Below, piece after piece: positions 1-64,000 of a stretch of DNA of 64,000 bases. The first letter of the stretch is position 1, and every line of letters starts with the position of its first letter. Source of the DNA: Flectonema sp. DT1601 (Eukaryota > Euglenozoa > Diplonemea > Diplonemida > Diplonemidae); contig OZ025834.1 of assembly GCA_964019425.1 (NCBI GenBank), positions 254,501-318,500 of the forward strand, read 5' to 3'. A program made the translations under genes and the position numbers. The notes beneath the pieces are model-generated. The model was given only the letters and a program-made list of their open reading frames with translations, made no database searches and had not been told where the DNA came from.

Positions 1-586
1 TTTCTTTTCAAAACTTATAATGAAATTAAATAATTATAAAAAAAATTATAAAAATAAAAAAAGGAAAATCAGATCTCCATTTTTTTTTTTTTTTTTTCTT
101 CCGAATCTCTTGCCTAAGCGACACTGATGTCGTAACCAAGAACAAAGTGGAATACACCATCACATGCCTGTATCACTCATCGAGCGTATTTCTTTATTAA
201 CCTCTCAATAAAATAAAAAAATAAAAAACAAACCTTATATAAAGTAACGATTGCTGACCTTGCTGCTGAAATTGTCTTTTTTTTTTTTTTTTTTTTTATT
301 ATTATTGTATCAACATGAAAAAAACATGAAAGTAACTCTTGCTTGTGCGCAGCAAAAAAAAAATTAAAAAAAAAAAAAAAAAAAAAAAAGGAAATCGTTT
401 CGCTTAAACATCGCTAGGAATATCAGCACACTAATCAAATCACTTACTTATATTTTCTAAAAGAACGAGAAGGAAAAAAAAAGAAAGCGGGGGGAAAAAA
501 AAGAGTATACGAAACAGGTAGAACTATCAAACTACAAAAAGCACACGATTTTCATTTGGGGAAAATAAAAGCGAGTGAAAGAAAGG

Positions 587-617
<31 letters not shown>

Positions 618-971
618 CCCCAGACACGTTGGATAACACTTTTACCAGTGGTGGTAGAGTAGTATATATCACTCTTTTTGTTGAGTAAAACAGAGCAACG
701 AAAAGACATGTTAGGTACTCTATTGTACGAAGAGACAGTTATAAAAACGGTAACACAAAAAGTCTGTAGAAGCACAGCGGAGGACAGACAGAAGAGTTTC
801 TTACGAGCTGAACTATTTATTTTTTACCAGAGGGATACCCATCTACTTTATTCAGAAAAAAGTGATTCGCCAACCACCATACACGTGTAAGCATCCTACG
901 TCATTTTTTCTATGCAGCAGTCACACATAACTTGCTCAGGTTTAACTTCCAATACTAACAACCCAACACTT
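1..971. other. AT-rich intergenic DNA downstream of AP1G1
   Basis: No supportable gene. The stretch is rich in homopolymers, with T runs near 80-97 and 277-297 and A runs near 354-389 and 588-616. The short reading frames here are low-complexity or unsupported. It lies 3' of the minus-strand gamma-adaptin gene and probably holds its 3' UTR; the left neighbour is outside the window. Confidence 0.6.
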
Positions 972-1531
972 CTACATCAGCGTACTTGGAAAGCCACTTA
1001 CAGTAAACTCTTCACTACAAGGAGTGATTCCGTGTGTGTATGACAATCTGATCTTAACCACAATAGGTTTTTGACCAGCGTTGTTATTAAAGTTATTATC
1101 AATATTCATAGTCTGAACGATGTATTGGGTCGGTGGAATCATGTCCTGTGGAGGGAATTTTATTTTATGTTCTTAGTTCTGTCCTCTCATACAAATAACT
1201 TATTAAAAAGAAAACAAGTCATACTGATTGAATTGGAGGCATGTTAAGTGAAGCTGTCTTTGTGACAGCAGCCAACAACTGAACCTTAGCAATTGGAGCT
1301 GATTGTGTTATGTTAGTAATCACCGCATCAGCAACAACCGCATGTGGTAAGGAAGGATTTGGTCTCATCACTGCGATGACAATACGAAGATGAGCATTTT
1401 GATAAGCATTAATACGACCTGTTTGTTGTTGTTGTTATTGCTAACTGTAGTCTTGTACTCATCTGTTTGTTTTGATAGAATAAATCACCCAATATACACA
1501 TACCCATCAAGTTGTACGGTGGTTGGTAAGG

Positions 1532-1570
<39 letters not shown>

Positions 1571-3748
1571 AAGAGGAAGCTGCTGTTGTTGAGGCTGAGA
1601 AGTCGGGTTACCAAATACGTCCATAATCGAAGACGAAGGTGCAACAGATTGTTGGACTGGTGCCTGCGGTGCAAGTGCAGGAACACCACCACCACCACCA
1701 AAGATCTCATCTAAGAATCCGGTGTTTGGCTTGGCAGGCTGAGCTGAGACTGCATCTGGTTGGGCTGATGCAGAACCTGTTTGTTTTATTTTGTTTTTAA
1801 AAAAAAGGAATCCCAACCCCACTACATTCTAACCTCGATGAATAACACCAATCAAAAACATACCAAACACATCATCGAGGAATGACTGACTTGAAGCAGG
1901 TTTTGCTACGTCAACTGGCAAAGCTTCCTGCGTGGCAGGAGCAGCAGGGATTTGTTCAGAAGGTGCTGACATGGAAGAGACTGCTGATCTTGCAGCAGCA
2001 CACTGAGCCACAGCAGGATCATCGTCTGTTAAGAATTGAAGATATTCCCAAGCACGTTGTTGAATGTCTAAGTCTAATGATGACTGTTGTGACTCGAGTG
2101 TTGGAATCACAAGAAGCTTAACTTCCTCAAATCTCACAGCTACCTTGAATAACGCACTCAAACAATACCCTTCTAATATAGTGTGCCTAGCAGCCATCAT
2201 TATTCCAGTTAGTGTGGTTACTAATTCTTCAGCAAATTGTTTCTTTTCTGTATTTGCAACCAAGACGTCGCACAGTTCTCCAACTGCCCAAGAACCTACT
2301 AGTAGAAGTGATTCCTTTCTAGTCAATACAACATCAAGGGGTTTACTGATTGCCGCCCATAGTTTAGTAACGCAATGCAATTTTAGTTCGTCGTCAGCAT
2401 CTTGAATTAATTTAATAAACCTACGTGAGTGATAAGTTTTTGTATACTGACCTGCTAATGCTAAAACCCGAAGCATGATATCAGCATGCCATTGAGGAGA
2501 TGGTGCAAATCTGTCAGCTGCCGTACAGATTTTTTCAGTTAAATCTTCCTTATGTAATTCATCACCAAAGTCTGATAGATATCCAATCAGGTCAGGTACT
2601 AACAATCTGATATTCGAAGCATTCACTAGTGTGTAGATCAGGTCGAGGGCACGTCTTCTAATAGAGACATCGACGTCTCTGAGACACTCAACGATTGTGT
2701 TTTTGTGTCTTTGGACTTTCTTAATATCTTTTTCAACTACCTTTGTCAGAGTATTCAATGCAACGTATCTGATGTTATTCTCGCGGGTTACTAAGAACCT
2801 TCCGAGGATGTTGATGCCGAGTACTCGTAAGCCATCATCGGATTCGATACCAATTATTGTATTTGAACACTCGTACAGAATCGCATATCCAGGTCCAACT
2901 TGTTCTGTGTTAGTAGCACATTGACCAAGAACATCATGCATGGCTTCAGAAGCTGCGATATTTCCTTTTCCTAAGATCCTCATAAGTTGTAGGATTCTGA
3001 CCTGTAAGAATGGATTCGCAATTCCATTTAAGTCGTCTTCTGTTGCGAAGGTGTCTGAAGTCATGACTAGTCTCTTCAACATAACAATTAACTGAGGTAG
3101 TAGTCTGGTGTATTGTTGAATGAATGCCTCTCCTTGTTCTAACTGAAGTGATTCTGTTACCAGTGCCATAGAACAGAGTAGTACACCGTTGTGGGTTTCG
3201 GTAGTGAAATTTGTCAGTCTTTCTAAGAATTCCTCACACATTGTTGGTACTCGTCTGATAATTCTAAGCGCTGCAAGACATGCTTTCTTTTTAGTATTTG
3301 GTGGTATTTGAGTTGCTAGAAATGTTGCAACTTCATTACCGAGATCACGAGCCATGTCTTCACCGGCGATGTTGGCGATTGTGACGAGAGCAAGACCCCG
3401 AATATCATCTTTTTTCGATGATAAATCGAGTTTAAGTTGATTTTCAACCAAAGTTAGTACCTCATGATTTTCATCCACTAGAAGAGAGAGGGCGAGGTAT
3501 CCGATTCGTTTCTCAAAGAAGAGGTCTGAAGTCATTAGGTTCATACACTCCATTTGACCAAACTCCGTTGGGTAACCCAATAAGTGAAAGAAAATCAATT
3601 TACTCACATTCCTCGCTCTGTACTGCTCCTTACCGGATTTAAATGCAGTTCGAATAGCAGCGCATTCGCTTGCGATGGTTTTCCTTTCGTCATTCGCTGT
3701 TTTGGATGCTCTCACAGCCCTGATGAGGTCTCTTAGTTTACTTGACAT
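972..3748 (-). CDS. AP1G1: AP-1 clathrin adaptor complex, gamma-adaptin subunit
   Basis: Large subunit of the AP-1 adaptor, which recruits clathrin and sorts cargo between trans-Golgi and endosomes. Four exons are read: 3748-1864, 1776-1504, 1418-1225 and 1145-972, with introns of 87, 85 and 79 nt, giving 841 aa (human about 820). The trunk shows the gamma pattern: RDLIRAVRASKT near the start, then AIRTAF, GYPTEFGQMECMNL, and GLRVLGINILGRFL followed by NIRYVALNTL. Exon 2 encodes a hinge with two FLD-[DE]-[VI]-FG-like repeats and a poly-Gln run. Exons 3-4 encode a gamma-ear: ITNITQSAPIAKVQLLAAV, then QYIVQTMN and KIRLSYTHG. An acceptor-like TTATTCTAG lies about 30 nt before the ATG. The trunk assignment is firm; the ear is read from spliced frames and is less certain. 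Confidence 0.93.
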
Positions 3749-4246
3749 TTAATTTTATTGACCCCCCCCCTCCTAGAATAATATTAAAAATAATGATCAA
3801 TACATTGTTGATAACCCAACTGATTAAAAGAAGCTTTCCTAACCTCTCACAGCATAGTTTATTTTGGTGTCATTCTATAAGAGATTTAACTTAGTTAATG
3901 GCTTTAACAATTATTTTATAAAAACATATATCACATTTAAAAATACGTTTAGTCTGAATACCAAACAGGTTGCCACTCTGGAGATGTATCCCCGTTCGGT
4001 TTTCATAATTTTTTTTTTTGAATTCTCGCGACACGATTCGCGAGAATTGGGAGAGAGCGAAGATCGACGTGTGTATATATAAAAAAAATAAAAAAAAAAA
4101 AACATGCACTAATACTTGTAAATCAACTACAAACTAATGTGATACCAAAAAAATGATACCAGCAACGACTATCCATGCGCATCAAATTTAGTAAGAAAAA
4201 AGCAGTTGAAAGATAAGAAGAGAGGGAGAAGAGAGAAAAATCGATT
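3749..4246. other. Intergenic spacer between AP1G1 and sulfatase gene
   Basis: No gene seen. It contains a C run near 3764 and a strong inverted repeat at 4021-4048, listed separately. On the minus strand this is the 3' side of the sulfatase gene and the 5' side of AP1G1. Confidence 0.55.
4021..4048. repeat. Perfect inverted repeat with CTCGCGA half-sites
   Basis: Arms AATTCTCGCGA (4021-4031) and TCGCGAGAATT (4038-4048) are perfect complements around a 6-nt loop CACGAT. They lie about 270 bp upstream of the AP1G1 start codon and just after a T run. The centre resembles CTCGCGAG-type promoter palindromes known from other eukaryotes. It could equally be a transcript-end hairpin of the upstream gene. 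Function is not established. Confidence 0.5.
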
Positions 4247-5725
4247 TTATGAGTTTTGAGTACAAACAGGTCCACTAAACCCATGATGGTGTTCAGCATA
4301 TTTAGAAAGTGGAATGCAAGAAGTGTATCCGGGAGTTGAGTTAGTTTGAAATGATGTTTTTAATTTCTCACTAAGAAGCTTTTTAAGTTCTGAATACTGA
4401 GCTGGGTTTTCACTTTTAACATTAAAATGTTCACCAGGATCTTCTTTGATATTAAAAAGACAATCACTAGGGCAACCAACATCCTTATCGACCCGAGGCT
4501 CGTATGTTGAATTTGGGTGAATTGGACCTGTCCACCATCCTTTTTTCTGCTGAGATGTTAAGACTAACTTCCACGGATAGTTTATAATTGCGTCGTTTGA
4601 AAGGCAAATTTCAGTTCTTTGAGAAGAAGTATTGTCATCCATCAGTGCTGGCCAAGCGTTTATTGAGTCGATGTTTGGCAATCCCGCAATGGAATCACTG
4701 GCACTGATGTTTGATAAATAGCAAGCCGTGGCATACCAGTCAGTGATGTGAATTAGTCCATCAAAACGGGTTCCCCTTTTTGATAAAGGAATCACTCCAC
4801 CGCTGATAAATGCAACCACGCGAACACCACCTTCAAAATCTGTAAACTTCATGCCTCTTAGAGGGTAATTGTTTCCTCCAAAATCGCCATCTTCGCGTCC
4901 ACCGTTATCAGAGCTGAATATAATTAATGATTGATTCCACATTCCCCGTCGTTTAAGAGCTGAAGTGACATTTGCTATTCCGGAATCGAGAGCAGCAACC
5001 ATACCAGAATACATCTGTCTTAAAGGATAGTCAATTGATTTATTAAGAAACTTTTCAGGTGCTTCATTGGGAGTATGCGCCTCTTGCCAAGCATGGTACA
5101 AAAACAGAGGAACAGAAGGATCATGTGATTCTATGATCTCCACAGACCTTCTCGTATATTGATAACAATTGTATGTGGGTACATCACACATGGATGAATC
5201 ACAAGTAGATCCGTTCTTTCCATATGCTGGTGAATTGTCACTCCAGAGATCAACATATCCACCGTCGATTTGATTGTAGTGGTCTTCTTCTCCACCAAGA
5301 TAACCAAAAGATGATGAAAAACCTCTATTAATTGGTAGGTTAGCAGCGCATGATGATCCCGCATGCCATTTCCCAACTTGATGGCTGATGTATCCAGCGC
5401 TTGTTAGTTTATCTGCGATTGTCTTCATTCTGATATCAACTCCTCCAGCTTCATTAACAGGCTTGTTTTCCATATTCACATGATATGGTAATCTCCCACT
5501 TAACAAAGAACTCCTCGTTGGACTACAATATTTAAAGACGTAATGTCTGTCTAATTTAATTCCATCAAACGCCAACTGGTCGATTGTTGGAGTACTTACT
5601 TCAGTGTTGCCTTGGTAACCAATATTATAACTGCCTAGATCATCAGCTAAAAAGAATAGAACGTGGGGTTTAAATCCAAGGGGGAGGTTAGCCACAGCTG
5701 CAGTGAGTAGCTGAATAGCAATCAT
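4247..5725 (-). CDS. Sulfatase, arylsulfatase B-like, secreted or lysosomal
   Basis: Hydrolyses sulfate esters, likely in the lysosome or outside the cell. The start is placed at the ATG at 5725; the open frame continues seven codons upstream only through a GTG next to an acceptor-like TTCAG. The N-terminus MIAIQLLTAAVANLPLG looks like a signal peptide. LADDLG (DD about residues 28-29) supplies metal ligands. CSPTRSSLLSGR at about residues 67-78 is the sulfatase signature whose first Cys becomes formylglycine. GKWH and SSDNGG follow at the expected places. Length is 492 aa, normal for the family. The closest pattern is the ARSB/ARSI/ARSJ group (HYVFKYCSPTRSSLL, then GG.D.R, then HQVGKWH). Substrate cannot be told from sequence. 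Confidence 0.93.
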   Translation of the reverse strand: MIAIQLLTAAVANLPLGFKPHVLFFLADDLGSYNIGYQGNTEVSTPTIDQLAFDGIKLDRHYVFKYCSPTRSSLLSGRLPYHVNMENKPVNEAGGVDIRMKTIADKLTSAGYISHQVGKWHAGSSCAANLPINRGFSSSFGYLGGEEDHYNQIDGGYVDLWSDNSPAYGKNGSTCDSSMCDVPTYNCYQYTRRSVEIIESHDPSVPLFLYHAWQEAHTPNEAPEKFLNKSIDYPLRQMYSGMVAALDSGIANVTSALKRRGMWNQSLIIFSSDNGGREDGDFGGNNYPLRGMKFTDFEGGVRVVAFISGGVIPLSKRGTRFDGLIHITDWYATACYLSNISASDSIAGLPNIDSINAWPALMDDNTSSQRTEICLSNDAIINYPWKLVLTSQQKKGWWTGPIHPNSTYEPRVDKDVGCPSDCLFNIKEDPGEHFNVKSENPAQYSELKKLLSEKLKTSFQTNSTPGYTSCIPLSKYAEHHHGFSGPVCTQNS

Positions 5726-7049
5726 GAATCTCTTTTTGAGTGGCACTGAATTGGTTAGAAGTAAACAAACAATGACTCTACAGTCACAGGACCGAAGTGA
5801 GAATAAATAATTTAAGTTACTTAATAACAGTCATTCTCAACACACATATTCATGTTTTTGTACGGGGAAAAAACAAAAATAAAAGAGTACAGAGATAAAG
5901 AACTTGTCATACCAATAAACTGAAGGAATCGTCTACCACAAACAGTAGTATTTTTTTACTTTCTTCAATATTATTATTTTTTTTTTTTTTCTTTTTCTCG
6001 TTTTTTCCCTATGTTTTTTTTTTTTTTTTTTTTTTTTATTTGTCGTTTTTTTTTTTTTCTCTTTTTTGTATTTACGCTAAACAATAACGATTTGGAGGGA
6101 ATTATTAAATTTAAAAAAAAAAAAAAAAAAAAAACTGACAATACGCACATTTTACCTGGAAAAGGTGAATAACATGAATCGACAAAAGGAGGGAGGTGAC
6201 AACATATAAAAAAAGGGTAGATAATTAAGGATATCCGAAAAGGATCACCGCAAGGTAACAAGCATGCCCGCGAAACAAGCATTGATTAATTATTTTCCAC
6301 TGAGAGGTAACATCACACCTCTATAGCCATGATCTGATTGTTTCGAGAAGGGGAAAAAAATGAAATGAAAATAAAATTAGGGGGCCTTATGATAATATTT
6401 ACAACTTTTTTTTGCCCTTTTTTTGAAAAAATTTTAAACTGCTGCAGATCATGGCTATTTTTTTTTTTTTCTTTTTCACCTCCTTACGTCTTAGCGTTCG
6501 TCAGCGCTTGAAAAGTAAAAATAAAACCACCCTGCAAAATAACTTTGACAAAAGGTAGCAATTTAAATTCATGGGGGAGAAGAAACCAGTGAGGAATGGA
6601 GAAAGGAGGGGAAATAAAATTTTGGAGAACAAGGACAGGAACCCCCTCAGCCTATTCCAATCTTAGGACGTTTTTTTTTTTTGTTTTTCGTTTTTTTTTT
6701 GTTCTTTTGATACTGCGCCTACTAAAGGAGCGCTTTTAAATTACACACGTATTTGTTACGTGATACGTTTTTTTTTTTTTTTTTTCATTCCCTGTCTTAT
6801 TTAAAATTCAGAGATAACACGGGGAATTTCCAATGCTTTTGCAAAGCATGTATGAAATTAAAATTTTTTTTTCTTTTTTTTAAAAATCAAAATGAAAAAA
6901 TCAGGAAAGAGATACCAAAGGTACTTGAGAAGCTAATACGCTAGTACGCAAAAGTGTGCTTGGCAAAAAAAAAGAAAGCACTTTCGTACACTCGTCACGT
7001 ACCTTCGGTTCATATTTTTTTGAATAAAAGGAGAATAAAAAGAACCAAT
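5726..7049. other. Homopolymer-rich intergenic region
   Basis: No gene is supported. There are many T runs of 10-22 nt (5978-5990, 6018-6038, 6764-6785) and an A run at 6113-6133. The frames reported here are Phe/Lys homopolymer artefacts. A 14-bp inverted repeat pair (6323-6458) is listed separately. The right edge is the 3' flank of the P5C dehydrogenase gene. Confidence 0.55.
6323..6458. repeat. 14-bp inverted repeat pair spanning 136 bp
   Basis: ATAGCCATGATCTG at 6323-6336 is exactly complementary to CAGATCATGGCTAT at 6445-6458. The pair could bound a very small inverted-repeat element or form a long-range hairpin. No clear target-site duplication is visible. No coding content lies between the arms. 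Confidence 0.4.
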
Positions 7050-8913
7050 TTATGCCATACTTGGGTACGTTATTCCTCTCAATGGGATCATGGTTTCCTT
7101 GGTTGATCTTGGGGAAGTCCATCTGTTTAGTTTATTGTGATTTTGGTTTGTTTTTTTTTTTTTTTTTATTAACAGTCTAGTGTTGTACAGTCCTATCATA
7201 CAACCGAAACTTTTCAGATTTTTTTTTTTTTGAAAAACAATAATAAATCATGTAATGGTATAAAACCATCTTCAATGGGGAAAAAAAAATAAATAAAAAA
7301 CGAAATAATACAAACCTCTGAAGGAAGGCAGCAGAACCAGCCTTGTCGTTTGTTCCACTTGACCTGGATCCTCCGAATGGCTGTTGTCCAACAATGGATC
7401 CGGTGGACTTGTCGTTGATGTAGAAATTTCCAACAGTGTGGTAAAGCTCCTGCTGAACTTCGTTAATTAACTTACGATCATTACAGAACAATGAACCAGT
7501 TAGACTGTATGGAGTAGATTCATCAATCAACTTAGGCATTGACATGAAGTCATTGTTGTCGTAAGCAAATACAGTCAAGACAGGTCCAAAGATCTCTTCA
7601 GTCATAGTCTTACACTTTGGATCAGTTGTTTCAATGATAGTTGGCTCAACAAACCAACCTTCCTTGTCTGAGTAGTTACCTCCAGCAACGATAGTACAGG
7701 CAGGGTCATTCTTAGCGTGTTCAATGTATGAGGTAATCTTTCTGTAAGCTCTTTCATCGATAACAGCTCCCATAAATGTGGTCATATCCTTGTGAACGTT
7801 ACCCATCTTAAGTGCTCTGGTGGCTTCAGCAAGTGGTTCCCTTAGCTCAGCCCACTTGTTCTTTGAGATGTACATTCTACTGGTGGCTGAACACTTCTGT
7901 CCCTGGTATTCGAATGACCCTCTGATTGTTCCACACTTGACGGACTCCATGTCAGCAGAGTCGTGAACCAGATGGAAGTTCTTACCACCACATTCACCAA
8001 CAAGAGTTGGGTATCCACGGTAGGTGTTGATATGTTTACCAACCTGTTCCCAAATGTCTGAAAAGGTTGCGGTCGATCCAGTGAATGCAACACCGGCCAA
8101 GTCCCTGTGTGGAATAACAAACTGGTTGTAAAGAGATGGGTCAGCTGGTACGAAGTTAATAACACCGTCTGGTAGACCAGCTTCCTTAAGAACCTTTAAG
8201 ATCAAATAGTTACTGTGAATAGCAGCATCAGAACACTTCCAAACAACAGTGTTACCCATCAGTGCTGGGGCAGTTGGAAGGTGAAGTCCAATAGCAGTGA
8301 AGTTAAAAGGACTGATCGCAGTAACGAATCCCTCAAGAGGACGATGATCACTGAAGTTCCAAGTGTACTTATCAGAAACTGGCTGCTGGCTGTAAATCTG
8401 CTCAGCGTACTTAACATCGTAACGGAGGAAGTCGATGGACTCAACTGAGGCATCGATTTCTGCCTGCCAAACAGTCTTTGACTGACCCAACATGGTAGAA
8501 GCTAAGATGTCTGATCTGTATTTAGTGGCGAGAAGGTCTGCTGCCTTGAGCCAAATAGCAGCTCTGTGTTGAAATGGCATTGCTGACCATTCCTTTTGTG
8601 CGGCTAAGGCAGCGTCAACAGCCTTCAAGATGATTTCCTTTGATGCGTAGTGGAACTTACACAATTCGGTTTTGTTGTCGTGAGGGATCTCTCTTGACAT
8701 TTCAGTTCCCTTGTACTCAACGCCGTTAACAACACATGGGATCTCCCACTTCTCACTTTCCATTCTCTTAACCGATGCTACAACATCAGCTCTCTCTTGT
8801 GATCCTGGAGCGTAGTTCAACAAAGGTTCGTTTACAACCTCAGGAATTTGGTATGAACCACAGATAGCTCCGTGGAAATTTCTTCTGGCAGATCTAATCG
8901 AAGATTTCATCAT
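7050..8913 (-). CDS. ALDH4A1: Delta-1-pyrroline-5-carboxylate dehydrogenase, mitochondrial
   Basis: Oxidises glutamate semialdehyde/P5C to glutamate with NAD, the last step of proline breakdown, normally in the mitochondrial matrix. Two exons: 8913-7316 and 7122-7050, intron 193 nt, 556 aa (human 563). Reading straight through at the donor gives an aberrant hydrophobic and Lys-rich tail. Splicing AG|GTTTGT to AAACAG| instead gives RWTSPRSTKETMIPL, matching the conserved RWTSPQ.IKET end of the family. The N-terminus (MMKSSIRSARRNFHGA) is Arg/Ser-rich like a mitochondrial presequence. FTGS (277-280), GECGGKNF (Glu 307) and QGQKCSA (catalytic Cys 341) are intact. FGGSRSSGTNDKAG precedes the splice. 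An acceptor-like CACTCACAG lies about 20 nt before the ATG. Confidence 0.95.
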
Positions 8914-9168
8914 TTTGTGAAATGGGGAATGGCTGTGAGTGCAGAAGTTGATTTGTAGACACAGTACAATTACTCCAATCAGATATAATAAAAGAAATAA
9001 TACAAATCGCCAACGTTCCCAAACGAAGGCAGGATACAGGTCCGCTACTCAAAGCAGTTACGCATGAGGTGATTACGTGTTTCCCAGAAAAAGGGGAAAA
9101 AAAAAAAGAGGAAAAAAAAACTACAAAACAAAAAAAAATGAATAAAATACAATAAAAGAACAACTTCA

Positions 9169-12100
9169 TTATTTCCAAGTAACGGTTTTGTATATTTTAC
9201 TTGGTGAAGACAATGATTCGTTAGTAGAACTTGAAGTCACTTGAGTGGATATCGCCGCAAGAATACCATCTCTGACAGCTGTCTCTCCCAACAGACGTGC
9301 ATAGGTATCTTCAGAGATCCGACGAGGGGTTAGTGATTTCGATGGGGACTTAATAGGAGACGGGATTACTTTATTCGGATCTTTTCTGATAAAAGCAGTC
9401 GCAAGCTTTTGACTTTCTCGAGCTGCATCTTCAGTCCGACGATCCGCTTCCGTGTAGTGAGATAGACGAGTTGACTTTTGTCGTTTGCTGTGATCTGAAA
9501 GAATCGTTTTTTCAGCATTTTGAATTAATCGATAATTGTCATGATCTCGTTTTCTCTGCTGTTCAATTCTTTTCCTTTCCATGTCGAGAGCTGTGGCGAT
9601 GACGGTGTCGTCAACTAATTTCTGTGCCATAACTTTGTGTGTACATTTACTTATGGATTTATTTAATGTTTCTCGTTGTTTTTGTAAGTTTCCCATCTGG
9701 ATGATGTCGTCTTGTTTTTGAGAATGAACCATCTTCTTATCAATTGCCTTGACTGTGTCTCTCCAGATCTGTTTTTCTCGTTGGTGTTCGTCGTTGATTT
9801 GCCGAAGTTCGCTGGCTGCTAATTCCGTTTTTGTTTGAAGCTGTTCTCGTCGTTGTCTAACCACCTGAATTTTACCATCTATGGTGTTTGCTTGTTTCAA
9901 TGCGGTGTGTGTTCTGTGGACGTCGATGTATCCCTTTCGACGTTTTTCTTCATTTTGAGCAAATCGACGAAGTTTTTCAACCTGTTCCCTCTCTTTAACT
10001 TCTAACGATCTATGTGCTGCTGTTTGCTGTCGGGTTCGATTCCTTTCAAGTTTCGCCTTCTTGTCGTGTTCTTCCTCCATTCTTTGTAAACGATATTCCC
10101 GTACTTGAACTCTCTTTTCTTGTTTTAGTGATTCTAATCGGTCGAATTCAGCAGCGGAGAGTTGGAGTTGGAGGTTGTCGCGAACGCGTTCTGGAGAAGC
10201 TTCATAATTTATTCCTTTGATTGGTTTTACATTTTGGTTTTCCAACTCTGCCATGGCTGTTTTAAGTACTTGGAGTTGACGATGTTGTTCTTGTACTGCC
10301 ATCTCTTGTAATTCTAATTTATCAATTCGTTCACGAGCTTCTCGCTCTCTTCGAAGACGTTCTTTTTTATTACGAATCTCGGCTTCGATGAGATTACTTT
10401 CCCAGACCTCATCTTGTAAGGTACGCCATTCACCAACGACATGCATCTCTAAGTTTATACGAGCGTCGTTCTCTCTGTCGAGAACTACACAACGGCTTTT
10501 GTCGTAAGTCTTGCCTAGGGCTGATCTTTGTTGGATGGTTAAGGCTAATTTTTGTAGAGCTTCTTCGTTGCATCTAAGGTGGGCATTGTTTCTTTCAACG
10601 CAGCTTATCTTTGCCATGACGAATTGTTGAAGGATTCGAACATGATTTTCAAGAGAGGACATCCGAGCCGATTGTAAGATTGAATGTGCATTTCGTTTTA
10701 GAAATATTTTTGTTTTTCCCAACTGAGCAGGAGCGAAGTCACCTGAATAGCTGATTCCGACAAACGAAAGAATCGATTTCGCAATGTCAGGAGGAGACGA
10801 CGATTTCGTATTAAAATTTAAAATACTTCCAAACTGACTAACAAAATTCTGATAAACTTCTCTAATCGGATAGCTACTACTCTTTAAAGACGTAGTTTCT
10901 AATATTAATAAACTCTTCAGCTGAGACATCACTAAATTCCCTTCAAACAATCCTCTCTTTCCGTCGACATTAGGCTTCACACAACGTATCCAATTGTAGG
11001 TTACGTTAGCCGGTCTTAATATTTCAGTGAATTTTGAGAACAATCCCTGTCTGTTTCCCATGTCAAGACGGTGACGATGCATTTTTGATACGGAGCTATC
11101 CTTAGAAGTTGCCAACAGATTACAAAGAGCATCAACTGTTGAAGGCTGGACCTTATTAGAACACCAATTAGTTACTGTGTATGTGACTTCAGCAGCGTAG
11201 TGATTAACTCGAAAACAATCCTTATCAAGTTGTCGTCTGGTGTATGACTTGTGTCGTTCAAACGTGTCTGTTAAAGTTAGTAAAAACTTTTGATCTAATT
11301 CAAAAGGCTCAGCTTCCGGATCGTAGCAATTATCCATCAACGTTAAGACACCACCCGGACCTGATATCATCTGAACAGCTCCAGCATTACTTTGATAAGC
11401 AACATAGCAGTTTGGGTTTGAAACTTCTTCATTTCTACACTCATCCATATCCTTCTTCAAAACGTTTTCGTTATACAGATGCTGTAATATTTCATTAAAA
11501 TTATTTATAGTCAGTTGTTCTAGTCCATTTTCACGCTGCAGTTCGAGTCCCGGTACGTCAATAAGTTTTATTGATTTTGTTGGAATTGGTATGTCCTGAT
11601 TAGTTTTTAATTTATCATTTATTACAGAGACCAACCACGCTACACAACTAGAGTAAAGGAAACAACATAGGACGTCTCTGGCTTCGTGAGCTTGGCGTTC
11701 AGAGTGACGGCGCGTTATGGTTTCGCCTCGGATTTTAAAAGTGGTGGAAAGCAACTTTGATTCCAATGAAGCCGCAGGGATCCCTAAGGCAGTAGCAGCA
11801 CATTTTAGATATTGTTTCGAAGACTCTACTATTGTAAGGACATCGGATTTTTCAACGAATGCCACTCTGTGAAGCAGCAACACTGCTGCGACCACTGCCC
11901 ACAGCGACCACCTTTCCGACTCCTTTACCGACAGTGTCTCCAGACAAGTTGTAATGTATCGAAATGATAGTCTTCCTCCATCACTACCTTCTTCTGATTC
12001 TAACGGTGGTGGTGGTGCTGGAGCTCCTACCTCTGGTACATTAAGTAAAGTATATTTAGATGCATTTCTATCTAAAGAGAATAGTTTACACGCTGATTCA

Positions 12101-12915
12101 GATGATAGAATAGAATAAAAAGCGTGAAAGGTCTGCCCACCAGAACTTGTCAAAGTCTTTGGAAGCAGCCTACTCTCCTCAAGGTAAAGTAGTGTTAGTT
12201 CAGCTGATGAGATGGATTTTTGTTGTCCGAGAAATACTTCAGTAAGTACAGCTGATCGAGATGCGTTGCTACTGCAAGCTGTTGTAGCGTTGGTGAATGC
12301 CTCGAGAACACCATAAGCGGCATCTATTTTCTTACCAAGATCATGAGATTCCGTGTAATTACAAATAAAATCGACCACAGTTCGTATCATTTCCGTCTTC
12401 CCCGAACCAGAATCACCCGACGGTACAATAATTTGATCAACTCCACGATTGCACTCATCAATAGCACGCCGAGTAATCTCCCAAACGTGTTGTGGAATAC
12501 CATACTCTGGTTTGTTATAATAAAGAGGCATCTCAGATTTTTGATTACAAGAAATTTGATCGTTGCTGGGATTGACATAAACCATAATACGGTCTTGTTC
12601 AGTACTTCCTATTGAAGTGAAAGTCGTGTTCTGGTAGTATCTCCTTCTTAGATTTTGGTATAAATGAGCTTCTTGAGTTTCTGCCAGTTGCAACAAATCA
12701 TCGACATTTTCATCAACAGAAGAAATATATTGTATTACGTGAATAGCCTCTATAGGGATGGTGATGATACCAATATCTCCACCTGGATATGGATCGTCGC
12801 ATGCCTCAACTGTCACGTCTCTTCCAATTACATTATTCACTCGACCATAACACCATGAAGATCTTGGAGAGACATATAAAACTAACTGACCATTTTTAAG
12901 AGTCGTCTGTGTCAT
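9169..12915 (-). CDS. Divergent myosin heavy chain with long coiled-coil tail
   Basis: Actin-based ATPase motor, 1,248 aa in one open frame. The motor head runs about residues 60-770. P-loop is GDSGSGKT (about 167-174, usual GESGAGKT). Switch I is degenerate (NASRS near 217-221, usual NxxSSRxGK). Switch II is DVPGLE (usual DIxGFE), followed by NGLEQLTINNFNEILQHLYN, clearly the myosin relay segment. HYAAEVTYTV, RCVKPN and YPIREVYQNF are further myosin landmarks, and GKTKIFLK ends the head. I see no convincing IQ motif. Residues about 830-1180 are charged heptad-rich coiled coil, ending in a short Ser-rich tail. No FERM, MyTH4 or SH3 domain is visible. The altered nucleotide-pocket residues suggest unusual ATPase kinetics; this is inference. 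A strong pyrimidine-tract acceptor, TTCTTCTAAACAG, lies 15 nt before the ATG. Confidence 0.88.
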   Translation of the reverse strand: MTQTTLKNGQLVLYVSPRSSWCYGRVNNVIGRDVTVEACDDPYPGGDIGIITIPIEAIHVIQYISSVDENVDDLLQLAETQEAHLYQNLRRRYYQNTTFTSIGSTEQDRIMVYVNPSNDQISCNQKSEMPLYYNKPEYGIPQHVWEITRRAIDECNRGVDQIIVPSGDSGSGKTEMIRTVVDFICNYTESHDLGKKIDAAYGVLEAFTNATTACSSNASRSAVLTEVFLGQQKSISSAELTLLYLEESRLLPKTLTSSGGQTFHAFYSILSSESACKLFSLDRNASKYTLLNVPEVGAPAPPPPLESEEGSDGGRLSFRYITTCLETLSVKESERWSLWAVVAAVLLLHRVAFVEKSDVLTIVESSKQYLKCAATALGIPAASLESKLLSTTFKIRGETITRRHSERQAHEARDVLCCFLYSSCVAWLVSVINDKLKTNQDIPIPTKSIKLIDVPGLELQRENGLEQLTINNFNEILQHLYNENVLKKDMDECRNEEVSNPNCYVAYQSNAGAVQMISGPGGVLTLMDNCYDPEAEPFELDQKFLLTLTDTFERHKSYTRRQLDKDCFRVNHYAAEVTYTVTNWCSNKVQPSTVDALCNLLATSKDSSVSKMHRHRLDMGNRQGLFSKFTEILRPANVTYNWIRCVKPNVDGKRGLFEGNLVMSQLKSLLILETTSLKSSSYPIREVYQNFVSQFGSILNFNTKSSSPPDIAKSILSFVGISYSGDFAPAQLGKTKIFLKRNAHSILQSARMSSLENHVRILQQFVMAKISCVERNNAHLRCNEEALQKLALTIQQRSALGKTYDKSRCVVLDRENDARINLEMHVVGEWRTLQDEVWESNLIEAEIRNKKERLRREREARERIDKLELQEMAVQEQHRQLQVLKTAMAELENQNVKPIKGINYEASPERVRDNLQLQLSAAEFDRLESLKQEKRVQVREYRLQRMEEEHDKKAKLERNRTRQQTAAHRSLEVKEREQVEKLRRFAQNEEKRRKGYIDVHRTHTALKQANTIDGKIQVVRQRREQLQTKTELAASELRQINDEHQREKQIWRDTVKAIDKKMVHSQKQDDIIQMGNLQKQRETLNKSISKCTHKVMAQKLVDDTVIATALDMERKRIEQQRKRDHDNYRLIQNAEKTILSDHSKRQKSTRLSHYTEADRRTEDAARESQKLATAFIRKDPNKVIPSPIKSPSKSLTPRRISEDTYARLLGETAVRDGILAAISTQVTSSSTNESLSSPSKIYKTVTWK

Positions 12916-13064
12916 TTATAATAAGAACTTCTGTTTAGAAGAAAAAAAAATAAATAATAATAATAAATAAAAAAATTTTCATTCAGGTTCAACAATAGTA
13001 CTAACGGCACAAGGGAAAAAAAATAGATAACATTATAATTAAACGGTTCTCTCTCGTCCGAATA

Positions 13065-13100
13065 GGTTTCTTCTCCGACTCCGTCGGGTGCAAAAAAAAT
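13065..13100 (+). repeat. Small dispersed hairpin repeat, copy 1
   Basis: Contains TTTCTTCTCCGAC, a 3-nt loop, GTCGG, then a G/T-C-A step and an A run. Two further copies lie at 28518-28552 and 34431-34481, the last inside a DAW1 intron. The core CCGAC...GTCGG is a perfect short stem. The A tail suggests the 3' end of a small retroposed RNA, though the body is not recognised. This copy sits beside a partial myosin duplication. Confidence 0.45.
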
Positions 13101-13134
13101 AAATTTAAAAAACTATTAAAAAATAATAATCCCA

Positions 13135-13360
13135 CATCAACCGAAGAAGTATATTGTATTACCCCTATAGGGATGGTGATGATACCAATATCTCCACCTG
13201 GATATGGATCGTCGCATGCCTCAACTGTCACGTCTCTTCCAATTACATTATTCACTCGACCATAACACCATGAAGATCTTGGAGAGACATATAAAACTAA
13301 CTGACCATTTTTAAGAGTCGTCTGTATCATTTATAATAAGAACTTCTGTTTAGAAAAAAT
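13135..13360 (-). pseudogene. Duplicated 5' fragment of the myosin gene
   Basis: Repeats the myosin start and leader found at 12712-12945, including the 15 bases before the ATG. It encodes the same first 54 residues with one change (ATGATACAG for ATGACACAG), then lacks 9 nt and diverges. No motor sequence follows, so it is a dead partial tandem copy or an alternative leader exon. The splice-acceptor-like sequence before the ATG is not kept intact: the pyrimidine run is replaced by an A-rich stretch. Confidence 0.8.
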
Positions 13361-14264
13361 GACGGAAAAAAAATAATACAACGAAAAAAAAAAAGAAAAA
13401 AAATCGTTGGCCTGATTGAATAACCTATACGAGGTAACCAGGTATCGGGTTGCGTGTCCATACGGGTCTCACGCTTGCAAAGTAAAGTTGGTTACTAGCA
13501 ATATTGCCAAGAAGAACAAACAAGTTGAATTCTAAAACTGTGCCGGTGCGCGAAGGGTGAGACTGCTCCACAGAAAAGCTAAGGGGAAATAGTAATATAA
13601 AAAAAATAATAAAATGGAGGTTCAATTTTCACCAAAGAAAAGGTAAATTGAAGAAAAAAAAGGGGGGAAACAGGAAAGCGCGGGGAGTTATACTAATAAC
13701 ATGGTTTGTTTGTTTGTGCACGAAACCGTGAACCGACTTAAACTGATAAAGCTAAAGGAGGTTTACGTGTGCTGCCAACATTCTTTTTCGCTCTTACAAT
13801 ACTTGCTAAAATGCAAAAAAAAAAGAAGAAATGAGGAAGGAAGCTCAGCCTCAATAAAAACGCAAGTCCGACTTAAAAAGTAGATTGCAACTAACATAAA
13901 AATATGTTACCTGCTGTACAAGCTGATCGGGTTTTGTTCTTTCCTTCCTCTCAAACCTTCCTTAGTCGATTTCTTTTTTTTTTTTTTTTTTTTTTTTCCC
14001 CCTTTTTTTTTGTGTGTGTCGCAGGTACTTCACTGAACTATTTGTGTTCGCCCAAAATACCAAAAAACAAAGACAAAAAAAAAGGGAAAGGGAAAGGGAA
14101 GGGAAAGGGGAAAAAAACGAAACATATAACATTCTTCGTATCAGTCCACTGGATTTCGTAAAAAAAAAGAATAAAAAAAAATTATTGTGCGCCCCCCCCA
14201 GTGAGAGGAACGAATTTTTTTTTTTGTTTTTTTTCTTTTCTGTTATCTTTACCGAAGGTCCGTA

Positions 14265-14295
<31 letters not shown>

Positions 14296-15285
14296 CTTCT
14301 ACTGGTTATCTCGGTTCCGTTCATAATCAGGAAACAACAACTTTAGCAAGCACCGCATCCAGATCATAAAAATACCCATGCGGAGTGCTCCACAATTTTA
14401 AAAAAAAAAGGTCTCTGCAGAAAATACCACTGATATCTCAACAAGTCATCAAAATCACTTAGTTAAGCATACCGCGATAGAATTTATTGCTGTGGCAGAG
14501 TTAGCGCAAGTCACTGCTTTGTGTATTCAACCGAAGCACAATTTATACTTTTTTTTAGGGAAGGGAATCGAAAAGCCACTAAACACACAGTAATAAGGAA
14601 AACTCCCTGATTCTAACACAAAAGTTTTTTTTTCAGATAGAAACGCACTCAACTTTCGTGATTGACAGCTAACACTGTTTACGTTCCTTCTATTTGTGCA
14701 TACTACTCAGTAAGATATTTTCCTTGTAGAAAGGCTCGAAGTTGGCAGTTGTGCAAACTTTTGTGTTTAGGATCTGAGGTTTTTCCACAAAAAAATAAAA
14801 ATAAAAAGACGGGGAACATATTTTTCAAACCGCAAACAACAGCAGGGGCATTACTTTGGTTTTTTTTTTTTTTTTTTTTAATCGTCATTTTTTTTTTTTT
14901 TTGTTTGTTTGTTTGTTTGTTTTGCGCACGAAGCTGTCCGGCTAGACTACAAGAAAGAAAAGAAGGAAAAAAAAAGGGTATGAGGGAGTTTTTTTGTGGT
15001 TCCCACTCGGTACAAGTACGTGAACCGGGGGTAGCAATCAAACGTTTTTTTTTTTTTTTTTTCCTTTTTAGCTTTTATATTTTTTATCTTCCCACCTCTC
15101 CCATATTTTCCTACCAAAATAGACCAGAACCGAATCCTCACTCGCACTAAATTCAACTACAGATGGCATGTTGCCACAAGTCGGATGTCAACAGGACCTC
15201 GTCTCACTCATGAGAGCGCCAAACAGAGACATTCCATTCGGCTCTCTATCACTAAAGCTAATCACATTCTCATAAAGAAGATGTA
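13361..15285. other. Long homopolymer-rich intergenic region
   Basis: Nearly 2 kb without a supportable gene. T runs at 13975-13997, 14267-14295, 14861-14879 and 15045-15062, and GGGAAA repeats near 14083-14106, create spurious Phe/Lys frames on both strands. No tRNA or rRNA signature was found. It may hold 3' flanking sequence of the CCCH gene and regulatory DNA. Confidence 0.5.
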
Positions 15286-16971
15286 CTACTGCGGAAGCAT
15301 CGGTTGCGATGGAAGCGGTTGCGGCTGAGAGGAATATCCCCCGGGAGGAGGCGCACCTCCATACGGCTGTTGTGTTGTTGTTTATAAAAATCATACGAAA
15401 CAACGAAAATTTAAAATAAAAAAAAAACCAACTCAACAAACCTGATTTGCATAAGGTTCAGGCTGCAATGACATATGTGGCAATGGAGGATTCTGAGGTA
15501 CATAGAACTGTCCCTTATTAGGTGTGCCTGGAGCTGAAGTAGGTGTATTGTAGCCAGAACTACCTCCACCCTGGTTCGAAGGAGGGGCAGGATTTCCTAT
15601 TCCAAACGAAGACTGACTAGCATCATTGAACACTACATTACCAGGGAACTCCACAGGAACAGGTGCTGGAACAGGCGCAGGAGCAGTAAATACGTTACTA
15701 AACCCGCTCTGAGTACCCATCGGAATAGGTGCGACATAAGAAGATGTCGCACCGCCGTGGTCAGACATCCCGTCAAGGTCTGCTGATGATGTTCTGCTGT
15801 GAGCTTTTCTTTGAGCAGCTTCCTTTCGAAGAGTTGGTTCATACTTTTGAACAGGATCGCCACCATTGCTTTGTCGTTCTAACATATCATCAATATCTTG
15901 ATCAGTCATTTCACCACCACCTAAAGAGTCAGGGCTATCTATTTCACATTGACCAACATCATCAGTCATTATTGGAGAACAGTTTGAGTCAGCAGATCCA
16001 ACAGACCCGGGTTTCTTTTTCCTACGCGGCGCTGTTGGTGTTCCTGTTTCTGAATCAGAGTCGCCAATCATTCCCTCAGGGACTTGTCCAAATCCAGGTC
16101 TGCTGTTTCCCATACCCGAAGGCCCAGCACCAAAAGTACTTCTGTTACCAATTAACAAGGCATTACCACCTGCTCCAGGTATTAGACTGCCATCTCCTGG
16201 TGAAGTACTGAAACTGAGAGCGCCATGATTTTCAAGTGCTGGTGGTCCAGCAGAGCTTCCAGAACTTGCTCGCCTATCATAACTTGGCATCGGTACAGGT
16301 GGAGGACCATCAACATAAGGATATAAAGGTTGCTGTTGTTGTTGTTGATATGGATGTCTATTCTGCAAGTGGTCCTGCATTGTTATCTGTTCTTGTAACT
16401 TTTCAAGCTCACCAGGACGTAGAGAGGCTGTCGACGCAGGTGGTAGTGGTTGTTGCTCATGTTCATGTTCGTGTTCTTCTTCTTCTTCACCCTCTACTTG
16501 TTTAGGTGTCAACAGACCATCACCAAAAATAGATTTTCTCTTTGCTAACGACTGTTTGTATCTATGAATATGAGGGTTTGGGCAACCTGTTCCATTCGCA
16601 CAGGTCCCGGTGTTGAAAAAATTTTGACATTTTCGAACCTTTTCTGTTTCTGTTTTCCATTGCTCCTGACACTCACGACACCGAAGTGTTATTTGTCCTT
16701 TCTTAACTCTTACGTTATCCCAGTTGTTATGAACACAGGGACACTCGCTGTAGGTATTTGGTGCCGCTGGAGGAATCTTTTCCTTCTTTTTATTCTTCTT
16801 TCGTCTACGTGAGTTGCTGCTTGCACTGCTGAGCCTCGAGCCACCCGCTGACGAGTCGCTCTTACTGTCACATGCTACTTCTCCTGGGGGTGCGACCCAT
16901 CCACCAGAAGGTTGTGATGGTAAGTTTGAGGTTTGCTGTGGTAGCCCACCAGCCCCGACGCATGCGGACAT
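15286..16971 (-). CDS. CCCH zinc-finger protein, probable RNA-binding regulator
   Basis: Two exons: 16971-15442 and 15366-15286, intron 75 nt (CAG|GTTTGT to CAACAG|). Splicing extends a low-complexity C-terminus with PYGGAPPPGGYSS and a natural TAG. Total is 536 aa. After a Ser/Lys-rich N-terminus comes a Cys/His module (CPCVHNNWDNVRVKKG, then LRCRECQEQW), followed directly by a CCCH finger of spacing C-x8-C-x5-C-x3-H (KCQNFFNTGTC, then GCPNPHIH). The rest is disordered, rich in Gln, Pro, Gly, Ser and acidic runs. This architecture suits an mRNA-binding post-transcriptional regulator. The exact family is not known to me; I have an unverified impression that similar paired modules occur in kinetoplastid zinc-finger proteins. 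An acceptor-like TACAACACAG precedes the ATG by about 28 nt. Confidence 0.78.
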
Positions 16972-17432
16972 TCTTTAACAATGCCTTGTTAAGACTATCT
17001 GTGTTGTAAAAATAACTAATTGTTGGTTTTGTAGTTTAAACTATCACATCACACTAAGCTTATCATGCCTTGAACAGTAACCTGTTTTAACTAATAAGGA
17101 AGTCAACTATATAAAACCTTAAGGCAATCAGTACTCGTCATTTTGATTACTGCAGTTGGTGATCATCAGTCCAAAGAAGTGGCACTACTCACACGGAAGA
17201 TACTTTCGCTCAGTCGCTCAGTGTTTTCTTATGAGTTTCTTTTTTTTTTTCTTTTTTTAAAAAGAGAAGAGGAAAAAAAAAAAAGATGGGAAAATAAAAT
17301 AAATAACTGAATTTTTCATTCTCTTTTTTTTTTTTTTTTTCTTTTACCCTGCCGCAATCATGTGTTTTTTTTTTTTTTTTTTCCCTTGAGATGCGCCGGG
17401 TATTTTTTTTTTTTTTTTTTTTGTTAACATTT
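16972..17432. other. Intergenic spacer with T runs
   Basis: No gene. The left 60 nt hold the leader of the CCCH gene. The right half has three T runs (17325-17340, 17365-17382, 17404-17422) and is the 3' flank of the NifS-ThiI fusion gene. The frame that crosses 17210-17632 is an antisense-phase artefact. Confidence 0.5.
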
Positions 17433-20400
17433 TCAGTTTTCAGTTGCCTTCTCAGTTTCCTTCTCAGCATTCGCAGGCTTCGCATTCGGATCATAAGGAC
17501 ATGACACAGGACCAGGTGCGGCTGGCATTTCTTCAATAATGTCATCACTGGAGTACGTAACAATCGTTGAGACTGCTTTTTCAATTGCCGCGTTGATGCC
17601 AGCCTCATCCAAACGAAAAAGAATTCTATCAAGATCTCTCTTTTGAACCTTTAAGATCGGATTTTCAGGTTTGAAAACCGTACAGCAATCGGCAGTACCA
17701 TACATTTTAGTAATGTCGAATAGACCCAGTTGTTCACAGGATGATATGATGTCAGTTTTTTGAGCTGTGACAAGAGGACGAATAACAAATTTATTACAGT
17801 AGCTATCAAGAACACTCATATTAGTGAGTGTCTGGGATGCAACCTGTCCGATATTATCACCGGTACAGAGTGCTAAGAATCCTAATTTATCTGCTACCAT
17901 ATTAGCGATTCTAAACATATATATTCTGTATAAAATAGTACGGAATCCAGGAGCGACTCCTTTTGTTTTTGCGATAATTTCTTGTATTCCTGCGAATGGT
18001 ACGCAATGTAGTAGACCAGGAACTGATTGGTATTTGTTTAAGTGTTGTTGAAGTTTTCTTATTTTCAATACAACTTCCTTACCGACATAAGGATAGCCAT
18101 CAAAGTGAATGTAAGAAACCCGACATCCCCTTTTCATAACTAACTGACATGCAATTGGAGAGTCATGTCCTCCCGACAACAAACTGAGAACTTTCGCATC
18201 CGCGTCAGCACCATCAGGAAGTCCACCGATTCCTTTGTAATGATTATTTTGACTAAAAACTAACGCACAATCATCACGTATTCTGACTTCTAACTTTATC
18301 ATTGGCTTTGCAAGATTTACTTGCAGAGGAGGACTGTAATTACAAGCGTTTGTAGCAACTACTAGGTTTGATCCAAGAGTACGATTTATCTCACCAGTCG
18401 ATAATGGAAATTTTTTACAACTACGACGGGATGACATTCCAAACTGAAGTGATTTGACGTTCCTGTTTGTACCAGCTTCAGTGTCGTAGCATTTCTGAAA
18501 AGTTTTAAACGTCGCATCCCTGATTTGATCCCACTTTTTTGGAAGAACCTTCAGTGCGACCATTGTAGCAATACCTGGAACCTCTCTCAGAAGAGGAACT
18601 ATAATCTGATGGTAATCTGAATAGGCGATAGGTTTTGATGGCATTGGGATATGTTGTTTAGCTTTACTCGCCATGTGAATGCCTCCAGCTGGTCGGAGGT
18701 CATCAGAGATGTGCATTACTAAAACAAATCCAGCTGAGGGATATCCAATGGGTTCCCATAAAATACAATCTTTTGTTGTTTGGTTGGATTCTAATTTGGT
18801 TTTTAAATTACTGTACTGAGTTTTCTCAAATTGTTTTCGGTTTGAACCTTTCAAAACAATTTCTCCAAATGTTACCATGATCGCGTTGAATTCACATCCA
18901 GGTTCTTCCTTTGTTGCTTTATACAAATTAATAATTTCTTCATCTGAAGGAAGAACAACCGGTTCGATGACTTCTGGTACTTTTAAAGCTTTTTTTTCTT
19001 TTCTTGTCAATTTTCTTGGAGGATCATCTTTTGGTCTTTTTGCTTCAACAGCGTCTACTGGTGATAAGTTACGTTTTTCTTTTACAACTTCAGTTGCTGG
19101 TTTGTCATCCAAATCCATCGGTGTGTGGGACTCTCTTTGACGAGCCTCCCTAGTCTGAATTCTCTGTTGAATTTTTTCATTGACTGTTTTTGGTTTTCCA
19201 GAAGTTTTGTCAGATCCATACTGTCTCTTAGAAAGTTCAATAGCGGCATTTGGTTGTAACTTTGCGAGTATGATTTCCAGTTTTGATAGCAATTTAGTAA
19301 CGTCCGCCTCAGATACGTCACTCCCGAATGAGAATCTGGTGACTGAAAAATAATTTTCAGAACTGATACGGAGACTTGAAATTACCTTTGACGGCTCATC
19401 ATTTTGTGATGAGCAGGCAGCTCCAGAAGAAATATTAATACCCTCGTCGGATAACATAGAGACGATGTGTCTTCCTTGCATTCCTGGGAACACAAAAGTT
19501 GTTATACCCTGAATGCCATTTTCGCTACTAAGTTCTCTGTGGGTTACACTATGCTTAGTACAGATCTCATTGACTGCTGATATTATTGTTGTTCGGTGGA
19601 TGTTACACGTTGCAGCTGCTTGGCTCATGTTTTCAATCGCTATTTCAGCTGCGAGAACACCAGAAACATGAGATGACACATCAACTGTTGCCTTAAACGA
19701 GTCCGGAAATAATCCATTTTTCGTAGTCACTAAAGCACCACATCGTTTTGGACCTCCCACTTTGTGGAATGAAACACTAGCGACGTCGACGTTAAATTGC
19801 TGGAGATTGATGGCAACTTTTCCAAGTGTTTGAATGCAGTCAACGTGATACAATGCTGCTGGTGCGTATGACTTTAGGATTGTACCACATATTTGAACTG
19901 GTTGAATGCTACCAATCTCATTGTTTGCATGGTGTAGGGATAATAAAGCAATGCGCTCTCTGTATTTTTGAACAATCTCTTCCAATGCATCTGTTTTATA
20001 AATACCAGTATCAGAGTCTATTGGAATTGTTTCTAGTACATAATTAGATTCTTTGCTGAGAGTGATGGCGCGATCCATGAGAGATGGATGTTCGATGGCT
20101 CCAATGAGAATAACATCGCGGAGTAGTCCACCTCCGAGTTTTTTTGGATTCTGAGGCAACAATGATTTTAGAACAAATTCATTAGCATGTGCTCCACCAT
20201 CAGTGAAAATAGCATTGCTGGGTGTGGCTGGTGCTCCAACCAACTTACACATCCTCAATCTAAGGCTGCTGGTGATCGCATTGCCTTGTTGACCAGATTT
20301 GTGCATACTATTACTGTTTGCTTTGAGAATCATATTTCCTACTGCTTGGGCTGCTATTGCGAAGGGTGTCATTCCAGCACTCGCTGCTTGATCGAAATTA

Positions 20401-20504
20401 CCTCCCAATTTCTCTAATCTTTTGATATGCTGTCTCTCAGTTACTGTCATCATATCGTTGATTAGATCCGACTCATCTGGGAATACCGATAGTAGCTTAT
20501 CCAT
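17433..20504 (-). CDS. Cysteine desulfurase fused to ThiI tRNA 4-thiouridine synthase
   Basis: One 1,023-aa protein joins two enzymes of a sulfur relay. Residues about 45-415 form a NifS/IscS-type cysteine desulfurase: HHANNEIGSIQPV, PLP lysine K248 in SFHKVGGPKRCGAL, and active Cys 364 in GAACSS. A charged linker (430-520) follows. Residues about 535-690 look like the NFLD/THUMP region of ThiI, with TFGEIVLKGSNRKQFE at its start. Residues about 770-950 form the PP-loop ATPase with SGGHDSP (777-783) and DCCTVF (939-943). There is no rhodanese domain, so the fused desulfurase probably hands persulfide sulfur directly to ThiI, as the separate NifZ and ThiI pair of Bacillus is thought to do. The product would be 4-thiouridine in tRNA, possibly also thiazole sulfur for thiamine. 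The compartment is unclear; no obvious organelle presequence is seen. Confidence 0.92.
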   Translation of the reverse strand: MDKLLSVFPDESDLINDMMTVTERQHIKRLEKLGGNFDQAASAGMTPFAIAAQAVGNMILKANSNSMHKSGQQGNAITSSLRLRMCKLVGAPATPSNAIFTDGGAHANEFVLKSLLPQNPKKLGGGLLRDVILIGAIEHPSLMDRAITLSKESNYVLETIPIDSDTGIYKTDALEEIVQKYRERIALLSLHHANNEIGSIQPVQICGTILKSYAPAALYHVDCIQTLGKVAINLQQFNVDVASVSFHKVGGPKRCGALVTTKNGLFPDSFKATVDVSSHVSGVLAAEIAIENMSQAAATCNIHRTTIISAVNEICTKHSVTHRELSSENGIQGITTFVFPGMQGRHIVSMLSDEGINISSGAACSSQNDEPSKVISSLRISSENYFSVTRFSFGSDVSEADVTKLLSKLEIILAKLQPNAAIELSKRQYGSDKTSGKPKTVNEKIQQRIQTREARQRESHTPMDLDDKPATEVVKEKRNLSPVDAVEAKRPKDDPPRKLTRKEKKALKVPEVIEPVVLPSDEEIINLYKATKEEPGCEFNAIMVTFGEIVLKGSNRKQFEKTQYSNLKTKLESNQTTKDCILWEPIGYPSAGFVLVMHISDDLRPAGGIHMASKAKQHIPMPSKPIAYSDYHQIIVPLLREVPGIATMVALKVLPKKWDQIRDATFKTFQKCYDTEAGTNRNVKSLQFGMSSRRSCKKFPLSTGEINRTLGSNLVVATNACNYSPPLQVNLAKPMIKLEVRIRDDCALVFSQNNHYKGIGGLPDGADADAKVLSLLSGGHDSPIACQLVMKRGCRVSYIHFDGYPYVGKEVVLKIRKLQQHLNKYQSVPGLLHCVPFAGIQEIIAKTKGVAPGFRTILYRIYMFRIANMVADKLGFLALCTGDNIGQVASQTLTNMSVLDSYCNKFVIRPLVTAQKTDIISSCEQLGLFDITKMYGTADCCTVFKPENPILKVQKRDLDRILFRLDEAGINAAIEKAVSTIVTYSSDDIIEEMPAAPGPVSCPYDPNAKPANAEKETEKATEN

Positions 20505-21134
20505 GATCTATTTTATTGTTTTTTTTTTTTTTTTTTTTTTTTTGATCTGTTTTTTTTTTTTTTGAAGAGAAAAAAAGTTAAGTATTGTGTCACACTACGT
20601 ACATCAACTAAAATAATGTCAAGTAGAAAATATCTCTCATGAAAGAAGAGATAAAAAAAACTGACAAATTCTCCCTGAGTTCCAAAAATATAAAAGTATA
20701 AAAATAATAAAAAAAAAAGGAAAACCGCAAATACTGTAATCAACAAGGTTAGTATATTGATCAACATTGGTTTATCGGAAGGAAACATAACGGCCAACGA
20801 ACCGTTTAGTTGCAATGTAGGAATTTGAACACCAATTGGGTTTCCTGTTAAAACGTAATAAGAAAGTGGGAAGAAGGGGACAAACTGTTCGATTTTTGTA
20901 CGTAAAATACAAATGTATTGTATCATAAACAACATTAACAACAATAGTAACATTAGTTCTAGATACAGTTACTAAAGGTAATGTTAGTGTAGGTATACAC
21001 TAACATTAAGGGAAGGGGAAAGGTGAAATAGCCCTCCGATTCCTTTTTTTTTTTTTTTTTAAATAAAAAAGAATGAATAAAAGGACTGATTACGAGACGC
21101 AATTAAAAAAAAGTTTTTTTTCGAAAATATTATT
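20505..21134. other. Intergenic spacer, no convincing gene
   Basis: Holds the leader of the NifS-ThiI gene (T runs at 20519-20543 and 20550-20564) and the 3' flank of the AlkB gene. A hydrophobic 146-codon frame on the minus strand (20953-20513) ends in a Lys homopolymer. It contains intron-like signals (TACTAACCTTG then TTACAG) but no recognisable family, so I do not call it. Confidence 0.45.
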
Positions 21135-22058
21135 TTATGCCTGTCTAAAAGTAATATTAACTCGAGGGTTTTCTATCATTTTTGCTTTTGGAATTCCGTG
21201 TTTCCAAAGCAACTGACTACGCTCACTTTGTATGATTAGAGAACCGGAGGGAAGATACAACGCTAGTTGTGAATTTTTATCCTCACTGTGCTGAAATAGC
21301 ATTTTTCTTCCCTGGCCTAAGCTGACACCAACCACAATATCCCCAGTTATCACGTGTTTATCCTGATGTAGGTAAAAATGATCATCACCATTTCTGTAGT
21401 AGTTTAAGTCTGCGTATGCCATTCTCTTTTTCGTGTAGTTTTCAACAGATTTTTGAATCTTTGTAATACAATCAGGTTGGGATTGTAACTCCTTCTTCAT
21501 TCTATATTTAAATATTTGATCCTCAGGCAGAGTTGAACAACAGGCGGCAAGACGTTGAACGTTGCAGTCTTTGCCGTATATTTTGTACTGTCCGTGAATC
21601 CAGTGAGGCCACTTTATCATTTCTTCAAGTGCAGATTCACATTCCTGTGGAGGAATAAAATCAGTTATGAGTTGAATGTGAGCTCCGTCACGGAGTTTCC
21701 AAGTTCGGACGACTACTGTTCTGCCGTCACTGAGATCTTTTGTCTCAATCGTTGATGGAGTTGGTCCACAATTTGCATAAACAAAATGATCACTAGAATT
21801 GGGTACAATTTCAGCTACTACACTCTTAGATCTTTTTAATCTAACAGATGAAGGACTTCTTGAGATACTTGACCCTCCTCGTTTTGGGGAAACTGATGAT
21901 CGAGTTCTCTTCTCTTTTGGTGAAGGAGTTGAAGAATTGATTTTCGCAGCAGGTTCAACTATACTAACTGACTTGCTCAAACTATCATCAACAGACATTA
22001 ATGAAGTCGGTAACTCGACTGAACTCATCTCCAGACTACTATCATTTTGTTGATTCAT
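21135..22058 (-). CDS. AlkB-family 2-oxoglutarate/Fe(II) dioxygenase
   Basis: Oxidative demethylase for alkylated nucleic acids (AlkB family, ALKBH2/3-like). 307 aa: residues 1-90 are a Ser-rich, probably disordered region with SP repeats; the fold follows. NYYRNGDDHFYLHQD carries the NxYxxGxD element and the HxD iron ligands. VVGVSLGQGRKMLFQH fits the conserved SLG-x-x-R strand. LWKHGIPK carries the distal His, and RVNITFR supplies the 2-oxoglutarate-binding Arg. All catalytic residues are present. Substrate (DNA repair or RNA) cannot be decided here. An acceptor-like AAAACAG lies about 20 nt before the ATG. Confidence 0.9.
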   Translation of the reverse strand: MNQQNDSSLEMSSVELPTSLMSVDDSLSKSVSIVEPAAKINSSTPSPKEKRTRSSVSPKRGGSSISRSPSSVRLKRSKSVVAEIVPNSSDHFVYANCGPTPSTIETKDLSDGRTVVVRTWKLRDGAHIQLITDFIPPQECESALEEMIKWPHWIHGQYKIYGKDCNVQRLAACCSTLPEDQIFKYRMKKELQSQPDCITKIQKSVENYTKKRMAYADLNYYRNGDDHFYLHQDKHVITGDIVVGVSLGQGRKMLFQHSEDKNSQLALYLPSGSLIIQSERSQLLWKHGIPKAKMIENPRVNITFRQA

Positions 22059-22446
22059 TTAATTAATAAAGAATAACCTGTTTTTTTTTTTATTTTTTAG
22101 ATGAATACTTTTTTTTTTTTTTAGTTATATTATTTGCATTCTAACCGTAATCTCAAAAAGAGATACACAAAATTACATAACATGGGGTTCTTTGTTTGGA
22201 TGATGTCCCTTTTTTAAAAAGAATAAATATAACAGGTATGACTGCGAGTTCTGTATAAACGGAGCCGGTTGCGTGCTCAGGACTCGCTCGGCTTAAGCTT
22301 GATAAATACGAAATAATGGACCCTCATGATTTAAGATAAAGAAGGTAGGAGTGTCCCTAAAAATAGGTTCACTCATTTTTATAATTTTTTTTTTTTTTTG
22401 AACAAAAGAAATTCAATCATCAAAAGGTTTACAATTCAAATATAAC
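22059..22446. other. Intergenic spacer
   Basis: No gene seen. Contains T runs at 22081-22091, 22110-22122 and 22386-22399. The left end is the AlkB leader; the right end is the 3' flank of the orphan gene ending at 22447. Confidence 0.5.
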
Positions 22447-24540
22447 TCACGATTTAACCCGTTTTTTTCCATAAGCAATTCGCAGATCAGAATCATCAAA
22501 CGCAGTTGCCGTCAGTCGATAAAAATTGCCAGACAGGGAATCGATCTTATATGGATTTGGTAGCCTCACCGCTGTCACATCAAATTCAGTTGGGTGAGGA
22601 AATAATAAAGATCCTTGGTGAAGGTCTGCAAGTAGCACCGCAATGTTGCTGTATAAATTATTAAACTCAGAATGTGAAATTAATACATCCTTATTGCCTG
22701 TGAATGATAAGATGTGAATTGCGACTTGTGTCAGTGCAAGACGACCACACTGCGCAGAAGGCGATTTGTTGGTAAAGCCACCACTAAAGATTTTCTTAAT
22801 AGCAAAACTACTTGCTTTGGGAATTCCAAAAAAGTATGAAACAAGTTTGATCGCTGAATCAGGTAAGTCGGTGAATCCCAACAACCGACTGTGACAACGT
22901 TTTTCTTGAAGAACAACAGAAATAGTTGATGTTAGAGTTACCAATAAAACATTTTGAGATTCCTTAACCACATCAGACTTCGCTATTAACCCATCACAGC
23001 AATCTTTCCAAACGGCTTCTGATTGTTCTCCAAGATCACACCATCTCTCCACGATGATATTTATTTCATAAGGTGTTTTAATTTGAGAGTCAGACCGTCG
23101 TTCTAGGATGGTATCTATGCGCTTTAGACGTGGATTTCCAGCCTTTGGTTTCGGTGAACCATCATACAAACAATACATCCATCTTAGGATTATGTTAACA
23201 AGGCTGGTTTGTTCTGCCCTCGATAAACTAATCGAGTCTACGGCGTTCATTAAAACGTTCACACAGAGAGATACTTTAATATTGTTTTGTAGTATTTGAT
23301 TGTTGTTGGTATTTGAGAATCCCACTAGTTCGAATATAAAGTCAGGTTTCTTCAATTCATGTGAAAGGATTAGTCTCCAAGTATTCTTATCAGAGTGTTC
23401 GTGTTGTCTAGTAAAAGATGCGATGGCGACTGCCTCTCTTTCTGATAATCTACATAGTAATGATCTGTATGCCTGAGACAAGGCTGGTTGGACTAAATTT
23501 TCAAACCAATTATCGCTTAGACATCCAACTGTCGAATGGGTTAAAAAAATATCAAAAATTGAAACTGGAGACGCAACAGACGACAACATAACATCACAAA
23601 CGATGGCAGAACAACAACGAAGAAGATGCAGTTGCGGATAATAAAAAACCGTTTCGAAAATTGGAATTCCAACCGACTGATTCACCTTGACGAGGTCCCT
23701 AACAAATGATGGAATCTTCCGATTTCTTGTAAGAACTACGATATTACTTTTTGGATGATTTGCAAAAAAATCGAGAACCTGACGAGTGAACCCAGCATCG
23801 ACTGACAAACCTCCCTTTAATTCTTCAAAAATAATTTTAATTTTTAAAAATGACAATTGAAACTTTCCAGTCATCGGTGCTGCAATAGAATACCATTTCC
23901 CTTCATATAATCCTCTTATCGACCAAGATGAGACAGAGCTGTTCTTACCTAAATAAATTGATAGCATAGCGGGTGCCGTCTGACTCGATGAAAAGTCAAA
24001 AATAATAAACGGAGAACTCCCATCTTCAGTATCTGGATTAATAAAGAATTCATTTTTTATTTGAGTCACATAGTGAGCCTCCGTATTAAATGTTGTCAGA
24101 TCAAAGTATGCACCTGTGTTGTCAGTTATTTCTATGGTTTTTATTTTTATAGATTCGATTGGGAGTGGTTCTTCAACAACAAACAAATTTGTCATTGTCA
24201 GTACTGCTCTTTTTAATGAATTAATTGTGTGGGAGGATATGTAGTTGGGATTGTCAACCTCCATACTGAGATGATTTAAGAAATGTGGAGTTGCGTCACA
24301 AATATAATTCTGAACAACACAAATTCGACCACGTCCCTTATGCTTTAAGAACATATCAATACCACTAACGTCACATCCTTTTATAAATGTGTTATGAAAT
24401 ATAGATCTGATTCGTGAAGCGATACGAGTTTCTATCTCTGCCTTGACACCTTTTATCTTACTATTCCATAGCTCTTCTTCTTGATCAGTGTTGTTGCCAG
24501 CCAATCGCTTTTTCCGTCGCCTCACTTCCTCGATTGCCAT
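22447..24540 (-). CDS. Conserved-looking orphan protein, 697 aa, function unknown
   Basis: A single long open frame with normal composition and no low complexity, so almost certainly a gene. I do not recognise the family. The N-terminus is basic (EEVRRRKKRLAGNN). The middle mixes beta-like segments (FIIFDFSSSQTAPAMLSIY, NIVVLTRNRK). The C-terminal half is helical. No signal peptide or clear membrane segment is seen. An excellent acceptor, GTGTTTTTTTTTTCAG, lies about 30 nt before the ATG. The part upstream of codon about 365, with 1.4 kb of 5' flank, is duplicated in tandem at 25930-28390, where it forms a truncated copy. Confidence 0.85.
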   Translation of the reverse strand: MAIEEVRRRKKRLAGNNTDQEEELWNSKIKGVKAEIETRIASRIRSIFHNTFIKGCDVSGIDMFLKHKGRGRICVVQNYICDATPHFLNHLSMEVDNPNYISSHTINSLKRAVLTMTNLFVVEEPLPIESIKIKTIEITDNTGAYFDLTTFNTEAHYVTQIKNEFFINPDTEDGSSPFIIFDFSSSQTAPAMLSIYLGKNSSVSSWSIRGLYEGKWYSIAAPMTGKFQLSFLKIKIIFEELKGGLSVDAGFTRQVLDFFANHPKSNIVVLTRNRKIPSFVRDLVKVNQSVGIPIFETVFYYPQLHLLRCCSAIVCDVMLSSVASPVSIFDIFLTHSTVGCLSDNWFENLVQPALSQAYRSLLCRLSEREAVAIASFTRQHEHSDKNTWRLILSHELKKPDFIFELVGFSNTNNNQILQNNIKVSLCVNVLMNAVDSISLSRAEQTSLVNIILRWMYCLYDGSPKPKAGNPRLKRIDTILERRSDSQIKTPYEINIIVERWCDLGEQSEAVWKDCCDGLIAKSDVVKESQNVLLVTLTSTISVVLQEKRCHSRLLGFTDLPDSAIKLVSYFFGIPKASSFAIKKIFSGGFTNKSPSAQCGRLALTQVAIHILSFTGNKDVLISHSEFNNLYSNIAVLLADLHQGSLLFPHPTEFDVTAVRLPNPYKIDSLSGNFYRLTATAFDDSDLRIAYGKKRVKS

Positions 24541-27500
24541 AACAAACGATTTGCTTGCGATGTCAACATATCTGAAAAAAAAAACACTGTTTTTCCTGGT
24601 TTTTTGTTATTTTTTTTTTTAAAAAAAAAAAAAGGATTAAATATAAAAAACTTTGACATCACTACAAATACTGTTCGTAAATTATTTACGTTGCGGGGTA
24701 TTAATCCTTAATACCAATTTATAACTGACAGAGCTAAAATTTACGCCAAGCGTAGCTCTTACGATACTGGTTACAACACGCATGTTGTAACCAACAATTA
24801 AAAGGTACATTGCAGTGTTTGAATGATCGTCCTTTTTAAAAGACGAAGGAAAGCGAGTGGTTCAGAACACCTTCCCTAAAAGAGTACTAAGTAACTTTCT
24901 ACTTGTTAAGTCAGGTTGACTTCAAAAGCCACCTATTTTCACAGCGGTCCAATGCTGTTTTTTTGTATATTTGAAGAAGAAGAATGACATTAAAGAAATT
25001 CAGTTTGAGAAGAGAAGAGAAAAAAAAAAAGAGAAAGAACGTAAAAAAAACAGTAACAACTTTAGGTATTAAAAACAAAACTAATATCAAGTACTGTGAC
25101 CGAAAGAATATTTGTAGTTTGTGTTAACCGAAGAAAAATTACGCTTAGAAAAAAGAAAAAAAGAAAGGAGGAGGGATGGAGGGGAAAACTACAAAATACC
25201 ACAAGTAACAATACTCTCGGAAATTAGGACCACTGGCAGTCTCTTTTCTCGACTTCGCAATTCTCAAAATTTGGAACCAATTAAAGACAAACACAGTTCA
25301 CTAATTTCGGAAATCTCTTTTTTTCAAAAACCCAAAAACAGGACGTAAGCAGAACGCGACAGCCGATATTTTATACCATAATGGATCACACTTTTTCATT
25401 TATTTATTTTTTTTTTCCCATGTTGGCAACAGAGTAATCCGAGGGTGCCATGAGGGGGGTAATTTGATACTGCATTCTTAAGCTCAAAGGAACAACAATT
25501 TCTCCATGAGGGGGGGACTTTGATACGATACGAAAAGATTTATCTGGGAAGAATACTGCAGGTCTTTGCACAAAAAAATAAAAATACTGTCACCATGAAA
25601 CAGAAGGCGTTGAACATTGCCTGGTTTCTTTGGTGGAGGCCACGTGAACGTAGTTGAGCACCTCTTGCCTACGCTACCGTAACAGTGAAAAACAGCTGTA
25701 AATTAAAATCAATGTGAAAAAAATAAAATGAAACCAAAGGTTAACAGTGGACGAATCCGACGTAAGGCTTTCCTAGACTACTCGAGTCTTCAGCGGTCCG
25801 CTCGGTGATAGCAGCCTAGGAAGGACAAGCTCACCCATCTGCCTGGAGACCATTCAAATTGGCTCGCTCTAAATTGGCGACCTAAACGCTCTACCTCCAT
25901 GAGGGGGGGACCTTTGATACGATACGAAAATCTACATAGTAATGATCTGTATGCCTGAGACAAGGCTGGTTGGACTAAATTTTCAAACCAATTATCGCTT
26001 AGACATCCAACTGTCGAATGGGTTAAAAAAATATCAAAAATTGAAACTGGAGACGCAACAGACGACAACATAACATCACAAACGATGGCAGAACAACAAC
26101 GAAGAAGATGCAGTTGCGGATAATAAAAAACCGTTTCGAAAATTGGAATTCCAACCGACTGATTCACCTTGACGAGGTCCCTAACAAATGATGGAATCTT
26201 CCGATTTCTTGTAAGAACTACGATATTACTTTTTGGATGATTTGCAAAAAAATCGAGAACCTGACGAGTGAACCCAGCATCGACTGACAAACCTCCCTTT
26301 AATTCTTCAAAAATAATTTTAATTTTTAAAAATGACAATTGAAACTTTCCAGTCATCGGTGCTGCAATAGAATACCATTTCCCTTCATATAATCCTCTTA
26401 TCGACCAAGATGAGACAGAGCTGTTCTTACCTAAATAAATTGATAGCATAGCGGGTGCCGTCTGACTCGATGAAAAGTCAAAAATAATAAACGGAGAACT
26501 CCCATCTTCAGTATCTGGATTAATAAAGAATTCATTTTTTATTTGAGTCACATAGTGAGCCTCCGTATTAAATGTTGTCAGATCAAAGTATGCACCTGTG
26601 TTGTCAGTTATTTCTATGGTTTTTATTTTTATAGATTCGATTGGGAGTGGTTCTTCAACAACAAACAAATTTGTCATTGTCAGTACTGCTCTTTTTAATG
26701 AATTAATTGTGTGGGAGGATATGTAGTTGGGATTGTCAACCTCCATACTGAGATGATTTAAGAAATGTGGAGTTGCGTCACAAATATAATTCTGAACAAC
26801 ACAAATTCGACCACGTCCCTTATGCTTTAAGAACATATCAATACCACTAACGTCACATCCTTTTATAAATGTGTTATGAAATATAGATCTGATTCGTGAA
26901 GCGATACGAGTTTCTATCTCTGCCTTGACACCTTTTATCTTACTATTCCATAGCTCTTCTTCTTGATCAGTGTTGTTGCCAGCCAATCGCTTTTTCCGTC
27001 GCCTCACTTCCTCGATTGCCATAACAAACGATTTGCTTGCGATGTCAACATATCTGAAAAAAAAAACACTGTTTTTCCTGGTTTTTTGTTATTTTTTTTT
27101 TTAAAAAAAAAAAAAGGATTAAATATAAAAAACTTTGACATCACTACAAATACTGTTCGTAAATTATTTACGTTGCGGGGTATTAATCCTTAATACCAAT
27201 TTATAACTGACAGAGCTAAAATTTACGCCAAGCGTAGCTCTTACGATACTGGTTACAACACGCATGTTGTAACCAACAATTAAAAGGTACATTGCAGTGT
27301 TTGAATGATCGTCCTTTTTAAAAGACGAAGGAAAGCGAGTGGTTCAGAACACCTTCCCTAAAAGAGTACTAAGTAACTTTCTACTTGTTAAGTCAGGTTG
27401 ACTTCAAAAGCCACCTATTTTCACAGCGGTCCAATGCTGTTTTTTTGTATATTTGAAGAAGAAGAATGACATTAAAGAAATTCAGTTTGAGAAGAGAAGA

Positions 27501-28395
27501 GAAAAAAAAAAAGAGAAAGAACGTAAAAAAAACAGTAACAACTTTAGGTATTAAAAACAAAACTAATATCAAGTACTGTGACCGAAAGAATATTTGTAGT
27601 TTGTGTTAACCGAAGAAAAATTACGCTTAGAAAAAAGAAAAAAAGAAAGGAGGAGGGATGGAGGGGAAAACTACAAAATACCACAAGTAACAATACTCTC
27701 GGAAATTAGGACCACTGGCAGTCTCTTTTCTCGACTTCGCAATTCTCAAAATTTGGAACCAATTAAAGACAAACACAGTTCACTAATTTCGGAAATCTCT
27801 TTTTTTCAAAAACCCAAAAACAGGACGTAAGCAGAACGCGACAGCCGATATTTTATACCATAATGGATCACACTTTTTCATTTATTTATTTTTTTTTTCC
27901 CATGTTGGCAACAGAGTAATCCGAGGGTGCCATGAGGGGGGTAATTTGATACTGCATTCTTAAGCTCAAAGGAACAACAATTTCTCCATGAGGGGGGGAC
28001 TTTGATACGATACGAAAAGATTTATCTGGGAAGAATACTGCAGGTCTTTGCACAAAAAAATAAAAATACTGTCACCATGAAACAGAAGGCGTTGAACATT
28101 GCCTGGTTTCTTTGGTGGAGGCCACGTGAACGTAGTTGAGCACCTCTTGCCTACGCTACCGTAACAGTGAAAAACAGCTGTAAATTAAAATCAATGTGAA
28201 AAAAATAAAATGAAACCAAAGGTTAACAGTGGACGAATCCGACGTAAGGCTTTCCTAGACTACTCGAGTCTTCAGCGGTCCGCTCGGTGATAGCAGCCTA
28301 GGAAGGACAAGCTCACCCATCTGCCTGGAGACCATTCAAATTGGCTCGCTCTAAATTGGCGACCTAAACGCTCTACCTCCATGAGGGGGGGGGGG
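23448..28395. repeat. Tandem duplication, two 2,482-bp units
   Basis: Unit 1 (about 23448-25917) and unit 2 (about 25930-28390) look identical base for base over all stretches I compared, offset 2,482. Each unit carries the 5' two-fifths plus of the orphan gene and its upstream region. The central junction shows a short GATACGATACGAAAA-containing segment that matches DNA about 400 bp away (near 25513-25532), so the join looks templated. Each unit also holds the 10-bp hairpin GGTTACAACA/TGTTGTAACC (24769-24792 and 27251-27274). A recent duplication is likely; an assembly artefact is possible. Confidence 0.9.
25790..27022 (-). pseudogene. Truncated tandem copy of the orphan gene
   Basis: Encodes the first about 365 residues of the 697-aa orphan protein without change. 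At the duplication junction it runs into unrelated sequence and ends after about 45 foreign residues. The upstream acceptor and leader are duplicated with it, so it could still be transcribed into a shortened protein. Lack of any divergence means either recent birth or an assembly duplicate. Confidence 0.8.
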
Positions 28396-28399
28396 GAAA

Positions 28400-29252
28400 A
28401 AAGAAAACCATTCAGAAAAAAGACTCATATTTTTTTTGTTGATCGCAGACAGTAATACTGACAAGCACACGGATATGGATAAATATCTGACCACAATATA
28501 CGATTCTTAATCTGAATGGTTTCTTCTCCGACTACGTCGGTGCAACAAAAAATATTTATTTAAGTTAATCAAAGTGTGTGATACAAAAACAATATTATTT
28601 TATAAGGCGTGACTCTCTTACATAGCAGCGAGAAGGATTTTACTCAAATACGGATTTCCACAAAAAAGAAACAAGACCAGCAAACTACCTGCGAAACAGA
28701 CCCGCAAAATTCAAAAAATTTCAATCACATTAGTAGTAATCGACCTCGTTCATTAAAAGAGAAAAAAAAGAAAAAAAGACAGACTTCTTTACGAAGCCTC
28801 TCAGAAAACAAAACATAATTATTCAAACACAAGTACGAAGCAAATAATATCTGCTGCCAAGGATGATAAGGGGGAAAAGGAGAGAGAACATATGTGTTCG
28901 TCTGAAACACACTACTTGATAACAATTATAAGATACCTCCAAATATATAGTACTGAGGTAGTCTATGCTCTCTAATGAGAAATAATTCATCAGAGTGAAA
29001 CAAGAAAAGACAAGTAGCTCACACGTGAAAACTTAACTCACAAACCGATAGTAGTTCGATCGTCGTGGGAAACCGAAAACGATTCAACGCCTATCTGAAA
29101 ACAATAATATAATACAACAAAAGACCAATTACCTTCCCAACGAACAGCATAACGTCATCGATGCGCAGCCTATCATAAATATAAAGCGGTTCACCTCAAG
29201 TGATAGCAGTTATGACAAATCAATATCTGGTAGCACCTTATGTAAAGAACCC
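28400..29252. other. Intergenic region left of the MFS gene
   Basis: No gene is supported. It carries copy 2 of the small hairpin repeat (28518-28552) and a palindromic motif GCAGACAGTAATACTGACA at 28445-28463, which recurs at 36666-36684. Short frames at 28609-28925 are low complexity. It is mainly the 3' flank of the MFS transporter. Confidence 0.5.
28518..28552 (+). repeat. Small dispersed hairpin repeat, copy 2
   Basis: GGTTTCTTCTCCGAC, loop TAC, GTCGG, then TGCAACAAAAAA. It matches the copies at 13065 and 34431 apart from loop and tail differences, and lies about 125 bp beyond the end of the 2,482-bp tandem duplication. Confidence 0.45.
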
Positions 29253-30917
29253 TTATAACTGAGATGGAGAAGGAGGAGTTAGCTGTCCTCTGTCGGAATC
29301 TCTGAACTTGTGATTTCGAAGAATGATGGGAGGCAGTAGTGTCGCTGAAGCGCATACAATAGCGACGACACGAAGAGCTACTTTAAAACAAGTTTCACCC
29401 TCTTTACAAATGTATTCACCAGGCAACAACTTACAGTCGTAGTACCCAGCTGTTACTTTCACTGATAAAATATAATTCCCGAGAATAGTGGCAATGGAGA
29501 TGAAGTTGTAGTTGGTAGCAAATCGTTTTTGGGACCACAAAAGCCGAGCAGCGGTTGGTACCAACGCCCAAAGAGAACCATACGCTAGCCCAGATAAGAC
29601 ACAAGCGAGATACGCAAAGGAAACTCCAGTTGAACTCAAAATGAGAATAGCTATCGCCTGTATTATTAACATCAGTACGAAACCAATAACAACGATACTT
29701 AATTTATTACCAGTCTTGTCGCAAACATATCCAACAAGAATCCTTCCCGCGCAGTTAGCGGCAGACAAGAGGGCGACGAATGAAGCGCTGTTGGTGTTTC
29801 CAGTGCTGACACCATTCTTGTAATCTTTCGAGCTTAATATCTGAGCGATATTATTAATGACAGTGAGACCAGAACCAGCAGCTATCGCCACGACAATAAA
29901 GATGATCCAAAAATCTAAAGTTTTGAGAGATTCGTACCAACATTCTTCCTCAATAACATCACCAGCCACATCATCATCTCCTTCATTTGTTGGTCTGATA
30001 TGAGATCCAGGTAAGATCAAAGCATCTGTCTCATCATTACAATCCTCAGATAAACAATCACGAGAAGCAGTGTATACAGAACAACCATGAGGACTCGCTA
30101 CTTCAATATTAACAAATAAATCCGAGACGCCTCCAACGTTTAGTATGGCCGGAAGTACTACGAAACAAGATAACATAATCATGATGATGGTAGTAACTAA
30201 TGACAATATTCCCTGTGACATATCTTCATTAGCATTTACCAAAGCGAATGCAGCAACAGCAGCAACCAACACCATCTGAGATGAAAGCAACTTTTTTATA
30301 AAACTCGAAGTCACAGAAGCGTCAACACTGTATACCCGGGTATCGATCTGGAGCGTTATCAAACCAACAACTCCTACAATCGATGACACTATTGGAATAA
30401 TTTTTATAAAAGTTAGATGATCAGGTTGTACGTATCCAATATAAGCCGTACTAAACAATGATGCTCCAATTCCATTCCAAGCTTTTGTAAACCCGATGAT
30501 AGAATTGACGTCAATTGGAAAGTTTTTTGTATTTGTAAATAGCGAAGAAGTATCATAAAAAGATTGCATTGCAGACCCCAAACAGTAAAACGAACACAGC
30601 GCGGTAAATGAGACATCAATCTGCCCAGATACCCCCAGATACATTAAAGTGTATCCTGTTGTTCCTAGCAGGAGTCCTAATAGAAGTGTTCCCCTACCTC
30701 CAACGGAATCATACACGATTCCAGCAGGGGGTGTAAAAAACTGTCCAACATTACCCCAAAACGAAAGCGTTATTAATGTCGCCTGAGAGTATTGCAATCT
30801 GCTCTTCAAAGTCTCCGAATATATCCCCCAGGCGTAGTTCACACCGCAGCAGCTTGAAATCAGTGATGAGATTCCTAATACGATCCATCTATTTGAAAAT
30901 TTATTTTGGATTCCCAT
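29253..30917 (-). CDS. Nodulin-like major facilitator transporter
   Basis: Membrane transporter of 554 aa in one open frame. The N-terminus has the nodulin-like MFS pattern: NRWIVLGISSLISSCCGVNYAWGIYSETLK is split over two segments, followed by YSQATLITLSFWGNVGQFF and DSVGGRG in the first cytoplasmic loop. About 12 hydrophobic segments are seen, with a soluble acidic loop (about residues 270-325) between the halves and NCAGRILVGYVCDKTGN, the matching loop of the second half. The C-terminal tail is polar. Relatives are widespread in plants, oomycetes and protozoa; substrates are mostly unknown. A strong acceptor, TTTTTCTTCTTTCAG, lies 20 nt before the ATG. Confidence 0.88.
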   Translation of the reverse strand: MGIQNKFSNRWIVLGISSLISSCCGVNYAWGIYSETLKSRLQYSQATLITLSFWGNVGQFFTPPAGIVYDSVGGRGTLLLGLLLGTTGYTLMYLGVSGQIDVSFTALCSFYCLGSAMQSFYDTSSLFTNTKNFPIDVNSIIGFTKAWNGIGASLFSTAYIGYVQPDHLTFIKIIPIVSSIVGVVGLITLQIDTRVYSVDASVTSSFIKKLLSSQMVLVAAVAAFALVNANEDMSQGILSLVTTIIMIMLSCFVVLPAILNVGGVSDLFVNIEVASPHGCSVYTASRDCLSEDCNDETDALILPGSHIRPTNEGDDDVAGDVIEEECWYESLKTLDFWIIFIVVAIAAGSGLTVINNIAQILSSKDYKNGVSTGNTNSASFVALLSAANCAGRILVGYVCDKTGNKLSIVVIGFVLMLIIQAIAILILSSTGVSFAYLACVLSGLAYGSLWALVPTAARLLWSQKRFATNYNFISIATILGNYILSVKVTAGYYDCKLLPGEYICKEGETCFKVALRVVAIVCASATLLPPIILRNHKFRDSDRGQLTPPSPSQL

Positions 30918-32986
30918 GCTGACCCCTCCCCTCCCGACTGAAAGAAGAAAAATAGTTTAAAAAGGCGTGCGCGCGGCAAATTATGCGTTTAGTTCAATTC
31001 CCCACAAGGACACTTTTTTCGCCGAGCTCGTTTTTGCGTCTGCCAGTATGAGAAAGTACTAAAAACCTGTCCTCATGTTTGTAATGGTAGCAAACCAGTC
31101 CCATCATGCAACATGCGTGGTCTCACCGCTTACACAGTGGATCGACTGGAGTCCAGGTTCGATTCCTGGTGAGGGCATTTTGTATTTTTGTACATCTGGA
31201 AGAAAAAATGATAACCGTAGCCACATAAAGCCGATAAATGCCTCGTGACATTTGTTAAATTGGGGTGGGTCTTATCATGAATTTATTTATTTTTTCTTTC
31301 GTGCATTACTTCTCTTTCTTTTTTTTTTTTTAATAATTTTATTTATTTTTTTTTCAAGTTTGTCTTCTCAATTGAATAGGTTTATTTTAATACCCAAGTG
31401 ACAGCAATAGAAATTCACTCGGAGTCTCTTAGGCTTGAAGAGAAAAGAGGAATCGGGGAGTTCGGGATTTTCATCCCATCACATTTTTTTTTTTTATTAA
31501 TATTCTTACATCAATGCAAATATGGAAATGTTCCAGTCTTGGTCACCTTAAGAACTCTCCACTTGAGGAACAAACGACACCGTTTGTCCTTACTAAGCTT
31601 CTAACTCATCTAAGGAGCAGTTGGTAAGAGCTTAGAATAATTACGTCTGTTCCAGTACAGTGACTGGATAACGGTGTTTTCTCTTTTTTTTTTTTTTTTT
31701 TTTTTTCCTTTTTATGGGTAGGGGAAGAAAGACAGCAGAAAAAAAAAAAAACAAGGGAAAAAAAATAATAATTAAATAGAAATATCAGTATGTATGTAAA
31801 ACGAATCTATTGAAGAACGTGCTCGCCTGTTGCAAGGCTCGAGAATAAGAAGAGTGTGCACGGATTAGAATGGGAGAAGCAGCAACAAAATGATAAGTAC
31901 ACTGCCTCTTGAGGGCTAGATGACGTTTACTAACGTTCTGCTGATCGCTTTTTTTTTTTTTTTTTTTTTTTTTTTCCCTCTTTTTTTTTTCCTGACCCCA
32001 CCCTAGCGCAAAACAAATATTTATCTCACATCCACTCTACATTGGTCCCCCGATCTTGTTGGGTTGGTCGCTTCTATTTTTTAATATTCTAGGGCTAGTA
32101 AGAAATCCTTGAGGAGGACTAAGTTAAAAAAAAAGAGCAAAAAAATAAAAAATAAAAATAAAAACTTTTGAATAAATAACAACACGAGCGATCTACGGTG
32201 CTTTTTTTTTTTTTTTTTTTTTTTTTTTGCTTTTGCCTTGTGCCGCTGCTCTTCAACACTATAAAAAACAAACAGAAGCCCTACCTTGTACTGTTCCCGA
32301 GCAGCTGGGTTCGCTTAAAGGTACATTAAAAAAAAAAAAAAAAAAAAACAGAAAAGGAGGGAAGGGGAAAATAGAAGCTTTTTTTTTTTTTTTTTTTTGA
32401 AACAATCATCAGAACGGCACAATAACTAACGAGCTGCTTTGGGTTTCCTCTCTTTAAAAAAAAAAAAGAAGCTTTAAAAAAACTAACCGTAAAATCAAAA
32501 GAAACTAGAAGTGAAATGAGGACACACACACACCGCAACATACTTCTGTCAGGGTAAAGTCTTCCCCGAAACTGATCTTCTCAGATTGAAGAGAGAATAA
32601 CAGAAGGGAGAATTTTTTTTTTTCCCAAATTCCCGCACCCCATCTTGTCAAAACACCTTTTTTCCTTCAGGAGAAACATGTATTCATACACACTGCATCT
32701 GTGCTGAGGGCGTAGCACTGTACGTTTGCTTAGTGGGATGAAAAATTAAAATAATTCAGTAACAAAAAAAAAAGGGGGGAAGAAAGAAAAACAAAATAAT
32801 ATAAGAAGAAAATAGTTACTGCGCACCTCATACCATCAGGGGTGATTTAGAGGAGTGGGGAAATCGTGTGTAATTTTATTCGTTTTTTTGTTTGTTTTTT
32901 TTTTTTTTTTTTTTTTTTCTTCTTCTCTCCCTCATAGATCCCAATAAAAGTTTATTATACTCGTCGACAACAGAAGAATCAAACGC
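30918..32986. other. Long intergenic region with a tRNA-like gene
   Basis: Contains the tRNA-like sequence at 31069-31177 and no supportable protein gene. T runs of 20 or more occur at 31686-31706, 31950-31975, 32202-32228, 32379-32398 and 32897-32918. The short frames are Phe/Lys artefacts. The right edge is the 3' flank of DAW1. Confidence 0.5.
31069..31177 (+). tRNA. Intron-containing tRNA or tRNA-like gene
   Basis: A full cloverleaf can be drawn. Acceptor stem GTCCTCA (31069-31075) pairs with TGAGGGC (31170-31176). D stem TTTG/CAAA has loop TAATGGTAG. Anticodon stem CAGTC (31096-31100) pairs with GACTG (31144-31148). T arm CCAGG-TTCGATT-CCTGG (31153-31169) contains a good B box. The anticodon loop region is 43 nt, implying an intron of about 36 nt. 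The anticodon is uncertain: ATC (Asp) if the intron sits after base 37, but base 33 would be C rather than T. It could be a tRNA pseudogene or the head of a SINE. It is on the strand opposite to the protein genes. Confidence 0.5.
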
Positions 32987-34559
32987 TTAACTCTTCCAAA
33001 TGCGACAAGTGTTGTCTTTGGAACCTGTAATAATAGTGTCACCACAATAATTGAATGCACAACTAAAGATTTCATCTGTGTGACCTTCGAGCGTTTGAAG
33101 ACAGAAACCAGTTTCAGCATTCCAAACTTTGCAAGTCTTGTCTGATGACGCGCTGATAAACTTCGTCCCTTGTGGGTTGAATGCAACTTTAGAAATCTCA
33201 CCATCGTGTCCAAGAAATGTCGAAATACAAGCTCCTGTTGTTGTAGAAAAGACTCTAGCAGTGTTATCAGCTGAAGCTGTGACAATTTTCTTACCTCGGA
33301 AATCAAAAGCTACATCCAAGACCTCATCACTATGACCTCTCATTGTATAGATACATTGACCGCTTGAGACATTCCAAACTCTACAAGTCCTGTCAATCGA
33401 ACCAGAGATTGCTAAGTCTCCACTGAAATTAAACTGCGTACTTGAGATCTCTCCCTTATGACCAGCAAGGGTGTGAATGCAGCGACCACTCCTGACATCC
33501 CAAATTTTAGATGTGTGATCGAATGATCTGATTTGTTTTTTTGTTAAAAATAACATTGAATTCGTCTTCTTTTTTAATTTTCATATAAAAAACAATAATA
33601 ACACATACCCAGTAATTATTTTATCACCAGTACTGTTGAAGTTTAGACTAACAATCTCAGCAGTGTGTCCAAGTAGGGCGTGTAATTCTTGCCCTGTTTC
33701 AACATCCCAAAGCTGTTTTTTTTTTTTTAAATAGTAGAATTCTTTTAAAAAAAAAAAAAAAAAAAAGGGGGGAAAAATCATACTTTTGCAGTGTTGTCCA
33801 TTGATCCGGAAGCGAGTAGCGTACTTTGTGGATTGAAACAGAGGCATACAATCTCAGTTAGATGACCTTTGAGAGTGTACAGACACTCCCCAGTTTTTGA
33901 ATTCCAAAGCTGTTTAATAATTAGTATTTTGTTTATTTGCTTTTTCTTTTGTAGAATATCATAAATGTTAAACATACTTTACAAGTTTTATCAAAACTTC
34001 CCGTGGCGACCATTCCACCAAATGGAGTGTTAAATGAAAGAGCATAAACAACATTTTTGTGACCTTCCAGAGAGACTAGTTCGTCACCTGTAGCAGTGTC
34101 CCAGACTTTACAAGTCCGGTCATAAGATCCGGTTATAAATTTATCGCCATCTTTGTTAAAGGCACAATTAGTTAGAGGTAAAATATGAGCACGAAGCATC
34201 TTAAAGAGATAAAAAACTCGTTTTTCACAAGTTGTTTTCTCTTGTAAACTTGCGAGAAGTTTTTTAACTTGATCAAATCTATTAACCAACAGCCCAAGAG
34301 GCTCTTCATCAATTACTTTTCGTGCCAACTCATCTAAGTTAGTCGACGGCTCCAGTGAGAGGAGGTCTATTGTCTTCTGTTCGACTGATCCGTTACTGGT
34401 GTTTTGTTGTTTTTGTGAAAAAAAAAACATTTCTTTCTTCTCCGACTTCGTCGGTACAAAAAAAAAAAAAAAAAAAAAAAACTTCCCATACCTTCTCTCA
34501 TACTTAAGAGTTAACCCCGGAGGGTAATGTCTTAACAGGAAGCTAACTAACTTTACCAT
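32987..34559 (-). CDS. DAW1: Dynein assembly factor with WD repeats 1 (ODA16)
   Basis: Adaptor that carries outer dynein arms into the flagellum by intraflagellar transport. Five exons: 34559-34492, 34395-33978, 33909-33784, 33712-33609 and 33527-32987, with introns of 96, 68, 71 and 81 nt, give 418 aa (human 415). Conserved landmarks: FLLRHYPPG at the start, [51 protein letters not shown], then [14 protein letters not shown] and [14 protein letters not shown] at the end. Seven or eight WD repeats form the propeller. Intron 1 holds copy 3 of the small hairpin repeat and a T run. The acceptor-like GACTTAG lies 3 nt before the ATG. Confidence 0.97.
34431..34481 (+). repeat. Small dispersed hairpin repeat, copy 3, in DAW1 intron 1
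   Basis: TTTCTTCTCCGAC, loop TTC, GTCGG, then TAC and an A run of about 24. It lies wholly within the 96-nt intron 34396-34491, antisense to DAW1, so its poly(A) reads as the poly(T) of the intron. Confidence 0.5.
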
Positions 34560-34877
34560 TATCTAAGTCTTTTTATTTATACTTTTAAAAAAGGGGCTGA
34601 GATGCGCAATATGGATTTGAGTGCTTACAAGCGTTGGGTGCAATGGGTGAAAACGCTTGGCTGAAGGGAGGAAGATGCTAGTTAACAATAAAATTAATAC
34701 AAACCAATCCCTTAATTATATTAAGATTATATTATTAGGTTTTGATTTTTTTTTTTTTTTTTTTTTTTGCTGTAAGAAAAAAAATGATAAAACTAGAACG
34801 CAAAACAACTCTAAACGTAGTAGTCATTACTTGTAATGTGTAACGACATAATGTACCATCAACAGAGACTGATGGTA
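34560..34877. other. Intergenic spacer
   Basis: No gene. T run at 34746-34768. DAW1 leader lies on the left side and the 3' flank of the next minus-strand gene on the right. Confidence 0.5.
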
Positions 34878-36360
34878 TCAAAGTTTACCTAACCTAACAG
34901 CTACATAACATAGAAAGGAATGTGAATCCATTCTTTGTTTATATATCCCTGATGACTTCATTATTGAGGCCTCACAGTGATTCGAAGAAACCCCAACGAG
35001 ATCAGAGATTGCCACGAGATCTTTTTCAACGCAAATCGTGTGAAGTTGATTGGAGTTATTTTGCAACATCGAAGGTCCAGGAGTATTCCTGTGTGCTAAA
35101 ATTGATTTCTGCAGTGATTTCTCTTTGATTTCCAACTGAGAGATCGTGTCTTGCAAATCTCGTATCTCATCTACCCCACCACCTTCCTCCCCGAGAAGTG
35201 ACTGATGGTAATTATCTCTAGCAGAGTTCAACTCTTTGATACATTGCTTCAGATCACTTTTTAATTCATCAAATGAAGCACCGTCACAGTCAGTTCCACC
35301 TCCAATACTTTTAAAAGAACTATTAAGTTCTGTTACAGTTGTTCGAGCAGAGTCCTGGTAGTTATTTATTATAAATAAACCAAGAGGCTAAGAGATACTT
35401 ACAATTATAACTAATAACATACTGGTGGGGTGACTGAAAGTATACTCTCCTCAACAGGAACTGTTTTAGGAACTTGTAGTGTAAGATATTGTCTGTGTTG
35501 GAGTGTTGGTTTGAGAACTGGTACTGGTCCTTATAATACTATTGAAGTTGGTTGACAAACCTAAATAAGAAGCAATATTTCTGATAATCCGATTCCGAAA
35601 GACCCGCATGCTTACCAGCTGCTCGTGCGGAGAGGAAGAGACTACGCTCATGAAACTCCGATTCTTTGTGATGGTGTTCCTGAACCCAACTGCAAACCTG
35701 AAGAGAAGTTGACATCAGAGTCTCCACTGAACGAGAAAGGTCACCAGGAGTCATTTCATGGATGCGAGACATGTAAGATTTGCCACTAAAATTACTGATA
35801 TTTAAGTATTCAAGCTTAGCTCTCGACGACAAGGCTGACTGAGCATCTTTTACGAGACGCGTTACTTCTGCTTTGGTTGCTGATGAAGTGTTCTTTTCTT
35901 TCTGAGCTCTGGTAGACCTCTCCCACCAATCGAGTAATTCCACAAATGATATCTCACTGTTTGATGAATCAGATTCCTCATCAGTAGTGTCGAGTTCCTG
36001 AACCCAACGACTAATATCTCTAGCCCTCGCAGCAGGGTCAATGTACTTCAGAAACGCCGTCAGATCAAAACGGTCAAGCGTTCCAGCAAAGTTATAATCA
36101 AAAGTACAAAACCCATCCCACAACATCTTTTGATCACTATTTGGAAGTCTGTTTGCCGTCCACTTAACCAAGTACTCAATACTTCCTTCATCTTCTTTAC
36201 AATTATTGACTTGGATTCCCTCATCTTTTTGCTCAACTTCTACACCTCTTTTATGAGTGTATCCTTTATTCTCTGGTATAGCGTATCTCGGAGTGGCTGT
36301 GAGATCATTGTTTATTGGTGAGAGAAACCCGCTGTCATCGCGTGGTGACGAATATTCCAT
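34878..36360 (-). CDS. Unrecognised protein, EF-hand-like and coiled-coil, three exons
   Basis: Assembled from exons 36360-35616, 35529-35423 and 35354-34878 (introns 86 and 68 nt), giving 442 aa in frame throughout. The start is the ATG at 36360, 21 nt after an acceptor TTGTTTTTTATCAG. Residues about 55-140 include FDYNFAGTLDRFDLTAFLKYI, split here as FDYNFAGTLDRFDL and TAFLKYI, which resembles a calcium-type helix-loop-helix, and SEISFVELLDWW, a second possible EF-like segment. The middle is Ser/Lys-rich and helical. The C-terminal exon is coiled coil (DLQDTISQLEIKEKSLQKSI). No family is recognised. A cytoskeletal or flagellar role is only a guess. An alternative acceptor would give a shorter Ser/Thr-rich ending at 35466. 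Confidence 0.68.
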
Positions 36361-36734
36361 CGCATGTGTGTTTGTGTAAATCTGATAAAAAACAATTCGA
36401 GTAGTGTACACAAAAATAATAACAATAAAAACCGGCCTTTGTGAAGTTACGTTTTCTGAAAGGGTGGGAAAATCTGTGTCAGTTTTTCTCGTTTTGTTAC
36501 AAAAAAAAAAGAACTAAATAATATATCTACAGGTGTAAATGTAGAGCAGGTAAGCGAAACAGCTACAAAATCCTTTAAAAAAAAGGAATAAGTGAGTTTA
36601 CGCTGACACAATTTTCTTTCCACTGAATAATTGGTTTTCAGGTAAAGCCTTATGTTTTGTCACTTGCAGACAGTAATACTGACAGCACAGGGAATCAGAT
36701 CCCCTTAATAATCCATTCACACAATAGCACATTC

Positions 36735-42089
<5,355 letters not shown>

Positions 42090-42215
42090 CTTATTTCTAG
42101 TCGACGGCAATCATTTTTTTTGTTTTTTTTTAAGTCAGCAGATCTGTTTAATAAAATAGTACGTAAGATTGTGATTTACAATGAAATAATAAAAAAAAAA
42201 AAAAAAGACCTTTTT

Positions 42216-43367
42216 TTATGAACATCCACGTGGACAAACTCCAACAACAATATAAGCACCACAGACACTGCAAGTTTCCAATGAAGGTTTTGAATTAATT
42301 TTACACCTTTCACAGTTACATCTAAAGCCATATCCAGCAAGGTGTCGTCTACGTTCAGTAGCTGACTGTGAAGGATTGACATAAGACAAAAGAAGTTCCT
42401 GTCCAGGATGGATGTCCACAAGAGAAAACATTACAGCGCGAGTACCCTCCTGTAGCCTTCCTATATTAGGCGAACAGTCATGATTAATTAGAGAAGGATG
42501 ACTGTACAGAGAATAAGACTGTTCATGTGTGTAGTTATCAGTTGAGATTACGAAAGCGTTGCATTTTAACACGGAGGCTACTCTCAGCAATATCTGTTGT
42601 ACGAATATACCTCGTAAGTTAGGCAGTACCTCAAAACCAGAAACCTTACTACACATTCGGTACAGCTGTCGGTACTTCCTTGGAATTATATTGTTGCTCT
42701 TCTCAGCCATTTCATTCGATACGCATAACACACATCCCCAACCAGCTTTGCAAATCGGTTGGTGTATTTTTCGATCATGTTCAATTCCCCCTCTTTGATT
42801 ATTTTTGTCTAAAAAACCCCGATCCCGGTGTGGTATTGCGGTCTGACTTTTGGTTATGAGTTGCTCAATTTTTTTGATTAGTCGTCTACGGCTGAGGCGG
42901 TTGGCAGAGGATTTGCCAATACCTGCGTAGGTGAGAAGCAACTTAGTAGAGGACGAAATTAATTTCCCTTTTTTAATAATAAAACTTTTGCGAGTAATTT
43001 TTAAAATAATTCGGGCAAGCGGACAAGTCGTGTACAAGAAAGAAAAGTACTGCAAACCCAACAAAAGCTGTGCACGTAGATTCCAAGGTATTTCATTGTG
43101 GTGATGGTGACGAAGTGTTTTATTATAACTAGAGACTACAGAACAGAAAGTTTTATTGTGATCTGACATACAATCTTCACAACAAAAACAAGAACCACAC
43201 TCACGACACAATGGACTGTTAGAAGAACATGCTGTAAGACACTTCCAACACTTATTGTTTGACACAACTGCGCAAATACATTCAAACAGTCCTAACCTCT
43301 TTCCTGAATGGAGTTCTTCTTCAGATACGACGATGCGTCCTCTGGATTTTGTTTCTAAAATTTTCAT
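42216..43367 (-). CDS. SET and MYND domain protein, SMYD-like methyltransferase
   Basis: Putative protein-lysine methyltransferase, 383 aa. Residues about 40-75 form a MYND-type zinc finger (CWKCLTACSSN, then CRECG, CCEDC and H-x5-C). After a long insert of about 130 residues without family similarity, the SET core appears: SLINHDCSPN, the catalytic NHxCxPN motif, then GQELLLSYV, followed by a post-SET zinc site (FRCNCERC) and a final Cys-rich tail (CSVCGAYIVVGVCPRGC). The order MYND, SET, post-SET is that of SMYD proteins, in which MYND interrupts SET. The histone or non-histone target is unknown. An acceptor-like TATTTTTTTAG lies about 50 nt before the ATG. Confidence 0.85.
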   Translation of the reverse strand: MKILETKSRGRIVVSEEELHSGKRLGLFECICAVVSNNKCWKCLTACSSNSPLCRECGSCFCCEDCMSDHNKTFCSVVSSYNKTLRHHHHNEIPWNLRAQLLLGLQYFSFLYTTCPLARIILKITRKSFIIKKGKLISSSTKLLLTYAGIGKSSANRLSRRRLIKKIEQLITKSQTAIPHRDRGFLDKNNQRGGIEHDRKIHQPICKAGWGCVLCVSNEMAEKSNNIIPRKYRQLYRMCSKVSGFEVLPNLRGIFVQQILLRVASVLKCNAFVISTDNYTHEQSYSLYSHPSLINHDCSPNIGRLQEGTRAVMFSLVDIHPGQELLLSYVNPSQSATERRRHLAGYGFRCNCERCKINSKPSLETCSVCGAYIVVGVCPRGCS

Positions 43368-43501
43368 TCATCGGTTCACTGTTATGAATGAAGAGATGTG
43401 ATATGACATTGTTATGATCTAAAAAAATAAATATAAAAATAATAAATAAAAAAGATGGTGACGTGTAGAATCTCCTCTGCCATTTCTGGAAAAAAAGATT
43501 T

Positions 43502-44224
43502 TTATTTCGTATTTTCATTTTCTTTAAACCATTCAACAAAATCATCAATCAAGACAGGGAAGTTACCTTCAGGGTCGTGGTTCTGGATATCGTCACCAGA
43601 AGCGAACTCAAATAGCTGCCTCCAAATATCTCTTGAGATGCCATCGTCGGGATTGACTGTCGAGCTGATAAATTCATTCCATCTTCGTAAATGTTTAAAA
43701 CGAGTTTTTAATAATAAATTCCAATTATCAATTGCGACATTAACAGGAAGAAGTCTCGAAGGATCCTCCCTCAAGAAATCGTAAGTGAAATAGTAAAAAT
43801 CTTCAAAAAGTTCATCATCCGGAAGTACTTCCTCTGATAAGCCCGTCAGGTATGATCTCAATTTCGAATGACTTGTTACTTTTAGTGAAGTTAATCCGTA
43901 CAGCCATTCAGATCTGCTTATGTGCCACGACTGAGCAGATCCAATCTTCCATGTTAATAATAAAAGTATCATCGTTGTGTCTTCCTTCAGTGACATATCC
44001 TCAGCTATAAGTTGCATTCCCTGTTTTGATATTAAATCGAAATCATCACCACCTTCAGTACTTGAAGCATCTCTGTACTTATCAAACATTACTTCCAGTT
44101 CTGGTCTTTTTGAGACTCCGCTTTGAGTACCCGCAGCTGTTGGTGCCGTTGATTGTCTTCTGGTTGATTCCTTACCTGAGATACTGCTATTCCGAGCAGT
44201 TGATTTCCTCCGACCGATATCCAT
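43502..44224 (-). CDS. DCN1-like cullin neddylation factor
   Basis: Scaffold-type E3 that promotes NEDD8 transfer to cullins and so activates cullin-RING ubiquitin ligases. 240 aa. After a Ser/Thr-rich N-terminus, the PONY/DCUN1 domain fills residues about 42-235: VMFDKYRD, LISKQGMQLIAEDM, MILLLLTWKIGSAQ, SRSEWLYGLTSL, FYYFTYDFLRED, AIDNWNLLLKTRF, and the closing ISRDIWRQLFEFA with FPVLIDDFVEWF. This matches DCN1 order and length. No UBA domain is present, as in several DCUN1 paralogues. Confidence 0.9.
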   Translation of the reverse strand: MDIGRRKSTARNSSISGKESTRRQSTAPTAAGTQSGVSKRPELEVMFDKYRDASSTEGGDDFDLISKQGMQLIAEDMSLKEDTTMILLLLTWKIGSAQSWHISRSEWLYGLTSLKVTSHSKLRSYLTGLSEEVLPDDELFEDFYYFTYDFLREDPSRLLPVNVAIDNWNLLLKTRFKHLRRWNEFISSTVNPDDGISRDIWRQLFEFASGDDIQNHDPEGNFPVLIDDFVEWFKENENTK

Positions 44225-44519
44225 GCTGACGTATTCTTATTTAAAATAATTGAATTTTATTATTCGAAATCGGGTGTTCTATCATCCCCTAAGTTATGTG
44301 AGTCTGAATAATTAAGAAAGTTTATATCTGTTTAAGAAATCGAATATAAAAGAGTTCCACGACTTGGGGGTGGATGGGGTACAAAACAAATGTATTGTGA
44401 TTGAGACGGCAATACAACTAATTAATAATGAAAGTACGAAGTACTGAAGTCTCAACAAACAACGATAATGTTCGAAGTGAGCTGCTTCGCAACGTTCTTT
44501 CTGTTTTTGGAACAGCATC

Positions 44520-45810
44520 CTAAACACCCTCAACCTTACAATGGTTGGATAAAAACTTTCCCCATTCATCTCTGTTTGCTGGTGTTTGACACATGAAAAG
44601 CATTTTAGCCCAGTCCTTCTCTTCCCAGTAGGTAACTAAAAAGTGTGGTTTGTTTTTCTCACAACCAGAGTGATCTTCTTTTGAAACATTTATCGATCCA
44701 ATCGTCTTCTTGTCTTGAGTAGTACCTCGAGAGTTAGTGAACTTCCCAACGTATGGAATCTTCTTTATGAGTTTAGCATTGTCACCATACTGTTGGTTTT
44801 GTTTATTTTATATCATCTTGCGATGCTGAATTATTTTCAGTTGAGGAGGGAAATACCGTCCGCAGAACACAACTAACGTTGGATTTTCCGGTTGAAGTCG
44901 GCACGGGGGGTTTTTTTTTTTTCCCGTGCAATAATATTTATCGGTGTAAAGCTTTTTAACCACTCCAACAGCGCAAAAAAAAAAAAAAAAAAAAAGATTC
45001 TTAAACCAAGATCACAAGTTTCTTGCCAAAGAAGACAAACAAAATGTGGACACAGTTGATGAGAAGAAGAAAGCAATTTTCAGATTTTTTTTTTTTTTCC
45101 CGAATTCCCTCCACTACGACATGACAAGAGAGTGAAAAGTTTACTCGAAATTGATTGTGGATTCTGGGCTGGGTTACATACGGTTGTCGCATCACCTCGA
45201 ATGCCTTGAGAAGGAGCTTCTGCGTAAAGATGCAGACCCGTACTTCGGATGACGAGAAAGATACCTTTCCAATTACTACCAAAGCGAGCCTTAACATAAA
45301 ACTGATTGTTTGTGTTTTATATGCATCCGTTGAAGATAATAGAGTAAAGGAGAGAATTATACAAACCTGGACATCACCACCCATCTCGGTTGGATTTTCC
45401 TTTAAGTTTTCAAGACGTAGTTTTTCTTTTTCCTCTTTTTCTTCCTTTTTACGTTGGGTGACTTCTTCTCGTTGGCGTTTGAGTTCGACGGGATTAACAG
45501 TTGGCTGAGGAGTGTCATTTGATGAGGTAGTACTGTCCTTTAAATATGAAGACTGTCGTTGAACACCGCGCTTTGTAATAAGTGTTTGACCAAATCCAAC
45601 ACCAGCATTCGAGGTAACATCAGAACCTGATACCACTGATGCATTGTCGTCAATTGTTGCTGCATTCGCCTTCGCTGCCTTAGCAGCTGCCAACTCAGCA
45701 GCTAATTTTCTCTGAGCTCTGCTGTGGTCAATCTGCCTGCTTAGTAACTTTAATTCTCTTTTGAACTCATCTTCGATACTAAAATGAAACATTTCCGCCA
45801 CCGCCACCAT
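44520..45810 (-). CDS. PH-domain protein with coiled-coil N-terminus, three exons
   Basis: Exons 45810-45367, 45301-45182 and 44789-44520 (introns 65 and 392 nt) give 277 aa, each intron between whole codons. Exon 1 encodes an Ala-rich then Glu/Lys-rich coiled coil (KRQREEVTQRKKEEKEEKEK). Exons 2-3 encode a pleckstrin-homology-like domain: ARFGSNWKGIFLVIRSTGLH, LYAEAP, then KPHFLVTYWEEKDWAKMLFM and NRDEWGKFLSNH, with the invariant Trp in the last helix. Likely binds phosphoinositides or proteins at membranes. The second intron is longer than usual here and might hide another small exon. An acceptor-like TCAAACAG precedes the ATG by about 47 nt. Confidence 0.75.
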
Positions 45811-47034
45811 CTTTACATCAGATTAGTAGATTGCCGCAGTGGCGGGGTTTGGTGTTTCTGTTTGATAAATAACAATAAGATAAACTACCACAACTTAAAT
45901 AACAAATAACATTTTATTAGAACACTAATAAAGATGTGTAGAACTTCGATGGGAAAAGTCCCGCCGCCACATGCGATTTCATTTTTTTTAGGACCTTCTG
46001 ATAGTGAAGAAATACGACACAAAAGATGTAATTTACATTCATCGAGATTTTGTTGCTTTTATTATTTTATTACATACTTGCGGGTTACCAATGAGGTACC
46101 AGTACAGCTTTGCAGTATGGTTAAACAATAAATAGAAAGAAAGAAAGAAAGAAAGCAACATGCCAAGGTGGAGGAGGCGAACGTCTTTCTTTGTCTCTCT
46201 TTTCTTTTTGCTTTTTTTATATTCCGAACACCATATTTATAATAACAAATAAGACAAGGAAAAAAAAAAATGAAGGGAAAAATTGGGTAAATTAACTACG
46301 AAAACCGAAGAAGAAAAACAGTTTCTTTTTTTTTTTTAAGTTGGTTGGTATTAACACCAATAATATAGAGATTTTTCGCTATTGCGGCGCCTGATAACGT
46401 CATTATCGCTGTTCACTAGAATTCAGTACACTCATCCGTAATAGATTGAAAAGCCAAAGATTCCATGTCTGACTACATCAAGAAGGACGAGCTGGTTAGA
46501 GAAGAGCAGCACTTGATAGCTTTCTGCGATTGTTGAATCAGCGGAAGATGTTTATTTAATTAAGTTAGTTAGTATTAATAGTTATCAGTCAAAAGAAGGG
46601 GAGACTCTGGGAGTAGGGGGGGGAAGGTGAAAAAAAATGAAAAATAAATCTTCTTTCTTTCATATACATCTTTCTTTATAATACGACCATGTGTGCCGAA
46701 TGCCCACACTCCACGAAAGAAAATAGAAACCCCCGGAACAGTACCGAGGATCGTTCACCCCTAGTTGTCCAAAGCATTATAATTGTACTGGGCTTACCGA
46801 AAAAAAAACCGGAAAAGCTTTAGATAAGTACCACAAAAAAAATTGGGCAGCACATAGCCATATCACTCAGCAAGAAATGAAAATCAAAAAGATTAGGTAA
46901 GATGACAGTCAGTTTAAGGTCATAACTGCGTCGGACCTTTAATCTTCGATAAGAATACTAAAGAACCAAATATTAACACCATTGAGGGTTTAAAAAGATT
47001 TGTGTAAAAGTTGAAAAAAATAAAAAAAATGAAT
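45811..47034. other. Intergenic region with left copy of a duplicated flank
   Basis: No gene. 46330-46690 is repeated almost exactly at 52889-53248. 46691-47034 is unique and replaced by the LINE-like element in the other copy. A short GAAA array lies at 46134-46154 and a G run near 46617. Confidence 0.6.
46330..46690. repeat. Duplicated flank, copy 1
   Basis: About 360 bp starting near AAGTTGGTTGGTATTAACACC and ending at ACCATGTGTG. Its near-identical partner is 52889-53248. Each partner precedes one copy of the fucosyltransferase/NADAR/carrier block in the same order, so both belong to a larger segmental duplication. Confidence 0.85.
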
Positions 47035-47058
47035 CTCAAATGGTAATACAAAGGTAAG

Positions 47059-48231
47059 TTAGTTTCCCCAGCATCCATTAACAATGGTGTCGGGTTTTCT
47101 GAGTAGGTGGACTTTGGAATTGTTATTCAACTGTCGATACGCATCTAAAAAATGAGTAAAAGAAGAATCCGAGTCCATAGCAAAATGATGAGGGGAATTA
47201 AGAAGTACTTCCCAATCAACAGCAGCGCGAACCTCAAATGGCCATTCGGTGGCTTCATTTGGGAAAGCCATCTGTTTTCCCGTTAGTGTAAATCCAGCAT
47301 CACGAAATCCCTGAAGCAACGGATCATTTGGGGATATATCTGAGCATATATAAAGAGTTCTCGCATCTGGTACAGCAGAGGCGAGTACATTAGCCAACCA
47401 CTCAATCTGCTCATGAGATACTTTACACATCCATGTTCTGAGATGTATTGATATCCAGTTAGTTCCAAACAAGTCCTTTTCAATTATCTTTGCTTTATTT
47501 CTTATAAAGGAATTTGCCCGAAGTGAACGAAGAGCTTTGTCACAAACATCACCAAATTCTTTGCAATCGTCGTAGAACCTGCTGTAGACCACAGTACACA
47601 AGGATACAGGACATGTATCGCATTGTTTCATTGAAAAGTTTTGACCCTTTTTATTGAAATTAAACAACACGTTGACATCAGATACGGACATTCCCTTAAT
47701 CTCTCTGTATGTGTCGGCTGATTTTCTAAGTTCTCGATCGTTTCTTCCCTTCGATAGGATATCTCGGAACCCGTTTAGTTGTGTTGTTGGTATTACTTTT
47801 TCTCGAACGCAGATATTCATCGCTTCAACAGATCGTATAAAATGTGTTTTATCCCAAAGAGAATCCATACCATATGATTTCTTAGGCTTTAGATAACTGT
47901 AAGGAGGAACCCAGTACTTTCGTGTTGCCCTTCCAGCATAGTCATGTGGCCTAGCAGTCGGTTCCGAAATGTCAACTCCCCACAATGAAGCAAATAGAAC
48001 TGTATTTATAATGTGTTCTCTTTGGTTGTTGTAACCTCCTTTTGCATGGCCAGCTACAAATACAGATTTATCATCAGTTTCTCCACAGATTCTCTTATGT
48101 ATTGAAGGGTTCTTATGCTTGACATGCATCGTCACGCGGATTTGAACTTCTTCCTCGACGTGATTTTGAATCATGAAGAATATAAATATAGCAACACCGA
48201 GGATTGCAGTAACTTTAACAGCGTTCTTCAT
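47059..48231 (-). CDS. O-fucosyltransferase-like type II membrane protein, copy 1
   Basis: Putative Golgi or ER glycosyltransferase of 390 aa. A single membrane anchor (about residues 7-22, VTAILGVAIFIFFMIQN) follows a short basic N-terminus. GGYNNQREHIINTVLFASLW matches the N-terminal GG-x-x-NQR motif of O-fucosyltransferases. ISIHLRTW matches the catalytic-region HLR motif that binds the GDP-sugar. AAVDWEVLLNSPHHFAMDSD fits the C-terminal conserved helix and strand. Paired cysteines are plentiful. The specific acceptor is unknown; POFUT and plant-type subfamilies cannot be separated here. It differs from copy 2 at three residues (S/T, D/G and M/I). Confidence 0.78.
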   Translation of the reverse strand: MKNAVKVTAILGVAIFIFFMIQNHVEEEVQIRVTMHVKHKNPSIHKRICGETDDKSVFVAGHAKGGYNNQREHIINTVLFASLWGVDISEPTARPHDYAGRATRKYWVPPYSYLKPKKSYGMDSLWDKTHFIRSVEAMNICVREKVIPTTQLNGFRDILSKGRNDRELRKSADTYREIKGMSVSDVNVLFNFNKKGQNFSMKQCDTCPVSLCTVVYSRFYDDCKEFGDVCDKALRSLRANSFIRNKAKIIEKDLFGTNWISIHLRTWMCKVSHEQIEWLANVLASAVPDARTLYICSDISPNDPLLQGFRDAGFTLTGKQMAFPNEATEWPFEVRAAVDWEVLLNSPHHFAMDSDSSFTHFLDAYRQLNNNSKVHLLRKPDTIVNGCWGN

Positions 48232-48387
48232 ATTATTGAGAGAGAGGGAGGGAGGGAGAGAGAGAGGGAGGGAGAGAAAGAGTAACTCTGATTATGAAAA
48301 GAAATAACAATAAAACTCAACATGAATGCAACAAAAAAAGACGCAAATGACTTCCTTGAGAAAAAGAGTCAAAAAAAATACATATTA

Positions 48388-49146
48388 CTACCTACCCTCA
48401 ACATATTGCCTACAAAAAGGAGCAACATTGGTAACGATATTGAACCAATTACTTTCTCTAAGACCTGCTGGCCATGATGTTACAGGTCTATTTCTGTGAG
48501 TGTTAAGCTGGTCTCTAATTGTCATAAGACACCGACCAAAATTATTTTCACCCGCAGCATTTCCGTCAGACCAAAAGTGAGATACAGAAATCGGAGAAGA
48601 ATGACAGTAGAGAAGAAAGCAACCATCAGTTGACAGCAGAACTGAAGCAGCAGCAACAACACTAAAATAATACGACTGCAGAACAAACATCATAGCAGAG
48701 TATTTATTAAAATCTGATTCGTATGGTGTAGAATGGTATTTTTGTTTTACAGAAATGACTTCTTCAGGTGTGTACGCATCACTAAAAGCTTCCCTAATAT
48801 CGTTTCTATTCCAACGTTTCATCGACTGGTATGCCGCGTTAACAGAACTGAATGATTCTTGTTCACCATCTTTTTCAATTAAAACTTTGTTCGGTGTCAA
48901 TGGCCAGTGTGGAGACAACACTCCACTACCAAACACATCTTCCCAAACATCATCACATCCCTGCCATGAGAAGGGTATTATTCTTATTGATAGACAGTTG
49001 TCAGACCATAATACACTTTTTATTAGTTTCCTTTCTAAATTTATTCCTAATTCAAAATGTTTTTTATACAAATCACTTCTTTTTGATAGTAATTCTTGTT
49101 CTTCATTTGATCTGCTGGCGACACGTTGCAAACTATCGACTGTCAT
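48388..49146 (-). CDS. NADAR-domain protein, copy 1
   Basis: 252 aa. The C-terminal two-thirds follow the NADAR (YbiA/RibX-like) pattern: FSSVNAAYQSMKRWN for the Ser-Val-Glu helix, AMMFVLQSYYFS for the KF-x-Q helix, and HFWSDGNAAGENNFGRCLM followed by TIRDQL for the conserved W-G-x-G...N-x-L-G-x-x-L-M-x-x-R end. Family members are N-glycosidases acting on riboflavin intermediates, or on ADP-ribosylated guanine in DNA. Several usual residues vary (for example V-N for V-E), so activity is uncertain. The protein is identical in copy 2. A GTAGGT just before the stop could be a donor giving a different C-terminus. Confidence 0.7.
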   Translation of the reverse strand: MTVDSLQRVASRSNEEQELLSKRSDLYKKHFELGINLERKLIKSVLWSDNCLSIRIIPFSWQGCDDVWEDVFGSGVLSPHWPLTPNKVLIEKDGEQESFSSVNAAYQSMKRWNRNDIREAFSDAYTPEEVISVKQKYHSTPYESDFNKYSAMMFVLQSYYFSVVAAASVLLSTDGCFLLYCHSSPISVSHFWSDGNAAGENNFGRCLMTIRDQLNTHRNRPVTSWPAGLRESNWFNIVTNVAPFCRQYVEGR

Positions 49147-49458
49147 ATTGTGTCAGGTCATTATTTGAGATAAGGGAATCCCTGTAGGAATGAGATAAAC
49201 AGTATTCAAAATAACATTCAAATTTTTTTTTGTTGCAACTCACCAGAGAAAGGATAGTCAACACTACCAATCACCAGCTTTCACAATGATAGAAATATGT
49301 AACGTTTTTTTTTAACCAGCAGCAGCCGGGGGGAAAAAAAAAAATACAATGTTAATTTTTTATTATTATTTGTTTTGCAAAGAATCTTTAAAAATCAGCA
49401 GCTCTTTAAAACTCGTATCAGTCCTCATCGGATGTCAATACCATCTAGAATAATGATA

Positions 49459-49722
49459 TTACAGACTTTCAGTCACGCTAAGAGATCTCATTTTATTACC
49501 ACCATATCCAGTATGAAATTCTTCTTCAGCTATCCATCCAGAGAGGCCTCCATCAATCATTTGCACTTTGCAAAAACAGTATCAGCTCCATACACATTAG
49601 AGGAAATGCCGTGAGACACGACACCAGCAGCAGCAGCTGCAACACCTCCGCACAGTAAATCGACGACAGCCTTAACAGGAAGTGGTGCTGAAGCAACATC
49701 ATCAGCACAGAGTTGAAGAACA
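49459..49722 (-). pseudogene. 3' remnant of the mitochondrial-carrier-like gene
   Basis: Corresponds to 61281-61380 plus 61563 to about 61700 of the complete gene, lacking about 180 bp that hold the intron and part of the last exon, and lacking all sequence upstream of LQLCADDVAS. It is cut by the start of the repeat array. It cannot make a working carrier. Confidence 0.85.
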
Positions 49723-50073
49723 GATGGTATCATTAATTTTAGAACAGAAAAGTGAGAATAAGAAAAGTAGAGATTAGTAAAAGAAAAGTATTCATTTCTG
49801 CAGTTTCCTAACATCAAAGGGTAATAGAATATGTAGTTTCAGGAGCCTTAATCTTATACTACTTGTCCCTTTTTAGGCCTTCATCAGTAAGTTCTAAGGG
49901 ACTTCATTCTATGTTGAAGTTGTTATCGTTCTAAGATAAAAATCCATCGGAGCTCGTCAGGATAAGACTAGCAATGTTTATTTGCTTTTGCTCAATTTGA
50001 ATTTTTGACGTCTGGTCGTTTCACTATTACAGTCGAGTTAATAGATGAGTCGTCATCCAATTTGCGTTTTACT

Positions 50074-50475
50074 TTATCTTCGCATACCATCAAAGGTCCT
50101 ATTCGCAGGTGTCATTGTAACATCCATATCAGTCTGAGCTTTTAATGGTATCATATGGAAACTACACTCCGTAGTTTGGTACATCTTGTCAAAATGATCG
50201 AAAGGGAGTCTTAAGTCCTTTGTGCTTTTAAGAATGTCTCGGATGATCATGGACTCAAATGAGACTAGCGCAACAATGAAGTGAGTCATGCAAGCCATGT
50301 TAAGTACTTGTAACGAGAACCAACCATCTGGTTGTTCGGTTCTACTTTAAGAGATTCTTCATAAAATCGTTGTTGGTAGTTTTGCAGAAAACTGAAGTTA
50401 ATTCTATCGATATATAAATGATCTGCAATGAAGTTGAGCGATGCCCATCCGCATTCTCCACCGAGTTGAAGAACA
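50074..50475 (-). pseudogene. Coding-like remnant, two exons, family unknown
   Basis: An open stretch encoding LQLGGECGWASLNFIADHLY and FYEESLKVEPNNQMVGSRY meets an 83-nt intron-like segment (GTACTT to CTTAAAAG). The same frame then continues with TKDLRLPFDHFDKMYQTTEC and ends at 50074. Composition is coding-like and no start is present. Its 5' end (GAGTTGAAGAACAG) is repeated within each satellite unit, so the satellite probably captured the end of this gene. An older gene broken by the repeats is the simplest reading. Confidence 0.35.
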
Positions 50476-50479
50476 GTTA

Positions 50480-52888
50480 GTATTAATGATTATCAGTCAA
50501 AAGAAAGGGAGAGGGTGGGAAAATTCAATCGAATGCAAAAGTTCGTAGGACAACAAACAAATAATAATGGTTGGTTTCGGGCTAAAATTAAAAAACCTTT
50601 CTTCGGATCATTCCCCTTACCCAGCCCTCTTCAGTGAAGAAAGGGGGACACTGCGGTAGAAGGCCTGTCCTACTCATCGCGTTTGCCCTTCTCAGGAAAC
50701 TACGCAATTAAGTAAACAAAGAGAAAAAAAAAGAGAAAAAAAAGGAAAAAAAAAGAAGAAGAAAAGGATCATTCCCCTTACCCAGCCCTCTTCAGTGAAG
50801 AAAGGGGGACACTGCGGTGGAAGGCCTGTCCTACTCATCGCGTTTGCCCTTCTCAGGAAACTACGCAATTAAGTAAACAAAGAAAAAAAAAAAAGAAGAA
50901 AAAAAACTAGTTCTAATCTGAAACACTAGATAGAATATGAGTTTATTATAAAAAAGTGCACTAAATTAAAATGTAAAAAAAAGAAAAATTATAAAAACAC
51001 ATTGTTCTGCTGTTCCATAATACACTGTGGAATACGTAGTTTCAGGCTCCTCATCTATCTATCTATCTATCTATTTATCTATCTAGTGTTTCAGGTTCGA
51101 AACACTAGATAGATAGATTGATAGATAGAAAAGGAAGTCCAATACATTGCGTACTGTGCATCGCTGATACAGCAAACTAGAGAGCATCGGATTAACTCCC
51201 TAGAGCTACGAGGCAACAGAGTTAGTTAGTATCATTAATTTTAGAACAGAAAAGTGAGAATAAGGCAACAGAGTTAGTATTAATAATTATCAGTCAATCA
51301 AAAAAAAGGCAAAATTTCGTAGGACAACAAACAAATTGGTTTCGGGCTAAGATTAAAAACAATCTTTCTTCGGATCATTCCCCTTACCCACGAAGAAAGG
51401 GGGACACTGCGCTGACAATAAGGCAACAGAGTTAGTTAGTATTAATAATTATCAGTCAAAAGAAGGGGAGTGGGCGGGAAAATTCAATCGAATGGAGCGA
51501 TGCACATCCGCATTCTCCACCGAGTTGAAGAACAGTTAGTATTTTATCAGTCAAAAGAAGGGGAGGAGGGCGGGAAAATTCAATCGAATGCAAAAGTTCG
51601 TAGGACAACAAACAAATAATAATGGTTGGTTTCGGGCTAAAATTAAAAAATCTTTCTTCGGATCATTCCCCTTACCCAGCCCTCTTCAGTGAAGAAAGGG
51701 GGACACTGCGGTAGAAGGCCTGTCCTACTCATCGCGTTTGCCCTTCTCAGGAAACTACGCAATTAAGTAAACAAAGAGAAAAAAAAAGAGAAAAAAAAGG
51801 AAAAAAAAAAGAAGAAGAAAAGGATCATTCCCCTTACCCAGCCCTCTTCAGTGAAGAAAGGGGGACACTGCGGTGGAAGGCCTGTCCTACTCATCGCGTT
51901 TGCCCTTCTCAGGAAACTACGCAATTAAGTAAACAAAGAAAAAAAAAAAAGAAGAAAAAAAACTAGTTCTAATCTGAAACACTAGATAGAATATGAGTTT
52001 ATTATAAAAAAGTGCACTAAATTAAAATGTAAAAAAAAGAAAAATTATAAAAACACATTGTTCTGCTGTTCCATAATACACTGTGGAATACGTAGTTTCA
52101 GGCTCCTCATCTATCTATCTATCTATCTATTTATCTATCTAGTGTTTCAGGTTCGAAACACTAGATAGATAGATTGATAGATAGAAAAGGAAGTCCAATA
52201 CATTGCGTACTGTGCATCGCTGATACAGCAAACTAGAGAGCATCGGATTAACTCCCTAGAGCTACGAGGCAACAGAGTTAGTTAGTATCATTAATTTTAG
52301 AACAGAAAAGTGAGAATAAGGCAACAGAGTTAGTATTAATAATTATCAGTCAATCAAAAAAAAGGCAAAATTTCGTAGGACAACAAACAAATTGGTTTCG
52401 GGCTAAGATTAAAAACAATCTTTCTTCGGACCATTCCCCTTACCCACGAACAAAGGGGGACACTGCGCTGACAATTAGGCAACAGAGTTAGTTAGTATTA
52501 ATAATTATCAGTCAAAAGAAGGGGAGTGGGCGGGAAAATTCAATCGAATGGAGCGATGCACATCCGCATTCTCCACCGAGTTGAAGAACAGTTAGTATTT
52601 TATCAGTCAAAAGAAGGGGAGGAGGGCGGGAAAATTCAATCGAATGCAAAAGTTCGTAGGACAACAAACAAATAATAATGGTTGGTTTCGGGCTAAAATT
52701 AAAAAATCTTTCTTCGGATCATTCCCCTTACCCAGCCCTCTTCAGTGAAGAAAGGGGGACACTGCGGTAGAAGGCCTGTCCTACTCATCGCGTTTGCCCT
52801 TCTCAGGAAACTACGCAATTAAGTAAACAAAGAAAAAAAAAAAGAAAAAAAAGAAGAAAAAAAACTAGTTCTAATCTGAAACACATTT
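50480..52888. repeat. Satellite array, about 1,056-bp unit, 2.3 copies
   Basis: Sub-block GGATCATTCCCCTTACCCAG through ACGCAATTAAGTAAACAAAG occurs five times (about 50605, 50766, 51660, 51822, 52716); the macro-period is about 1,056 bp. Each full unit has a perfect 16-bp hairpin, ATCTATCTAGTGTTTC with loop AGGTTC (51077-51114 and 52133-52170), inside a GATA/TATC tract. Other modules contain TTAGTATTAATAATTATCAG. No coding content beyond a scrap of the adjacent gene remnant. Confidence 0.9.
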
Positions 52889-53248
52889 TCTTTTTTAAGT
52901 TAGTTGGTATTAACACCAATAATATAGAGATTTTCGCTATTGCGGCGCCTGATAACGTAATTATCGCTGTTCACTAGAATTCAGTACACTCATCCGTAAT
53001 AGATTGAAAAGTTAAATATTCCATATCTGACTACATCAAGAAGGACGAGCTGGTTAGAGAAGAGCAGCACTTGATAGCTTTCTGCGATTGTTGAATCAGC
53101 GGAAGTTGTTTATTTAATTAAGTTAGTTAGTATTAATAGTTATCAGTCAAAAGAAGGGGAGACTCTGGGAGTAGGGGGGGGAAGGTGAAAAAAATGAAAA
53201 ATAAATCTTCTTTCTTTCATATACATCTTTCTTTATAATACGACCATG
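52889..53248. repeat. Duplicated flank, copy 2
   Basis: Near-identical to 46330-46690. It ends at ACCATGTGTG, after which the sequence changes to the GC-richer LINE-like element, so this point marks the element's left edge or a rearrangement joint. Confidence 0.85.
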
Positions 53249-53484
53249 TGTGTTTTGTTTTTCTTTCATTTTTTTAGAAGAAGATCAGGACATCCAAGCA
53301 CTGCTGGATAGTTGCTGAATGCAGTAATTAGCCTTCCTATACTGTATGCACCTGGGAAAGAGAAGTATACTTAATTGAATGAACATGCAGTTAACAAGTC
53401 TGAGATCACAAAGAAGAATCTACACTGTGGTGCAGATTACTTCTGCGTAGGGGTTGTACAAGCCGAGCACTGAAGCCACGCCCA

Positions 53485-56400
53485 ATGGACGATAAATCGG
53501 GACGAGCGAGGCGGTGGTACTTTGACCAAAAAACACAAGTAGCGAAGGAGGCGGTGGTAGAAAGGAGGGAAGAGCCAGTTCTGCATGTGGAAAAGCCGAG
53601 GGCAGAGCAACCACCATCCCCGTCGGAGCCGAAACCTTTGGAGCCAGCATCAAACGGAGACATTGCGAAACTGACGCAAGAGACGAAGGAAGAGCCACCA
53701 GTACAAACTAACCGCTCCAAAGGGGACGGTGGGCAGCAGGCGCTGCCGCCGCCCCAGCTGCTCAAGTCTGAGGCGCGGAGTCCAGAGCGGGCAGAAGGCT
53801 CAACAACGGAACCAATGCGAATGGACGGGAGCGACCAGACTAAAGACGTCACCGAACCGTCGGCGGGGATAGGATTGCACGCAGGAGGGAATTACTCGGA
53901 CACATCCCTGTCGCTATCGGAACCGCCGCCTGTGAAACCCCACGGAAATGTCGAGACTTTGGAGCCAGCATCAAACGGAGACATTGCGAAGCTGACGCAG
54001 GAGACGAAGGAAGCGCCACCAGTACAAACTAACCGCTCCGAAGGGGACGGTGGGCAACAGGCGCCGCCGCCGCCCCAGCTGCTCAAGTCTGAGGCGCGGA
54101 GTCCAGAGCGGGCAGAAGGCTCAACAACGGAACCAATGCGAATGGACGGGAGCGACCAGACTAAAGACGTCACCGAACCGTCGGCGGGGATAGGATCGCA
54201 CGCAGGAGGGAATTACTCGGACACATCCCTGTCGCTATCGGAACCGCCGCCTGTGAAACCCCACGAAAATGTCGAGCGGATGCCACAGGGACTGAGTGCG
54301 GTGCCATTGACGCTGTCAAAGCAACCGGAGGACCAGGATAGACGACAGACACCGCCGGCTCCCCAGCAGTCCGTATTAAAACTACAAGAAACAGGACAGG
54401 ATTTGCTACAGGTCCCGGTGAAAGTAGCCGAGCGGTCGAAAGAACCGGAGGCGCCGCCTGCGGTAAAAGAAGAGTCGAACCTGCCGGCGAGGAACCTTTC
54501 ACCACCGGTGTCTATTTCAACACCAAGCCAGGACGTGCGGACGCCTACGCAGCCGTTGCGTGATCCCGAGCAGGGAGAACCGCATGCACTTGTGAAACCG
54601 ACAGAGGGCGCACAGACGCAAGCGAATGGATTGGTTTCAGAAGGAGCAGCCCCACAGAAGAGCAGAAGGGAGCCGACAGAACCTAAGACGTCTAGGGAGC
54701 AAGGTCTAAAACTGGGCTTTTACGCAACAGGACCGACCACGTGGGAGACAGCACCGTGGGAAGGAGAGCAAGACCCAGAGGAGGCCCAACAAAAGAGGGA
54801 GCCACTGGTACCACAGGAAGCAAACGCTCGGGAGGAAGACCGCGAGGGATATGACGAACCGACAGCGCGTGGAACAGACGGAGAAGCTGATGTACAGATG
54901 GAGAACTATGAGAGCCAGGAAGGGGCGAACTCCCAGGAACTAATGGAGGAAGTTACAGGGGAGATTGCCGAAACGAGCGAGCCGCTAGCGTATGGAATGG
55001 ATGAAGGGGGTGATATACTCATGGAGGACTGTGAACCGGAATCAAACCTTTTCTGCACGCGGGTAGCGCCAGCGGCCCCGTGTCTTGGTAGCAGAGGCCC
55101 GGACGTCACCGAACCGCAGAGCCAAGGGGGTGGGACGAATATCCAGACGCGGACCACCTGGATGGAGGGCCTGACGAACCTCGGAGACTCGTGTTACCTG
55201 AACGCCACCTTGCAGGCACTACTGAAGGGGTCGCATGTGGATTTCCAGCGGGCACGGAACACCCCTCACGTATGCGGGACGAGGTGCACAGTGTGCGCAC
55301 TAGCACTGGTGCAGGGAGGTGGGTCGCAAGGAGAGATAACGAGGATCACAAGAGAATGGATGGGAAGAGGACAACAGGACGCCCACGGAGCCCTACTACA
55401 CATAGTGTCGGACCTGCAGGAAAGAGCAAGACCAGGCGACCTCTTAGCAAACGCTTTCACATGCATGGTGGCAGTAGAACGCACGTGCATATGCTGTGGC
55501 GGAGGGAGCCAATCAATCGAGCTGGACTGCGGCCTGATACTGCGGGGATGGGACCTACAGTCGGCACTGGAGTCGACGACGATACCACAGGACTACGTGT
55601 GCGGACTGTGCGGTACGGGGTCTTTGCAGGAGCGCAGGATCTTGATGGAGGCGCCGGAAACGATGATCGTATGCATTGTGAACGAGAATGCCACGAAAAT
55701 GGCGCTGGGAGAACAAGTGTCGATGCGGAACAGCAAGATACAGGCCGACTATAGGGTGTCCGCTGTGGTGGTCCATCAGGGGTGTCTGGGATCGGGTCAC
55801 TACACGTCTTTCACCCTATCACCGGGCGGCTGGAGGTACCAGGACGATGAGGTGGAGCGAGCAACAAGCTGGCGAGAGGTGCTGTCGTCTGTCCCTTACG
55901 TGCTATTCCTGCGAAGACAAGCTACAAAGGAGATGTTCTGCGCAAATGAAGTTCCGATGATGCCACGACTAGCTCCACAGGTGGTCAGGGTAACGCCCCC
56001 AGAGCAGCACGGAATGGAAGGAAGGGATTATAGGCAAGTGAACAGTGAAATGCTCATACGGCCTGGAACGCAAAAGTCACGGACACAGTGTGAAGTACCA
56101 CAATCAACACGGACCCAAAACCCACCGAACCTGCTAAGGACGGTGAAGGCACTAGGTCGGTGCGAGAAGAAGAACGCCACGCGTGTCACAATACGAGCAC
56201 ACACAACGAAAGGCCAGAGGAGTCAACCGGCGACGCGAATGGAGAGCAAGTTTAAGCTCTATGCTATCTCGAAGGGAAGGGGACGCACTACCATCGTGAA
56301 TAGCTGGGCAGAGGCCGAGAAACAGACGAAGGGACTCTCTTGCGCTGTTTATCAGGGCTTCAATAATGGAGAGGAGGCGGAGGCTTTCCTGAGAAGCACT

Positions 56401-58020
56401 GACCCAGAGTATAAGACAGCAGACAAGCCAGTAAAAGGCCCACGCAGAAATCGGCGGTACGCGGTCCCGTGTGGACGGCGTCCAGGAACGTACAGCACAT
56501 GGAGTGAAGCCTCACTGCAAGTGCTACGCTGTCCAGGTGGGAAGGTGAAGAAGCTTTGCACGGACAGGAGAGCACGGGAGTACGTCGAAGAGCACAGAGC
56601 CACGAAAGGGTTAACGCAGCCAACACCACCACATCCAGCTGTGTACCTTTTCTTAGGCAAAACCGGAAGGGCGTGCCTGGTGCGGAGTGGCGGAGGACCA
56701 GTGATGAAGAAGTGGCATGAGACCACAGGAGAGGAAAAAGACCCCATGCTGGCCGCACTAGAATTGGCACTGGAATGGGTCACAGGGAAGGGCCTCCTGG
56801 AGGGACCCGTGGAAGTGCAAGCGTACGCACCCTTGGAACAGTGGACGAGAGAACGGTGGGAGAAATTCGGGGCGATAAGTAGCGTGGTAAGGGCACGAGG
56901 ACTAGTGTTGAGGCTGGCGGACCTACCTGTCGAAGTAAAGCACACAGCTTACCAGTGGGTGTGCCAAGTGATGACAGGCGAAACAGAGGTAGAACAGAAA
57001 CCGAAGCCAGCGGAACCAGTCGAGGAGCCGAAGGAAGGATCGGCAGATCCCCACCATGGACGTGAGCCCCGAATAGGATGGCGCCCAAGTGCGATCCATG
57101 AGCCTGAGGAGGGAGTGCGAGGACAGTCGGAACCGGAAGCGGCATTTAGAGATTCGAAGAAGAGGGCGAAGATCGAGCTCATAGAATGGCACTCTGAAAA
57201 GCCCATCTATGAACTGTTCTACGCAGCAACACAGAGGGAGACGAGAACGTGTGTTGTAAGTGGCGGTGAAGTGATCCACATGTGGAGATTCCCCCTCAAG
57301 GAATGCTCGCCGAACCGCGAGGGTAAGGCGTTAGGGATCGGGATGGCGCAGCTGCTAAGTTACGGAGACGCAGTGAAGGAAATAGTGGCGTACGGCTCAC
57401 TCGAGCACTCAGTAGAGTCACACCGACGATACATCGAGGTCTCGCAGAGAATGGCGCATCGACTTGGATCAACGCTGAGGCTGGAGCGCCTGCCCCCCGA
57501 AGCCAGCGAAGAGGCCTACCGATGGGTGAGAGGTGAGGAAAAAGTCGGGAGGAGATTGTTAAAGTGGAAGGAGGAGAACGGTAAGGAAGTCTCACAGGCG
57601 GTAACAAGCACACACGAGAAAAATATTGTGCCTGAAACCACCACGGAGCCTACCATGGACCATGACTCAGACAAGATGACGTCAGACTCGAGCTCGATCT
57701 GCTCCCCACCGACACAAGAAGACCGCCCCCCAGTAGGGATGTGTGGGTGCGGAAAGGAGATACCGCAAGCAGCGATCAAGAATCCGGTGAAACACCCGAC
57801 GAAGGGATGGTGTGATAGGTGTGGAGAGCGGATCGCGAAGGGAACGCGGGTAGTCATGTGCGTGAAGTGTGACTACGCTGAATGCTGCGGATTGTTGGAG
57901 AGATCGCGGCGTGGGTTTAACTGCATAAGGACAAGAACAAGAAGAAAAAAGATTATATTCAAGAAAAAGCAAGAGAATAAAGAAAAGAGGGGGAAATTGA
58001 TCAACCAAACCATGATATGA
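53485..58020 (+). CDS. Deubiquitinase/hybrid-binding ORF1 protein of LINE-like element
   Basis: Intact 1,511-aa frame. Residues about 50-262 hold two 106-aa direct repeats rich in Pro, Glu and Ser; disordered sequence follows. Residues about 555-812 are a ubiquitin-specific protease: Cys box GLTNLGDSCYLNATLQALL (Cys 570), QQDAHGALL, paired cysteines CICC and CGLC, and His box GSGHYTSF (His 772) with GGWRYQDDE. Residues about 922-973 and 990-1037 are RNase H1-type hybrid-binding (Cauli_VI) domains (KLYAISKGRGRT with GFNNGEEAEAFL, and YAVPCGRRPGTYSTW). Residues about 1050-1150 and 1240-1350 are two related RNase-H-like modules lacking the acidic active site. The end (about 1418-1475) has eight or more Cys in CxC/CxxC pairs. 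Likely roles: nucleic-acid chaperone plus removal of ubiquitin from the particle or a host factor. A free-standing host gene is the alternative. Confidence 0.8.
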   Translation: MDDKSGRARRWYFDQKTQVAKEAVVERREEPVLHVEKPRAEQPPSPSEPKPLEPASNGDIAKLTQETKEEPPVQTNRSKGDGGQQALPPPQLLKSEARSPERAEGSTTEPMRMDGSDQTKDVTEPSAGIGLHAGGNYSDTSLSLSEPPPVKPHGNVETLEPASNGDIAKLTQETKEAPPVQTNRSEGDGGQQAPPPPQLLKSEARSPERAEGSTTEPMRMDGSDQTKDVTEPSAGIGSHAGGNYSDTSLSLSEPPPVKPHENVERMPQGLSAVPLTLSKQPEDQDRRQTPPAPQQSVLKLQETGQDLLQVPVKVAERSKEPEAPPAVKEESNLPARNLSPPVSISTPSQDVRTPTQPLRDPEQGEPHALVKPTEGAQTQANGLVSEGAAPQKSRREPTEPKTSREQGLKLGFYATGPTTWETAPWEGEQDPEEAQQKREPLVPQEANAREEDREGYDEPTARGTDGEADVQMENYESQEGANSQELMEEVTGEIAETSEPLAYGMDEGGDILMEDCEPESNLFCTRVAPAAPCLGSRGPDVTEPQSQGGGTNIQTRTTWMEGLTNLGDSCYLNATLQALLKGSHVDFQRARNTPHVCGTRCTVCALALVQGGGSQGEITRITREWMGRGQQDAHGALLHIVSDLQERARPGDLLANAFTCMVAVERTCICCGGGSQSIELDCGLILRGWDLQSALESTTIPQDYVCGLCGTGSLQERRILMEAPETMIVCIVNENATKMALGEQVSMRNSKIQADYRVSAVVVHQGCLGSGHYTSFTLSPGGWRYQDDEVERATSWREVLSSVPYVLFLRRQATKEMFCANEVPMMPRLAPQVVRVTPPEQHGMEGRDYRQVNSEMLIRPGTQKSRTQCEVPQSTRTQNPPNLLRTVKALGRCEKKNATRVTIRAHTTKGQRSQPATRMESKFKLYAISKGRGRTTIVNSWAEAEKQTKGLSCAVYQGFNNGEEAEAFLRSTDPEYKTADKPVKGPRRNRRYAVPCGRRPGTYSTWSEASLQVLRCPGGKVKKLCTDRRAREYVEEHRATKGLTQPTPPHPAVYLFLGKTGRACLVRSGGGPVMKKWHETTGEEKDPMLAALELALEWVTGKGLLEGPVEVQAYAPLEQWTRERWEKFGAISSVVRARGLVLRLADLPVEVKHTAYQWVCQVMTGETEVEQKPKPAEPVEEPKEGSADPHHGREPRIGWRPSAIHEPEEGVRGQSEPEAAFRDSKKRAKIELIEWHSEKPIYELFYAATQRETRTCVVSGGEVIHMWRFPLKECSPNREGKALGIGMAQLLSYGDAVKEIVAYGSLEHSVESHRRYIEVSQRMAHRLGSTLRLERLPPEASEEAYRWVRGEEKVGRRLLKWKEENGKEVSQAVTSTHEKNIVPETTTEPTMDHDSDKMTSDSSSICSPPTQEDRPPVGMCGCGKEIPQAAIKNPVKHPTKGWCDRCGERIAKGTRVVMCVKCDYAECCGLLERSRRGFNCIRTRTRRKKIIFKKKQENKEKRGKLINQTMI

Positions 58021-58214
58021 TCTCCACTGCGATTTATATGCATGCATGGAATACAAGAGGGAAGGGAAATGGGACAGGAATATTTAAAAAAGTACATTCC
58101 CTTTTTTTTGTTATTTTTTTTTTTTTTTTTTTTGATCTTCTTTCCTCTCTTCGTATGGTTGATTTAGATTATACGAAAGAAAGGAAAAGAACAGAGGAGG
58201 GAAAACTTGGTTAA
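58017..58214 (+). pseudogene. ORF2 start remnant, endonuclease-like N-terminus
   Basis: ATG at 58017 overlaps the ORF1 stop TGA (58018-58020) in ATGATATGATC, an arrangement seen in LINEs that use stop-restart translation. The product begins STAIYMHAWNTRGKGNGTG, whose WNTRGKG resembles the first strand of an APE-type endonuclease (WNxxG). After about 28 codons the sequence turns into a T run and low complexity, so the rest of ORF2, including reverse transcriptase, is absent. The match is short and needs related copies for proof. Confidence 0.4.
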
Positions 58215-58747
58215 TAAATCGTATGCTTCCTTCCTTCCTTCCCCTAAATAATAACATAAAAACAATAACAAGCATAATAAGAAGGACTCGTAAAGAGAAG
58301 AGGAAAAGGAAATCACGGGGATCGCGATCGAAAAACGATGCCATGTGAGAAGCATGAAACGGAAAGTGAATGAACGGAAAAAATTAAATGTAAAGAAGTG
58401 AACTTGTAAAAAATGTAAAGAAGCAAACATGTTAAAAGAAAAATGAAAAAAAAAAAAAAAAGAAGAGTGAAAAGGAAGACAGAGTTGTATGTAAACTGTA
58501 TGTAAATGTAAGAAGAAAGAAAAAACACGCTGGAAGTGGGAGTGCAACCATCAGCGCAAACACAACCACAAATATTGTTTTTTTTTTTTTTTCCTTTTTC
58601 TTTTCTTCGCTTCGGCGACAGATATGGTAGGACCTAGAAAACCGGCCCAAAACTTGTGTTGCAGTTTATCTTTTTAGCGCACACTCATGTAACATAAGGA
58701 TCGCTGGTTCCGAGGGTTTGCTCTCCTGCCATACTTGCCTCTCACCT

Positions 58748-58800
<53 letters not shown>

Positions 58801-58825
58801 TCGCTCTTCTTATTTTTTTTTAACT

Positions 58826-58856
<31 letters not shown>

Positions 58857-58860
58857 TAAA
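58215..58860 (+). other. 3' region and A tails of LINE-like element
   Basis: Non-coding, GA-rich, with no conserved frame. The 45-A tract at 58753-58797, a 30-nt spacer and a further 26-A tract end the region. Sequence shared with the duplicated three-gene block resumes at TCAAATGGTAATAC (58861). Confidence 0.55.
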
Positions 58861-58883
58861 TCAAATGGTAATACAAAGGTAAG

Positions 58884-60056
58884 TTAGTTTCCCCAGCATC
58901 CATTAACAATGGTGTCGGGTTTTCTGAGTAGGTGGACTTTGGAATTGTTATTCAACTGTCGATACGCATCTAAAAAATGAGTAAAAGAAGAATCCGAGTC
59001 CATAGCAAAATGATGAGGGGAATTAAGAAGTACTTCCCAATCAACAGCAGCGCGAACCTCAAATGGCCATTCGGTGGCTTCATTTGGGAAAGCTATCTGT
59101 TTTCCCGTTAGTGTAAATCCAGCATCACGAAATCCCTGAAGCAACGGATCATTTGGGGATATACCTGAGCATATATAAAGAGTTCTCGCATCTGGTACAG
59201 CAGAGGCGAGTACATTAGCCAACCACTCAATCTGCTCATGAGTTACTTTACACATCCATGTTCTGAGATGTATTGATATCCAGTTAGTTCCAAACAAGTC
59301 CTTTTCAATTATCTTTGCTTTATTTCTTATAAAGGAATTTGCCCGAAGTGAACGAAGAGCTTTGTCACAAACATCACCAAATTCTTTGCAATCGTCGTAG
59401 AACCTGCTGTAGACCACAGTACACAAGGATACAGGACATGTATCGCATTGTTTCATTGAAAAGTTTTGACCCTTTTTATTGAAATTAAACAACACGTTGA
59501 CATCAGATACAGACATTCCCTTAATCTCTCTGTATGTGTCGGCTGATTTTCTAAGTTCTCGATCGTTTCTTCCTTTCGATAGGATATCTCGGAACCCGTT
59601 TAGTTGTGTTGTTGGTATTACCTTTTCTCGAACGCAGATATTCATCGCTTCAACAGATCGTATAAAATGTGTTTTATCCCAAAGAGAATCCATACCATAT
59701 GATTTCTTAGGTTTTAGATAACTGTAAGGAGGAACCCAGTACTTTCGTGTTGCCCTTCCAGCATAGTCATGTGGCCTAGCAGTCGGTTCCGAAATGTCAA
59801 CTCCCCACAATGAAGCAAATAGTACTGTATTTATAATGTGTTCTCTTTGGTTATTGTAACCTCCTTTTGCATGGCCAGCTACAAATACAGATTTATCATC
59901 AGTTTCTCCACAGATTCTCTTATGTATTGAAGGGTTCTTATGCTTGACATGCATCGTCACGCGGATTTGAACCTCTTCCTCGACGTGATTTTGAATCATG
60001 AAGAATATAAATATAGCAACACCGAGGATTGCAGTAACTTTAACAGCGTTCTTCAT
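58884..60056 (-). CDS. O-fucosyltransferase-like type II membrane protein, copy 2
   Basis: 390 aa, same architecture as copy 1 at 47059-48231: short N-terminus, membrane anchor, GG-x-x-NQR motif, HLR motif and C-terminal helix. Only three residues differ (T, G and I in place of S, D and M). Most of the DNA changes seen are silent, suggesting that both copies are under selection or very young. The open frame continues 38 codons upstream through a GA-rich simple repeat of different length in copy 1, so the start is set at the shared MKNAVKVTAIL. An acceptor-like TTTTCATAATCAG lies upstream of the repeat. Confidence 0.78.
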   Translation of the reverse strand: MKNAVKVTAILGVAIFIFFMIQNHVEEEVQIRVTMHVKHKNPSIHKRICGETDDKSVFVAGHAKGGYNNQREHIINTVLFASLWGVDISEPTARPHDYAGRATRKYWVPPYSYLKPKKSYGMDSLWDKTHFIRSVEAMNICVREKVIPTTQLNGFRDILSKGRNDRELRKSADTYREIKGMSVSDVNVLFNFNKKGQNFSMKQCDTCPVSLCTVVYSRFYDDCKEFGDVCDKALRSLRANSFIRNKAKIIEKDLFGTNWISIHLRTWMCKVTHEQIEWLANVLASAVPDARTLYICSGISPNDPLLQGFRDAGFTLTGKQIAFPNEATEWPFEVRAAVDWEVLLNSPHHFAMDSDSSFTHFLDAYRQLNNNSKVHLLRKPDTIVNGCWGN

Positions 60057-60211
60057 ATTATTGAGAGGGAGGGAGGGAGAGAGAGAGAGGGAGGGAGAGA
60101 AAGAGTAACTCTGATTATGAAAAGAAATAACAATAAAACTCAACATGAATGCAACAAAAAAAAGACGCAAATGACTTCCTTGAGAAAAAGAGTCAAAAAA
60201 AATACATATTA

Positions 60212-60970
60212 CTACCTACCCTCAACATATTGCCTACAAAAAGGAGCAACATTGGTAACGATATTGAACCAATTACTTTCTCTAAGACCTGCTGGCCATG
60301 ATGTTACAGGTCTATTTCTGTGAGTGTTAAGCTGGTCTCTAATTGTCATAAGACACCGACCAAAATTATTTTCACCCGCAGCATTTCCGTCAGACCAAAA
60401 GTGAGATACAGAAATCGGAGAAGAATGACAGTAGAGAAGAAAGCAACCATCAGTTGACAGCAGAACTGAAGCAGCAGCAACAACACTAAAATAATACGAC
60501 TGCAGAACAAACATCATAGCAGAGTATTTATTAAAATCTGATTCGTATGGTGTAGAATGGTATTTTTGTTTTACAGAAATGACTTCTTCAGGTGTGTACG
60601 CATCACTAAAAGCTTCCCTAATATCATTTCTATTCCAACGTTTCATCGACTGGTATGCCGCGTTAACAGAACTGAATGATTCTTGTTCACCGTCTTTTTC
60701 AATTAAAACTTTGTTCGGTGTCAATGGCCAGTGTGGAGACAACACTCCACTACCAAACACATCTTCCCAAACATCATCACATCCCTGCCATGAGAAGGGT
60801 ATTATTCTTATTGATAGACAGTTGTCAGACCATAATACACTTTTTATTAGTTTCCTTTCTAAATTTATTCCTAATTCAAAATGTTTTTTATACAAATCAC
60901 TTCTTTTTGATAGTAATTCTTGTTCTTCATTTGATCTGCTGGCGACACGTTGCAAACTATCGACTGTCAT
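60212..60970 (-). CDS. NADAR-domain protein, copy 2
   Basis: 252 aa, identical in sequence to copy 1 at 48388-49146; the few DNA differences are silent. It carries the same NADAR landmarks: SSVNAAYQSMK, FVLQSYYFS, FWSDGNAAGENNFGRCLM. It follows the same position in the block, just upstream of the fucosyltransferase-like gene (156-bp gap), and both are transcribed leftward. Confidence 0.7.
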   Translation of the reverse strand: MTVDSLQRVASRSNEEQELLSKRSDLYKKHFELGINLERKLIKSVLWSDNCLSIRIIPFSWQGCDDVWEDVFGSGVLSPHWPLTPNKVLIEKDGEQESFSSVNAAYQSMKRWNRNDIREAFSDAYTPEEVISVKQKYHSTPYESDFNKYSAMMFVLQSYYFSVVAAASVLLSTDGCFLLYCHSSPISVSHFWSDGNAAGENNFGRCLMTIRDQLNTHRNRPVTSWPAGLRESNWFNIVTNVAPFCRQYVEGR

Positions 60971-61280
60971 ATTGTGTCAGGTCATTATTTGAGATAAGGG
61001 AATCCCTGTAGGAATGAGATAAACAGTATTCAAAATAACATTCAAATTTTTTTTGTTGCAACTCACCAGAGAAAGGATAGTCAACACTACCAATCACCAG
61101 CTTTCACAATGATAGAAATATGTAACGTTTTTTTTTAACCAGCAGCAGCCGGGGGGGAAAAAAAAAATACAATGTTATTTTTTATTATTATTTGTTTTGC
61201 AAAGAATCTTTACAAATCAGCAGCTCTTTAAAACTCGTATCAGTCCTCATCGGATGTCAATATCAACTCGAATAATGATA
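60971..61280. other. Spacer between NADAR and carrier genes
   Basis: No gene. Short T and A runs. Copy 1 has the equivalent at 49147-49458, with small indels in homopolymers. Confidence 0.55.
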
Positions 61281-62333
61281 TTACAGACTTTCAGTCACGC
61301 TAAGAGATCTCATTTTATTACCACCATATCCAGTATGAAATTCTTCTTCAGCTATCCATCCAGAGAGGCCTCCATCGATCATTGTATCGCTTTGAATGAA
61401 GTGCATAATAATTCCATACATACACATTGCTACCGCAGCTACCGGAACGTCGGTTTTAAGAACTTGAGCTTGGGCTGTTGTTGGTATTGTTGGTGGTGTT
61501 TTGTTGTAAATACATAAAAAGATAATTTTAAAAAAAAAATATAAAAAAAACATACTTCTCTTTGCAAAAACAGTATCAGCTCCATACACATTAGAGGAAA
61601 TGCCGTGAGACACGACACCAGCAGCAGCAGCTGCAACACCTCCGCACAGTAAATCGACGACAGCCTTAACAGGAAGTGGTGCTGAAGCAACATCATCAGC
61701 ACAGAGTTGAAGAATAGTATTCCTAAGAGAGTGGTAGGTACCAAAAAATGCTCCCATTTTTGGAACCTCTACTCGGTATTTAAAAGTGTCGTTAAAGAAT
61801 CCGAGTGCCCCAGATTCTGTCCAAATGTGTTTGAGTTGCCCAACAGTCGAACGTTTCGCTAAATCACGAGAGTATCTCACTTTATGAAATGGATTAGTGA
61901 TTGCCCTCATCCACATTTCTGTCCAGGCACCAGTAGCTGCATAGTATGGTGTCATGAGTATAGGATGTTTATCAGGATTGGTCGCACCATAATGAGGTAT
62001 TGAATTGGAGTATATTGCCATCCTCAGTCCCCAATAAGGAGAGAATCTGTATAGTATTGTCGCACTACTCCCTCCTCCATTCTTAATCATTTGACCCAGT
62101 GGTGTTAATGCGTGTTCTGGATTTGACAAAACGACCAACCCTTTTCCCATTATTCCAGCAATGCAACCAGCCATGAATCCCTCAAGTGGTAATGCTAGAG
62201 TGTTATCGATGATGAAGCCTCCTCCACTCTTCACTTTCTTCCATGCGACTGTTACCGTTGTTGTAAATAAAGTGACGCACATATTGAATGAGTCTTGTCG
62301 GAAATATGAATTTATTATAAAATAGTATTCCAT
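61281..62333 (-). CDS. Divergent mitochondrial-carrier-like membrane protein
   Basis: Two exons: 62333-61556 and 61474-61281 (intron 81 nt, donor GTATGT, acceptor AACAACAG), giving 323 aa, the usual carrier length. Carrier-like features: Gly-rich helices (GFMAGCIAGIMGKG; LLCGGVAAAAAGVVSHGI), Arg/Lys-bearing loops, ALGFFNDTFKYRVEVPKMGA with FFGTYHSLR, resembling the end of a carrier repeat, and about six hydrophobic segments. The classic PxD/ExxK signatures are not clear, so substrate prediction is impossible. A damaged 3' piece is left at 49459-49722. An acceptor-like AAATTAAACAG lies 15 nt before the ATG. Confidence 0.6.
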   Translation of the reverse strand: MEYYFIINSYFRQDSFNMCVTLFTTTVTVAWKKVKSGGGFIIDNTLALPLEGFMAGCIAGIMGKGLVVLSNPEHALTPLGQMIKNGGGSSATILYRFSPYWGLRMAIYSNSIPHYGATNPDKHPILMTPYYAATGAWTEMWMRAITNPFHKVRYSRDLAKRSTVGQLKHIWTESGALGFFNDTFKYRVEVPKMGAFFGTYHSLRNTILQLCADDVASAPLPVKAVVDLLCGGVAAAAAGVVSHGISSNVYGADTVFAKRSMFFLYFFFKIIFLCIYNKTPPTIPTTAQAQVLKTDVPVAAVAMCMYGIIMHFIQSDTMIDGGLSGWIAEEEFHTGYGGNKMRSLSVTESL

Positions 62334-62647
62334 TTAGTTATTAACATCCTGTTTAATTTAATAAGCCATTTGTATTATGTGGTGGATGCTGTCGTGACAA
62401 AAGAAAAAAAGAAAAAACAGATAAAAATAATAAGAATAATTGAACCAACTACCACAACCGATGATCGAAAAAAAAAAAAAGTGATGAAACGCAATAATTA
62501 CTACAAAACAGATTGATCGTATATTTTCTTAGTTTCCCAACTGCTACTCAAAACTGTTCAAATAATAAAGTGTGGGAATGAATTGCTTGCTGAGATGGGA
62601 TCAGATCAGGCAAGACGCTGAAGGCAGTTGAAGGTTGAATCACTATT
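62334..62647. other. Intergenic spacer
   Basis: No gene. Contains the leader of the carrier gene and the 3' flank of the LYAR-like gene; A-rich, with an A run at 62469-62480. Confidence 0.5.
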
Positions 62648-63229
62648 TTAGAGTGCTTCCACCGCAGATTTGCTTAACTGTTTTATATTGTCGGTAATAG
62701 TTTTATCAATCGAGGATCTGATAAGAGAATGAAGCACATCATCAGAACCCTTCGCAGATTCAAGTTTCTTTCTCGAGACGGTGAATGATACTCTGAGATC
62801 CCCTGTCTCAGCTACTACGGATACGTTCTTTTCTTTTTTCTCTTTTTTCGGTTTTTTGAGCTTACGCTCTGGCTCAACCTTGGCTGGAGATTTCTTCTTT
62901 GGAGTAGCTGGCTTACTGTCTGGTGTCCATTCTGGTGATGATAACTCACGAACTGGACTACGTCTACGTTTTACTTTCTCTCCTGCTGCTGCTGCCTGTG
63001 TTCTCTTTTCTTTGTTTTGCTTCTTTAACTCCTCTTGTTTCTTCAGCCAGTTTCCTGCGTACCGTTGAGTTTCTGAAACACATTCTTTGTGGTTGTCAAC
63101 TTCGTTAGTGTCAAACCTTGCATTGCAGTCGATACAGCTGAAACCATAAGTCCAGCATCGCTGCTGGTGAACTTTAATTTTCGGTTTTTTGATAACATCT
63201 CCGCATTTCTCACAACTGAATGAAACCAT
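62648..63229 (-). CDS. LYAR: LYAR-type C2HC zinc-finger nucleolar protein
   Basis: 193 aa. Residues 1-60 match the LYAR zinc fingers: MVSFSCEKCGDVIKKPKI, H-Q-Q-R-C, FSCIDCNARF, then NHKECVSETQRY. Animal LYAR begins MVFFTCNACGESVKK and has the same CIDC and NHxxCISExQKY. The rest is Lys/Glu-rich and probably nuclear or nucleolar, with basic runs suitable for localisation. Known members act in rRNA synthesis and ribosome production. Two acceptor-like sites (TTATTTATTATCAG and GATTCTTCAG) lie 13-30 nt before the ATG. Confidence 0.92.
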   Translation of the reverse strand: MVSFSCEKCGDVIKKPKIKVHQQRCWTYGFSCIDCNARFDTNEVDNHKECVSETQRYAGNWLKKQEELKKQNKEKRTQAAAAGEKVKRRRSPVRELSSPEWTPDSKPATPKKKSPAKVEPERKLKKPKKEKKEKNVSVVAETGDLRVSFTVSRKKLESAKGSDDVLHSLIRSSIDKTITDNIKQLSKSAVEAL

Positions 63230-63644
63230 TTGTTGAAATAATCTGAAGAATCAACCTGATAATAAATAAAACAGCATCACATAATAAGATTCTCACACCT
63301 ACTCAACAACATTAACACAATCCTGTAAAGAGAACGAAAAAGTACATCAAATACATGTCAAAGATACCAATTTCAAACACAAGTTATGTTTGTTGTTAGT
63401 ACACAAATTGAAAACTCAAACAGCCAGGGAACTGAGTTTTGAATTTCAATGATAATTTTTTTGTGATACCGAGAAAATCAGTTTAATTCTCACAAGACAA
63501 TCTCAAAAAAAAAAACCAAGTTTGGGGGGGGGAATCGGAAGAGGGGAGTAGACCACTTATGCAGCGAATACCTTTTTATACAACAAAAATAAATAAAACG
63601 TAATCATAATAATAATAGAGGTTTACATGGTAACCAGACAGGTG
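63230..63644. other. Intergenic spacer at the right end
   Basis: No gene seen. A run near 63506-63517 followed by a G run. Holds the LYAR leader and the 3' flank of the partial gene. Confidence 0.5.
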
Positions 63645-64000
63645 TCACTGGTTTATATAATGAATTGAATGTTCTTTTATGAAATCAGCAGCTTTATCGG
63701 ACAAGTTTGCTGAAGTTTTCATAAACAAACCAGATTTATGAGTAATTGCTGGAAGTAACACATCATTCGAAGCTGATGATTGAAGTAGAGCCATAGCACA
63801 ACAACTCGTCCAGTAATTAAGTTTATCTTTAGATGGTGAACTGTCTCGTAGTTTTCTAAAATTAACACCAAGAAGTCGACAAGTCTTTTGAGTGCATCTC
63901 CAGCTACCATCTGAACGTTGTTCCTTAAACAACTTATCAACATTTATGGGTCCACAAATCTCATCTACAATGTCTTTCACTAATTCCGAAATAAGAATAT
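63645..64000 (-). CDS. C-terminal part of a gene running off the window
   Basis: The frame is open to the window edge, and no ATG is present in the visible part, so only the last about 118 codons are seen. EQRSDGSWRC, CRLLGVNF, YWTSCCAMALL and SDKAADFIKEH resemble the C-terminal end of VIT/von Willebrand A proteins (VWA5A/PARP4-like: Q-x-x-DGSW, then W-A-T-A-x-A-L). The stop is at 63645. Family call is tentative because the diagnostic VIT and VWA domains lie outside the window. Confidence 0.5.
   Translation of the reverse strand, partial: ILISELVKDIVDEICGPINVDKLFKEQRSDGSWRCTQKTCRLLGVNFRKLRDSSPSKDKLNYWTSCCAMALLQSSASNDVLLPAITHKSGLFMKTSANLSDKAADFIKEHSIHYINQ

Follow-up and report, generated by a model that had tools for sequence, protein, structure and literature searches.

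The window analysed here is a stretch of 64,000 nucleotides from the diplonemid Flectonema sp. DT1601 (GCA_964019425.1, contig OZ025834.1, positions 254,501 to 318,500 of the forward strand). Positions 53485–58020 of its plus strand form a single open frame of 1,511 residues, the sole plus-strand member among the 22 ORFs of at least 200 residues, the other 21 being antisense. The third-position GC content of this frame is 0.60, compared with 0.31–0.43 in seven neighbouring genes, and further copies of it with 99% identity exist in the genome; it is not a product of chance. Homology to the other copies places the frame within an insertion that extends from 53458 (5' junction) to 58797 (end of the poly-A), so that its ATG is an internal Met located 27 nucleotides inside the insertion. 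The following features were assigned, all on the plus strand.

53458–58797, plus strand: 5'-truncated LINE copy, including a foreign piece of 376 bp (homology to other copies, poly-A)
53485–58020, plus strand: open frame of 1,511 residues, predicted C-terminal part of the element polyprotein, its last 34 residues foreign (ORF, comparison of copies)
53636–54256, plus strand: two direct repeats of ~320 bp in the linker, 98% identical, repeat family D4
55168–55908, plus strand: ubiquitin-specific protease (USP, peptidase C19), residues 562–808, with Cys570, His772, and Asp787 (Pfam UCH, residues, alignment with relatives)
56254–56388, plus strand: first hybrid-binding domain (Cauli_VI), residues 924–968 (Pfam)
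56458–56583, plus strand: second hybrid-binding domain (two Pfam stretches; place inferred from the identical copy on contig C17)
56626–57009, plus strand: module 1, RNase-H-like in the first-pass annotation, fold putative (sequence repeat)
57166–57564, plus strand: module 2, putative fold, ~25–28% identical to module 1 (sequence repeat)
57742–57888, plus strand: Cys-rich, finger-like end (ZZ-like by eye only; Pfam not significant)
57916–58291, plus strand: foreign piece of 376 bp, also found at three tandem places on contig C51 (absent from other copies)
58292–58752, plus strand: 3' untranslated region of the element
58753–58797, plus strand: poly-A tail

The LINE copy stands between the two units of a duplicated segment (47014–49561 and 58841–61383) with a NADAR-like plus O-FucT-like gene, the units agreeing at 98.9% of 2,549 aligned bases. 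Upstream of the copy, at 50426–52880, a sequence of ~1,056 bp is repeated in tandem, and a long A/T-rich trinucleotide repeat at 36916–37438 gives rise to spurious poly-Asn, poly-Ile, and poly-Tyr frames.

The first-pass annotation had read in this ORF a USP with Cys570 and His772, two RNase H1-type hybrid-binding domains, and a Cys-rich end, and all of these are borne out. Pfam UCH matches residues 562–808 with 53.4 bits (cut-off 23.9, E 3.7e-14) over positions 2–253 of the 254 positions of the model, and the catalytic triad, numbered as before and completed by Asp787, is accompanied by a QQDAH box and by two CxxC pairs. The hybrid-binding domains are recovered as two stretches of Cauli_VI, at 68.7 bits against a cut-off of 21. 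Among sequences of solved structures, the ORF matches USPs, with USP15 the best, as well as the N-terminal domain of RNase HI. An AlphaFold model of the window USP alone has a pLDDT of 33. With its catalytic residues in place, the USP domain is a putative deubiquitinase. A frame that is likely the host RNase H1, also carrying a hybrid-binding domain, is located on contig C3.

The same annotation had described two degenerate RNase-H-like modules, an assignment that we could not confirm. Taken singly, modules 1 and 2 have no match in Pfam, and profiles built from three or six modules, or from one relative, gave no convincing match in the PDB and no recognisable RNase H. The two modules are diverged repeats of each other, with 25–28% identity.

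A search of the source assembly (89.5 Mb in 92 contigs) yielded 36 matches, the window copy among them, with 31 of 428 candidates scored, and the counts that follow are therefore lower bounds. At least 10 other places match residues 1–1487 of the window ORF at 99% identity, their DNA being 99.66–99.89% identical along 4,458 bp. At least 14 places have shorter pieces from this family (66–100% identity), and at least four have a second family (41–42%). The 10 full matches sit in open frames of 1,780–5,423 residues, lengths that are overstated where a frame spans N, and the window ORF is therefore the end of something larger; in six of the 10, the match runs upstream, in one open frame, into an OTU domain and a reverse transcriptase (RT). 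Tails are found behind all 20 copies examined, half of which (10/20) do not have the 5' part of the module. Where a target-site duplication would be sought, the flanks of the copies frequently finish in runs of A that pass into the tail. In five cases out of 20 (L003, L004, L006, L012, and L013, by eye), the tail is followed at once by a further copy of the element. A retroelement origin, as originally proposed, is thus upheld by the multiple copies, the 5' truncation, the poly-A, and the RT in the same frame elsewhere; the BLAST-type check recommended with that proposal, a search for copies adjoining an RT, did find copies, in the same frame as the RT.

The copy in the window differs at four positions from the majority of the 10 copies, and its frame is open because the copy is young, not because any use of it is known. 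The foreign piece of 376 bp (57916–58291) is missing in all 20 of the other copies that cover this point, and it provides residues 1478–1511, the last 34 of the ORF, together with the stop. An intron was considered for this piece and is ruled out by its boundaries, TT...GT, and by the presence of the same 376 bp, at ~100% identity, at three tandem places on contig C51. Of the intact protein of 1,511 residues that had been claimed, the open frame stands, whereas the start, an internal Met, and the last 34 residues do not. The truncated copy does not include the RT, is antisense to the gene cluster, and, unlike most truncated copies, is not placed at an A-run. It is probably a dead by-product, a recent insertion in an ordinary locus.

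These features also bear on the reading that the ORF belongs to the host, either as one of its genes or as an element copy that the host has put to use. Its frame is indeed open from near the junction to the stop, as such a reading would have it. However, the first-pass annotation had proposed to recognise a host gene by a single copy that never adjoins an RT, and the ORF is found in multiple copies at 99.7–99.9% identity, next to an RT elsewhere. Moreover, the window copy is truncated, poly-A-tailed, and antisense to the other 21 of the 22 long ORFs, and it is too young for an open frame to mean anything. We regard a host gene as extremely improbable.

The copy on contig C28 is stop-free in one frame over 4,536 residues, as read from a start inside the frame. 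It begins with an array of 29-residue tandem repeats, followed by a finger, the OTU domain, a second finger, the RT, a CCHC plus endonuclease motif, a divergent USP, and the module seen in the window, which consists of the canonical USP, the two hybrid-binding domains, the unclassified modules, and the Cys-rich end. The repeat array and both fingers were identified by eye, with the first, C2H2-like finger scoring 0.22 with zf-Di19. The OTU domain is matched by Pfam at 4e-8 (6.8e-10 for the domain alone), and the RT by RVT_1 at 4e-13, with R2 and LINE-1 as its PDB matches. The CCHC and R2-like endonuclease motif that follow the RT were read in families A, B, and D by motif only, Pfam being silent there. 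The Pfam scan of the 4,536-residue frame gives OTU and UCH, and a Ulp1-like protease was not found in it. Weak OTU matches are present also in other frames of ~2,500–2,800 residues. The OTU domain of the element at L044:8857–9294 is closest, among solved sequences, to the OTUs of nairovirus L proteins, with a best E of ~1e-4.

This order of domains does not agree with the ORF1 protein of a LINE, which is what the window ORF had been taken for. Instead of a separate frame upstream of the RT, the ORF occupies the C-terminal end of the RT frame itself, downstream of both the RT and the endonuclease motif. Judged by its sequence, the ORF is the C-terminal end of the predicted RT polyprotein of a LINE, and neither an ORF1 nor a host gene.

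The arrangement is not limited to the family of the window copy. The identities of the 47 RT matches to that family lie in bands of 100–98, 66–60, and 42–31%, and at least five families, with 32–60% RT identity to it, share the order OTU-RT-USP-hybrid-binding domain. Domain order was counted by proximity, with each domain within 4.5 kb on the same strand and with the RT, UCH, OTU, and Cauli_VI tables combined. Counted in this way, the complete set, with OTU ahead of the RT and UCH plus Cauli_VI behind it on the same strand, is present at 28 of the 47 RT places, while UCH plus Cauli_VI follow the RT in 35 and OTU precedes it in 36; the other 19 places are cut short, diverged, devoid of a scored match, or have a domain beyond 4.5 kb (C45). 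For the elements on C29, C46, C45, C63, C25 (family B), and C71, the open-frame length is the same in all four tables (compared by eye), and the domains are therefore in one frame. Within each of the groups A–E, a grouping of our own, the spacing of the domains is constant or nearly so, and it differs between the groups, hence the minimum of five families. Family B, the second one, repeats the domain order and is 56% identical in the RT-endonuclease part and 29–44% downstream of it, with OTU scored upstream of the RT at C25 and C63 and not at C52. Two relatives (L031–L033) show UCH and a paired Cauli_VI in hmmscan. A LINE lineage whose predicted RT polyprotein includes an OTU domain, one or two USPs, and hybrid-binding domains is an unusual element.

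The exon of the spliced leader (SL) occurs exactly 702 times in the genome, compared with 0 for a reversed-letter control. Among the matches listed, many SL exons are in tandem units of 610 to 623 bp, and in one unit of the array on C20 the exon is followed by GT; it follows that the host uses a spliced leader. We take the exon to be diplonemid-like. An SL RNA gene unit of ~610 bp is found at L046 (G000:C20:1250450-1251090), where a 5S-rRNA-like stretch can be seen by eye as well. In three of the 20 copies (L006, L012, and L013), the SL exon is placed directly after 8–10 A of the tail and is followed by TTTTT(T)CCC. The exon there heads a repeat of ~520 bp, the units of which end with the acceptor-like CACAG just before TTTTT(T)CCC, which is what would be left by an RNA that was first trans-spliced and then reverse-transcribed. 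This SL lies ~5 kb before the OTU domain of a family-C element on C17 and C53, and the SL-headed repeat probably represents the 5' end of family C.

Insertion into the SL RNA genes themselves was considered as well and was rejected, as 17 of the 20 copies have no SL behind them, and in the other three the exon is followed by TTTTT, without GT, and heads the repeat. By this criterion, the element is not an SL-gene-inserting CRE element. At L045 (G000:C17:649101-650400), an SL exon with a complete protein-kinase frame (by eye) runs without poly-A into repeats of a family-A copy of the element, a join most simply explained if the template was switched from the RNA of the element to a capped message of the host. 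A template switch may also account for the 376-bp piece in the window, and the element RNA appears to be SL-capped before it is copied. Ten truncated copies were examined for their 5' flank, L012 being set aside for its internal deletion; the 10 bases at the end of the flank contain at least six A in eight of nine copies, compared with ~10% of the 10-mers of the window outside the element. The insertions on C17 and C65 occupy the same A-run of a repeated sequence, whose copies there agree at each of the 172 bp available.

In an alignment of the canonical USPs, families A, B, and D have all three catalytic residues (Cys, His, and either Asp or Asn). In the family-C piece the His and the Asp are in place, and its Cys box is absent because the piece is 5'-truncated. 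The divergent USP gives UCH_1 with an E of 0.00072 in family A, below the Pfam cut-off, and nothing in family B. A profile of the two families finds seven PDB sequences at E up to 1, of which six are USPs, the best with 0.0023. Its Cys and His align with those of the canonical domain in both families, and a Ser occupies the column of Asp787, with an Asp one column on, leaving the third catalytic residue uncertain.

The 11 copies of the module differ by 32 unique changes, 18 replacement and 14 silent, with 71% replacement expected (p 0.055, borderline). The USP, the hybrid-binding domains, and everything C-terminal of them account for 5 replacement and 11 silent changes (p 0.0012), and the two linkers for 13 and 3 (Fisher p 0.011 vs the domain region); the numbers are small, and the division into domains and linkers was chosen after the list of changes had been seen. 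This pattern suggests that the domain region is under constraint in those copies from which new ones arise.

The USP and OTU domains could also be captured host pieces that bind ubiquitin, or act as a scaffold only, without catalysis. Host joins are present in the element family, both in the SL-headed protein-kinase frame that leads into a 5'-truncated element and in the 376-bp foreign piece, and in the divergent USP much of the consensus is gone. However, the intact catalytic residues (Cys, His, Asp or Asn) of the canonical USPs in families A, B, and D, and the mostly silent changes in the domain region, make such a reading quite improbable.

We consider it probable, as far as sequence can tell, that the window ORF represents the 3' portion of a recent, 5'-truncated copy of a giant RLE-type LINE in an SL-using host, and that the element moves along the following lines. 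Host RNA processing would provide the element RNA with the spliced leader and the poly-A, and the polyprotein would copy this RNA at A-rich sites. During target-primed reverse transcription, the hybrid-binding domains may anchor the C-terminal cassette to the RNA:DNA hybrid, where ubiquitin could be taken off the RT particle, or off chromatin and repair proteins at the site, by the USP or USPs and the OTU domain. Removal of ubiquitin would keep the particle from degradation or eviction until the copy is finished. A wider reading, in which giant SL-capped LINEs carry a deubiquitinase array (OTU and one or two USPs) on the hybrid, removing ubiquitin at the very place and time of copying, and have gathered its domains by template switching onto host messages, is put forward tentatively, as a possibility.

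The proteases could instead serve the polyprotein itself, with the OTU and USP domains acting mainly as processing enzymes that release RT-endonuclease, USP, and RNA-binding products from a chain longer than 4,500 residues. Such a role would suit the great length of the single frame and the two or three protease-like domains in it, and the OTU-type PRO of turnip yellow mosaic virus both processes a polyprotein and removes ubiquitin (PMC3744425). The recurrent pairing with hybrid-binding domains is left unexplained by processing, a role that we hold to be rather unlikely. To our knowledge, no USP acts as a polyprotein-processing enzyme.

If ubiquitin removal on the hybrid is indeed their function, the retention of OTU, USP or USPs, and hybrid-binding domains would point to ubiquitin as a barrier to retrotransposition that is lifted on the hybrid. 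Proteases of ubiquitin and SUMO recur in transposons, and the reason for it is an open question that the present element makes testable. An SL-headed, LINE-linked sequence joined to a host message offers a visible route by which an element could pick up host genes.

In the open literature, as distinct from subscription papers and Repbase reports and in so far as its text was accessible, no USP was found described in a LINE. The novelty that the first-pass annotation had suggested holds within that scope, although not for the ORF1 setting in which it had been placed. Several related cases are described. Nematode NeSL families and Utopia-1_TSP have an N-terminal Ulp1-like protease fused to RT-RLE (PMC4640811). 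Among DNA transposons, OTU or Ulp1 is found in Ginger1, Ulp1 in Mutator, and OTU in some Helitrons, and a C19 peptidase on a T. vaginalis transposase, an involvement of the ubiquitin pathway in transposition having been suggested (PMC2836005). Trypanosomatid CRE elements contain RT and RLE, with the words protease, OTU, and ubiquitin absent from the main text of the source (PMC12278014). Diplonema has ~2,500 gene models of retroelement type, including SLACS RTs (PMC10161547), and Perkinsela has many SL gene fragments, some of them next to retrotransposons (PMC5601477).

Comparison with RNase H1 reveals a common N-terminal hybrid-binding domain, which scores above the cut-off, whereas here the domain occurs twice in tandem and is joined to a USP and to modules with no recognisable RNase H. 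The Ginger1, Mutator, and Helitron proteins and the T. vaginalis transposase resemble the element in that ubiquitin or SUMO proteases, in one case of family C19, are part of mobile-element proteins; unlike here, their accessible text mentions no RT, no pair of OTU and USP, and no hybrid-binding domain. NeSL and Utopia-1_TSP share with the element the fusion of a protease for ubiquitin-like modifiers to RT-RLE, although theirs is Ulp1-like and N-terminal, while here OTU and USP are present, with the USPs at the C-terminal side. By its predicted architecture, the element is an RLE-type LINE. It shares with R2, NeSL, Utopia, and CRE/SLACS/CZAR an RT matching R2 and LINE-1, the CCHC and putative endonuclease motif after the RT, the fingers before it, the poly-A, and the 5' truncation, and it differs from them in the OTU domain placed before the RT, in the USPs and hybrid-binding domains that follow the endonuclease motif, and in a frame of more than 4,500 residues.
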